64,000 nt of DNA from Tetrahymena thermophila SB210. Its lineage: Eukaryota; Ciliophora; Oligohymenophorea; Hymenostomatida; Tetrahymenidae. Shown here one piece after another: positions 1 to 64,000 of the stretch; position 1 is the first letter of the stretch; every line of letters starts with the position of its first letter. The stretch lies in assembly GCF_000189635.1 (NCBI RefSeq), contig NW_002476432.1:434001-498000 (forward strand), written 5' to 3'. Under the pieces are notes generated by a model that saw nothing but the letters and a program-made list of their open reading frames with translations, made no database searches and was not told the origin of the DNA. The translations under genes and the position numbers were made by a program.

Positions 1-114
1 TTCATTTTCTACTTTTTCTTTGATTATTAACCAACTCATATCTTTTTATTTATTCATTTTTACCTGTAACTAACTATTACATTATATATTTTTATTCAAT
101 ATTTTTTTTAAAAG

Positions 115-3100
115 TCACAGTAAAATTGGTGATGAAGGTATATCAAGCTTAGGTTCTTCTTTAGAAAATTGCACTTATCTCTAAAATTTAAAACTTAATC
201 TTCGGTAAAAATAGTTTATTTGTTTTGGATTGTGATATTTTTTTAGTATAAAAATTAATTTAAAAAAATAGAATGAACTCTTTTTATTTATTTATTAATT
301 AGCTTTTTATTTGATTTATTTTTCTTTCTTATTATGGTTGAATTTTTCTTTTTTTTTTTGTTAATTTAACTCATTTTTTAATTTTTGAATTGTTGCTTTT
401 ACTATCAATTATATAATTCATTTCTTATTATTTCATCATTTTTTCTTTATAACTAACTAATTAATTATATTTTTTCTTCAATATTTAAAAAGTGGCAATC
501 AAATTGGTGCAATAGGAGCATCAGGCTTAGTTTCTGCTTTAGCAAATTGCACTAATCTCACAAATTTGACTCTTGACTTTTTGTAAAAACAATTTATTTG
601 TTTTGAATTGATATATTTTTTAGTATAAAAATTAATTTAAAACAAAGTAACTCTTATTGTTTATTTATTAGCATTTTACTTGATTTATTTTTCTTTACTT
701 TTTTTATTTTGTTTGCGTTTTTTTTTTTATTATTTATTAATTTCATTTTCAACATATGATTTTTTTATTAATTAATTAATTCCTTCTTATTTCTTCATTT
801 TTTACTTCTAACTAACAAATTAATTAATTAATTCATAAAATATTTTAATATTTAAAAAGTAACAATTAAATTGGTGAAAAAGGTGCATCAATTTTAGGTT
901 GTGCTTTAGCAAATTGCATTAGTCTCTCAACTTTGACACTTGATCTTAGGTAAAAAACAGTTTATTTGCTTTTAATTTTTATATTTTTTAATATAAAACT
1001 TAATTTAAATCAATATAAACTCTTTTAATTTATTAATTTTATTTATTTTTATTTTTCTTTTCATTCTGCTTTTATTTTTTTTTCTTTCTTAGTTAATTTT
1101 TCAATTTTCAACTTTTAATTTTTTTAATTTCTTATAATTTTTTCATTTTTTCCTTCTAATTTACTAATTAATACATATTTTAATATTTAAAAAGTAACAA
1201 TTAAATTGGTGACGAAGGTGCATCAGGCTTAGGCAATGGTTTAGCAAATTGCATTAATCTCTCAAATTTGACACTTTTCCTATAGTAAAAGGAGTTTATT
1301 AGATTTGTATTTGTGATATTTTTTAATTTAAAAATAAATTTAAAAGAATGAATATAACTCTTTTAATATTTTTTTTTAGATTTTCATTTGATTTATTTTC
1401 TTTTTATTTTTTCTATTCCTAGTCTTTATTTTGTTTTTTTTAATTTAACTCATTTTTGCATTTTAAAGTTTTACTTTTATTATTTATTAGTTAATTAATT
1501 CATATCTTATTATTTCTTCATTTTTTCCTTCTGACTAATTAATTATATTCTTTTTTACAATATTTAAAAAGTTAAAATAAAATTAATGTAATTGGCGCAT
1601 CAGGCTTAGGTTCTACTTTAGCAAATTGCACAAATCTCTCAAATTTAACACTTGATCTTATGTAAAAATAGTTTATTTCTTTTAGATTATGATAATTTTT
1701 AATATAAAAATTTATTTTAAAAAATAAAACTCTTTTTAACTTATTTATCTATTAGCATTTTATTTGATTTATTTTTTCTTTTTTCTTTTTTCTTTTCTTT
1801 TTTTGTTAGTTTAATTCATTTTTTTATTTTCAAATTTTTTATTAATTAATTAATTCATTCATTTATCATTATTTCTTCATTTTTTCCTTCTAACTAACAA
1901 TTAATAATTTTTTTTTCTACAATATTTAAAAAGTAGAAACTAAATTGGTGACAGAGGCGCATCAGGTTTAGGCTCAGGTTTAGGAAATTGCACTAATCTA
2001 TCAAATTTGACAATTTATCTACAGTAAAAACAGTTTATTTGTTTTGAATTGTGATATTTTTAATTTAAATATGAATTTAAAATAATTTAATAACTCTTTT
2101 AATTTATTTATTTATTAGTTTTTTTGATTTATTTTTCATGTACTTTAGCTTTTATTATAAAGTAATTTATTTAAATTATTTTATATTTTTTCTTCTTTTT
2201 TTCTTTCAGACTAATTGATTAATTACTTATTTTTTATTTAATTTTAAAAAGTGAGAATTAAATTGGTGATGAAGGTGCATCAGGATTAGGTTTTGGTTTA
2301 GCAAATTGTGCTAATCTTTCAAATTTGAAACTTGATCTTTTGTAAAAACAGTTTATTTGTTTTGTTTTTTTTTTGGATTGTGATAGTTTTTAGTATAAAT
2401 ATTTATTTCAAACAATATAACTCTTATATTTTATTTATTTATGAGCTTTATATTTGATTTGCTTTTTTTCTTTTTTATTTTGCTTGATTTTTTGTTTGTT
2501 TGTTTGCTTGCTATTTTAACTCTTTTTTTCACTTTCAACTTTTGCTTTTATAATAATTAATTAATTTCTTATTATATCTTCACTTTTTCCTTGAAACTAA
2601 ATAACAGAATATTATAATATTTAATAAGTCATAATTAAATTGGCGATGAAGGTGCATCAGGTTTAGGTTCTGCTTTAGCAAATTTCATTAGCCTCTCTAA
2701 TTTAAAACTTTATTTGAGGTAAAACTATTTATTTATTTTGAATTGTGATATTTTTTAATTTAAAAATGAATTTAAATCAAAAAAACTAATTCTAAAAATA
2801 TTTTTATTTTTTAGATTTTATTTGATTTATTATTCTTTTTTTATTATTTTGCTAGTGCTTTTTTTTTCTTTCTTTGTTAATCTACTCATTTTTTCATTTT
2901 CAACTTTTGCTTTTGTTATAAATTAATTTATTTCTTATTATTTATCAATTTTATCCTTGTAGCTAACTAATTAATTTTTTATTTTTTTCTTCAATATTTA
3001 AAAAGTAATAATTAAATTGGTGCAACTGGTGCAAAAGGCTTAGGTCTTGATTTAGAAAAGTGCAATCTCTCAAATTTGACACTTGATCTTGGGTAAATTC

Positions 3101-3435
3101 AGTTTACTCCTTTTGGATTATGATTAAAAGAATATAACTCTTTTAATTTATTTATTTATTTACTAGCTATTTATTTTTCTTTTTTACTCTATTTGTGTTT
3201 TTATTTTTTTTCTTTATTAATTTAAATCATTTTTTCATTTTCAACTTTTGCTTTTATTATTAATTAATTCATTTCTTATGATTATTCATTTTTTCCATGT
3301 AACTTACTAAATAATAATTTTTTTTTTTCTTAAATATTTAAAAAGTGAAAATTAAATTGGTGGTGAAAGTGCATCAGGCTTAGGTTCTGCCTTAGCAAAT
3401 TGCACTAATCTCTCAAATTTGACTCTTAATCTTAG
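115..3435 (+). repeat. Tandem exon-intron modules, left arm (10 copies)
   Basis: Ten direct repeats of about 320-380 bp, each holding one LRR exon plus the following intron. Introns share recognisable blocks (a GTAAAA donor, AGTTTATTTG near the start, ATATTTAAAAAG at the acceptor), so whole exon-intron units were duplicated, not only exons. Copies are more diverged and more variable in spacing than those of the right arm. Confidence 0.85.
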
Positions 3436-3680
3436 GTAAAAATAGTTTATTTGTTTTGAATTATGATATTATTCTACTAATTTTTTTTATTTGTTAATTT
3501 AAAATATAACATTTACATAAAAATTTTATTCTATATAAATTTTTTAGTAATTTAAACAAATTTAAATAAAAGATAAAATGAAATCAATAAATAATACTAA
3601 CTGAAAGTAGAAAGCAATTGTTTTAAATCAAAAAGATTAGTTGTCTTTAAAATAGATTTCTAATGATGATAAAAAAGTGA
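115..3680 (+). CDS. LRR protein, left arm; 5' end outside window
   Basis: This is a leucine-rich-repeat protein of the ribonuclease-inhibitor type, with one repeat per exon. Exons read 115-204, 493-582, 860-949, 1195-1284, 1572-1661, 1934-2023, 2252-2341, 2629-2718, 3006-3092, 3346-3435, and a probable last exon 3608-3680 ending in TGA. Nine of the ten repeat exons are exactly 90 nt; the ninth is 87 nt, lacking one codon. All start after AG with one base of a split codon and stop before GTAAA with two bases, so each can be duplicated or skipped without changing frame. A typical repeat reads NQIGDEGASGLGSGLANC followed by a TNLSNLTLDL-type strand. The last exon encodes a different basic tail (QIKKISCLQ) that matches the tail of the right-arm gene. 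The start lies outside the window. The binding partner is unknown; such repeats usually bind proteins. Exon calls are firm, the last exon moderately so. Confidence 0.85.
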
Positions 3681-3963
3681 TGAAAAAAAATGAATAAATA
3701 TAAAAATATTTGAATCATAGAATATATTTATATTTTATTTTATATACATATGTATGTATGTACTTGACAAAGATATATCGTAAAACCCAGCAATCTACTT
3801 AATTTATAATAAATAAATTTTTTTTTTTAATTTTTTTATTTTTATCAATAATTTATTTACTTAAAAAAATAAATATGAATGATATTTATAAATTTATTAA
3901 AAATCAAAATTTTATCCACCTAAAAAGTAAAACAGTGAAAAATTCTTTAAGGTGATTTCCCTT

Positions 3964-5496
3964 ATGACTCATATCAAAATACACATGCTAAAACAAGCAT
4001 TTACTGAGTTATCTGTCAAGAAGCTACTACCTCTCGTTAAAGAACTAAAATTGTTTATAAAAATGAAATAGTCGAACTCAACCAGATGTACTCACTCTTG
4101 GAGGTCTTTATCTATTAAAGCATCTTAACCTAGTTTGAATAAAGTAGTTTGGAGATAGAGATAAACTTCCGAGTAGTAAAAAAATACTCATCACATTTAA
4201 TCTAAAATGAATGTTTCTGATTCAATCCAAGAAGCTAAACCTAGCTTAAGCTCATTAACACCTCATTTGAATCTTGCTAAGGAGGAAGTAAAACCATTAG
4301 CCTAGCATATGAATCAAGAACTCAGAAGTTTATTGATTAATAAGTAATAGAAAAAAAAAACTCTATAATCAACCTGGATAAAGAAGAAATCAAGAAGTTA
4401 CTTTAAGAAAAGAAAGAAGAAGTAGATCAAATTCTTCTTGAACATACTTTAAAGAAAAAACAAGAAAATGAAATAATGTTAGACATGGAAAAATCTATTT
4501 AAATTAAAAAAAAAAATGTAATAGATGTAATTTAATAATTAAGTAACGAATCAAGTGAATCAAAACTGATTTCATCCAGAAAAACTATCAAGTTTAATCA
4601 ATCAGATAAAATTAATTAACAATTCGACCACAAATTAAAATCATAAAATCAGACTGATAGAATTGATTAGCTGGATTATCAAGAAAAATACCCTAATCAA
4701 TAATTGATTTCTTTAGAACTAAATACCAGAATTAATTAGGAGAATGAAAATAATTAAAAAATTAGTTCTGAACAAAATGCAATTCAGTTCACTACAAAAA
4801 CTAATTAACAAAATTGCTATGAAAGAAAACCGATTTCATTTACTACTAAAATTAATTAAGAAAATCATTCTGAACAAAACTCAAAATTATTCACTGCGGA
4901 AATTAATCAAAATTAACACTCTGAACCAAAATAAATTTCTTTCATAATAGAAATTAATTAGAAAAATCAGATTGAACAGAAGATGATTTCATTCACTACA
5001 GAAAATAATTAAAAAACAGAGAAAAAAAGATAATAAGAATAAAATTTATAACCCTCCAATTAAAATATTTGCATAATCTATACAGATTAATTAATTAGCA
5101 AGACAACTACAAAAGAAGATCCAATCAAATAATAACAACAGAAAATATTAATGAACCCAAGTTAAACTCAAATCGAAAAATATAAGTTATTATTATAAAT
5201 GGATAGATAGCAAAGCAAATATAAATACAGCAGAAGAAAAAATAAAAGTACTGGAAAAATAAATATAAGATTTAATGCCACCTAGATTTAAACTCGATGT
5301 ACAGATAAATCAAGCCAAAATAAAAGGAAAACCAATGCTAGATTTCAAAAGAGATTTTAATAATATTGTGTCTAAATAATAAAAAATCTAAATTCTGATA
5401 CTTGTGGAAAAAAAGAAAATAGAACTAGAAATTATAAGACAATAAAAAATAAAAGGAAATATAGAAAAATTAGAAGAATCAAAAAAAGATATTTGA
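3964..5496 (+). pseudogene. Degenerate or unresolved reading frame between the LRR arms
   Basis: Under the ciliate code three long open stretches follow one another in different frames. The first opens at ATG 3964 and runs to TGA 4567-4569. The second is offset from the first and opens in about 4290-5270; it has charged, coding-like sequence such as EEIKKLLQEKKEEVDQILLE. The third runs to TGA 5494-5496, with YYYKWIDSKANINTAEEK at its start. The first switch falls near a run of ten A at 4351-4360, the second near 5160-5200. Either indels broke a gene or introns I could not place join the pieces. The middle part holds a 17-residue tandem repeat. I do not recognise the family. The composition is rich in Lys, Gln, Asn and Glu, suggesting a coiled-coil or disordered protein. 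Its place in the spacer of an inverted duplication suggests it is not part of either LRR gene. Confidence 0.4.
4782..5006 (+). repeat. 51-bp tandem repeat, 4 full copies plus a partial
   Basis: Units begin at 4782, 4833, 4884, 4935 and (partial) 4986. Each encodes 17 residues of the pattern ISFTTKINQENHSEQNx in the second frame of the surrounding reading frame. The period is a multiple of three, so all frames stay open. A more degenerate copy may precede it from about 4710. Confidence 0.8.
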
Positions 5497-5778
5497 AACA
5501 AATAAATTTAAGTCATCTACAATAATAAAATAAGGAATTATTAGAAATTCAATAGTGTTTATAAAATTAAATTTTTAAATAATTAACTAATTAAAATAAA
5601 TAATTTAAAAAATTATTGTTAATTATTTAAATTATATGTTTTTCGTTGTAAATGTATCAAACTATTTGTAATATGAATGATGTTTATAAAAAAAAAAGCA
5701 ATAATAAAATCTATCTATCTATTTTATTTTAGGTTAAAATAACTTTTTCAAAATTTTTAAAAATAAAATTATTAATAT

Positions 5779-8700
5779 TCAATTATTCAAACATTTAATA
5801 TTGATTGATTCGTCCTTTTTAAGCCATTTTTTTATCATTAGAATGTTTTTTTAAAGACAACTAATCTTTTTGATTTAAGACACTTGCTGATTACTTTGGA
5901 TTTTTATGATTAATTCATTGAGCTAAAATTTTATAATAAATTTGTGTAAATTTTAAATAAATATCAAATAGAATAAACTTTTAAATTATAAATTATTTCT
6001 TAAATTAATAAATAAAATAAAATTAGTAGAATAAAAATATAAATCAAATCAAATAAATTAAAAGAACTTTTTTGTTTTATATTCATTTTTATAGTTTAAA
6101 ATATCACAATCCAAAATAAATAAATTATTTTTTTTTACATAAGATCAAGTGTCAAATTTGAGAGATTAATGCAATTTGCTAAAGCAGAACCTAAGCCTGA
6201 TGCGCCTTTGTCACAAATTTTATTGTAACTTTTAAAATATTTTTCATTAAATAGTTAAACAGAAGGAAAAAATAAAGAAAAAATATGAAATAATAAATAA
6301 GATTAATTAATAATAAAAGCAAAAGTTGAAAATAAAATGATGAGTTAAATTAACAAAGAATGAACAAAAAAAAAAAAGCAAGCACAATAAAAAGAAAAAG
6401 AAAAAAGAGCTTTATTGTTTTAAATTAATTTTTATAATTAAAAATATCACAATCCAAAACAAATAAACTGTTTTTACCAAAGGTGAAGTTTCAGATTTGA
6501 GAGATTAATGCACTTTGCTAAAGCAGAACCTAAGTCTGATGAACCTTCATCACAAATTTAATTTTCACTTTTTAAATGTTGAAGAAAAAATATATCATTA
6601 AATAGTTAATTAGAAGGAAAAAATAAAGAAAAAATATGAAATAATAAGATTAATTAATTAATAATAAAAGCAAAAGTTGTAAATAAAATAACAAGTTAAA
6701 TTAACAAAGAAAGAACAAAAAAAAAGCAAACACAATAAAAAGAAAATGAAAAAAGAACTTTATTGCTTTAAATAAGTTTTTTTTATTAAAAATATCACAA
6801 TCCAAATCAAATAAACTGTTTTTACCGAAGAACAAGTGTCAAATTTGAGAGATTAATGCACTTTGCTAAACCAGAACCTAAGCCTGATGCGCCTTTGTCA
6901 CCAATTTTATTGCTACTTTTTAAATATTGAAGAAAAAATACATCATTAAATAGTTAATTAGAAGGAAAAAATGAAGAAAAATATGAAATAATAAATCAGA
7001 TTAATTAATAATAAAAGTAAAAGTTGAAAATAAAATGATGAGTTAAATTAAAAAGTAATAACTAAAAAAAAGTAAGCACAATAAAAAGAAAAAGAAAAAA
7101 GAATTTTATTGTTTTAAATTAGTTTTTATAATTAAAAATATCACAACCCAAAACAAATAAACTTTTTTTACAAAAGATCAAGTGTCATATTTGAGAGATT
7201 AATGTAATTTGCTAAAGCAGAACCTAAGACTGATGCGCCTTCGTCACCAATTTAATTGTAGCTTTTTAAATATTGAAGAAAAAATATATCATTAAATAGT
7301 AAATTAGAAGGTAAAAATGAAGAAAAAATATGAAATAATAAATAAGATTAATTAATAATAAAAGCAAATGTTGAAAATAAAATGATGAATTAAATTAACA
7401 AAGAACAAAAAAAAAAGCAAGCACAATAATAGAAAAAAGAGCTTTATTGTTTTAAATTAATTTTTATAATTAAAAATATCACAATCCAAAACAAATAAAC
7501 AGTTTTTACCCAAGCTCAAGTGTCAAATTTGAGAGATTAATGCACTTTGCTAAAGCAGAACCTAAGCCTGATGCGCCTTCGTCACCAATTTAATTGTAAC
7601 TTTTTAAATATTGAAGAAAAAATATATCATTAAATAATTAATTAGAAGGAAAAAATGAAGAAAAAATATGAAATAATAAATAAGATTAATTAATAATAAA
7701 AGCAAAAGTTGAAAATAAAATGATGAGTTAAATTAATAAAGAAAGAACAAAAAAAAAAGCAAGCACAATAAAAAGAAAAAGTAAAAAGAACTTTATTGCT
7801 TTAAATTAGTTTTTATAATTAAAAATATCACAATCCAAAACAAATAAACAGTTTTTACATAAGCTCAAGTGTCAAATTTGAGAGATTAATGCACTTTGCT
7901 AAACCAGAACCTAAGCCTGATGCACCTTCGTAACCAATTTAATTGCTCCTTTTTAAATATTGAAGAAAAAATATATCATTAAATAGTTAATTAGAAGGAA
8001 AAAATGAAGAAAAAATATGAAATAATAAATAAGATTAATTGATAATAAAAGTAAAAGTTGAAAATAAAATGATGAGTTAAATTAAAAAAGAAAGAACTAA
8101 AAAAAAAGCAAGCACAATAAAAAAATTAAAAAAAAAAGAGCTTCATTGTTTTAAATTAGTTTTTCTAATTAAAAATATCACAATCCAAAACAAATAAACT
8201 GTTTTTACTAAAGGATAAGTGTCAAATTTGAGAGATTAATGGAATTTGCTAAAGCAGAACCTAAGACTGATGTGCCTTCGTCACCAATTTAATTGTAACT
8301 TTTTAAATATTGAAGAAAAAATATATCATTAAATAGTAAATTAGAAGGTAAAAATGAAGAAAAAATATGAAATAATAAATAAGATTAATTAATAATAAAA
8401 GCAAAAGTTGAAAATAAAATGATGAGTTAAATTAGCAATTAAAGAGAAAAAAAAGCAAGCACAATAAAAGAAAAAAGAGCTTTATTGTTTTAAATTAATT
8501 TTTATAATTAAAAATATCACAATCCAAAACAAATAAACAGTTTTTACCCAAGCTCAAGTGTCAAATTTGAGAGATTAATACAATTTACTAAAGCAGAACC
8601 TAAGCCTGATGCGCCTTCGTCACCAATTTAATTTTCACTTTTAAATATTGAAGAAAAAATATGAAATAATAGTATTAATTAATAATAAAAGCAAAAGTTG

Positions 8701-9247
8701 AAAATAAAATGATGATTTAAATTAACAAATAAAGAAAAAAAAAGCAAGCACAATAAAAAAATAAAAAAAATGAGTTTTTTTTTAAGAATCCAAAACAAAT
8801 AAACTATTTTTACCAAAGCTAAAGTGTCAAATTTGAGAGATTAATGCACTTTGCTAAAGCAGAACCTAAGCCTGATACACCGATTACACCAATTTAATTT
8901 GCACTTTTTAAATATTGAAGAAAAAATAAATAATTAAATAGTTAATTAGAAGAAAAAAATGAAGAAAATATATAAAATAATAAATAAGATTAATTAATAA
9001 TAAAAGTAAAAGTTGAAAATAAATGATGAGTTAAATTAACAAAGAAAGAAAAAAAAAAAGCAAGCACAATAAAAAGAAAAAGAAAAAAGAGTTTTATTGT
9101 TTTAAATTAGTTTTTATAATAAAAAATCACAATCTAAAACTTTTAAATTGTTTTTACCGAAGATCAAGTGTCAAATTTGAGAGATTAATGCAATTTGCTA
9201 AACCAGAACCTAAGCCTGATGCACATTCATCATCAATTTAATTTTCA
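5779..9247 (-). CDS. LRR protein, right arm (convergent with the left arm)
   Basis: This is the minus-strand counterpart of the left-arm gene. In transcription order the exons are 9158-9247, 8814-8903, 8548-8637, 8209-8298, 7859-7948, 7510-7599, 7172-7261, 6826-6915, 6478-6567, 6139-6228 and a last exon 5779-5893 ending in TGA. All ten repeat exons are exactly 90 nt with the same split-codon phase as the left arm. The last exon gives a 38-residue tail sharing QIKKISCLQ with the left gene but extending further (KKDESINIKCLNN). Introns are nearly as alike as the exons, so this array expanded or was homogenised recently. No start codon could be placed upstream of 9247; a first exon may lie in 9260-11100 or be lost. 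Ribonuclease-inhibitor-type LRRs are usually interaction surfaces; no catalytic domain is seen. Confidence 0.8.
6139..9247 (-). repeat. Tandem exon-intron modules, right arm (10 copies)
   Basis: Ten modules with spacing mostly 338-350 bp; one step (8548 to 8814) is 266 bp because of a deletion inside an intron. Introns share long blocks, for example a run containing GTTAATTAGAAGGAAAAAA and another with AGCAAGCACAATAAAAAG. The array is in inverted orientation to 115-3435. Confidence 0.85.
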
Positions 9248-9259
9248 CTTTTTAAATAT

Positions 9260-11121
9260 TGAAGAAAAAAAAAATCATTTTATATACAGTTTTTTTCATT
9301 TTATAAAATTAAAATTTTAAATATTTTTTCCGAATTTTTTTTCATTTGTAAAATTTTTAAAAATTTATTTTTTTTCAAAAAAAATTATATATTACAAGAA
9401 TATATGGTATTTTTATTTCAAATTTTACATTTTGTAAATTTAAAGCTTCTAAAAACTCAAAAATAAAGCTGTTTAAAGCTACTTTAGCTTTATTTATTAT
9501 GTTCTTAAGATATATTACATTTTGACTTTTTTAAATTGAATAGGCATTTCATTCTAGTTAATTAGAAGGAAAAATTAAGAAAAAATATGAAATAATAAGA
9601 TAATTAATAATTTATAAAATTAACAAAGAATGAAAAAAAAGGAAATCATAAGAAAAAGAAAAAGGAAAATAAATAAATAAATTGAAAGAGCTTTAGTGTT
9701 TTAAATTAACTTTTATAATTAAAAATATTACAATCCAAAACTAATATACTGACTGCTTTTATTAAGTGTAAGTTTCAATAGCAAAAAATGAAGATAAAAT
9801 ATCGAATAATAAAAAATGAATAATAAATAATTAAAAATTAAGTTGAAATAGCTAAAAAATTTTTGTTTTAATAAAAATCAATTAATGAATAATGATGATA
9901 ATTTCAAAAACAAAAATATTTAAATAAATTGAAAGTTAAATAATAAAAAATATTAGTAATAATAAAAATAATATTTATATATAAAATATACTAGAGATCA
10001 ATATAGAGAACCTAATGAGATAAAAGTGAAGAGCTTAAAAACTTTTTTTATTAATTTATATAAATTTAAAGGATATTAATAAAAAAATTAATAATTACTT
10101 CTTCTAATTTGAAGTAATATCTAATCTATTATATCATTTATTTTTTTTTTCAGAAATATTTAATAGCAAGCAATTTATAAAATTTAATTAATTATAAATG
10201 GATAAAAAGAACAATTAAAATATAATAATTAAATATCAAATATTAATATATAAATTTGGTTTTATGAAGAGATATCACATAAAAATTAATTTAAAATTCA
10301 TTATTTAATCTTAATATTTATATTTAAAACATATAATTAAAAATATATATAGTAGGAATTAGAGAAGGCAAGTTAGTCATATTTTAAAAAATTCTAGCAA
10401 TTAATTAATTAATTAAAATGTTTTCACCTAGTTAAAAATTCACTTTTTTTAGAGTTAAATTGAATTAGAATAAATACGGTAGTAGAACATATATTTCTAG
10501 AACATCTTCAACTTGCCCTAATTTCTATTTGTTGATAATTTTCTTTTAACATTATAAATATGGCCTTACAAAATAAATTTCATATTGCAAAGTATGTTTA
10601 TTCTGAAATAATATTGAAATATATTCAACTTCTAACTTAATTACTTTTAATAATTCTAATTGTAAAATACTTATCTGTAAGAATGTTATTAAAGCATATT
10701 TAAAAATACTTATTTGTAAGAATGTTTTTAAAGCATATTTAAAAATGATTATTTACAAAAATTTATTAATATGCTCAAAATAAATATCATAGTTTTTTTT
10801 ATGAGATAAATACATTCATTTATATTGGTTTATTTTTATCAACAAATATTTTATAATATTTAAGCTTTTTATATTGCTTTATATAAGGAATTTTTGGAGA
10901 ATGTGAAAAAATAAAAGTAAAAAAAATTAATTAAACAAGCAAACAATTTAGTTAAAAAAGATTATTGGTGAATTAATTCTAAAAACTGTAGAGAAAGAAA
11001 ATTATATAAAGTAATAGAATAAATTGCAAGCAAAATATATTTAATAATTGTATTTTTATTTGTAAATCTTTTATTTAATAATAAATTAATCAATTAGTTA
11101 TTTAATCAATCAATCAATTAA
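9260..11121. other. Intergenic, with a decayed LRR module
   Basis: No gene is recognised. At 9540-9790 intron blocks typical of the right-arm array reappear (AGTTAATTAGAAGGAAAAA and TTACAATCCAAAAC), followed by a few bases resembling an exon edge. This looks like an eleventh module whose exon has been mostly deleted. The unrelated stretch 9280-9540 separates it from the array and may be an insertion. A 39-bp direct repeat lies at 10668-10745. The rest is AT-rich sequence. Confidence 0.5.
10668..10745. repeat. 39-bp direct repeat, 2 copies
   Basis: Copies at 10668-10706 and 10707-10745 differ at two positions; both contain GTAAGAATGTT and AAAGCATATTTAAAAA. No function is apparent. Confidence 0.7.
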
Positions 11122-12033
<912 letters not shown>

Positions 12034-13585
12034 TTCTTATTAGTTTTTACTTATTTTTTGCTTTTTAAATAATATCTTAAATGATTTTTTTTTAATTACA
12101 AATTTATTATTATTTATTTTCTCAGATGAATGATTGTTTTTAACCAAATTATAAACCTCAAAAATTTAGATAAAAAAGATATTAAGCTTTTTTAACAAAC
12201 ACACTACATAAAATTAAAACAAGTTTAATCAATTCTAAATAAATAAAATACGTCATTTATTCATTAGTTCACTTAACTAACATTCCTAAGTAGGCTTAAA
12301 TGCTTTCTTTAGATAAACGCCCACAATATAGTTTTTAAATATTACTCAATCCCCTACTTAACTAATGTCGCATTAATTTATTTTTTAATGTGGGGTAAAA
12401 GTATGCTTACCTAAATTAAGTCAAAACAAGCTGTCTGTCTTCAAGATTTATATCTAAAAATGAATAAATAAAACCCTTATTTAAAATTTTATAAAAATAA
12501 ATACAAGTGGTTAGAATTTACATGCAAATTTTCATATGATATTCCTAATCAACTCATCAAACAAAAAATTTCTTTTCAGTTCTCATAAGAATCTAATTAA
12601 AAGTAAACTGTTTAAAATAGAAAAAATGATTGGTTAAAATAGAAAAAAAAATCAACAATGTAAATCCATCAGAAAAGTAAAAAATCACAAGAAATGATAA
12701 AAAATTGTTATTTTAAACAAATTATTTTTTAAAATGTTAGTTTTTATTTAAATTATTTTGTATTTCAATAAAAATGTTGTGTAAATAATAGAAACTAAAT
12801 AATTAAATATGTTATTTGTTTATTATAAATTAATGAATGAGTGATTTGAAGAACAAAGTTGTTATTATTAATAAATATTTTTCATATAATAAGAATAAAT
12901 GATTTTAAATTTAAGAACATTCAAACATTAAACAAATTTTAATAATTTTTCATTATTTAAATTAGAAAAAAAAATTTTATCTTAAAAATATTTTAAAACT
13001 TTTTTCCTATTAAAATTTAAAAGCAAAATTTTTAATATAAAGAAATGAAAGACTAAATAAATAATTTGATAGTATAGATATTTTGGATTGTTAGTTAAAG
13101 ATATAACTTTTTGATGCTTGTTTTGAATAATATATAATTAACAAATAAATATTTTATACAATCTTTTATACTGAATGTAGAGAATAATTATAAATGATTT
13201 AGTGAGTAAAGTCTTTGTTTGTACTTCCTTAGACATTTAAAAAACCACCATCAAGCAAGCTAATAGGTTAGTTGGTTTTTTTTGTTTGTTACCAAGAAAA
13301 AAGTATTCAAGCAAGCAAACAAGCAAACAAAAAGGAATATATTTGTTTCACATAGAGAATGTAGATAGGTTAATTTAAAGTTTTGTTTGAATAGAAAGGA
13401 AATTATAGAATTTATAAATTTCTATAAATTTCATTCATTTTTAAATCAAGTATGTGCATTGAACGCGCGATATAAATATAATAAATAATCAATATGTTTT
13501 GTTCTTCAAAATTCATCGTTTCATTAATTACTAATGTCTTTTATTATTATTAAATATATAAAATAAGAAAATATTACACAAATCA
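12034..13585. other. Intergenic region
   Basis: This lies upstream of the UMP-CMP kinase and downstream of CCDC39, both on the minus strand, so it should hold the kinase promoter and the CCDC39 3' end. Short simple repeats of CAAGCAAG type occur at 13240-13330. No reading frame, tRNA or other RNA gene was recognised. Confidence 0.5.
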
Positions 13586-16500
13586 TCAATTTAAATTACT
13601 TGATCTTTATGATCTTTGAGAGCGACCTGACTGTGAAGAGCGCTTTGAATTTATATCTATCGAAGAAGGAGCCTTATTGTTTTATATTCTTTATTCCTTT
13701 AATATTTCATCAACAACGCTACTAAGCTCGGGAATATCTTGTTGTAAAGAGCTACATTCATTTAAAATAAAAATTAATTTATTTTTCTTCAAAACAAAAC
13801 AAAGTGTATTTAAAATATATAACAATAAATTAAATTTTAAATGCAAAAATTACTAAAGCCCTTAGAGCAAAGTTTTGTAGAGATTATTTTAATTGTCAAG
13901 CTTGACTTAAATCATGTGAGGATTCTTTGGATTAATAAAATTTTAGTTTTTATTTACTGCCAACTAATAATTTCTTTGTAAAGAATTCTAAGCTCTTTAA
14001 AGTTTATCTCCTTATTGATCTATATCTTTTTGGTACTTAGAGATTTCTTGATCTAAGCTTTGATGCTATTCATATAATCTTTCCAACTATTAATTAATAA
14101 GAAAGATATTTTTTTTTGTTATTTTGTTTGTTTGTAAGATAAAATTAAAATAAATTCCAAATGAAAAAAATAATTTACTTTATTTTTTATTTCAGTATAT
14201 CTTCTTGTGTCTTCTTCTTACTCTTTTTAGAGCTTTTGTAGCTCATCTCTCTTTTTAAATAAATTTTATGAAGCTGCTCTACATTGTTCTTCTAATCCTT
14301 CAGCTTCTTCTCTATGTTAAGTAGTAACTCCCTAAAATAAACAATATTCATTATTTTTATCAACTTTAAAATTTAAATTTATTTATTTTTAAATTTTATT
14401 AATCAAACAAAATAGATTAAAAGCAAGAAATTTTATTTTATTTTTGAATAATTTCTTTGTTTTTTTGAATATTTTAAATAATTTCTATGTTAAATGTTAT
14501 CTTGCTCTAATTATCATTTTGATTTGATTCATTACCTTGTTAAGGAATTTGTCTCTGTAATTAGAATTTCTATTTTTTAAATGGTTGAGTGTGTTATCTA
14601 ATGCCTTTAATTCTTTTTCATTCTTCAATATTTTGGCTATTTTAATTAATTAAATTTATTTCAATTAACATTTTTTGTTATAAAATAGTTTAAATTACCA
14701 TTGAGTTCATCACCCTTTCTTTGTAATTCTTCTCTTTCTTGGGCTGCTTTAATAACATAGTAAGCTTGAGAGTGCTCATGTACAGATTCAACTTCACCAT
14801 TTGAAGCCTTATTTTTTTGAACTAGAGATTCGTACTTAATCTTTAAGTTCTTGACTTTGTTTTTTCTTTCAGCCAATTCTACTGCAATTTTGTGTCTTTC
14901 TTCTTCTGCTGCTTTATGTTCGGTCATTAAGACATCCTTATGGACTTCAATTTCCTTTTCTCTTTCTTGCATACTATTTTATTATAAAAATATTTTTATG
15001 ATGATGCTTAATAATAAATATTATCTATCAACCTCATTTCTAATTAGTAAATTTAGTTTTCAAGATTGAAGACTTTTTCTGTAGCTCCATTCAAACTTTC
15101 ATTGATCTTTTTAATTTCTAGCTTCATTGTATCATGTTAAACGAGAACTTCTTCTTTTTATTTAATGATCTTATTCAAATCTTAGTAAGTCATATCGTTT
15201 TCAAGGATGAGTTCTTCAATCAAACTGGAATACTTTGTATTTTCTTCTTCAACGTAAGCAAGCTTATTTGAAAAAAATCAAAAAAAACATTTAACTAATT
15301 CATAAAATCAATGATTAATTTGAATTACTTTTTTCTTCACAGTTCTAATTTCATCATCTAAATTCTTGAGAGATTCAATCAGCTCTTTATTTTGTCCAGT
15401 GACTCCTCCAAGCTCCCTTTCAGCATTCATAATTTCATTTTCCAAATCCTTCTTTTCTTCTAAAGTTCTTTCACCTAATTTTCAGATAAAATAACCATTA
15501 TATTTTCAAGATAATTTTGAAAATAAAAAAATAAAGAAATAAATTGAATACCCTTTGCACGAGCTACTCTTCTTTCCATGAGTTAGATTTGATACTCAGC
15601 ATTATACAAAAGTTCTTATTGACGCTAAAATTCTTGATTTAATTTAGTAATATGAGATTAAAGGTTTCTGCATGCAGCCATGTTTCCTTGGATTTCACCA
15701 TAGAGGTTAGCTTCTCTTTCTCTGTGTTTGAATAACTCTTAGGTGTGCTTAAACAGATTTTCCTTTTAAGTTCTGATTTCCTTCTCAAGTTCTTTCTTTT
15801 CCTTTTCATTTTTTCTATATTTTTCTTCAGCATAGGATCTGTCGTTTTCATATTATTTGGCCATAATCTCTTCATTTTTTAGCTTGACTTAGTGAGCTTG
15901 ATACTTCTTTTAAGCAGCATTAAGTCTTTGCTTCTTAGCTAGCAATTCTTAACTTAAAATAGCAATTCTGTTCTTTTTGGAAGACAAATCACTTGCAAAA
16001 GCACTAACTTAGTTTTTAAGGATTTCAACATCAGCTTTCTTCTCTGCCAATTATTCTTCAATGTGTTTGTTATCAGATATTTGTTAGATATTTTGTCTTT
16101 CCATAAGTTCATTAGCCATTTAGATACGTTTGTTTTCTTCTTTGGCTTCCTTCAAAATACGCTTTCTTTCTTCTAAAGCGTCTTTATTTGACTTGATTTC
16201 AATCTTAATACGAGCGAAATTTTCACCTTCCTCACGAATAGCAAGATCTCTCTTTGAGATAATTTCTGTTACTTCTTGCCATTACAAAAATAATTTATGT
16301 CTCTCCTCATGTTATCTCTTGAATTCTTCAGCAGTCTTGTCTAATTCAATTTGAGCAGCTTAAGTTTCAGTAATTTCCTTTTCTAATTCGTTTTATTTTC
16401 TTCCAACTTCGGCCTTGTTTAAAATATTTAATTTTCATTTATTTGTTCATTTTTAATAAATATCAAAAAATCTGCTTTTATAAATAATTATTTTATATTT

Positions 16501-17822
16501 ATAATTTAACTTACAGTAAGTTTTTCAATGGCAAGATTCAATTCCTTGATTTTAACTTCATCAGCACGTTTATATTTTTCAAGGGTTAAGTTATCTTCTT
16601 CCTTTTAACGAGCAGCAAGAGCCCACTACTCTAATTCTTCTTGATTCCAATTCATTTCTAACTTGTATTAATCCATTTTTTCATTTCCCCTGAAGATTTG
16701 GTTTTATACGTCATTTAGTTTTTCTTGCTACTCAATTGATCTGGTAACCGTAAATTTAATTAAAATAATAATTAATTAATTATTAGTTTATGCAAAGGAT
16801 TATTTTTAAAAAGGGGATGATCAAAATTAAATTTATAAATTTCAAATAGCTTTTTAAAAAGCAATCAATAGAGGATAGACAACAACAATAATCAATGATA
16901 ATAATCAGATTTCTCATCCATTATTGAGCAAAATTACAATCTAAAAATTTTATTAGCAAAATAGTTTACCTTTTTTCAAGAATTTTCAATTCGCTCTGAA
17001 TACGACCACTTTAACGTTCAGCAATTTATTTCATGTGATCTTCAGTTTCAATTTCTTTGTTTTTAGCATCGATCTATCAATAATATAAAGTATAATTTAA
17101 TTACCACTATCTAATCAAAACATAAATTGAAAATATTAAAGAATCAGCAACTAAATTTCATCATTCAACATTTTAATCCTTATTCTATTTTGAATATTAT
17201 TGATTATTTATTTATTTCCCTTTGTTATTCTTTTATTTCTTGCTCGCTGAATTGTTATATTTTTAATTTTAATAATCTATTTAATTATTTACCAATGCTT
17301 ATGTATGTAAAAGCTCTTGCTCAACATTTTTCAAGTGCTCTTGTAAAACTTTGGTACGGTCAGACTTCTCTTCAATTTTGGCAGAAATATCCTTAATAAG
17401 CTTTCTCTTCTTTTTGATCTATTTTTATGTTATAAAACATGAAATAAATATCCAAATTAATTCAATCAAATATGCAAGATATATTGCAAGGATGGCTGTT
17501 TTAGCTTTAATATGGCTGAGCTTGCTTGCCAAATAATCAGAATTTAATTAATTACGATTTCATTAAGTCTTTTATTTTGTTCATTTGCATATTCAGGGAA
17601 ATCATCATCGTCATCCTCATCGTCTTCAGGAGGAACTGATGGCTGCTAGAGGTTGTTCTAGCCACCATCATCATCTTGACCTTGATCATCTAAATTGTCG
17701 CCATTTTAGTTGTAATTATTATCCTATTAAGGATCTTCCATATAATCATTGTTTTCATCATCTCCCTCCTATTGATCATAATCCTGATCATTATCATCCT
17801 GAATAAATTCTCCCTAATCCAT
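13586..17822 (-). CDS. CCDC39: CCDC39/FAP59, ciliary 96-nm ruler coiled-coil protein
   Basis: CCDC39 pairs with CCDC40 along each axonemal doublet to set the 96-nm repeat on which inner dynein arms and the nexin-dynein regulatory complex dock. Thirteen exons (17556-17822, 17293-17418, 16970-17073, 16515-16740, 15552-16413, 15329-15474, 15033-15262, 14699-14973, 14536-14636, 14179-14331, 13958-14086, 13854-13924, 13586-13751) join in frame to 951 residues, against about 940 in animals. An acidic, disordered start (residues 1-75, rich in Asp, Gln and Asn) is followed by near-continuous coiled coil. Diagnostic blocks are MNWNQEELEQWALAA and DNLTLEKY (human MNWDQQALEAW, DALTLQKY), SQAYYVIKAAQEREELQR, and a C-terminal SSVVDEIL then a Ser/Arg-rich tail. 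The start is the first ATG ahead of the acidic stretch. Expression is expected with other ciliary genes. Confidence 0.95.
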
Positions 17823-19852
17823 TTCTTATTAATTTCAAAATACAATATACTTTGTTCAGGATTCTATTTATTTTCCTTTATTTATTATTGAATTTGGTTG
17901 ATTTTTGTTTTACTTTTTTCGTAATTGATTGATTGATATTTTTTGATGATAAGCCGAAGATAACTTCCTTAATTAATATATAACTAGTTATTTAATCAAT
18001 TAATTATTAATTAATTAATTAAAAATCAATTCAGTTGCTTGATTGCTTGATTGATTGATTGCATCCATGCATACTTGCTTGCTTGCTTCTTGGCTGCCTA
18101 TTCAATTTACTAGATTAAACATTAAATTGAATATTGATATGCAAAGTACTTTGTTTTTATAGCCATTTTTTAATTTTATTTGTTTTCTTGGAAGCATGTT
18201 TGTTTATTATAAAAATAAATAGCTAACTTTTTATGATCTTCTTTATTATTTATAACTTGCAAATTAATTAATAAATAAATAAAAATATATAATTTGACAA
18301 AATCTAATATATTTAATTTTTTATTATTTTTTTTCTATACATTTTGAATGTCCAAAAAACTATAATACCTTCAAATATAATTTTAATATTAAAATAAAAA
18401 ATATTTGCATTTTTTATTTTGAAATTGTTTCAAAATACAATTTAAGCAAAGCAAATCAAATTTATTTATTATTGATACATATTTAGTTAGTTTACAAGTG
18501 TTAAAATTGGTTTTTTTTTCTAATTTATATGCAATCTAATAAATAATTTAGTAATATTCTTTTGTTATTTTTGTAAAACAAATAGAAATATTAAATATGA
18601 TAAAATATAACAGAATCAAAATCTTTTTTCTATGTCTTGAACATTCAAAAAATCAAAAGCCATAAAAATAAATACCTTGTAAAAATTAAAAACTTATTGA
18701 TATAAATTTAAATAAACTAAATTCAAATTTCTTATTTTGTTTTTTAAGTTTCAAATATAAAAGTTGATAAATAAAAGTAAAATGAATAATTGATTAAACT
18801 TTAATTTATCTTATATTGTTAAATTTGAATTTCTAATCATAAAATCAGTAGTTTGCATTTATTAGTTAATATTAATTTATAAAAAAATCTTCATTTTTTA
18901 CAGTTTAGATAAATTAATATAAACAGATATTTAAAAAACATTTTATCTAACAAACGAAACAATATTTATCTGTGCTTTTAGCATGTGCATTAGTTACTAA
19001 TAATTTTTTAAAAAAAGTTGATCTTTCTTTTTTAAAAAATTCATAAATAAACTAGATCAATGATAATTTTGAATTTTTTAATAATTATTTACTACAAAAA
19101 ATTTTGACTTACTCATTTTTTATTCTAAATTTAAAAAAACTTTTAAAGCTCAAGAAAAGATAAATAAAAATTTATTTATTATTATTATTTTTTAATATTT
19201 AAAGTTATTTTAATAAATGTGAAAGTTTATTTTCACTTATAAAATATTTTACATATTAATATTTTTTAATTTATATGAAGCTTCTAAACATAATTAATTA
19301 ATAAAGATTATGTTTAATTTAAATATGTTTTTAGATTTATCAGTCACAAAATTACAAAATAAATGTATTATTTTTATTATCAAATTTCAAATATAATTTC
19401 AATTTATTTTGAAATTTACGTTTTTCAGATATTTTTTGTTCATTTATTTGATCAGTGGAATAATATTTGCAATTAGCTAGTTAATTAACTAACTAACTAA
19501 TTATTTAGCTAAATTTCTATTTATTTTAGTATTTATTTGCATAATGATATTATTTCTTTATTGTTATTAAATAAAAAAATTTATTAAATTATTCTGGTAA
19601 TTCTAAGTTAAATATATTACTATTAAAATGAAAAATAAATCATTTTTGTTTAAAATAAAATATAATTTTGATTTTATGAAGCATTATGCTAGAATTTCTC
19701 TTTATTTAACAAAAAAATCTAACAAAAATAAAATTAAAGAAATTTTAAGCAATGTTTAATAAAGCTTGCTTGTAAATTTAGACAAGTAATTGATTTATTG
19801 ATAGATAGATATATACAAGATAAACATTATTTTATTTTAAAAACGCTTTGAA
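17823..19852. other. Intergenic region, about 2 kb
   Basis: AT-rich sequence upstream of CCDC39 and downstream of SEM1, both on the minus strand. Short simple repeats (TTGATTGATTG, CTTGCTTGCTTG at 18040-18090) are present. No coding stretch or RNA gene was seen. Confidence 0.5.
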
Positions 19853-20324
19853 TCAATTAACACCTAATTATTTTCTCAATTCCTAGTTAAAGTCATCATT
19901 TATATCTTCATCGTCCCAATCTTCACGCCTTTTTAGAAAAATAAAGATTAATATTTTTAAAAATAATTAAATATATTAATTACCATTGCTTGACATCAAT
20001 CTTTTCATCAACTTATATATCTTACCAATCTATTTCATTTAAAATAATAATTTTATTATTTGAGTGCTATTATGTAAATTTAATGAATAATAGTTTATTT
20101 GTTTTCTCTTTTTGTTTTAAATGCCAATTTTTTAATATGAATATTTAATTTATATTTATGAACTAATTAATTCAGTAGAATTAGCTACCTTCTTATTGGA
20201 ATTCTTCAAATTCATCATCATCTTCGTCGAGGACTTTAGCTACTTCTTCACTTAATTTTTATTCAGGAGCTTAGTCCTTCTTAACTTGAGTTTCGGGCTT
20301 GTTTTCTACTTTTTTAGTGGCCAT
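19853..20324 (-). CDS. SEM1: SEM1/DSS1, 26S proteasome lid and TREX-2 subunit
   Basis: SEM1 is a very small acidic protein that tethers subunits of the proteasome lid and of PCI-domain complexes such as TREX-2, and binds BRCA2-type proteins. Three exons (20189-20324, 19984-20029, 19853-19928) encode 85 residues. A lysine-containing start is followed by the two conserved acidic-aromatic boxes: VLDEDDDEFEEFQQEDWQD at residues 31-49, and REDWDDEDINDDFNQELRKQL near the C terminus. Both are hallmarks of the family, and the length is typical (70-90). The third exon finishes a split Trp codon. The start is the first ATG of the open frame. A GC-richer stretch 250 bases upstream (20541-20577) ends in a donor-like site and could be a 5' leader exon, but it does not join in frame. 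Confidence 0.93.
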
Positions 20325-21162
20325 TTATTTACTTAATTTTGATAAGCTAAGTGTTTATGTGAATGTGATAAATCTTTGTTTCTTTTTTAATAATTTAGAG
20401 TTCTTTAAATAATCAAAATTTTATAAATATCCAGTCTATTTATTTTAAATATAATTTATTGATTATCTTCTTTCATTCATTTTATTATACAATTTACATC
20501 AAATTCAATCAAAAAGAAAGAAAGAAATATAAATAGATACCCTCGGATCTTTGCGAAGTCTTTCTGAAGTCGTTCATAGTTCTGTTTAGTCAATCAAATT
20601 TAATTTGCTGATGTAATTACATAATCAATTTAATTTAATTATTCAATAATTTTTTTTTTGTTTTTATATTGATTAAAATACATAAAATAAAAATTGTAAA
20701 TAAATACATTTTATTAAAAAAAATATTTCTAAAAAACAAATTTTTATTAATTAAAAAATTTCAAATAAAACAAAAAAACTAACAAGCCACTTTATTGGAA
20801 GAATTTAATATATAGAATTAATTAGAATTGAATTTTAATATCCACTTTAAATATATAAATTCTCATTTTTTTTTTCAGTAATTATAACATTTAATGGATG
20901 TTATTCAAATTTAATATTATTAAATCTGCCCGCAATATGTAAATTTTGAAGCATAGCAGTCAAATCTATCAAAAATTAAAATTAATTTGATGCTGCTGTT
21001 TAAAAACAAGCAGATACTATAGCAATTTCTTTCTTGTATTGTCTTGGTAAATCGCTTCAAATATAAACAAATTTGTTTAAAATATCTTAAAAATTTAATT
21101 AATTTAAGCTAAAAAACAAATAAACAAGTAAATTAAAAGCTTTTACTTTGTATATTAATTAA
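20325..21162. other. Divergent promoter region between SEM1 and METTL2
   Basis: The region lies between minus-strand SEM1 and plus-strand METTL2 and must hold both promoters. Most is featureless AT-rich sequence. The exception is 20541-20577, markedly richer in G and C. On the minus strand it reads ATG plus 11 codons (MNDFRKTSQRSE) and then G|GTATCT, a plausible splice donor. Either it is a leader exon or small upstream frame of SEM1, or a short RNA; neither can be shown here. Confidence 0.4.
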
Positions 21163-22690
21163 ATGGATAGCCAACAATAGTCATAAGAATAATTCAATGA
21201 AGACGACTTCATTGTTAGGGATCAAAAAGAAATAGAAGAATATATTGAAAAGGTTAATCACCTTACTGATGAAGAAATAGCACATTTAAAAGAAGAAGAT
21301 AAAATTGAAATTAGAGAACTTGAAAAAAAGCTCACTACTGCTGAAAAAAATCTTTTAAAAAGCTAATTCAATCTTTCAAAAAAGCCTGATACCTGGGAAT
21401 AAAAATTACCAGAAGAAATAGAAAAGCTTAGAGATTAAATTCGTAAAAAGTTTGAGCTCAATAAAAATGGTAAAGAAACTATGCCCGTTCTCTTTTACTA
21501 ATGGTAAAGCTACATTATGATTTTCAAATTTCTACTATTCAATCATAAATAAATCTAAATTTAGAAATGCCCAACCAATTATAATAAAATATTTGATATA
21601 TATAACTAATTTTAAATATGAACCTTATTAAATCAAAAATGAGCAATAAATTTAAATATTTGAATTAAAACTTTCAAATTTCCCAAAGTTTTAAAATAGT
21701 TTTTGATTTAATATTATTTGTGAGTAGAAATAAGATTTTAGAGTAAATAACTATGCAATTTTATAAAATAATAGGAATTAAGAACTTGAGGAAAAAGCAA
21801 AGCAAATGATTGAAGATGATAGTGAATTGTTAGATGAAGTAACATATGAGAAATTTGAATCAACAGCTAATAAATAATGGGATAAGTTTTATAAGAACCA
21901 TAAGTTAGGATTTTTCCACAATAGACACTACTTGTATAAGGAGTTCCCAGAATTAGTTGCTATGAATGACGAAGAAAATAAGAATAAGTCTTTTATTATG
22001 TGCGAATTAGGTTGTGGTGTAGGAGATACAATTTATCCTCTCATGCCACAATATCCTGCAATTAAGAAGTTTTATGTTTGCGATTTCTCTTCGAAGGCTA
22101 TTGAGTGGGTTAAGAAAGCTGAACCTTACGATCCTGAAAAAGTAGTTGCAGAAGTAGCTGATCTTGTTAACGATCCAATTCCAGCTGCATTTAATCCACC
22201 TGCAGATATTGTTACATTAATTTTTGTCTTAAGTGCAATTTCTCCAGAAAACCATCAAAAAGTAATCTCAAAAATATTTGAATGGATGAAACCTGGATCA
22301 GTTATTTATTTCAGAGACTATGGAAGATATGATTTTGCCTAATTAAACTTCTCTAGAAAAAAAGGTAGAAAACTCAAAGACCATTTCTATGTAAAGCATG
22401 ATGGAACAAGAGTTTATTACTTCCCTAAAGAAGAAATATCAGAACTCTTCTAAAATGCTGGCTTTGAAGAGATTGAAAATAATGTTCATTATAGATATTT
22501 AGAAAACAGAAAAACCGGATTATAAATGTATAGAGTTTGGTTATAAGCTAGATTTAGAAAACCTTTAACCAATACAGTAGAAGATGTTAAAATAGACACT
22601 GAACCAATAAAAAATGATGAAATCCATGATGATAAAATGCATTCGTAAGAACAAATTGAAGAATAAAAAAACTAAGAAAATGTATAATGA
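21163..22690 (+). CDS. METTL2: METTL2-type tRNA N3-methylcytidine methyltransferase
   Basis: METTL2/Trm140-type enzymes use S-adenosylmethionine to methylate cytidine 32 in the anticodon loop of certain tRNAs. Two exons (21163-21503, 21775-22690) give 418 residues; a Trp codon is split by the intron. Residues 1-110 are charged and helical, with no clear homology. The conserved part starts at WDKFYKNHKLGFFHNRHYL and EFPEL, then the SAM motif I CELGCGVGDTIYPL, CDFSSKAIEWV, LIFVLSAISPE, YFRDYGRYDFAQL, FYVKHDGTRVYYF and LQMYRVWLQA. The order and wording match METTL2 better than METTL6 or METTL8. The acidic Gln-rich tail after about residue 385 is variable in the family. The start is the only upstream in-frame ATG after AT-rich leader sequence. 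TGA is at 22688-22690. Confidence 0.94.
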
Positions 22691-23485
22691 ATATGAATGA
22701 AAATACACTTTAGAATATTAAAAATAATTAATTTCCTAAATGACTTAGAAATTAATTAATTGTTCGTTTATTTATTTATTTTGTTTTAAAATGTTTAAAG
22801 TAAATAAATAGAGTTAATTTTTTTATATCTTTAACATTTGTTTAAAAAGAAATATCTTACTTTAATCAACTCAAACTAAATATTTAATCTTTAGTTGACA
22901 AATTTATTTAAGTAAAATAAACTTATTTTAAATTTGAATTGTTGTCATATTTTTTTGCAATATTTTGAGTTATTATATTAAACTAAAACTGATTTGTTTC
23001 TTTTTATATATAGAATAAAATAATTTATGAAGAAGAAAAAGAAGAATAACTAAAAAATCAAATAAATAAATAAAAGTTTGATAAATTTATAAAGTTCAGT
23101 TTAAAATAGTTTGATTGTAAATATTTATAAAAATAAATTATTATTTTGGATTAAAATAATATAAAATGATGCCCATATCATAATATTGCTTCTTTTTATT
23201 TATAGAATAAAATAATAATAAATGAAGAAGAAAAAGAATAATAAATATATAAAAAAAAGTTTGATTAATTTATAAAATTCAGTTAAAAATAGTTTGATTG
23301 TAAATATTTAAAAAAATAAATTATTATTTTGGATTAAAATAAAGTAAAATGATGCACATATCATAATATTTTACTTTAAAGAATTATGGTATAATAAGTT
23401 AGAAGAAATTTTAAATACATTAGAAAAAGAAGAAAGAGGTTTGAGTATTAATTAATCAATATATTGTTTAATTATATGTCTCATA
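22691..23485. other. Intergenic region between convergent genes
   Basis: The region lies between the 3' ends of METTL2 (+) and the channel gene (-), so it should contain both polyadenylation regions. Its main content is a direct repeat (22996-23380, listed separately). No coding sequence was seen. Confidence 0.6.
22996..23380. repeat. About 190-bp direct repeat, 2 copies
   Basis: Copies at about 22996-23188 and 23189-23380 share ordered blocks: TATAGAATAAAATAAT, GAAGAAGAAAAAGAA, ATAGTTTGATTGTAAATATT, TTATTATTTTGGATTAAAAT and CATATCATAATATT. This is a recent tandem duplication in noncoding DNA. Confidence 0.8.
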
Positions 23486-26400
23486 TCAATCATTTTATTT
23501 TTAAAATTTTGCAAATGGAGAAAAACTTGATGATTTAAATTCTTGTTTTTTAGATAATTGCTTGATCATTTTTCTATTTTTTATATTTTTTTCGACTGTT
23601 ATAGAAACTTGCATCTTTTTGAGCAGCTTTAAGATTTTTGTATAATTATGTTTAGGGTAATAATACTTAAAAACTTATCCTTTGTCAAAATGTTAGAGCA
23701 TAAAATAGCTATTTTCGATATTTTGATGTTTTTCATTATTTAATTAAGGGAGTTTAATTTGTGTTTAATAAGGAGTGTTGCCAATCTTATATAATGAATC
23801 TTATCTGTTATACTATGTATTTTTACAGCTACTATTAGATTATCTTCTTTGTTTTTTCTTGCCTTTTACTACTTAATCAAGAGAATCCTATTAATTTAGA
23901 TCTTACATTTTGCTTGAATGCGAATTTTGTCTGCTTTAATCTTTTTGTTCTAAATTATTATCAAGTCTTGAAATTGATCTCGTTTTTATTTTTAGGATAG
24001 AGTGCTTTAAATATTTATTAGATTGAGGAGAATCACTCAATTACCTTTCATTAAACTAGCTAAGCTGAGAAATTTAATTTTTTATTGGCTCATGTAGAGA
24101 TAACAAAGAATTTAATTCATTTGAAATTTTTTGAGAATCAGGCAATTGATGATAATTTTATTGTTGCAACTATTAATTATAATTTTACTATTGTTGTTAT
24201 TGCAAATTCAGCTACTGTTGTTATTGATTGAATTGGAGGATATTTTATTCGTTAATATCTTGCTAATGGCAGAGTCCTACAGAGAGAGACTTTCTATCTT
24301 TTCTTGAGTATTGCTGAGAGATAAAACTAGAAGGCAGCTATTTATCTTGGATTTTGCATTAAGAAGGTATATATTGACATGACTCTTTTATACTTGTTAA
24401 TTTATTTAAGCTTCCATCTTCTCCTTGAAGAATGTTTTGTATGTTAGAAATTTCTTTCTGTATAGATCGTATTTATTCTTGAAAGACTATTGAATTACTC
24501 ATCTGGTTTTCATTCTATTGACTACTATCAGCATTATTTTTATTATTCAAAGAAGAATAACTTGATTAGTTAGAAATGTTGGTATTCGATGGCTATATTT
24601 CTTAAATTGTTTCATTTGTTTCTTTTATTTTTACTTTCCTTAATCCACTTCTTCTTTAGATTTTATTTTAGTCTTCATGTTTATTATCTTCTTCTTGACT
24701 GCATTCACTTGATTGGAACGTGTCATCGTTCTCATAAATTAAGCTTTTGTTTGGCTTTGCTTGCTACTCAATTTCATTTAGTACTTCAAAAAAGTCTTCA
24801 TTGTCATTTATTTAATAAACAGCTTAGTATAACCTTTTTTATGATATCCGAGTTTTCCACTTTAGCTACTTGTTTCTCCTCGAAAAAATTTATCTCTTTA
24901 AATGTGGAACTGAGAAACAATACCGATGAGCTATTCCCTTTTTAGAAATTATCAAATGTGTTTTCGGACATGACATTGAAAAATGCTCTTCACTCTAACA
25001 GTGAAAGCATTTTTAGTTAATTATAGAATAATTATTCTTAAAAATGATATTATCTCTAATCATAACGTATTCTTCATAGTCTCTATTGCTCTCTCTTATC
25101 AAATTCAAAAATTTTTCTCTATTGATCTTGTAAATTCTACAAAAATCAGCTGCTTTAGCTGTTAAGTTTCTGATTTAACCTGTAATAAAACTAATTTCGC
25201 CAAAATAAGATGATTTTTATAAAACTTAAATTATAGAGTCTTCTCTATTTCTTGAAATTGATTATCTAATTATTTCAACTTCTCCTTTCACAATATAAAA
25301 CAAAGCGCAATCATCAATATTGTTTTCTTAAAATATAATCTCTCCTGGTGAATATAAGCATTCCTCCATTAGAAATATAATTTTTTATTTGAGTTCCATA
25401 TTTTTGATAAAAGGGATGTTTTCTAAATACTATCCTTATATTTCAGATATCAATTAAAATCTCAGCTGATTCGAAAGCTTTTCAATGACTTTCTGTTCTT
25501 GCTATTTTTACACCTCATTCGATTCCTATTTAAAAAAAAAATTTATTTTATATTCATTTTCAATCACTTTTTTAAAAAAAAAATAAGTAATTATTTAACT
25601 AATATTACATTGTAAATATACTTTAGATAGTTGGAAATTTAGTCTCTAAAATCAGATCTAATATTTTCTTCTCTCATGAGAGTGTGAATGACTTACATAC
25701 TCTCTTTATACGACTTTTCCTTTTTCTCAATATTATCAATGATATTTCCTATTTTACTGATGCTAAATCCCCATGTCATTCCAGTCACAAACATAGTCAG
25801 AATAGTAAAAATAATCTCAGTACTATTTTGAGGAGTGATATCACCATAGCCAACTGTAATCATAGTAACAGCTAAAAAGTAGAAAGAATACACATACCGA
25901 GTAAAAACAGATGCTTCTTCAAGATAATATTTATGCAGCCAAGTTTAATCATATCCTTGTTAAATTTCATAAATTGCTATGTAGTGCCAAAATCCACAGA
26001 ATACATGGCAAATTATACAGAGTAAAAGGATTAATTTTCCAAAATCAACAACATTCCTTAAGTTCTTTTAATAATTTAAGTAAAATATCATTCTTTCAAA
26101 GCTCTAAGATAAAGTTAACCACTTTAAAAGAAATAATAAAAAGCTATACTTCACATTTTAGATTTCCATTAAGCAAAAAACTAAAGGCAAAATCCCTAAT
26201 AAGTCAAAAATTAATTTTTGCTTGAGATAAATAAAAATTATTTTTTTTCTTTGCTTAATTAGAACCCCTCTAAGAAAAATCTATGTATTAAGGTTCAATA
26301 AAATATCTATAATAAATCCAATTAAAGAAAGTTTATACATTTGCCTATTTAATTTTAAATAAAACAAATCTTTAATAAAATTGAATTAAGAAAGTCAATT

Positions 26401-27566
26401 AAAATGTTAATAAATTCATAGACAAACCTATTAATTTTTTTATTTATCAATTTTAAAATTTTTTACTCTTTTTTCCATATTTTTTTAACAAAGTTTAAAT
26501 TAAAATTGTTTGTTTCTATTTTCTATTTTTTCATTCAAAATTAATATCTTTATCTAAGCATTTATGATTATCTTTGAAAAAAATGAGTCTTATTCAATCA
26601 AAATAATTAAATATTTAAATTTTCTTTTTCATATACTTAAAAAAAATAACAAATCTTAAAAATTACATAAATTCGTTTGCTTCAAGAGTAAAAAAAAGCT
26701 ATAAACTCATAATAAATGAAAGAGCTACAATAAGAAAGGCATTCAGCAAATCCCATATCGTTTTTAATAAACCATTTGGAGAAAATGTAGGAAGATCAGG
26801 TATCTTAGAATACAAAATATAGTTAAAATATGTTAGAAATTACTAGATTCTCTTAGATTTAATAGTACTATTTTTATGGTAAACTGATACAACATCTCCT
26901 AAATTTTTAAGAATAATTTAGAAAATAAATTAGATGCAATTAGTTAGTTAGTTTGTTTGTTTGTTATAAAAAAGCTAAAAATGTTCCACTAATCATAACT
27001 TGAAACATTTAATACGTTTTTAATAGAAATTATAACATAAAATTCAAATATTTTTTTTTTAATGATTGAATAAAATAAAATTAATAACCTATAATTTCAT
27101 GCTGCTCTTCAGTAAGCCTTTAAAATATTCTAGTATTCTTAGTAACTTATCGATAGAAGCTCTTAACACTAACCAACAAGTTTAGAGCAAGCATTATTTT
27201 TAGAGGCTCTTTTTTGCTTTTAAGGTCTTTATTTACAAATTAACTCAACTATTAAGTACTTTTATTAATATTTTCTTCTTTTTAAAAATTGAGCTAATCT
27301 TGTGACAACTATCGAGAAAACTTTATCCTTTAAATTCTTAGCTGGGCCAAAGTCTTTTTTTTCTCTTTATCAATTGGTTTAATAGATGTTTCCAAACATT
27401 CATTATTGGCAATACTCTAGTCAAAAATAGATATTTGGATTTCATCATGCTTCTGCTCATCTTTGAAACGAATTTATTACTCTCTTCTACATGATTAGTC
27501 CATTATTTCCGTGTCATGTTTCTTTTTGTTTATTTCATTTAATTCATCGTGATCCTTTTTTACCAT
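23486..27566 (-). CDS. Cyclic-nucleotide-binding potassium channel (CNG/EAG type)
   Basis: This is a six-helix K+ channel of the plasma or ciliary membrane with a cytoplasmic cyclic-nucleotide-binding domain. Four exons (27089-27566, 26667-26898, 25609-26344, 23486-25525) join in frame to 1161 residues. The N-terminal 160 residues are charged. S1 is at TIWDLLNAFLIVALSFIM, S2-S3 at FIIDILLNLNT and FDLLGILPLVF, then S4-S5, a pore with TMITVGYGDITPQN, and S6. After the C-linker, the cNMP fold is marked by SPGEIIFQENN, FYIVKGEVEIIR and YFGEISFITGQIRNLTAKA. A Cys-rich stretch (CFHCQSEEHFSMSC) follows, then about 400 Gln/Asn/Ser-rich residues. TVGYGD indicates K+ selectivity. S4 carries few arginines, so voltage sensing may be weak. 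The first donor is GTTATT, slightly unusual. The start is the first ATG, after TTTCAGTT. Ciliates hold large families of these channels; orthology is not assignable. Confidence 0.9.
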
Positions 27567-28418
27567 TTATTTCAGTTATTTAAAATGGAAGATAATTAAT
27601 TAATTATTTTATATTTCATTTTAGTTAGAAATCAAAGTTTTCTATTTATGAACCAATTAAACATTTACTTGAGAATTAAATTTTAACTAGACCATATGAT
27701 TGTCAAAGGATGTCGATGTTCCAAGTCTGTTTTGCTCAAATTTCAAATGGGTTTATGAATTATTTTACATATTTTATGATGATTATTATTTACTCTTTTC
27801 TTTCTTCTAAATTAGTAGAAGTAAAAATATTAAGCAAAAAAAAAAAAATTTGACTAATCAAATTTTAATTGACTTTTATTTAAAGGTAAACACTATATAT
27901 TAGAAGTTAAATAATACAAATAAATCAAAAAAATCAGTTTAAGGTTAACTATTTATTTTTTCCTGTAGAATGAAAACATTACTATTATATTTAGTAAAGG
28001 AATAAATGAAAATATATATATATCTATCTATATATGAATCTATGTATGTTTGTAGGAACATTTATAAAAAATGAAAAATATTTTTATATGCGATAATTTC
28101 TTATTGGTAGAATATTAATATTTAATTTTATAGACACATATACTTAAGAACTTACAAATATGCTAAATAATTTTAAGCTTTTAATAATATTTACAAATTT
28201 TTCAAATCAAAATAAATTTTATATTTTAATATAATTTTTTCATAAAATAATTAATGAGGATTCGTAGTATATTAATTAGCTCTATTTAATTAAATTAAAA
28301 TGCATCTGACTCTATATACATAATTTAGATTAATTTACAAAAATTATTTATTTTAATAAAAGAAGGTATTGAATTTCATTTATATATATACTTATACTGT
28401 CAATTTAATTTATTATTA
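27567..28418. other. Intergenic region
   Basis: Sequence upstream of the channel gene and downstream of the LRR/coiled-coil gene, both minus. AT-rich with a TATATATCTATC-like simple run near 28010-28040. No gene was recognised. Confidence 0.5.
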
Positions 28419-31400
28419 TCACTTAAATTAAATAACTTTTGTTGATCGAGTTGACTAATTAGAATTGTATTATTTTTAATTAATTAGCATAGATGAAGCA
28501 TATTTATTTATTTTACTTTTGTTATTTAATTCTGATTAGTCTAATGTTTTTTCATTTTGATCTAAATCTAAAAACATACTGGAATACTATTTTATTTTTT
28601 ATCCTTCTTCAAATAATCTTTTTGATTCTTTATATCTATAAATATTAATTTTAAAAAAATAAATAAATAAATATATTTTTAAAAATATATTTTACTTATT
28701 TAGCTTGTCACATACATCTTCTCTGACTTCTTAAATACTTTTTTGTCTATTGTGGTGTTATATTTTTAGCCCACTTTAGACAATACTTTGTGCATTTAAG
28801 TCAGAAAGAGTCAAAGGAAGATCTTATTTCTTAGAAGATGATAATTACTTTTTTAACGAACTATTACATTTTTATATATAGAAATCTTTTTCATCTCCAC
28901 TTTCTTAGCGCTATACATACTAACTACTGATATGGCTCACTTTATCAGCTGTTGGCTACTCAATATTCTGGTGAAAACTAGCGCTATATTTCTTTTTTTA
29001 AGCACTAACATCATCTTAATATTTGTATTAATTTTCTAATTTAAATCAATAAATTTATTAAAACCTTTAAGAAAAGCTATTTTTTTCAAGCAAAAATAAA
29101 AAATTTAAATTTATTTGATTGACAAATTTGGCTAATTGATTTAATAACTCTTGATAATATAATAAAAATAATTATACCTTTATTAGCATATTTTTAAGGT
29201 AGATTGATATTATAGCAGCAATTAGTTTTGCTTTAATAATTATTTTGACTTTCAACATTTTGCTTAGACTCCAAAAGAGACTACTACTATTACTATTATC
29301 CATGTATAGAGCTTTCTACTTTTTCAAGTTTTGCTTATAAATTATTCAAATATGTCTTAAAGCCTCCATTGATGTTAAATGCTGTTTCTAATTAGAAAAG
29401 TCTTTCTTCAACAAGCTTTTTGAGAGCTTCTTCAATATGGCATTTTATCTCGTTAATATGTTCATCAAATTCAGTTCTACTCTTAAATAACTATTCATCT
29501 TTTTTAACAGAATTACGTTTGAGTTCCTTAAACTTTTTATTTAGTTCTTCAGTATATTTTTCAACCATTAAATTTGACTCCTGCTAAATTTTTTCAATTT
29601 ATTTAACTTTTTCACCATAATCGCACAACTGTTAATTGACTTCGGAATCTTTTTTATCTGTCTTTTTTTCTAAGATCTTAACCGATTTTTTTAAAGAATC
29701 AACTAAATCAATCAATTGTTTTAAATCATTTATTTCTCTATCACTTGAGTTTACCTTCCTCGCCATTTCTTTTTATTCCTCATATACTTTATTTTACTCT
29801 CTCACTACTTTCTCTATACTATTTTTTAAATCTTCTATTATATTTGGGTTATATATTTAGGTTAAATGCATATTCATAGCATTAATACACTCACTTTACC
29901 AGCTCTCTTTTACCTAATTGACTCTTTGCTCAATAAGCTCCTTCATAGTTTATTTTTAATCAACTAATTTCTCAACATTTTCAACAATTTCTTATAATTT
30001 ATAGTTCATTTAATTGTTAGTTTCCTCATAAAACAGGCTAACCTAATTCATTTTCTCCTCTAAATCATTTAATCTACTCTAATTTAAATAAATAAATAAA
30101 CAAATAAAAATAAAAACTAAGTTTTTTATTGAAGTTAAAAATAATTTATAATTTTTTTTACTTAAATTTCAACAAAATCTAATTGATTTCTGTTACTAAT
30201 AATTGATTCATTTTAAGTGCCTGTTTCCCTATTATTCTCGCAAATCTAATTCTAACAAAATTTTATTAATACTTGAAAAATAGTGAAGATAGAATTACTA
30301 ATCTTTCTTCGCTTTTAATACTCTTTATGCAATAGTTTGAATTAAAATCATTTTAAGAGTTTGTGTTAGTGCTTTCTATCTAAAGATTTAGAGGCTTTTT
30401 TATTTAGTTATTTAGTTCAGAATAATTATTTTAAGCAATATAATTGTTCTGTCCGTTCATATACTATTCCATGGTTTTAGCCATTTCTTCTTTAATTATG
30501 TCTTTGATTCTTTCATATATTTTCCCCTCTATTTCTTCTTTTTCTCCTGTTATTAATCTATCAGTTTTCTACTAGCTTTAAAATTCCTAATCTTGAGTAT
30601 AGTCTTCTTCTCCATTAAAATAATTTCTGTCTTCTAATTAAGTAAGTAAATAAAAAAGTAAATAAACAAATAAATCATTTAAATTTACATTAAATTAACT
30701 TAAATAATTTTAATTTTAAAATTATTATTTAAGTCTTTAAATGTTAAATAAAATTGGTAGCTTTGATTCAAGTCTTTTAGTGAAAAATTGAATTTTTGAA
30801 GCTTTAAATATAATTAATTCAAATTAATCTCTTAATAAAAAAATAATTACATTAAGGAATATTTTATAGAGGCATATTCCACTATTTTTTCTAACTAGTT
30901 TGGAATTATAATTAATAAGCTTAGTCTTGAATTTAATTATACAGCAAATTCTACTATTGTTAATTGAGGGTGTTGTAATTAGTAGGATTCTACATTATGA
31001 CTGACTAATATTATTACACATCAGATAATAGAGGACCTTCAGTCTATTTTAAATTAGATAAATTTTTACTCTTTAAAGAAAAAAATATTTGTAAAATTAT
31101 TTTACAGTAGGTTCTAAGGATTAAGCATATCTATTGTTATTTGCGTTATTGTTATTATTGTTAGAAGCCAAATTATTGGTATTATTAAAACTTTTGTTAA
31201 GAAATTATTGGCTGTTTACAGAATTTAAATTAATATTCAAATTCTAAATTGCACTGTTATCTTATTCTTAAGTGGTATTATTGAGAATTTAGCTTGGAAG
31301 CTACATTCCAATTAAGTCTAGTCTCTTAAAACTATTCTAGCTATTGCTTTAGAAAGGCAGCTAATTCTGTTAATAATACTAATTTTACTACTTTTTGGTA

Positions 31401-33377
31401 CTTATGTTATTTAAGAGTTCTCTTGAGTACTCAAGATTACCACCTGTAACAACAGCACCACCTATTTAATTATTACTTATGTTAGAGTTTTATTGTTAGC
31501 TTTATTAGATTTATTTTATTTTTGGCTGTAAAACTTTCAATTATTTCTCTCTGTTATTGTTATTATTAGTGATGCTACTAAAGTTGCCATTAGATGTATT
31601 TAAATTATTAACATTGTTGCTGTTAAAGCTATTAAAGAGTTCTTAATGGGACTATTAAAATTAATCAACAATCATATGTTGAATTTGAATGTCCTGCTAT
31701 TTTTGCATAATCTCCTCTTTAGCATTTTAAATTAATTGTAAGGCATTAGCCTCTTCCTGTATTTTTTGAGAAGCTTAAATGTTAGTTATCTTTCTGCAAA
31801 CAATATCCCTAATATTCTCATTACATTGAGGCATTTCATTTCTTAAAACACTTTTATAATTTTTAAATACCCATTCATTAGCAAGTAGATATTTGCATAT
31901 GACCTCAGTAAGAAGATTGTTAATTCCTATGTTCATCTATTAATCAAATAATTAATATTAATATTTCTTAAAATAAATCAATAGTTAAAAGTCATATTAA
32001 TATAATTAAAACAATTGGTAAAAATATACTTTTAAAAGTTAAAGATAAAGGAAAGAAATGTTTATAAATTAGATCTTAATTATTCATTAATTTAAGTTTT
32101 AACAAACATAATCTTATTGATTGATTGATTATAAAGTAATCTTTACCTTATTTGAAAGCATAGATATTAGGGTATTGTTATCAAAAAGAGAATCTTCTAA
32201 CTTAGAAATCTAGTGAATAGTAATAAAATAAAAATCAATTATTATGCATAATAAGTAACTTAATTAATTACTATTTCTTGATCATCTTGCTTTAAATTCA
32301 AATCCCAATCTATTTCTTAAAGGGAGTTATTTGTTGATAGTACTTCGCAAAACTAGTAAATGTGAATATGTCCAATTAACATTCCTAAAATTTTTAATCT
32401 CTGCAATTTTTAGTTTTCAAGCAATCCCTTTAATAAGTTCTCAACTGATTCCATACTATAGTTATTGTGACTTATATCTAATACTAATAAGCATTGGTTT
32501 CTATGTTGAAAAAATATTCAAAATATGTTAGTCTTATTTTTAGTTAATTTACTTCTTAAGTGCCTCACCAAAGTAATCTTCTTCTATGTAATTTCTTGAT
32601 AGAGTTAAATGAGTAATAACCTTATTTGTGGAAAGTACCTAAGCTATTTGCTGTGCACCAAAGTTAGATATCCTAAATTTTTAATTAATTTTGTTAAGAA
32701 CTAACTGCATAATAAAAAGTAATAAATAGAATATTTTATAATCTAGCTCAATTGAATTGAGATTCAAAAAGCATTTTCTTGTAGCATATTTTAGCACTTG
32801 ATTGTATAAAAATAATAAAATAAATACCTGTTATATGATAGATCAATTTGTTTAATATTTTAATTAAGCTAAATAAACATAGCAATGTGAGCAGCTGAAT
32901 TATCATCAATCATATTATTTGAAAGAGACAATTTTTACAAATAGACGTTATCCTTAATTGATTGTGTAATTTAATGAATAATTTCAACATTCATTTTAAA
33001 ACCACTTATTTCTAATTCAAATAAGTTGTCAATCCCATTTTCTAATAAAATACATACTGATTAAATATCAAGAGCATCCTCTTCCTTTTACAATTAATTT
33101 ATTTCAAAATTAATAACTTCAAATTTTCAAAAAATCTACCAATTCTTTAGCCAAAGAACGTGAAGTAGGAGGAGAGAATAAATCCTATTTCGATAGCCTG
33201 AGATTATTTTAACGTTGATCAAGAATATTAATAATATCAGGATTAATAGGTCTTTGATACTTTTAAATGAAATCCTAAGATATTAGTTTTGTAAATTGAA
33301 AATATTTAATAATCATTCATTTATTTATTTACGACATAAAGGCGCTTAAGTGGATGATCGTGATAATTAGTAGACAT
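28419..33377 (-). CDS. LRR, Gln/Asn-rich and coiled-coil protein
   Basis: Twelve exons (33333-33377, 32828-33274, 32553-32672, 32272-32500, 32147-32209, 31106-31936, 30851-31043, 30299-30633, 30162-30245, 29178-30078, 28696-29035, 28419-28635) give about 1267 residues. The first 300 hold ribonuclease-inhibitor-type LRRs: LQKLSLSNNMIDDNSAAHIA, KQIDLSYN, NFGAQQIAQVL, THLTLSRN, LLVLDISHNN. Next come some 350 residues dominated by Gln and Asn, then about 300 residues of strong coiled coil (29178-30078; for example EIVENVEKLVDQKQTMKELI), and a polar tail. Exon 2 needs a one-base correction near 33120: the frame before it runs into TGA after VDFLKI, and the next frame resumes at FEVINFEINQL. This may be a sequence error, a real frameshift or an unusual splice. 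LRR plus coiled coil suggests a scaffold; the function is unknown. The repeats differ from the exon-modular LRRs at 1-9 kb. Confidence 0.75.
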
Positions 33378-34754
33378 TAATTATATTTAAATTATATAAA
33401 TTTTTTATCTTAAATAATAAATTCCTTCTCTAAAAATTAGTTAATATCAAGTTAGTTTGCTTTGTAAGTAGTTAGCTAGCTATTTGTTGCTTTAGTAATT
33501 TACAATTTAACTTTCTAAAATTGAATTCTTTGCTTATTTACAATTAATTAATTTATAAAAAAATTTACTGAGTTTTTCTTATTAATATTTTTTCTAATAT
33601 TTGATTTATTAACGTATAGATTTTACTTAGATTTTTTAGCATATAATTATAACAATCAATCAAAAACTTTTCTTAAAGATTTAAATACATTAATTGATTG
33701 ATTAATGGTGCAATCAACTATAATTTAAATTTCATTTTTATTCATCTAAAAGTTTTTTAATAATTTTGAATAAGCAAATATGAAAATATATTTATTTTAT
33801 GGATATTATCTACTACTTTCTCATATAATTTGATTAAAAAAATAAAAAATTTAACAAAACCAATTCAATTTTGATGATAAAATAAATCTTTAATATAATA
33901 TCAAAAATATAATATGATGTTATTTTTTTTATTATTTGATAAAGAGCTTTCAAAGAGTATGAACTATGCTAAATAAGTTCTTTATTTCTCAAATAATTTA
34001 ATTTTATTTAATATACTAAATAATACTTTTGCTATATTATTTGAATTTATTATAAGATAATTTATTTTTAATGCTAGTAGATTGTACTAATTATCAACCA
34101 AGCCATGTTTGTTTTTTATATAATGATTCTTTTTAAATAAATTAAATAAATCAAAAGTATGAATTTTATTTGCATTTTAAATAAATAAGATAAATTTTAA
34201 TAGTTAGTATTCATAACATATAAAACATAAAATTAAAAAAAAAATTCATTTACTTTATTACAACATAAGGATTTTTTTTATTCAGAAAATGAAATAGATT
34301 TTAGACTTTTTAAAAATTTAATTTATTTCAATTTGAATGAGTTTTTAAGAATTATAAATTATTTATCACAATTACATACAATGATTTTGCTTGTTAATAC
34401 AAAAATACTTTTGAATACCATAAAGAATATACAAATTTAATGAATAAGAGTTTCATGGAGAATGAGGAGATCTTTAAGCAAATTAAACAAGAAAATGAGT
34501 TTTTACTTGTTATTTAGAATGAAGGTATTAATGAATGAAGGAGAAGAATAAAAGATATGATTGAAAAATGAATGAAAAAGCAATCGAAATTTAGTTAAGG
34601 TCAAATAAAAGATGAAATGAAAAGAGCAAATTTAATGGAAAAAATAACAAGAGGGATTTGATTAAATAGAATTGCAAGAGATTGATCTAAAAAAATTTAA
34701 AGAAATTAAATTAAAAAAGCACAAAAATAAAAAAAACTTAATAAACAAATAGAA
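33378..34754. other. Divergent intergenic region before eL22
   Basis: The region carries the promoters of the LRR/coiled-coil gene (-) and eL22 (+). A short frame at 34440-34538 (+) encodes 32 residues (MNKSFMENEEIFKQIKQ...) ending in TGA. It is followed by more charged but stop-interrupted sequence to about 34740. This may be a gene remnant or chance. Nothing else was recognised. Confidence 0.4.
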
Positions 34755-35111
34755 ATGTCATTCAGAAAGAAAACTAAGTAAGTCAAGAAGGTTAACTTGG
34801 GCTTCAAGATCGACTGCTCTCAACCCGTTGAAGATAAGGTCATCCTTATCGGTGAATTCGCCGAATTCTTGAAATCCAAGATTAAAGTCGGTGGTAAGCT
34901 CGGTAACTTGGGTGAAAACATCACCATCAGCAACGATGACAAGAAGATTAACGTCTAATCCACCATCCCCTTCTCCAAGAGATACCTTAAGTACTTAACC
35001 AAGAAGTACCTTAAGAAGTAAGACTTGAGAAACTATCTCTACGTCACCTCTTCTGACAAGAACTCTTACCAACTTAGATATTTCAACATTCAATAAGACC
35101 AAGCTGAGTGA
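34755..35111 (+). CDS. RPL22: Ribosomal protein eL22
   Basis: eL22 is a structural protein of the cytosolic 60S subunit. It is one uninterrupted exon of 118 residues, the usual family length of 115-130. A basic start (MSFRKKTKQVKKVNLGFKID) leads into CSQPVEDKVILIGEFAEFL, GKLGNLGENITISNDDKKIN, the loop PFSKRYLKYLTKKYLKK and RNYLYVTSSDKNSYQLRYFN, and ends with an acidic tail. Base and codon use stand out from the neighbours: many C-ending codons (AAC, ATC, GTC, TAC) and much higher GC. This is the mark of a highly expressed ciliate gene. The start is the ATG directly ahead of the basic tail; TGA is at 35109-35111. Confidence 0.97.
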
Positions 35112-35588
35112 AGAACTTATCAATGATCATTATAAATAAAAATTGTAATAATTAAATAGTACAAAGAATGCCGCAGAAGCGAAGGCGGCTCCATTTACAA
35201 GCGACAATAGGTCAAGATAATAACAATAAAAACGCACAATAAATGAATTATTTAACTTATTTTAAATGTAGTCACCTTCTACATTTTTTGTATTAGTCAT
35301 TAAGCTAATTTTGCAATATTTAAATCTTCAAAATCAATCACAAATTAATTAATACAATCCATCCATACATTTTTTCCAAATATTTTTACTCAAACTCCCC
35401 CAATCCAACTAAACAAAACAAAAAATACATACATATTCTTATTCTCCCAAAAAAATATATTACTTAAGCAACTACTTCTATTTATCTGTAAATATTCATA
35501 AAGCAGCAGCGATGAATAATTAAAATTAGATGATGCTTACTCTAAATCTTTTATATATTGATTCATAAATACATTCAAAAAGCTTGAT
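35112..35588. other. eL22 3' region with a GC-rich island
   Basis: About 50 bases after the eL22 stop lies an unusually GC-rich stretch (about 35168-35215, with GCCGCAGAAGCGAAGGCGGC). It reads on + as ECRRSEGGSIYKRQQVKI before TGA, or in another frame as MPQKRRRLHLQATIGQ. It contains a possible short hairpin (GCCGC...GGCGGC). It may be part of the eL22 transcript, a small RNA, or the end of an unrecognised exon. The remainder to 35588 is AT-rich. Confidence 0.35.
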
Positions 35589-35930
35589 ATGTAATCTCTC
35601 TTAAAAGTCTTCTTTTTATTCCTGCAAATGAATTCTCTCAGGAGTCTTCTGCTGAGAAATCTTCAAGGAAACTGACTTAGACAAATCATTCAAGCGAATA
35701 GCTATCAATAGAATTATTGGTATGCTCCATGTAAGTAAATAGGTAGTCTTCCTTGGATTGATCCTTTCGATATACGATATCGATTAAGGACAGAAAAGAA
35801 GAGGAAGATACTCGAAAACAAAACAAGAGAATCAATAGAGTATTGCCAATTTTTGATACCTTTTAGAAAGGAGCTATCTTAATAAAATTGCAATTAATTG
35901 AAACCTGTAAATCTATCAAACAATCAATGA
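35589..35930 (+). CDS. Small putative mitochondrial protein with in-frame TGA
   Basis: One frame runs from ATG 35589 (or ATG 35628) to TGA 35928-35930, interrupted once by TGA at 35673-35675. From the second ATG the first 15 residues, MNSLRSLLLRNLQGN, look like a mitochondrial targeting peptide: Arg, Leu and Ser rich with no acidic residue. After the TGA, 84 codons encode coding-like sequence: IIQANSYQQNYWYAPCKQIG, SLPWIDPFDIRYRLRTEKKR and ESIEYCQFLIPFRKEL. I do not recognise the family. No ATG lies in frame after the TGA, and no GT...AG intron removes it in phase. The TGA could be a mutated Trp codon, a selenocysteine codon, readthrough, a sequence error, or the sign of a pseudogene. The local composition is richer in G and C than the flanks, as expected for coding DNA. 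The frame call is moderate; the function is unknown. Confidence 0.45.
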
Positions 35931-38108
35931 TGGATCATCAATAAAGAGTACAAAATAAAGAAACGAATGTATAAATATCATCTAAATAAATAAATATCCT
36001 GCTCAAAATATAACAAACATAATTTATTAATTTTTCCTATACAAACTTATTGAAATAAGCTTAATTTTAATCAACCTTTTCTTGTAACAAAATTTCTACT
36101 ATATACTACTAATATGTATCTAGTTATACAGAATACTTAATTCAAAATTCCTTCAAATAATTATTTCGCTTTCGATCATTTTCATTAAATATTTTTATCT
36201 TCAAATATATTTCTAAGCAAGCAAGTGAAATTACTATTGTTTTAGTCTTAAAATTTTTAAATAAGCAGGGAGACAAATATTCAAATAAAATATTTTTTTA
36301 TTCAATTTGGGAGTTATTATTTATTTTTAAATCATATACTTTTCATTCATTTTACTGTCATTGTTAATTTAAAAATGTTCAAACAGTATTATACCTATAA
36401 GAGTTGAATTTATCTTATTATTAATAAATTAATGCTGTCTTTTATACTAGAAAAAATCATTTAGATAGTTTCAAAAAGATTTGGGCTGCGCACAGCGCAC
36501 GAACACACACCACATAATGTAAATGGAAATATTTTGAATAAATTTTTATAAATTTGCATTTATTAATTTAAAATGATTTAAGAAAAATAAATATATTTAT
36601 TTCAAAAGCAAATCTATTTAAAATGACATAAAGCAAAATTGCTTACCAAAATTTGGTAAAAAATATATTTTGTTCTTGTTTATGTGAATTTAAAGCAGAT
36701 AATTTAATACAAATAATTCAAATTCATGAAAGCGAGGGAATAAATAATTGAAAGCCTATTCAGTTTTACAAAATAATTAATGAATGGTCGCATTTAAATA
36801 ATCTATTGTAAATTATTATTTAAAATGTATCAAAATCAGTAAGAGATATTTGTGTGATTGATTATCTTAAAAAATCTATAAGCTGTTTTTAAATAGATAA
36901 TATGAAATATAATTATTTAAAATATCTATTTGTGATTTCAAATAAAGTGCGTAATTACTCAGTATTTTTTTGCAAGTAAAATACTAAAAAATAAGTAAAT
37001 AAGCAAAAAAATAAACAAAGAGATGAATTAATGAATGAATAAATAAAGATATTTATTAATTGTATTCAATTGATTTTCATTTATTTAATGGAATTTATAT
37101 AAAAAGCTTGTTTAATGCTTAGTATTAATACGAAATTAGTATACAAAGTGACCTTTTTAGCAAATATTTTCTCTTTAAATATGTTTTTTATCTAGATATT
37201 TTTTAAATTTATTAATAATAATGAGAACAATTCAAAGCGTTTTTTCCTCTAAAGTGGTAATTTATTATTTATATTTATTTTAAAATAAAATACTATGTTA
37301 AAATAGCGTTTAAATGTTTAGAATGTGCATCATATTTTAGTACTCTAATCTGATTATATATTGTAATTCAGTCTCAATTATATATTTATTAATTATTCAA
37401 CCAATAAAGTGAAGAAAAAATTTCTATCAATTATTATGATTGTTACAAGTTATTATTAATTTTCTTTATCATTCTTATAAAAGCAACAGTAATTAATTTA
37501 AACACTCTAAAAATGAATTAATAGTAAAGCGTAAATAATCTTAAATGATAAGGCTATCAAAAAATATTTCTCTAAAAAGTAGCACCACTTCTTAGACAAT
37601 ATATAGAGCCACTATTAAAAAATAATGTAATTACTACATTATTAAATTAGCTGTATTAATTTTAAATGTAAAATGTAGAAACCTAATTATTTTTAAATTT
37701 CTAATCTACATCCTTATAGATTAGAGTGTGTTTGTTTGTTTGTTAATTAATTAATTGCGGGAAAAGGAAATACTTGATCAAATGAATATTGAACAAAATT
37801 AGATGTTTATCAATCAGGGTGTTTTTAGACCACTACAAACGAGTATAATTATTAATAAAATTATATAAATTTTAGAACAACACTCTAAATCTTAAAACAA
37901 AAAAGGAAATTAGAAACAAAAAAACACTAACTCACTCTATCAAACACATTAAAATAAATAATAAATAAAAAAAACAAAAAAAACTCTTAAATAATCAAAT
38001 CTAATTAATTATTTGCTTTATCATAAATAAATATTGATATCTCATAAACTGAACAAAAAAATTTTAAAAAATCAAAAATATCTATTTATCAAATTGTAAA
38101 TTGCTATT
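35931..38108. other. Long intergenic region, about 2.2 kb
   Basis: AT-rich and gene-poor. The only conspicuous feature is a short GC-rich patch at about 36483-36514, containing GGGCTGCGCACAGCGCACGA and then an ACACACAC run, unlike anything around it. The frame of the downstream kinase stays open upstream to an ATG at 37782, but the sequence there has noncoding composition (runs of A and AAT). No RNA gene was recognised. Confidence 0.45.
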
Positions 38109-40000
38109 ATGAACTAATCATAAAAAAGAAATACACAAACTTAAGGAGGCTAAGTACCTTATTTGTTGAATGGCAAATATCAACTTATAAAACCACTTGC
38201 ATAGGGCGCTTACGGGTGCGTTTATTAAGCATATGATGAAAAAGAAAAGAAGCATGTTTGTATCAAATAGATAAAAAGATTCGTAAATTACATTTCGAAA
38301 TTTACATAATTATCGATATTTACTAAATTTAATGGCTAATTTTGTATTAAAATTTAATTTTTATATTTGAAAGACTGCTCATTAAATTGGAGGATATGGA
38401 ATAGATTCATAAAATATGAGAGAATTCTCTATTTTGAATTCGCTAAATCATGAAAACATAATAAAGTGAAATATTTTTATGCGATTACTATTAATTAAAT
38501 TAATGATATTCATCAAAGATTAAAAGATTAGTTTCATGCCTATAAGAGATAGTAAGAAACCATATAAAATCAATAAAATGAAGAACATGTGACGTTCTTC
38601 ATGGTTTTCGATTATATTGATTAAAATCTCCAAACTTTCATCAAGGAATTTGAAAATAAAAAATGCTACATACCCCTTATTTAAATTAAGGTAAAAAATT
38701 ATATTTTTAACTAATTTTAAGCTCATTAAAGCTTCAAGTTTTGTAGAGTTTTCTTCTCAAATCTTTAAAAGAAATCAAAAAAGATACTTAAAATAACAAA
38801 ATAGCACTAATGAATAAATTTAATTACTCATTTGTTATTTTAATTATTTAGAGCATACTCTATCAGATAGTGCTAGGCATTTATGAAATGCATGTTAACG
38901 GCTTCATGCATAGAGATATTAAACCTGCAAACATCCTCATCACCTAACAAGGTATATGTTAATTATTTATTTAATTATATTGTAAATGTTCTTTCTTAAA
39001 AAGAATAACAAATTCAATTTGGATTTGAATTTGTAAGCATTTAAACTTAATTTTCAAAAACGTAAATTGATTTTCATAATTCACTAAAAAAATGAAGGAT
39101 ATTATAAAAATAAAAGCTATTTTTGATAATATTAAATTATTTGATTCTATTCTTATCACTTAATTGTTTATGCTAAATAGGATAGGTAAAGGTTGCTGAT
39201 TTGGGACTGGCAAGACAGGTTACATAAAAAAGGTAGACTTTTACTCCTGGATGGATAACTCTTTGGTACAGACCTCTTGAAATGCTTTGTAACCAAACAA
39301 ACTATTCAAAAGCGGTTGATATATGGTCTTTAGGATGCGTATTTGGAGAAATGGTGAGACTTGTTCCTTTATTCAGAGGATAAACTGAATTGGAATAAGC
39401 TTTAAAGATTATATAGTAAATAAACTATTAATTATCTTTTATGTATTGAATTTATATTATATCTAAATAGATCACTCGGCCTTCCAACAGAATTCTAAGA
39501 TTTTGATAGCTTTCATGAAAGAGTTAGTGATTAAGCTTTTAGCTATGAAAAAAACTTCCCTTACTTGTCTGAAGATGGAATAGATCTCCTAAAGGTATTA
39601 TTAATTTTCTAAAAATTTATTTAATGCTTTTTATTGTAATTAAGGGAATGCTGAACATTAATCCCAGCAAAAGACTTACAGCTAAATAATGCAAAGAACA
39701 CGTAATTTTATTTTATTTTTTTTTTGTTTGTTTGATTGATTTAAAACTTTTATTTATTTTAAATATAAATAGAGATTTTTTAACGACGTTAGATAGCTTT
39801 CATTAGATTAAATTAATTAATTGGCTCAAGGCTAATTGAAATAATGCTAACTTAATTTTTTAGAAAATTAATAAAGAATAGAAGAGAATAGACTTAGGAT
39901 GTAGGAATAAGAATAATAAAGATAAATTTAGTTATAATAATAATAGTAACAACGTAGATAAAGAAGCGAGTCACTTGAAGCCTCTCCTGAATATCTTTGA
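38109..40000 (+). CDS. CDK-like (CMGC) protein kinase
   Basis: This is a Ser/Thr kinase of the cyclin-dependent kinase group. Eight exons (38109-38282, 38374-38465, 38519-38690, 38852-38951, 39181-39415, 39471-39594, 39645-39701, 39773-40000) give 393 residues. The Gly-rich loop is LAQGAYGCVYQAYD and the ATP lysine is in VCIKQIKRF. The PSTAIRE-position helix reads [18 protein letters not shown]. The catalytic loop is [12 protein letters not shown], the metal motif ADLGLAR, the activation segment [17 protein letters not shown], and helix [27 protein letters not shown] is the CDK-type insert region. The metal motif is DLG instead of DFG, and APE is replaced by PLE; both remain compatible with activity. 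The tail is Gln/Arg-rich. The PSTAIRE region is not that of CDK1/2; CDK8/CDK11-like groups are nearest by feel, but assignment is open. The start could lie further upstream (37782). Confidence 0.9.
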
Positions 40001-40868
40001 ACTAAAATAACAAAACATTATATTAAATAAAATTAGAAACTCTAATTAACGAAATCCAAAAAAGAAATTTATTTAACATATAAAAATAACCTACCTACCT
40101 ACTCTTTAAACAAACATTTAATCAAACAAATAAATAAATAACTAACTAACTAACTAACCAACTTATTAATTCATTTTAAAAATATAATATTAATTAATTA
40201 ATTGCCAATTCAATAAAAACTAAAAAAATTTCTAAAACAAAAAATGAGTATGAGAGTAAATTAATATACTATTAATATTCTATTAAAATTAACTAATTAA
40301 TTAATATGATATTTCAACTATATATTTTATAAATAAATAAATATAATTAATAACTATTTGTTCTCTCTTTTATTTTATAAAACTTTGATGAATAAAAATG
40401 TTTTATTTATTTACTTTACTAAATAATTAGTGATTTTTATATAATCAATATAACTTTACATCTTAATATTCATTTTGATAAGGTTTAGTCAAATTTATTA
40501 ATTAAAATTTAGATTCAATTTATTAATACCAACCAAAATAACCAAAATGGTTTAGGGACTGTATTTTTTTTGTTACATATGAACCAAGTATTTTAATATT
40601 AAATTTTGTATGATCATAGTAAACTTATCAAAAATTAATTATCCAGATTTCATATTATTTTATGAAAAAGTTTTTATAAGTTGTTTGTTAATATATAAGC
40701 CATAATTAAAAAATTTCCCTACTCAAATAAATGGTAAATTCTAAAAACTTTGTAAATCTAAAATAAATTTAAAAAGAAAACTGACTAACTACATATTGTG
40801 GATATAAAGAAAGAACAAAAAATATTAATATTTAAAGATTAAAAAAGGTATATTATAATTTGTTTAGT
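40001..40868. other. Convergent intergenic region
   Basis: The region lies between the kinase 3' end (+) and the end of cassette gene 1A (-). Positions about 40750-40868 match the sequence downstream of gene 1B (55945-56040), with a shared TTTGTAAATCTAAAATAAAT block, so the duplication extends past the stop codon. No gene was recognised; CTAACTAACTAAC-type simple repeats occur near 40140. Confidence 0.5.
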
Positions 40869-43800
40869 TCAACTGTTATCATTAATATAGTTAATAGCTT
40901 AATCATAATTTCCATTTTTAATACTCTAAATATATTAAATAGTTTTTTAGTGGCTGTCAGTAGCAATATTTATTTTTTTTTCAATGTCTTCATACCTTTA
41001 ATTTTCTTTAACATTTCTTACTTCACTGAGATTATCATAAAGAGACTTTTAATTTTAATTATTTTTCCATTACTAAATTTGATCATCTTACAATCCAAAA
41101 TCTTTTATTAAATCTTTTTGATTTAAGATTAAGTAATATTATCCTTGTTAGCCTTGCCTTGCAGTTCTTCCTTTAATTTAGATTTCTTCTGTTATATTAT
41201 CTGAAAGAAATGTTTAGATGACTACTACACCACCTGATTGAATTACATTAGGATCGAATGAAATAAAATCTGTTCCTCTTCCATACTCTCTAACAAAAAG
41301 TCCTATTTGACCTGATCTAGTCGCTTTTTGAACTTAATGATTAAATTCTGTACTATCATTATGATCAGTAACTTTGATGTAGTTTTCTTTAGGAAGGTAT
41401 AAATAATTGCTGTCATGATAATCTATTAAAGATTAACTATCTTTAAAGAATATAAGCACAGATTATTTTTATTTAATTGCTGAAAATGAGATTTACTGAA
41501 TTTACAAATATTAGTTTTCTTAATCGATTTCTACTTTTACCATATCTCCTTTTCTAAAATCAAGCTTAGAATCTCCAAACATTGAAGGGATGTAAATCTC
41601 TGTTGAGAAGTTATACTTTTTGAGACACTCTTTCATTTGTGAATTTAAAGATTGAAGGGTTCCAGTTACCCCCAAAATAGCTGAATAAGTATCTGGCAAT
41701 AATGCATAAGAAATATGTCCACAATGTAAATTTAATTAAGTTTTTTATTTAAGTGTTTAATCATTTATATTTCCTTTGGAATTTTCAAGGAAATATGCAA
41801 AGAGAGTTAAATAACCATAATAAAATTTAAAATCAATTGTTGAATCGATTTATTTATACCCAATTAAATTATTTCTCACTATATAATCTTTTTAATTTTT
41901 ATGCAATTCTACTTGATTCACATCTTAAGCAAGTTTATTAATATGTCTTTTGAAAAGTCTTTCAAATTTTGGATATTTAATCATTAATTCTTTATAGCTA
42001 GAACTTTATTCAATATTCGTTATAATGCTTGATTTTTATTATCCTTTCGAATTCCAAATTTCTGTAATAATATTTTTTATTTCTTCAACCTCATACTTTA
42101 CTATAGGATTCTAAGTTTATCCATAATAATCAAGATTGAAAAAGATATCTACTTCATCTATTAACAAGATTTTATAATTTGTAGTATTTTATTTTGTGTT
42201 TTTGTTATTATCTAAAGTTTATGAATTTACTATATCTAAGGTAGCTTGCCTAATATTGAAATTATTATTTATGTATTTTTCTACTTATTATCTAAAAGTT
42301 CCATATTTAATTTTTTCAGAAACTCCAAAGGAGATAAAGAGGTTACGAAAGTCTTTATCATCTCTCTCTGAAAGGTAGTTACTATAGCAAACTACATCAA
42401 CCTCACAGCCCAATAAAGCAAGTATTATAGAGCAAAAGCCTAATGTGATTGATTTTCCTTCTCCAGTCAAAATCTCAATCAATTAATTATTCAACTAAAT
42501 TTAGCTTTCATACTAAAATTAATTTTTAACTCCTTACCAAAACCCAGCTTCTTTATGAATTCCTAAAAGCATTATAATGCTAATTATTTGAGTATGGTTT
42601 GGTTTTTTAAAGATATTTTTTTTATCTTACTTTTATTTTCCGCTTTCATTTAGAGTCCAATATGCACAAATTTGAGCAAGCAAATGTAGAATTTCATTCT
42701 TCTATTTTTTGCTATGAAGATTTATTTATTTAGATAATTATCTTACATTGTCTACAATTTCCTCCCATTTATCTTCATCATATTTATATTATTGAATTGT
42801 ATCTTCATATTTTTTTAAGTAAGTATCATAACACTATTTTAGCTATTCCTTTAAATTGCCATCTAAATATTATTTGATTTTTCCACTTTCGCATTATTAC
42901 AATTTGCCAAGAATGTAATTAATGTCATGTCTTCCTACTAATTCGTTAAATTAATCAATCCTATAAGACTTAAACTAAGGTATTTAGTTCACAATTTGAG
43001 CCCCAGAAGCATTTTGTTTGAGAATATTACCTAATTAAAAAACTAATTCTTCTCCCATAGTTTACTTTATGATTACAAAAGCTTCAAATAACTTTACTTC
43101 AACAACATAGCCAAACTTACTCACTTATTCAGAAACTTTTTGAATATTAATTAAAAATTAACTTAATTCTTAGGTTTTCTTAATAGTTGAAAATCTTTTT
43201 ACGAAGATTTTAGATTTCATGATCTAATTTATTATTAAGCTCATTTAAAACTATTTGCATTTAAGGTTAATAAGGATATTTATCTATGCTTTTTAAATAC
43301 TCATCTGCATTATAAATTTTATTAATCAAATCATTCGTCTTTTAGTCATAAGTAAAACTAGCTTTCACTGCTATTAGAGCTTATCCTGTTATTTCATTAA
43401 CCTTTTCCTCAATTTGTTTAAACATCGAACTAATATCAAAGAATTCTATATTAAATAGTTTATTCATTTTATATGATTTAGTTATGCTAAAAATGATTTC
43501 TTTAACTTTTTAGAAGTCGCAATCTGCCAATGCAGCTGTAAAAGCTAACTTGCTGCGATTAAAATGGTCTTTTATAAGATCTATGAGCTTATCGAGGTTC
43601 AAAATTTAAAGACCAATTTCTCTTATTTTTTTAAGTTCATCAGACTAATCAAATAATTAAGGTTAGACCTCTAGGATTTAGTTTAGAACTTAGAATTTTT
43701 TCAAATTATTATATAAGGTTTTATCAACTTACATTTTCTCCTTAATTTATTGTTGAGCATAAAATATTTTTTGTAGTTCTTAGTATACCTTTTGTAAAAT

Positions 43801-46800
43801 ACTTTTAAACATTTAAAAAAGATCTTCTTTAAACTTTATTGACTCTGCTCCTTAAAAATGTTCTTTTTGAATTATTTTTAAAAATTATTGATACTTGAAT
43901 AAATCAATTAAATGTTATTATGTAAATTATCGATCGTTGTTGTTCAGAACAGAATCACATTTATCAAATAGCCTCTATGAATTTGTAAATATACAATTAA
44001 TAAGTTTTTCTCTTAAAGTTTTTTGTTAACTCTTCTACTCATCGTTTAAAAATTTTATTATTATTTCCAAGTTGCTAAAGGCAGTAAAATAATTAAACTA
44101 GAAGCTCGCAATTTCTATTTAGGGGAATTGTTATTCAATTTAATTGACAGCTTACCAAATCACATCAAAAATTTTAAAAATCAATTTATCGAGAAACTAC
44201 TTATTTTTCTCTTAAATATTTTGAAGATATTTAATAGCTTTATCATATTCTCTATTAATCAATAATTTTTAAATTTCTAAATAACTTTTGTTAGATTTTT
44301 GATCTATTTATTTATCTATTTAATCTATTCTTTTTTAAAAATTAAAATTATTCAATTACTCAATATCTTCTGCTTTCTAAGCAAAATCTTTCAAGTATTC
44401 TAAATCAGTCAAAATATCCTTATTTTTTATTTTATTTTTAATACTCTTTTCATATTACTCAAAATCTGAATTAACTTTTTATAAGGAATATGTTATCTCT
44501 TGTTAAAATGTCTCTGAAAAATCTGGATAGAGTTTTTAAGCTTCATTTAGTCTTTAAATCAAATTTAAAAGATACTTTAACTCTTGCTAATCATGAAGAC
44601 TTAAAATAAGCTTTCGAATTACCTCTTTCAAATTCTCAATTTTTGATTGAAAATTCCAATCCTTTAATAGGAAAATTTCATTAAATTCACCCATCAGCTT
44701 TAAGGTTTAGATTAATTATTCATATTGCTTTTCCATTTCTTAAAATTTTAGTAGTTTTATATTTCTGGAAATCTTTTCCTTTTAGTCATTCATGAATTTT
44801 GAGTTAAAGTTATCCATAAAGGAATTTATTTCAACCCTTGATTATTAGTAAAGATTACTCTTATATTTCTAGAATAGCCTTAATATTTATTATAAAACCC
44901 TCAAATTTTTTCGAATATCATCTGAAAAAAAACTATTTTTAACATTAAAGTGATTGTTTACTTGTTATATTTCATATTTGAAATTGTCATATAATTTTAA
45001 AAATGCTTTATCTAAATCTTATTTATTTTAATTGTTTTAAAGCTGATTCAATAATTCTATTTATTAATCTAAACTCTAATAATCTTCATTTTTTATCAAA
45101 TTATCAAGGTTCTTAAATTCTTTTAATATAATCTTTATTGGTGAAGGCAAATTTTAAAATTTCTCCTCTATGAAATCAAATTCCCTTATCCTTAAGCTAT
45201 TGACAAATCTCTAAATTCCCAAATAGCTCCCTTATATTTCTTAAAGGTTATTTTTTTATTCTTTCTTTTAAGTGTAATCCCTAACCATATCATTATAAAC
45301 TTTTTAAATCAAAACAGTAAATTATTCAAAAGTGAGTTATTTGTTTAAGAATGAATTAATATGTTGATATTCTGTAGATATTAATTTAGCTTTTTTAATA
45401 AAATCAGTATAAATTGAGTAATCTTCTTATTTTAAATTTGGGTAAACTTATGGTTTTGCTAAATTCTTAATATTTTAGAAATTTTCATCGAAATTTGTCT
45501 CAATTAATTACTTAATATCATTTAGTTCGGAATCTCCTTGAACATTAGTAATATTGCCTAAAGTCTGAATCTTTAACAAGAGCAATATATTCTAATTTAA
45601 TTTTTCCAAGCAGCCACTATTAAATTAATTTTATCCTTTCAGATTATCAATAAATATTTGTATTTGTTTTATCAACTCTGATACTTTTTTCCTCACTGAA
45701 TCTATGCACATTTGTTTTTGTTCTTCGTAGTTTGTAAGTATATCTTTAAAATCTTTCATACAGCTCATTCTGTATAGGAATTAATTTATTTAGAAAAAAT
45801 TATTATTTTTTATCAAGTTAAAAATATTCTCCTTACACTTCTCAAGATATGTATTTAGATTTCTAATTGTTTTATTTATTCTATTTGATATTAACTTTGT
45901 ACAAAAAATGGCATCTGCCCAAATCATATTACAAAGAAAATTGTATACCTTAAACAATTTATCAAAGTCTTTTTTTTACTTTTATTAAAAGTTTTTTAAT
46001 TCTTCATTATTTGATTTTTTTGATTTAATAAAATAATCATCATCATTTTCATCTTATTTGTTTTCTTCTTGAATTTCCTCTAAATATTAATACAGTATTC
46101 TTTCGGCCTCCTTTGCCTTTTTTTAAATTTTTTCTTTTATTTCACCCATGATTTATCTATATTCGTCAGCAGTTTTGCCTAAAATCAATTCATCTTGATT
46201 TCTAATTTCGTTTATTATTTTTAAGATTTTTTATAGCTTGTACAAATTAGAATCATCTTAAAAATTTTCTTTGATAAAATTAAATATATAGAGATTAAAT
46301 TCTTTTAAATATGAAACAGCATCATTATATAAAATCTCGCAGTCTGGAATATATTCAGAATATTTGCTATTCTAGTTTTATATTTTGAGTATGCTAATTT
46401 CAAAATCTGGTAAAATCTCTATTTTAGGATTAAAGAACAAGATAGAATCATCTACAGAGGGTTATTTCTAGATATCTTCCTTAATATATTAAATTATTTT
46501 CTTTAGATTTGATAATAGCTCTTTATTTTGTTCCAAATTAAACTGAACAACAGCATGGTAGTAATTTTCGTCTTTCTCTAAGATTAAATCGCTAAGAAAT
46601 TCTTCAATATTTTTTATAAAGCCAATTTTTGAAGCTATATTGGTTAAGGTGTCTTTGATTAATTTAATATCTAATTATTCTGGCCTTTTGTAAAATTATT
46701 CAGACAAATCTTTCAAATCTGTTATTTCTAACTGATATTTATCCCTTATTTCTTTTTAGGTTTAATTAAATATTTACTCACCTAAAGAAGTTTAATGTGA

Positions 46801-48106
46801 GAAGTCTTTCAGCTTTTATAGATCAGTCTTCACATTTTCGATGTTTTCAGGGAAATATTTTATTATCCTTTAACTCATCTATAAGCAAACTCCTTCAATC
46901 TCTTATTTGAATCCATCTACGTTTGCGGTAAATTAGCCTTCTTTAAAAACTTCAGCTTAAAATTAACCAATAATTTTTAAATATTCAATAATATCTCGTA
47001 TTTCTTTAATGTTTTAGTGGGAAAATATGTTACTTTTTTCAGAAGCTTCTTGAAAAGCCTCCATAGCCTATTTTTTTTATTCCTCAAAGGTTCTTATAAT
47101 TTCGTCCTATTATTCTTGGTATGAATTTTACAAGTCTTTATCACCTGTATAGTCACTTATTTACTTGAATTCAACCATTCTTTACATGATTTCCATATAA
47201 ATTTCCTTATTATTAAGATTTTACTATATATTTAGTTTCCTCTACATATAATTATAATTTTTATTTTGCGCTTTCTGAAACACTAAAACAGAATTCTTCA
47301 GCAGGATTACTGAAAGATTTATGGCTAATGATCTTTTAACATAATAACTGATGGTTTCTATCAATAGGATTTACAATTATTATTTCTTTATTGTTATTAA
47401 GTTATTGTAAAATAACGTTCAAAAAGCTTTTCATTATTTATGATTGGTAATTATTTTCTTTTTTGATAACATTATCATGAAACTCTAAAATCTCTTTAGT
47501 AATAGCATCAACATTCTTATCTTAAGGAAACTTAGTAAATAGAAATATTATCTTCTCAAATTATTCTTTTTCTGGCTTTTAAAGAATTCTATGTACTAAT
47601 TTAAATACGTCTTCAAATAATTATCCTCTTTGAGCCACTAATTCATGATAGCTTACTAAGATAATCATCTTCATGCTTTTACAATTTTACATAAATTAAT
47701 TTAAAGATTATGCATTAGCAATTTCAATTTCAGCACCACGATTATCAAAAAATCCAGGAGAATCGCACAAAAAATAATTTTCCTGTAAACAAGCTTTTTA
47801 TAGCGTTGAAGTCTCTGACTATTTAGAGTATCCAATTGAAAATTTTCCATTTGAATTAAAAACTTAAGTTTAAATTTTATACGTTTAACCTTCTACTACT
47901 TTACATGTTTCAATATTTTCAATAAACATTTCAGAACCTAAAAGATAGTTAGCAGTAGTACTCTTTCCACTTCCAGTTGGTCCTGCTAATAAAATTATAT
48001 CCTTATCCTTTAATTAGCTTTACTCTTATTAGCATTGCTTGAATAATTCTAACAATTTTTTAATGTCTAAATTCTATTCTCTATTCACTATTTCAGACTT
48101 ATTCAT
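40869..48106 (-). pseudogene. Cassette gene 1A: GTPase-SecA-like giant protein, two frameshifts
   Basis: This is the paralogue of gene 1B at 56041-63288, with the same domain order. ATG is at 48104-48106 and TGA at 40869-40871. The N-terminal GTPase has LLAGPTGSGKSTTANYLLG, the G3-like CDSPGFFDNRG and IIFLFTKFPQDK. A long charged helical middle follows, then the SecA-like motor: IEILTGEGKSITLGF near 42480, LLIDEVDIFF near 42165, VREYGRGTDF and KGRTARQGQQGQYY near 41170-41290. Two disruptions are visible against copy B. Near 47180-47270 a 2-bp deficit shifts the frame just before NRMVEFKQ-type sequence (EIMQRMVEFKQ in this copy). Near 43168-43176 a second 2-bp deficit falls inside NLxELSQFL. 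No TGA was found in the chosen frame of each of the three segments. It may be a decaying copy, or the indels may be errors in AT-rich sequence. Confidence 0.8.
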
Positions 48107-50280
48107 TATTTATTTATTTATCAATCAATATATATTTGTTTTTATTTTCTTTTTAGAATTAAATTTTTTTTTATTTATTAATTTTTAATTTTCTTTTAAT
48201 AAAATCAATCATATATAAATTCAGAAATACAAACAAACAAATACTCTAAATGAAATAGATAAAGCAAGACAAGACACAGTAAGTAAATTAGCAATACAAT
48301 TTTTTAAAACTTTTTATAAATTTTACTATATCCCTTTATTATAATTAGAAGGGATTTAGATTACGTAATATAATTATTGCTAATAAATGAATTATTTATT
48401 AGGTTATACAAAGATACCATTGAAATATTTACATTATGACTTTTAAAAAACTTATCATTTTTTTTCATGTAATAAAACCAAACTTATTTGATGGTTTTTA
48501 AATCGAATTAATAAAATTGAAATTTCTTTCTTATTTATTATTGATTAAAATCATATTTTTCTCAAAATAGCGAGTATGTATTCTATATACCTTACCATAT
48601 TTTGGAAAATACTTAATGTATGGATTTAGTTATGTTTCAGCAGCATGCATTTGTTATCTAATAAAAATAAAAGTGTCTTAACTAATTAATTCTCTTTTTT
48701 TAAATATATTAAATTTCTTTATAATATTTACGAAAATACTTAATTGATGGATTTAGTTATGCTTTAGGGTTATTTAATGAAAATAAAAATACCTTAACTA
48801 ATTCTCTTTTTTTAAATATTTTAAATTCCTTTATAATATTTAAATATAGTTAATTGATGGATTTGGTTATGTTTTAAATGCCCTCGATCATATTTTCACA
48901 AATAATTAATTGATGATTTAGTTACATTTGGTCATATGTTACCTAAAGATATAAAAATAAAAGTGTTTTTTTTAATTATTTTTTTGTCGATTTAACAATT
49001 CAAAGTGTCAACCTTTTAAAAAAAATTAAAATATATTTTTTTACTAAGCAAATTAATTCAATCTTAAAGGGAAGTTTGTATATGAATTATTTAAGCTTTC
49101 TTACAAATTCACCAAAAAGTTCAATAATTTATTTTATATTTATAAAGAAAATTAGCTTGATTAAGAATATTACAATTTTGAAATACATGAATTATATTAT
49201 ATATATGAATAACATATATGACTCAGATGACGTATGAAATAATATCACTTAAATTATTAATCTTTTATTCCTATTAATCTAACAATAAAATCATAAAATA
49301 TAATATTTGAGCTATTGGTATCATTACATATATATGCATCAAATTAACATTTAAAATAATTACAAAAAGGATAATATACTTTTCTTATATCATCTTTAAT
49401 ATCAGAATTTTTAAAAACTTTTAAATAAACATAGATTTCTCTTTAAAAGAGATTGATTTCCAAGATGAATAAGTAGATTATTTACTAATCTTATTAGCAA
49501 CAAGTAAATTTAAAAAAAGGTTTGATAAATTTGCTTTATTAAAAGCTAGACTAGTTAAAAAAATATTGATTCTTTATACTTATCTTTGTGCGTTTGAGTA
49601 GATCTTTTAAAAAGAATTTCATGATTTTTTGTTTAAAATAAATACTTTTTAACCTGAAAAAAGCTAACATATATCTTTCTAAATTAGGTTTATCAATTTT
49701 ATGTTTAAAAGGCCTCATTTATAAAAAGAATTACCATTTATTATGTTTATAGCAAATTAACAAATTAAATTTATGATTATTGCAAATAAAAAGATAGATA
49801 TAAAAACATATCGCTTGAACATTATTACTTAAAATAGGAAGAATACCTAACAATTTTGGCAACAAAATTTATTAAAAGCAACAAATTAACATGGATGTTG
49901 GAGAAATAGATAAATTAAATAGATATTAGTTTAAACATGAAGGAAATGAGAAAAATGAAATCATACTTTGAATCAAAATCAATCATTTATTCAATCAAAT
50001 CATTTATTTATTTTTTATTTAATATTCCTAAAAATGCAAAAAATGAAATAAAATTAAAAAAAAGGAGTTTATCAACAAGCAATTTGAGTTATTGAATAGC
50101 GATACCATAAAATAATGGATAAGAACAAAAATCCTGTTTAGCCCCAAATTTTAATATAAATTTAAAGATCGAAAACTCATTAAGTAAAATGAGCAAAACA
50201 TAAGATAAAATTTTAGAGAGAAATGTAAATAGAAAACGATGAAAATTATATATTTGATACCATAAAAATACTCAAATTGT
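48107..50280. other. 5' flank of gene 1A
   Basis: Positions 48107 to about 49010 match the upstream flank of gene 1B (63289-64000), including ATAAAATCAATCATATATAAAT and AATAGATAAAGCAAGACAA. The duplication therefore includes the promoter region. A local tandem repeat lies at 48600-48990. The rest, to 50280, is AT-rich with no recognised gene. Confidence 0.55.
48600..48990. repeat. Degenerate tandem repeat upstream of gene 1A
   Basis: Four imperfect units share a core like TTAATTGATGGATTTAGTTATG (starting about 48607, 48734, 48846 and 48903). They are separated by AATAAAAATAAAAGTG and CTCTTTTTTTAAATATT blocks. Gene 1B has a single matching core at 63838-63862, so the expansion is specific to copy A. 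Confidence 0.65.
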
Positions 50281-50701
50281 TTAAAATACTCCTTATTTTC
50301 CTGTTTCATTGATGACTAATTCATAATTTAGAAAATATTAGGATCATATAGAGAAATTGCAACAAACTTTTGAAGAGAATACAAAAAAATATATGTATGT
50401 GATTAGATTAGATTTTTAGAAAGGAAGAAAGTTGACTCAATATTGATTAAAGAATCTCTATTCTAACCACTCACTCCTGGGTTAGATGGTACTCCAAGCA
50501 AATAGAAATATGAGGCAGAAACGAATCACTTTCAAAAGCAAAGAATGAATATCAAAAACTTCAAAAGAAAGAATGGAGATATATAAGGCTATTCTAAATA
50601 TAGCACTTTGCAATACTAAACATAATTATAGCTATTTATTAGCAATCATTTAAATAATATTAAGAAATAAACTTAAAAATTTATTTTCTGATATATTTTG
50701 A
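50281..50701 (+). pseudogene. Possible gene fragment on the plus strand
   Basis: Two coding-like stretches in different frames. The first (about 50290-50427) reads PYFPVSLMTNSQFRKY and DHIEKLQQTFEENTKKYMYV before TGA. The second (about 50400-50701) reads LERKKVDSILIKESLFQPLT and PSKQKYEAETNHFQKQRMNI, ending in TGA. The second is the more convincing, with few Phe/Ile/Asn runs and a higher GC content. An intron or a frameshift would be needed to join them. No family was recognised. The fragment is antisense to the cassette genes and has no counterpart in the part of the B flank that is visible. Confidence 0.3.
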
Positions 50702-51068
50702 TATATTAAAGAAAAATAGTATGGTATCAAAATATTTAAAAAATTTTGCACAAACTTAAAAAAATTGCTCTAATTTTAAAAATTCTTTAAAAATTATTAA
50801 ACCTAACAATATTAATTAAAATGCCATTTTATTATAAATAAATATTCTAATAGACATAATTTATTTTTGAAATCGATAATAGAATATAAGAACATTTTTA
50901 ATATTTGTATTAAAAAATTAATAATTTAGGAGAAGGAGTAAATAAATGAATTTATTTTATTAGTTTCCTGAATTAGAACAGTGTAAAAAAATTAATTTCA
51001 TAATTATTTGATATTTATAAATTATTAATTTCTTAAAACAAACAAATATTTGTCTGTATTTAATTTAT

Positions 51069-52127
51069 TCAGTACATATATTTGTTTGATGCTTTATTTT
51101 GATTATTTTAAGAATTATTTTATACATTCTATTTAAGATTTTTTATGACTTTTTGTTACTATTTAATCTTTTAAGTAATATCAGCTATGCTACTATTGAT
51201 GATTTTATTTTGCAAATCTTTAAGTTTTGGCTATATTTCTTGTTAGATATCTTAAAACTCCTACTTGTATTATGCAGATTATACTTTTTTTTGAGATATT
51301 TCTAAGATTTTTTTTTGCCTATCATCTATTTTACTCTTCATACTTGAAAGCTTATTTTCAACATCGCTCTTTGTGCTTAAACCTTTAAGAATGTTTTGAC
51401 CTTTTCTTTGAGCAGCTTTAAGAGCATTTTAATACTTTTCTTCTGAAATTTCTTCTAAAACAGATTATCTTTTATAGAGGTTTTCTTAATTTTACTTCTT
51501 TTCATTCAATTTCTATTTTTCGTTCTCAACTTTTAATAATGCCTCTTCAAAATCTCCATTAGTAACTAATGCCCCTACTAATGAAACTATCTAACCAGTA
51601 AGAGGGCAAAATACAGTCATTACAACAACTAAAACACTAAAAAAAGAAGACATTTTCTACTTTCTTTCTTCTTCTTTTTACTTAGTCTCACCTATTTTTT
51701 TTTCATTATCTGATAATTCTGAAATGTTCTGATTAGTATCTGAAATATCTGAAAGTAATATTTATTATTCTTAGTTAGCTTTTTCTTTATCACATAAACT
51801 TTCCTAAGCGATTTCGCTTTATTCTTATTACTCCTTCATACTTTACTCTATTTGCTAATTAGCCATACTCAAATTTGAATCTTCTTCTTGTTCAATTTTA
51901 CTTTCTTCATTCAGCTCATTTTCAAGAACGTTTATGAGATCTTCGTACTCTTTTTCCTCATTTTCATATATTTGTTATTCTTTTAAGACCTCTGAAAACT
52001 CTTCTTCTAAAAATCCAAGCATTTTTTCATTGAGCTCTTGAAATGATTTTGCATTTTGATACTCATCTATCAGGACATCTAGCTTTTAATTTTCTTCTTC
52101 CAAGTTTTACTAGTTTTAATTATTCAT
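51069..52127 (-). CDS. Cassette gene 2A: coiled-coil protein with hydrophobic core segment
   Basis: A single open exon encodes 352 residues; its paralogue is gene 2B at 54492-55538. Residues 1-155 are acidic and helical, rich in Glu and Gln (for example FLEEEFSEVLKEQQIYENEE). Residues 159-192 form a hydrophobic stretch, MSSFFSVLVVVMTVFCPLTG followed by IVSLVGALVTNG, which looks like a membrane hairpin or a single crossing. The remainder is a second, basic coiled coil with LKAAQRKGQNILKGLSTK and a Gln/Asn-rich end (MY before TGA). I do not recognise a family. The start is the first ATG, shared with the paralogue (MNNQNQQ versus MNNQDQQ). The gene lies about 3 kb upstream of gene 1A on the same strand. 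Co-duplication with gene 1 suggests a shared role; that is inference. Confidence 0.8.
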
Positions 52128-52375
52128 TTTTGTTAGAATATCAATTTTTTATCTATTTAATATCTTTTTTAATAATTATTTCATTCAGCATTCTACATTT
52201 AGATTTATCAAAATATAAATCTCTTGCCATATGCTTTGAAAATAAATTATTTAGGCTCTTTATTGATTGTGATAAAGATTTATAATAAATAAATATTCTA
52301 ATTGCAAAATATTATCTAAAATAGATCTTTAGCTATTAAATTTAAATTATTTATTAAATATTTTGTCTTATATCA

Positions 52376-52730
52376 TCAACAATCTTTTAAGATTAGAAAA
52401 CTATATAGGATATTATCCATATTTTTAATATCAATATAAATATATTTAGTACCCTATGGTACTACCTTTTTCAAGGCTACATACACGATTAATAACTTAT
52501 TATCATATTTTGGGTCTTTTTATGATTTTTTTTGATTTACCAATTAGTTGTCTATTTCAGTATTAATTCTTATTATTAAGATACCTTTCTCATCCCAATC
52601 TTCGTTAAGTTTATCTTTATCTGCTGGTTTCACAAACGCTAGTGCATCTTTTACTGAAGATGATCATACAATGGTTCTATTATAGTATAGTCAGGAAAGT
52701 TGTAAAGCTACCTCCTAAGTTCTGATTCTT
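52376..52730 (-). pseudogene. Gene X remnant beside gene 2A
   Basis: From about 52654 to TGA 52376-52378 one frame encodes coding-like sequence: VKDALAFVKPADKDKLNEDW, DEKGILIIRINTEIDNQLVN, LLIVYVALKKVVPQGTKY and IYIDIKNMDNILYSF. Just upstream a different frame reads FPDYTIIEPLYDHLQ, so an indel or a lost splice site separates them. The IDIKNMDN part is matched by FIDIKKMDN next to gene 2B. No start and no recognised family. It looks like the C-terminal part of a third cassette gene, now broken. Confidence 0.5.
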
Positions 52731-52900
52731 AAAAAACTAATGATAGAAACGAATTTAGCTATGAAAATTAATCTAAAAAGAATGCCATTGAAATAGTTAA
52801 AAGAAAGTTTTATCTAAATTAATAATATTTTATTCAAAATTTTCATACAATTTTAAGTATTTTTATAGTCATATTACAAATAAAAAAATATTATTCAAAT

Positions 52901-53825
52901 TCATTATATATATCTTCGTTCCATTTAATTATATTATTTATTGCATATTAGTTTTATGTGTATTATACAATTTTAAATGGTTTCTTATGTGATTTCCTTC
53001 CAAATCTCTTAATTGTTCTAGATTATTTGTTATTTTGTTTGTATATCACTCAAAAGTAATCTTTTTATCCACTTTTTCTTCATTAATCCCCAGATAATCT
53101 CAATAGGATTTAGATCTGGGGACCATCCTGGAAGTTAAATGATCTCTATGCTATTTTCTTAGCAGAATTCTTTAGTAGCTCGCGAAGTATGAGCCCTAGC
53201 ACCATCTTATAGCAATCTAACTTTTCTTCTGTAGTAAAACTTAGCTGATGGAGGAAAGAGTGATTCTTCTAAACAGGTCATATAAGCATCACTATTAATC
53301 GAAGATGAATATACGAATATTTCTGTTCTTCCTCGCATATATATTCCGCTCCAAATATGAATCTATCTGTTGATGTAGGATCTTTCTTTTCTTTCTATCA
53401 CCCAATTATCGTTATTTTTTATCCATATTTTGGCTTTCGTTTCGTCAATCGTGAATATCGTTTCTTCGCTAAACCATATATTGCTGAAATCTGCATCAAT
53501 CCATTTTTAACAGAAGTCCATTCGTGTTTACCTATTATCATTAGTCAATTCATGTACTACTTTGATAGGCTTTTTGGAATAATCTAAGTTCTTCATTATT
53601 GAATAGAGAGTGATCCTTTAGATACATTAATCTTGATCTTTGAAAGTTTTTGTTAAATTGAATCTAAAGATAAGTGAGAGTTCTCTTGTAAAATCGCATC
53701 AATTTCATTATCCATTCTTTCAGAATCTTATTCACACTTTCTGCCACAATTACTAAAGTTATTATTAACATTATTCTATATGGTGTATTTTTACCATATT
53801 TTGATAACTGTCCCTTCACAAAAAT
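52901..53825 (-). mobile_element. Tc1/mariner-type DD34E transposase relic
   Basis: The transposase reads in ciliate code. The DDE core is intact in one frame from about 53600 to TGA 52901-52903. The first Asp is in IFTIDETKAKIWI, the second in RLLQDGARAHTSRATKEF, and the Glu in PGWSPDLNPIEIIWGLMKKK. Exactly 34 residues separate the second Asp from the Glu, the DD34E spacing of the Tc1 group. LPGWSPDLNPIE is the family signature. The N-terminal DNA-binding half is broken: LSKYGKNTPYR, EIDAILQENSHLSLDSIQQK and SIMKNLDYSKKP fall in different frames. I saw no clear terminal inverted repeats. It lies between the two gene 2 copies where a gene 1 copy might have been. It is probably inactive. Confidence 0.85.
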
Positions 53826-54491
53826 GAAATCTTAAAATTATAATGGAATCAAATATCAAAAAGTAATTTATACCATTATTTTAATTTAAGACGAAATTAA
53901 GGAATGCTTCCTCTCATTTAGATTATTTTCTTAAAAATTTAATTTTTGTATTAAATTTTTTGTATTCTTAACTTAACTTTAAACTAATTAAGTAAACATT
54001 GCATTTAAAATAATATTATATTATTAAAAAGCAATATTATGACCAATCTTGAGAAATTAAAATTTATTAAAACCTAAGTCTACTATCAAAAATCTTCCAT
54101 AAGACATGAAGAAAAAAAACAATTTCCTCTTAGTCTATTCAAATCATCTAATCATAAAATATTTTTGATCCTTCAAGCCATATTTAATCTTTTTTCTAAA
54201 ACTCCAAAAGAAAAAAAATAATAAAAATATATAACATTTAGATTGATCGATTCTTTTCGTTTTATAACAAAAATCATTTATAGATTTTTAAATATTGCTA
54301 ACCAAAGTATTTAAATAATATCAACAATAGAATTATATTTTATTACTGGATAAAGGTTGATTTAAAATGAAAAAAATTGAAAAATATTTAGGCAAAAACA
54401 ATTACATATAACTTACAATGAATGTTTTTTCATTGACAATTAGAAATAAATAAATACAAACAAATTGGACTATATTTAATTTATTTTAATA
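53826..54491. other. Spacer between transposon relic and gene 2B
   Basis: AT-rich sequence downstream of gene 2B on the minus strand. No gene was recognised and no inverted repeat matching the other side of the transposase was seen. Confidence 0.45.
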
Positions 54492-55538
54492 TCAGTTATT
54501 AGATTTTATTTGACTATTTTGCGAATTTTCTTTAGCATTCAATTTAAGAGTTTTTACAACTTATTGCTACTATTTAATCTTTTAAGCAATATCAGCTAAG
54601 TTAGTGTTTTTGACTTTTTTTTGCAAATCTTAGAGCCTAGGTTATATGTCATTTTATATATCTTAAGACTCTTATTTATATTATGCACATTATGTTTTTT
54701 TTTGAGTGATATCTTAGATTTTGTTAGACGAATCTATCATTTTATTCTTAAGACTTGAAAGCCTATTTTCAACATCCTTCTTTGTATTTAAACCTTTTAG
54801 AATACTTTGACCTTTGCTTTGTGCATTTTTTAGAGCTTTTTAATATTTTTCTTCTGAAATCTCCTCTAAATCAGATTATTTTTAAAATAGGTTTTGTTCA
54901 TTTTACTTTTTTTCATTCCATTTCTATTTTTCTCCTTCAATTTTTTTAAGTGCACCATCAAAATCTCCATTAGTAACTAATTCTCCTACTAATCCAACTA
55001 ATGCACCAGCTATAGGGCAAAAAATAGAGACTATTGCACTTAAAAAACCAAAAAAAGAAGACATTTTCTTTTTTCTTTCCTCTTCTTTTCTCTTAGCCTC
55101 CTATACTTTTTTTTCATTTTCAGATAATTCTTCAATATTCTACTTAGTGTTTTGGATATCTTAAAGTAATTTTTATTTTTCTTAGCTAGCTTTTTCTTAA
55201 TCATTTTTACTTTACTAAGCAACATTAGTTTCATCCTATTCCTCCTTCTTACTTTACTCTATTTGTTAATTAGCCATTTTCAGTTCTTAATTTTCTTCTT
55301 CTTCAATTTTATTTTCTTCGTTCAGCTCATTTTCAAGAGCGTTTATAAGATCTTCGTACTCTTTTTGCTCTTCTAAATATTTTTGTTATTCCTCTAATAC
55401 TTCTGAAAACTCTTTTTCTAAGAATTCAAGCATTTGTTCATTGATCTCTTGAAGTTATTTTGCATCTTAATACTCATTTATGAGGTTATCTAATTTTTAT
55501 TCTTCTTCCTCTATATCTTACTAATCTTAATTATTCAT
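54492..55538 (-). CDS. Cassette gene 2B: coiled-coil protein with hydrophobic core segment
   Basis: A single open exon of 348 residues, clearly homologous over its whole length to gene 2A. The acidic coiled-coil arm (residues 1-155) includes QLQEINEQMLEFLEKEFSEV. The hydrophobic stretch at residues 159-192 reads MSSFFGFLSAIVSIFCPIAG and then ALVGLVGELVTNG. The distal arm has EEISEEKYQKALKNAQSKGQ and LADIAQKIKQQQQVVKTLK. The hydrophobic segment and its flank (SSFF, FCP, LVG, LVTNGDF) are the best conserved part, implying that it matters for function. The stop is TGA 54492-54494. It lies 502 bases downstream of gene 1B on the same strand, close enough for coordinated control but not an operon by ciliate norms. 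No family was recognised. Confidence 0.8.
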
Positions 55539-56040
55539 TTTTTTAGAATATCAATTCAATTTATTTATCTAATTAATATCTTTTTAATTTTTATTAAACT
55601 CTGTCTTTTACTTAATAGAATATAATAATCAATTTCTTTTACGATTTATAATAACCAATTTCTTTTTAGATTTGTTAAAAGTTAATCTTTGATAATAAAA
55701 GAAGATATCAAAATAAAATTCTTTTATTTTTTTCATAAATATTCTAATTGCAAATTTATAATCTAAAGTAGATCTTTCACTTTAATTAACATTACTAAAT
55801 TGAATTATATTACTAATCTTATCATTATCTTTTACAACATAAAGTATTTGATAGCTTTTGATAAAAAAATAATATTGTAGATTATCCATTTTTTTTATAT
55901 CAATAAAAACATAAATTTATTTTTTAATACTATTTATTTGTAAATCTAAAATAAATTTCATAAAAAACTACATATTGCAAATAAAAAGAAAGAACAAAAT
56001 ATATAAATATTTAGGGATTTATAAAAATAATTTGTTTAGT
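55539..56040 (-). pseudogene. Gene X remnant between genes 1B and 2B
   Basis: Between the two cassette genes one frame (about 55940 to TGA 55629-55631) reads NSIKKQIYVFIDIKKMDNLQ, then YYFFIKSYQILYVVKD and SERSTLDYKFAIRIFMKKI. The part around FIDIKKMDN matches the end of gene X next to gene 2A. The upstream part of X seen there (VKDALAF...) is absent here, so this copy is more heavily deleted. It supports X having been a unit of the cassette. Composition is close to noncoding, so confidence is low. Confidence 0.35.
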
Positions 56041-59000
56041 TCAACAGTTATCATTAATATAGCTAATAGCTTAATTGTATTTTTAATTTTTAATATTCTA
56101 AATATATTCAATACTTTTTTAGTGCAAATTAGCAGCTTACATTATATTATTTTCAATATTTGCATACATTTTATTTTCTTTAGCATTTCTTACTTCATTA
56201 AGATTAGCATAAAAAGACTTATTAATTTAATTATTTTTCCATTACTAAATTTGATAATCTTACAATCCAAAATCTTTTATTAAATCTTATTGATTTAAGA
56301 TTAAGTAATATTATCCTTTTTAGCCTTGCCTTGCAGTTCTTCCTTTGATTTGGATTTCTTCTGTTTTGTTATCTGAAAGAAATGTTTAGATGACTACTAC
56401 ACCATCTGAATTATTTACATTAGGATCTAATGAAATAAAATCTGTTCCTCTCCCATATTCTCTAACAAAAAGTCCAATTTGACCTGACCTAGTCACTTTT
56501 TGAATTAAAAAATTAAAATCTTCACTACTTTCATGATCAGTAACTACAATGTACTTTTCTTTAGAAAAGCATAAATAATTGCTTTCATGATATTATAATA
56601 AAGATTAACTATCTTTAAAGAATATGAGCACAGATTATTATTATTTAATTGCTGAGAAAGAGATCTCCTGAATTTTCAAATATTAGTTTTCTAAATCTAT
56701 TTCTACTTTTACCATATCTCCTTCTCTAAAATCTAGCTTGGAATTTCCAAACATTGAAGGGATATAAATTTCTGTTGAGAATTTATACTTTTTGAGACAC
56801 TGTTTCATTTGTTAATTTAAAGATTAAAGAGTACCGGTTACCCCTAATATAGCTGAATAAGTATCTGGTAATAGTGCATAAGAAATATTTCCGCATTCAA
56901 TATTTAATGAAATTTCTTTTTAAAGTGCCTAGTTATCTATATTTCCATTAGAATTTTCAAGGAAATATGCAAAAAGAGTTAAGTAATTATAACATGTACT
57001 GAAAGAAATTGTTGAATCGTTTTATCTATACCCAATTTAATTATTTCTAACTACATAGTTTTTATTTTTTTTATGCTATTATACATTATTCACATCTCCA
57101 GCAAGTTATTTAATATGTCTTTAGAAAAGTTTTTCATATGCTGGATATTTGTTGATTAATTGTTTATAGCTACTACTTTATAAAATATTCGTAATAATGC
57201 TTGATTCTTATTTTCCTCTCTAATTCCAAATTTCCTTAATTATATTTACTATTTCTTAAGTCTAAAAACTTACTGAAGGATTGTAAGTTTTTCCATAATA
57301 ATCTAGATTGAAAAAGATATCTACTTCATCAATTAACAATATTTTATTATTGATAGTATTTTGTAAAGGATTTCTGTTATCATTTTACCTGCTTTAATTT
57401 ATTATATTTAAGGTATTTTGCCTAACATCTAAATAGCTTTCTAGGTATCTTTCTGCTTATTATTTAAAAGTTCCATATTTGATTTTGTCAGAAACTCCAA
57501 ATAAGTTAAAGAGCTTACGAAAGTCTTTATCATCTCTCTCTGAAAGGTAGGAACTATAGCAAACTACATCAACCTCACAACCCAACAAGGCAAGTGTTAA
57601 AGAGCAAAATCCTAATGTGATTGATTTTCCTTCTCCAGTCAAAATCTCAATCAATTAATTTTTAAATTAAATTTAGCTGCCTCTTGAAAAGTAATTTTTA
57701 ACTCCTTGCCATAATCCAATTTCTCTATGAATTCCTAAAAGCATTATAATGCTAATTATTTGAGTATGGTTTGGTTTTTTAAAGATATCTTTTTTGCCTT
57801 ACTTTTATTCTCCGCTATCAATTAGAGTCCAGTACGCACAAATTTGAGCAAGCAAATGTAGAATTGTATTCTTCTCCTCCCATACTTTTTTATTTGGAAG
57901 ATTTATTTATTTAGATAGTAATTTTACACAGTCTACAATTTCTTCCCATTTATTCTTAATGTATTTATATTTATCAATTGTTTATTCATATTTTTTTAAG
58001 TAAGTTTCATAATACTATTTTAGTTCAAGCTTTAATTTAGCATCTAAAGGTTATTTGACTTCTCCTCTTTCAGATTATTACAATTTGTCAAGAATATAAT
58101 TGATGTCATGTTTACCTACTTATTCATTAAATGTATCAATCCTGTAAGAATAAAACTAAGGTATTTTGCTCACAATCTGAGCCCCAGAAGCATCTTGCTT
58201 TAGAATATTACCTAATTCAAATATTACATCTTCTCCCAAAGTTTACATTATGATTTCAAAAGCTTCAAATAACTTTTTATCAACAATTTAAGTGAATTTA
58301 CTCACTTAATCAGAAATTTTTTGTAAGCTAATTAAAAATTGGCTTAATTCTTTTAGGTTTGATTAATACATAAAGCTCTATTTAGGAAGATCAGAGATTT
58401 CTTGATCTAATTTATTAGTAAGCTCTTTTAAAACTATTTAGATTTAAGGTTCATAAGGATATTAATCTATGCTTTTCAAATGCTCATCTGCATTATAAAT
58501 CATATTCATTAAATCATTCATTTTTTAGTCATAAATAATACTAGCTTTCACTATATTTAGTGCTTCTTGCACTATTTGATTAACCTTTTACTCAATTTTT
58601 TTTAGCATGGAATTAATGTCGATGAATTCAGTATTAAATTCTTAATTTATTTAAGAGTATTTCCTTATGCTAAAAATGATCTCTTTAACTCTTTAGAAAT
58701 TGCAATTTTCCAATGCAGTTTAAAAAGCTTAATCGTTGCTTTCAACATTTTTTTAAATTTCCTTTACTAGTTAATCGTCATTCAAAATTTGAAGACCAAT
58801 TTCTTTTATTTTTTTAAGTTCTTCAGATTATTCAAACAATTAAGGTGAGTCCTTTAGGATTTGATTAAGAGCATTGAATTTTTTCCAATTTTTATTTAAG
58901 GCTTGATCAACTTACATTTTCTCTTTAATTAATTGTTGAGCCTATTTTACTTTTAATAGTCCTTCTTTTACTTTAACTAAAATACTTTTAAAAAGATCTT

Positions 59001-62000
59001 ATAAAGGCTTTGCTTACTCTGCTCCTTAAACCGTCTCTCTTTGAATTACTTCAAAAAATGAGTGATGTTTAAATAGATTTATTAAATTTTAATATGTAAA
59101 CGATTGATCATTGTAGATCAGAATTTTATCGCATTCCTCAAAGAACTTCCTTGATTATGTAAATATATGAGTAATAAGTTTAGTAATTGTTGTTTCATGT
59201 TGAAGATACTCATCTTAATTTACAAAGTGTTTTATTATTTTCAGGTTGTTTAAGGCAGTTAAAAAAGTATTCTAGAAGCATGAAACTTCTATAAAGGGGA
59301 ATTGGTCTTTAATTTAATCTGTAGCTTTGGATATCATAATTTACATATTTTTTATTATTCTATCGAAAAACTGCTCATTTGCCTACTTAATTTGTAGAAG
59401 CTGTTTTTTAGCCTAGTCATAATCCTTTTTAACCAATAAATTTTAAATTTCTTAATAATTCTTATTTGATTCTTCATATATTTCTTCTTCAATTTAAAAT
59501 AGTTTAACTTAAAAATCACAATAATTCAATTATTCAATATTTTCTGCTTTCTAAGCAAAATTTTTCAAAACTTTTAAGTCAGTTTTAATAAAGCTATCCT
59601 TATTTTTTATTTTATTTCTAATGCTCGTTTCATAATTATTAAATACTAACTTAATTTCTTATTGGGAATTTTGTAATTCTTGTTAAAATGTCTCTGAAAA
59701 ATCTGAAGGGTGCTTCTAAGCTTCATTTAGTCCTTAAAGCAAATTTAAAAGATATATTAACTCTTTCGAAAGATGATGAAGATTTAAAATAGACTTTGAA
59801 ATTTCCTCTTTTATGTTTTAAATTTCTGAGCTAAAAGTATTCCAATCATCTTATTAGAAAATGTATTTAAATTCACTCAAGCCAGTAAAAGTTTACATTA
59901 ATTATTCGTATTACTATTCCATTTCTTAGAATTTTAGTTGTTTTATTTTACTAAAAATCATTTACTTTTAAGACTTTATGTAATTTTACCTAAAGATATT
60001 CAAAAAAATATTTAATTCATTACGAGATTATTAGTAAAGCTGATTCTTATATTTCTCGAGCACTCTTAATATTTCAGATACAATCTTCAGATTTTTTCTA
60101 ATATTCTCAGAGAAACCTCCATTTTATTTAAAATAAAAATAACTCTTTACTTATTATATTTCATTATAGAGCTTGTCGTATATTTTTTAAAATGATTTAT
60201 CTAAAGCTTATTTATCAGTATCGCTTTTAAGTTGGCTCAATAAGTATATTTCTGAATCTAGGTTCTAAAAATCTTCATTTTTTATCAAATTTTCAAGGTT
60301 CTTAAATACCTACTATATAGTCTCTTTTGGTCTAGGCAAACTTTTAAATTTCTCTTTTAAGAAATCAAATTCACTCATGCTTTAGATAAATCTGTTAATT
60401 CTATCATAGCTCCCTTAAATCTCTTAAAGATTCTCAATATATTCTTTCTTAGAAATGTAATCAGTGACCATCTCATCGTAAACGTTTTAAACCAAAGCCA
60501 TAAGTTATTCAAAAGAGAATCTTTTTAAAAGCGACTTAATATATTGATATTCTATATTTATTAATTTCGCTTGTTTAACAAAATTAGATTAAATTGTGAA
60601 ATCTTCGTCATTTGGGTTAACTTTAGCTCTTGATAAATTCTTTATTAATTGGAAATTTTCTTCAAAATATGTCTAGATTAAACACTTGATTTCAATTAGT
60701 GAAGAATTAGAATCTCCCTTGACATCAGCAATCTTGTCTAAAGTCTCAATCTTAGACAAAAGCAATATATATTAATTTAATTTTTCCCAGCCTTCACTAT
60801 TAAATATATTATCTCCTCTCTTACAACTAATAAATTTTTTTATTTGTTCATTCAACTCTGATACTTTTTTCTTCACTGAATCTACACACATCTGATATTG
60901 TCCTTCATAGTTTTTAACTACATCTTTAAAAACACTAATGCAACTTATTCTTAAAAAGACTTTTTTTATTTAACAGAATTTATCATTTTTGATCAAGTTA
61001 AAAACATTCTACTTGCACTACTCTAAATATTTATTTAACTTTACTTCTAGTTTATTTATGCTAGTTTATGTAAATTTTGTTTAAAAATATTAATCTGTCC
61101 AATGCATATCACTAAGAAAATTGTATGCCTTCAACAACTACTTAAAGTCATTTTATTACTTTAATTTAAAGTTTTTTACTAAATCATTTGATTTTATTGA
61201 ATTAATATCATCTTCATCTTCTTCTTCGTCACAGTTGTTTTCTTCTTCTTCAATTTCCTATAAATATTAATTTAAAATTTTTTTAGCTTCACGAGCCTTT
61301 TTATTAATTTTTTGTTTTATTTCATCCTTGATTTATCTATATTCGTCAGCAGTTTTACCTTAAATCAAATCATCTTGATTTCTGATTTCGTCTAATATTT
61401 TTAAGATATTTTATAGTTTATGCAAATGAAAATCTTCTTAAGAATTTTCTTTGATAAAATTAAATACTTGTTAATTAAATTCTTTTAAATGTAAAAGAGC
61501 TTCATTATATAAAATCTCGCAGTCTGGAATATATTCAGAATATTTGCTATTCTAGTTTTATATTTTGAGTATGCTAATTTCAAAATTTGGCAGGCACTCT
61601 AATTAAGGATTAAAAACAATCTCAGAGTCATCCATAGAGGGTTATTTTTAAATCTCTTCAGTAATATCGGCAATTATTAACTTTAGATTTGATAACAGCC
61701 CATTATTTTTTTGCTTATGTAACTGAACTATAGTTTCGTAAAAATTTTCGCCTTCATTTAAGATAAAAGCTTTGAGGAATTTTTCAATTAATTTTATAAA
61801 GCCAATTTTCTAAGCTATATTGGTTACACTATCTTTGATTGAGTTAACCTCTAATTATTATGTCCTTATGTAAAATCTTTCAGACAATTATTTCAAGTCT
61901 TCTATTTCTAACAAATATTTATCCCTTATTTCATTTTAGGTTTACTTATATATTTACAAACCTAAAGAAGTTTAATCTGAAAAATCTTTTAATTTTTATA

Positions 62001-63288
62001 GATTATTCTTAACATTTTCGATGTTTTAAGGGAAATCTTCAGTTATCCTTTTACTTATCTCAAAGCAAACTTGTTCAATCTCTTATTTGAATTGATTTTC
62101 GCTAGTTTTAAATTAGCCTTATTCAAAAACTTCAGCTTTAAATTCATCAATCATTTATAAATATGAAATAATATCTAGTATTTCTTTAATATTTTGGGAG
62201 GAAAATATGTTGCTTTATTCAGAAGCTTCCTTAAAAGTGTTAAAAGCCTAGTTTTTTTATTTTTCAAAGATTCTTACAATTTCTTTCGATAAATCTTGAT
62301 ATGAATATAACAAAAATTCATTCCCTGTATAGTCCCTTATTTACTTGAATTCAACCATTCTATTCTTTACTTCCATATACTTTCCATATTATTATTATTT
62401 TAATATAATTTTGCTCGTCTCCTCTGTGTATAACTTTATCTATTAATTTGCATTTTCTGAAACACTAAAGCAAAATTCTTCAGCAGGATTACTGAAAGAT
62501 TAATGGCTAAGGATCTTTTAAAGTAATAACCTATGATTTCCATCAGCAGGATTTACAATTACTAAATTACTATTGATTTTAAGTTAATTTAAAATAACTT
62601 TCAAAAAGGTTTTCATTGTAAATGATTCCCTATCTTCTTCTTAGTTTTTCATAATATCAAGAAAATCTAGAATCTTACTATTAATAGTTTTAAAGCTTTT
62701 ATCATTAGGAACCTTAGTAAATAGAAATATTATCTTTTCAAATTACTCTTACTCTGGGTTTTAAAGAATTCTAGTTACAAGTTTAAATATCTCTTAAAAT
62801 AATGCTCCTCTTCGAGCCTCTAATTCAAAAAAGCTTATCAAAACAACCATTTTCACACTATTGCAATTCAACATAAATTACTTTAAAGAATATGCATTAG
62901 CGATTTCGATTTCAGTACCACGATTATCAAAAAATCCAGGAGAATCGCACAAAAAATAATTACCTTGTAAATGAGCTTTTTACAGTGTTGAAGTATGTGA
63001 TTTTCCAGAGTGCCCAATTTCAAATATTCCATTTGAATTAAAAACTTCAGTTTCACTTTAATAGATTTCACCATCTACTTCTTTCTCTATTTCAATCTTT
63101 TCAAAAAACATTTCATAACCTAAAAGATAGTTAGCAGTAGTACTCTTTCCGCTTCCAGTAGGTCCTGCTAATAAGATTATATCCTTATCTTTTAATTCGC
63201 TATAGTCTTATTCGTATTCCTAGAATAATTCTATCAATTTTTTGGCATCTAAATTGTTTTCTCTATTTGATATTTCTGGCTGATTCAT
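56041..63288 (-). CDS. Cassette gene 1B: AIG1/septin-like GTPase fused to SecA-like ATPase
   Basis: ATG (63286-63288) and TGA (56041-56043) are in one frame: 7248 nt, 2415 residues, apparently intronless. The N-terminal GTPase has the P-loop AGPTGSGKSTTANYLLG at residues 41-57, the G3-like LCDSPGFFDNRG and a G4-like FLFTKVPNDK. DSPGF and layout recall AIG1/GIMAP or septin-type GTPases. Residues about 350-1700 are Glu/Lys/Leu/Phe-rich helices with no recognised domain. The C-terminal motor resembles SecA nucleotide-binding domains: EILTGEGKSITLGFCSL at residue 1879 (SecA has MKTGEGKT), then CEVDVVCYSSYLSERD (SecA VHVVTVNDYLARRD). LLIDEVDIFF is at 1987, REYGRGTDF at 2275 and KGRTARQGQQGQYYLI at 2316 (helicase motif VI). 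No signal peptide or SecA zinc tail is seen. SecA moves proteins across membranes; the role here is unknown. TAA/TAG codons throughout exclude bacterial contamination. Confidence 0.88.
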
Positions 63289-64000
63289 TAATTTATAAAT
63301 ATTCGTATTTTTTATTTAGTATTTATTTTTTGATATATATTAATTTTTATAGGTTATTGATAAAATCAATCATATATAAATTGAAAAATACAAAAACCCT
63401 AAATGAATAGATAAAGCAAGACAATTTTTATAAAACTTTTTAGAATATTAAGAATGCAAAACAAAATTTTTATATTTTTATTATTCCTTTCTCCTAATTA
63501 GAAACGGAAGGCTTAGATTATGAAATGCAATTATTGTTAATTAATCAATGATTTATGAAGTTATACAAAGAAAGTATTCGAATATTTATATTATGATTTT
63601 TTTAATACATATTATTTCCAAGTAAATACACCCAATTTATTTTGCGGTTTTTAAATCGTAATTAAAAGATACGCAGATTTCCTCTTCTTTTAGTTTCTAT
63701 TAATGGTTTATTTTTAATAATAGATACTAAATTTCTTTCTTTTAAAATGGTTATTTCTTCTTTAATATCATTCAAATTATAATTTTCTGAAAATAGTGCG
63801 TATGTATTCTAAATGCCTTGATTATAATTTCGAAAATAATTAATTGATGGATTTAGCTATGTTTCGGTATTTGCTATCTAAAAAAGTAAAAATAAAAGTA
63901 TTTTATTTAATTGCTTTTTTTGGTCGATTTAAACAATTTAAAGTATGCTTTTTAAAAAAATGATATACTTTTTTTAGTAAAAATCTTAAATGGAAATGTC
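63289..64000. other. 5' flank of gene 1B
   Basis: Homologous to the upstream flank of gene 1A as far as the window reaches, so the right duplication boundary lies outside. One core of the repeat expanded upstream of gene 1A is present at 63838-63862. No gene was recognised. Confidence 0.55.

Follow-up and report, generated by a model that had tools for sequence, protein, structure and literature searches.

A giant ciliate protein joining a GTPase to a SecA-like motor, and its family in Tetrahymena and a few bacteria

We analysed a 64,000-nucleotide stretch of the Tetrahymena thermophila SB210 genome (contig NW_002476432.1, positions 434,001 to 498,000; hereafter the window), in which one frame, read from 63288 to 56041 on the minus strand with genetic code table 6, encodes 2415 residues followed by a TGA stop (Table 1). 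The frame is 2442 aa long from stop to stop and holds 179 TAA/TAG glutamine codons; a chance origin is ruled out, since TGA-only frames reached at most 707 codons (mean 463) when the window was simulated 60 times with a first-order Markov model. The first-pass annotation had read a GTPase and a SecA-type motor joined in one ciliate-code frame, without giving the strand, and this is what the 2415 codons hold. The motifs it named, GPTGSGKST, DSPGF (at residue 115), TGEGKS, YLSERD (at 1914), DEVD and GRGTDF, are present, except that the last in its list reads GRTARQGQKG here, the GRTARQGQQG variant belonging to the two C116 paralogues. The two domains are separated by ~1390 aa (residues ~300 to 1690) with 0.8-1.4% proline and 0.9-1.8% glycine, a linker that is probably helical.

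Table 1. Features of the GTPase-SecA genes in the window.
Feature	Coordinates	Strand	Remarks
GTPase, long linker and SecA-like motor gene	56041..63288	-	Frame kept against paralogue L022 over 2395 aligned codons
TRAFAC-type GTPase, residues 1-300	62389..63288	-	GPTGSGKST 42-50, CDSPGF 114-119, FTKVP 190-194
Linker (301-1690), poor in Pro and Gly, probably helical	58219..62388	-	
SecA-like ATPase core (1840-2345) with NBD1, insert at PPXD position and NBD2	56254..57771	-	Approximate boundaries
Walker A TGEGKS, 1884-1889	57622..57639	-	
Walker B DEVD, 1987-1990	57319..57330	-	
GVTGTL, 2149-2154	56827..56844	-	Aligns with SecA GMTGTA motif
NBD2 motifs GRGTDF (2279) to GRTARQGQKG (2316-2325)	56314..56454	-	
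Predicted long C-terminal helix, residues ~2359-2400	56089..56214	-	AF2, local pLDDT ~57-84
Second copy of GTPase-SecA gene	40872..48106	-	Frame changes at ~47180-47199 and ~43168-43172

The second copy in the window would be either a pseudogene or an assembly error, because its reading frame changes twice. Between the two GTPase-SecA genes lie two further minus-strand genes, paralogues of each other and found at only these two sites in the genome. The one adjoining the window gene (54495..55550) encodes a protein of coiled-coil-like character whose middle holds a single hydrophobic stretch; the other is at 51072..52184. Another gene of the window is identical over 288 residues to the T. thermophila protein of PDB 8tek/8tid.

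Across the ciliate genome there are 12 SecA parts of the window type, with the GTPase in the same open frame in seven and upstream on the same strand in four; the twelfth is cut off by the end of its contig. A vWA domain lies C-terminal to the SecA core in 8 of the 12 copies, and none is present in the window protein or in its paralogue L022. Subfamilies share 30-36% identity. Compared with L022, the window gene has an overall NG86 omega of 0.57, with 0.33 across residues 2161-2345; the C127 SecA parts give 0.22-0.23, and some comparisons reach 0.81. These values are probably inflated by AT bias. Linker similarity between the window gene and L026 was 0.007 at best. The window gene, with both domains in one frame, is one member of a family of giant two-engine NTPases whose nucleotide-binding motifs are conserved, most ciliate copies carrying a vWA domain in addition.

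The GTPase is real and of TRAFAC type; the AIG1/septin assignment made in the first pass turns out to be a loose label with weak profile support. Residues G42, G45, G47, K48, S49, T50, D115, P117 and G118 are invariant in 13 ciliate copies. The AIG1 profile scored 28.8 bits against a cut-off of 27 when the N-terminal 320 aa were scanned alone and was unlisted in the whole-protein scan; at E<=0.1 it matched 6 of 13 members, and this same unspecific profile matches 12 of 14 control genomes, 8 of them above cut-off. Pfam septin matched 4 of 13 members at E<=0.1 (best 1.9e-4), and PDB matches were weak (septin-9, 1e-4; GIMAP7, 7e-4), the septin alignments covering the P-loop and, weakly, G3. The domain thus shares the P-loop and G3 pattern of septin/AIG1(GIMAP)-type GTPases, whereas the matches span little past the P-loop, and NKxD, a G4-type GTPase motif, is not seen in the ciliate GTPase alignment. 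The ciliate GTPase profile matches one chlamydial sequence (99.7%, 3.5e-26 over 255 columns). An AF2 model of the GTPase built from 2 sequences had a pLDDT of 36, too low to use, and PADLOC returned a single P-loop match (mad8, 0.0017).

The C-terminal motor was read by the first pass as SecA-type, and profile searches agree, placing it in SecA and outside the general helicases. Pfam SecA_DEAD matches residues 1870-1946 of the window protein above cut-off (2.8e-10), and among the 12 members SecA_DEAD is found in 11 and P-loop_SecA in 10. A 12-copy motor profile run against the PDB matched 26 sequences, 24 of them SecA (best 1.1e-15, the next being MSS116 at 0.015); this ranking, together with the Pfam matches, rules out a general helicase identity. 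With hhalign, the motor aligns with canonical SecA (99.0%, 6.7e-18, ~18% identity in the profile alignment) and with a ciliate group of giant SecA proteins (99.65%, 3.7e-25), both alignments being colinear across NBD1, insert and NBD2, and the ATPase motifs are kept in ciliate and bacterial rows alike. Judged from sequence, the C terminus is a core of the SecA ATPase superfamily. The ~158-residue insert between DEVD and GVTGTL is spanned by the profile alignments and has an AF2 pLDDT of ~31-40; Pfam SecA_PP_bind (PPXD) is absent from the families matched in the 12 members. In the giant group this family is above cut-off in three of five loci (L035, L036 and L037), below it in L039 and unlisted for L038.

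Compared with SecA structures (PDB 7xha, 3dl8 and 1m6n), the motor has the same NBD1-insert-NBD2 order and the TGEGK[ST], DEVD, GxTGT, GRGxD and GR.xRQG motifs; unlike them, it sits behind a GTPase and the ~1390-residue linker, and it lacks space for a helical-wing domain, a two-helix finger and a C-terminal tail. By length and in the AF2 model, ~70 residues forming two helices, one of them long and the other short, are left after NBD2, and neither the wing domain nor the two-helix finger is found there, though equivalents could lie elsewhere in the chain; in eight ciliate relatives a vWA domain comes further on instead. The long helix may stand in for the first helix of the SecA helical scaffold. 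In SecA, the wing domain, two-helix finger and C-terminal tail follow NBD2, and such parts drive proteins through SecY. Since the window protein has no room for the first two of these, standard SecY-partnered export is unlikely from its sequence, and with it the translocase role, in the export sense, that had been proposed for it.

Six prokaryote genomes in our sample carry relatives, four of them Chlamydiota, and in four of the six, one gammaproteobacterial MAG and three Chlamydiota, GTPase, linker and SecA core share a single frame. These bacterial fusions rule out a private eukaryotic fusion, so that the earlier idea of a nuclear, eukaryotic repurposing does not hold as a private invention. 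The chlamydial locus L131 also has a vWA domain after the SecA core. At E<=1e-25, positives numbered 1/36, 1/343, 4/232, 0/390 and 1/398 genomes, where G012 is the positive in both 1/36 and 1/398 and the genome by which the set was chosen, the 0/390 result carries no weight as absence, and the larger searches scored the best 2-4 candidates per genome. The bacterial sampling is biased, because the orders searched were chosen for carrying related giant SecA proteins.

Ciliate and bacterial linkers matched with a best E of 0.024, where shuffled sequences came no lower than 0.45, and gave no HMM hit, so we do not claim linker homology. This poor similarity, together with the low rank of the fused GTPase in G460, the second weakest among 12 GTPase matches there, would allow for more than one origin of the fusion. 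In our trees, bacterial rows fall among ciliate rows, and the ciliate copies as one clade are not rejected (p-AU 0.069). A 69-row SecA tree, which omits 16 short or near-duplicate loci, row L034 of alignment A1, and matches that score below 70 bits or do not span 400-900 residues, puts ciliate giant-type rows (C129, C391) within a mostly bacterial set.

On viral contigs, no relative was confirmed with alignments A1, A2 (GTPase) or A9, and alignment A3 found three, including L118, which is probably chlamydial rather than viral because a neighbouring gene matches a Protochlamydia outer-membrane protein. A pattern search of genome contigs with A1 confirmed none where a whole-genome search found relatives, so this negative reflects how far the pattern method reaches. 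With L120 as query, plasmids gave no match. Among phages, one record, annotated as a SecA subunit, matches the window motor, and 25 match the giant-type SecA, the annotated ones among the matches listed being SecA.

Parts of this picture are already published. The SecA half of the Wolbachia gene wBol1_1091 matches eukaryotes, including T. thermophila, without a close bacterial match (PMC3639933), and a SecA-like domain in long eukaryote proteins has been described together with horizontal exchange with Wolbachia/phage WO and Amoebophilus (PMC3639933, PMC5062602); the available text of these papers mentions no GTPase partner and no vWA domain for the eukaryotic, Wolbachia and Amoebophilus proteins. 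We would guess that wBol1_1092 is a member of the separate giant SecA group. Effectors of Amoebophilus, which is an endosymbiont of protists, bear GIMAP-type GTPase or SecA-like domains (PMC3482391) and so draw on both domain types seen here, but in the accessible part of that account they are alternative C-terminal domains, not one fusion. Thus SecA-domain genes common to eukaryotes, Wolbachia and Amoebophilus are on record, and we found no description of the GTPase-SecA(-vWA) architecture in the literature.

The presence of this unusual fusion in a ciliate and in a few bacterial genomes, most of them from one group of intracellular bacteria, suggests that a protein-pulling machine has been exchanged between protists and such bacteria. 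Tentatively, we favour a GTP-switched, ATP-driven polypeptide-pulling machine that acts in protist-bacterium interactions. The GTPase would serve as a membrane- or complex-assembly switch, by analogy with septin/AIG1-like GTPases, and assembly would then deliver the SecA-like core to its target. There the core would clamp an unfolded polypeptide, with NBD2 on one side and the PPXD-like insert on the other, and use ATP to pull it, presumably without SecY, since the protein has no space for the elements that reach into that channel. The GTP-regulated polypeptide motor of the first pass is thus still the best reading, if an unproven one. Less certainly, the setting may be contact with intracellular bacteria, with cell-autonomous defence or symbiont control on the ciliate side, host manipulation on the bacterial side and genes traded between both; this conflict setting rests on the distribution among the sampled genomes.

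The strongest competitor, itself unlikely, is a house-keeping protein-handling machine of the ciliate that has nothing to do with bacteria, such as an unfoldase or extraction factor working at secretory organelles, mitochondria or the ER, with the bacterial copies as incidental captures. A multicopy, frame-conserved family, the stronger constraint on the C127 SecA parts and the kinship of the core to a polypeptide motor would all fit it, whereas the occurrence of so rare a gene in six prokaryote genomes, four of them Chlamydiota, does not, and clustered copies, one of them twice frame-changed, and poorly conserved linkers give the look of a fast-changing family. It is more improbable still that the ciliate acquired these genes from intracellular bacteria and keeps them as selfish or decaying copies that lack a settled function. 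Their divergence, the highest omega values, the twice frame-changed copy, the bacterial rows among ciliate rows and the position of C129 and C391 point that way; long intact frames, the many TAA/TAG glutamine codons of the window gene, deep splits between ciliate subfamilies and conserved catalytic motifs argue against it. A nucleic-acid helicase or translocase that resembles SecA through shared superfamily-2 ATPase origin is very improbable: some members show weak DEAD and Helicase_C matches and MSS116 appears in the PDB ranking, but the other helicases of the PDB rank many orders of magnitude behind SecA, nearly all members match SecA_DEAD and P-loop_SecA, and the related giant group has SecA_PP_bind above cut-off in three of five loci. 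Two neighbouring genes joined by chance or misassembly can be dismissed, as the frame is unbroken and six further ciliate copies, along with four bacterial genomes, have the same order within a single frame.

SecA is regarded as the export motor of bacteria and plastids. In this ciliate, the nuclear genome carries an expanded gene family built on the SecA core, which is tied there to another NTPase. The recurrence of so rare an architecture in a few bacterial genomes, including three from Chlamydiota, makes it a candidate for an exchanged machine of host-symbiont conflict. Taking the polypeptide-pulling reading further is doubtful, and would make these proteins a distinct class of GTP-switched, SecY-free machines born of protist-bacteria traffic and used by both sides, the ciliate stripping or extracting bacterial or vacuole proteins and the bacteria acting on host proteins. 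Tetrahymena offers a tractable model for the roles of SecA motors without SecY.

With TAA or TAG read as glutamine at 179 codons (table 6), the window gene forms a single open frame of 2415 residues, whereas TGA-only frames reach at most 707 codons in 60 Markov copies of the window. The gene, on the minus strand, is genuine, and the joining of a GTPase and a SecA motor in one ciliate-code frame, as proposed in the first-pass annotation, stands. NG86 omega ranges from 0.33 to 0.81 across the comparisons on its contig, C116, values probably inflated by AT bias. In another gene of the window, CCDC39-like, residues 8-295 (288 residues) are identical to a chain of PDB 8tek/8tid, Tetrahymena thermophila entries that point to this species as the probable source.

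Profile searches also bear out the assignment of the C-terminal motor to SecA. Alone, the window protein matches SecA_DEAD in Pfam (2.8e-10) and SecA in the PDB (3.4e-8), with the nucleotide-binding domains NBD1 and NBD2 at residues 1877-1975 and 2260-2343. A profile of the 12 SecA parts of this type in the ciliate genome strengthens the match, with 24 of the 26 PDB sequences matched at E<=0.1 being SecA (best 1.1e-15), and aligns with 10 canonical SecA proteins over 438 columns at 99.0% probability; the SecA catalytic motifs are retained. About 70 residues follow NBD2, predicted with moderate confidence (mean pLDDT 65) to form a long helix and a short one. SecA has a wing domain and a two-helix finger, whereas the window protein, judged by its length, has no room for either after NBD2. 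The finger pushes polypeptide into SecY, so a motor lacking it should not serve as a standard export ATPase.

The N-terminal domain had been described as an AIG1/septin-like GTPase, of which the P-loop GTPase part holds and the family label is weak. Across 13 ciliate copies the P-loop core, S.T and CDxPG are invariant, and at E<=0.1 MMR_HSR1 and RsgA_GTPase match all 13, AIG1 six and septin four. An ABC transporter profile matches all 13 as well, so much of the Pfam signal comes from the P-loop alone, and because the AIG1 profile also finds matches in 12 of 14 control genomes, we classify the domain from its sequence as a TRAFAC-type GTPase, septin/AIG1-like in appearance and no more.

Searched against the genome, the window protein matches two other copies on C116 and copies on contigs C31, C15, C127, C112 and C212. 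GTPase and SecA share an open frame in 7 of the 12 copies: the window gene, L022, L026 (C31), L027 (C15) and, checked across neighbouring loci, C127b (L030/L031), C127c (L031/L032) and C112a (L033/L034). In four (window copy B, L024, L028 and C127a) the GTPase is encoded upstream of SecA, on its strand but in a different open frame, whether through an intron, a frame change or an assembly error; in L034 the contig ends within the SecA part. Loci L023 and L025 carry the GTPase, with no SecA match within the stretch read. A von Willebrand A (vWA) domain follows SecA in eight of the 12 (C31a, C31b, C15, C127a-c, C112a,b); no vWA match was found in the window gene, L022 or the C212 copy, and window copy B ends at the same point as the window gene. 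Between the window's subfamily and the others, linkers align poorly or not at all. Two paralogous coiled-coil-like proteins, found nowhere else in the genome, are encoded between the two GTPase-SecA genes of the window and might supply a membrane partner. A transposase piece between the neighbouring copies might be linked to local duplication.

Coordinates of the GTPase-SecA genes and associated features
Feature	Position	Strand	Remark
GTPase-SecA window gene	63288-56041	minus	TGA stop
Window copy B	40872-48106	minus	second GTPase-SecA copy, two frame changes
Coiled-coil-like protein	54495-55550	minus	central hydrophobic stretch
Coiled-coil-like protein	51072-52184	minus	
DDE_3 transposase piece	52904-53698	minus	
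C-terminal part of the C212 copy (L028, outside the window)	8702-9739		follows SecA, of a different kind, no Pfam match at 0.001

The ciliate genome holds a second, separate group of giant SecA proteins at five loci (C391, C129, two on C9 and one on C112), with SecA_PP_bind above the Pfam cut-off in L035, L036 and L037, below it in L039 and without an entry for L038. As a query against bacteria, one genome per species, this group yielded 76 confirmed loci. In a 69-row SecA tree, 24 ordinary SecA rows form one set, with open frames of 649-1131 aa and one of 2509 aa (L084, an Omnitrophota MAG). The ciliate giant copies fall within another set of 24 rows together with bacteria titled Rickettsia endosymbiont, Amoebophilaceae, Parachlamydiales, Arcanobacter, Peranema endosymbiont and others, those on C129 and C391 joining a gammaproteobacterial and a Parachlamydiales MAG (support 92, not starred); Legionellales and other Gammaproteobacteria make up a third set. 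The window's group is a set of its own (SH-aLRT 100) on a long branch, which makes its exact placement unsure. Two IMG/VR contigs (L117, L118) also encode a giant SecA protein of about 3556 aa; on L118 the gene adjoins one matching a Protochlamydia outer-membrane protein, so this contig is probably chlamydial and misclassified as viral.

All 14 genomes or records with giant SecA genes match the window-type profile at E<=1e-6, and in 13 the match reaches 2.1e-21 at best; a gammaproteobacterial MAG (7_bin.57, G012) gives a full window-type match at 1.6e-120, with the GTPase upstream of SecA in the same frame. Counting profile matches at E<=1e-25 in whole genomes, we found the window type in 1 of the 36 genomes from G012's order and 1 of 398 sampled from its phylum (G012 both times), in 1 of 343 from the order of a Rickettsia endosymbiont genome (the hit being G115), in 4 of 232 from the order of a MAG titled Parachlamydiales bacterium, the phylum-level search covering the same 232, and in 0 of 390 sampled from the order of an Amoebophilaceae MAG. 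The larger searches scored the best two to four candidates per genome, so absences are soft. GTPase and SecA share a frame in four of the six positive genomes: G012 (1821 codons), G484 (3323), G460 (3010) and G453 (1706, ending at the contig end). They occupy separate frames in G434; in G115 the SecA match is split over two frames, with no GTPase match. The chlamydial GTPase of G484 aligns with the ciliate GTPase profile over 255 columns (99.7%), and the contig that carries its gene is 1.12 Mb long, an argument against host contamination for G484 alone. The chlamydial protein of G460 carries a vWA domain (6.7e-27 to C127a). The ciliate GTPase profile has 12 matches in G460 and 11 in G484, all but one in each outside the SecA frame, a possible GTPase expansion.

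With 10 outgroup rows the whole window type forms one set (100/100), within which G460 clusters with that tree's seven vWA-bearing ciliate rows (90/87, not starred). A 17-row tree interleaves ciliate and bacterial copies with three changes, but the test does not reject a single clade of ciliate copies (p-AU 0.069).

Insects, Daphnia, Tetrahymena and Polysphondylium carry SecA-domain genes according to PMC3639933, which also describes a eukaryotic clade apart from bacterial SecA and gene transfers into Wolbachia and Amoebophilus. In other papers, SecA is listed in the eukaryotic association module of phage WO (PMC5062602), Amoebophilus effectors include SecA-like and GIMAP-type domains (PMC3482391), a SecA DEAD-like protein of Legionella counts among eukaryotic-like genes (PMC4256840) and SecA-like domains are mentioned in actinobacterial toxins (PMC8195603); the whole word SecA is absent from the text of PMC7203096. 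Among open-licence journal papers we found none that describes a GTPase joined to SecA, with or without vWA.

Two nucleotide engines sit on one chain, with conserved motifs and a conserved frame. GTPases of the septin/AIG1-like kind form assemblies via their G domains, frequently at membranes; SecA takes hold of unfolded polypeptide. GTP-driven assembly may position the SecA-like core, which would then pull polypeptide without SecY. The distribution of these proteins, their divergence (poorly alignable linkers and the omega values) and the copy with two frame changes suggest that the setting would be host-bacterium interaction.
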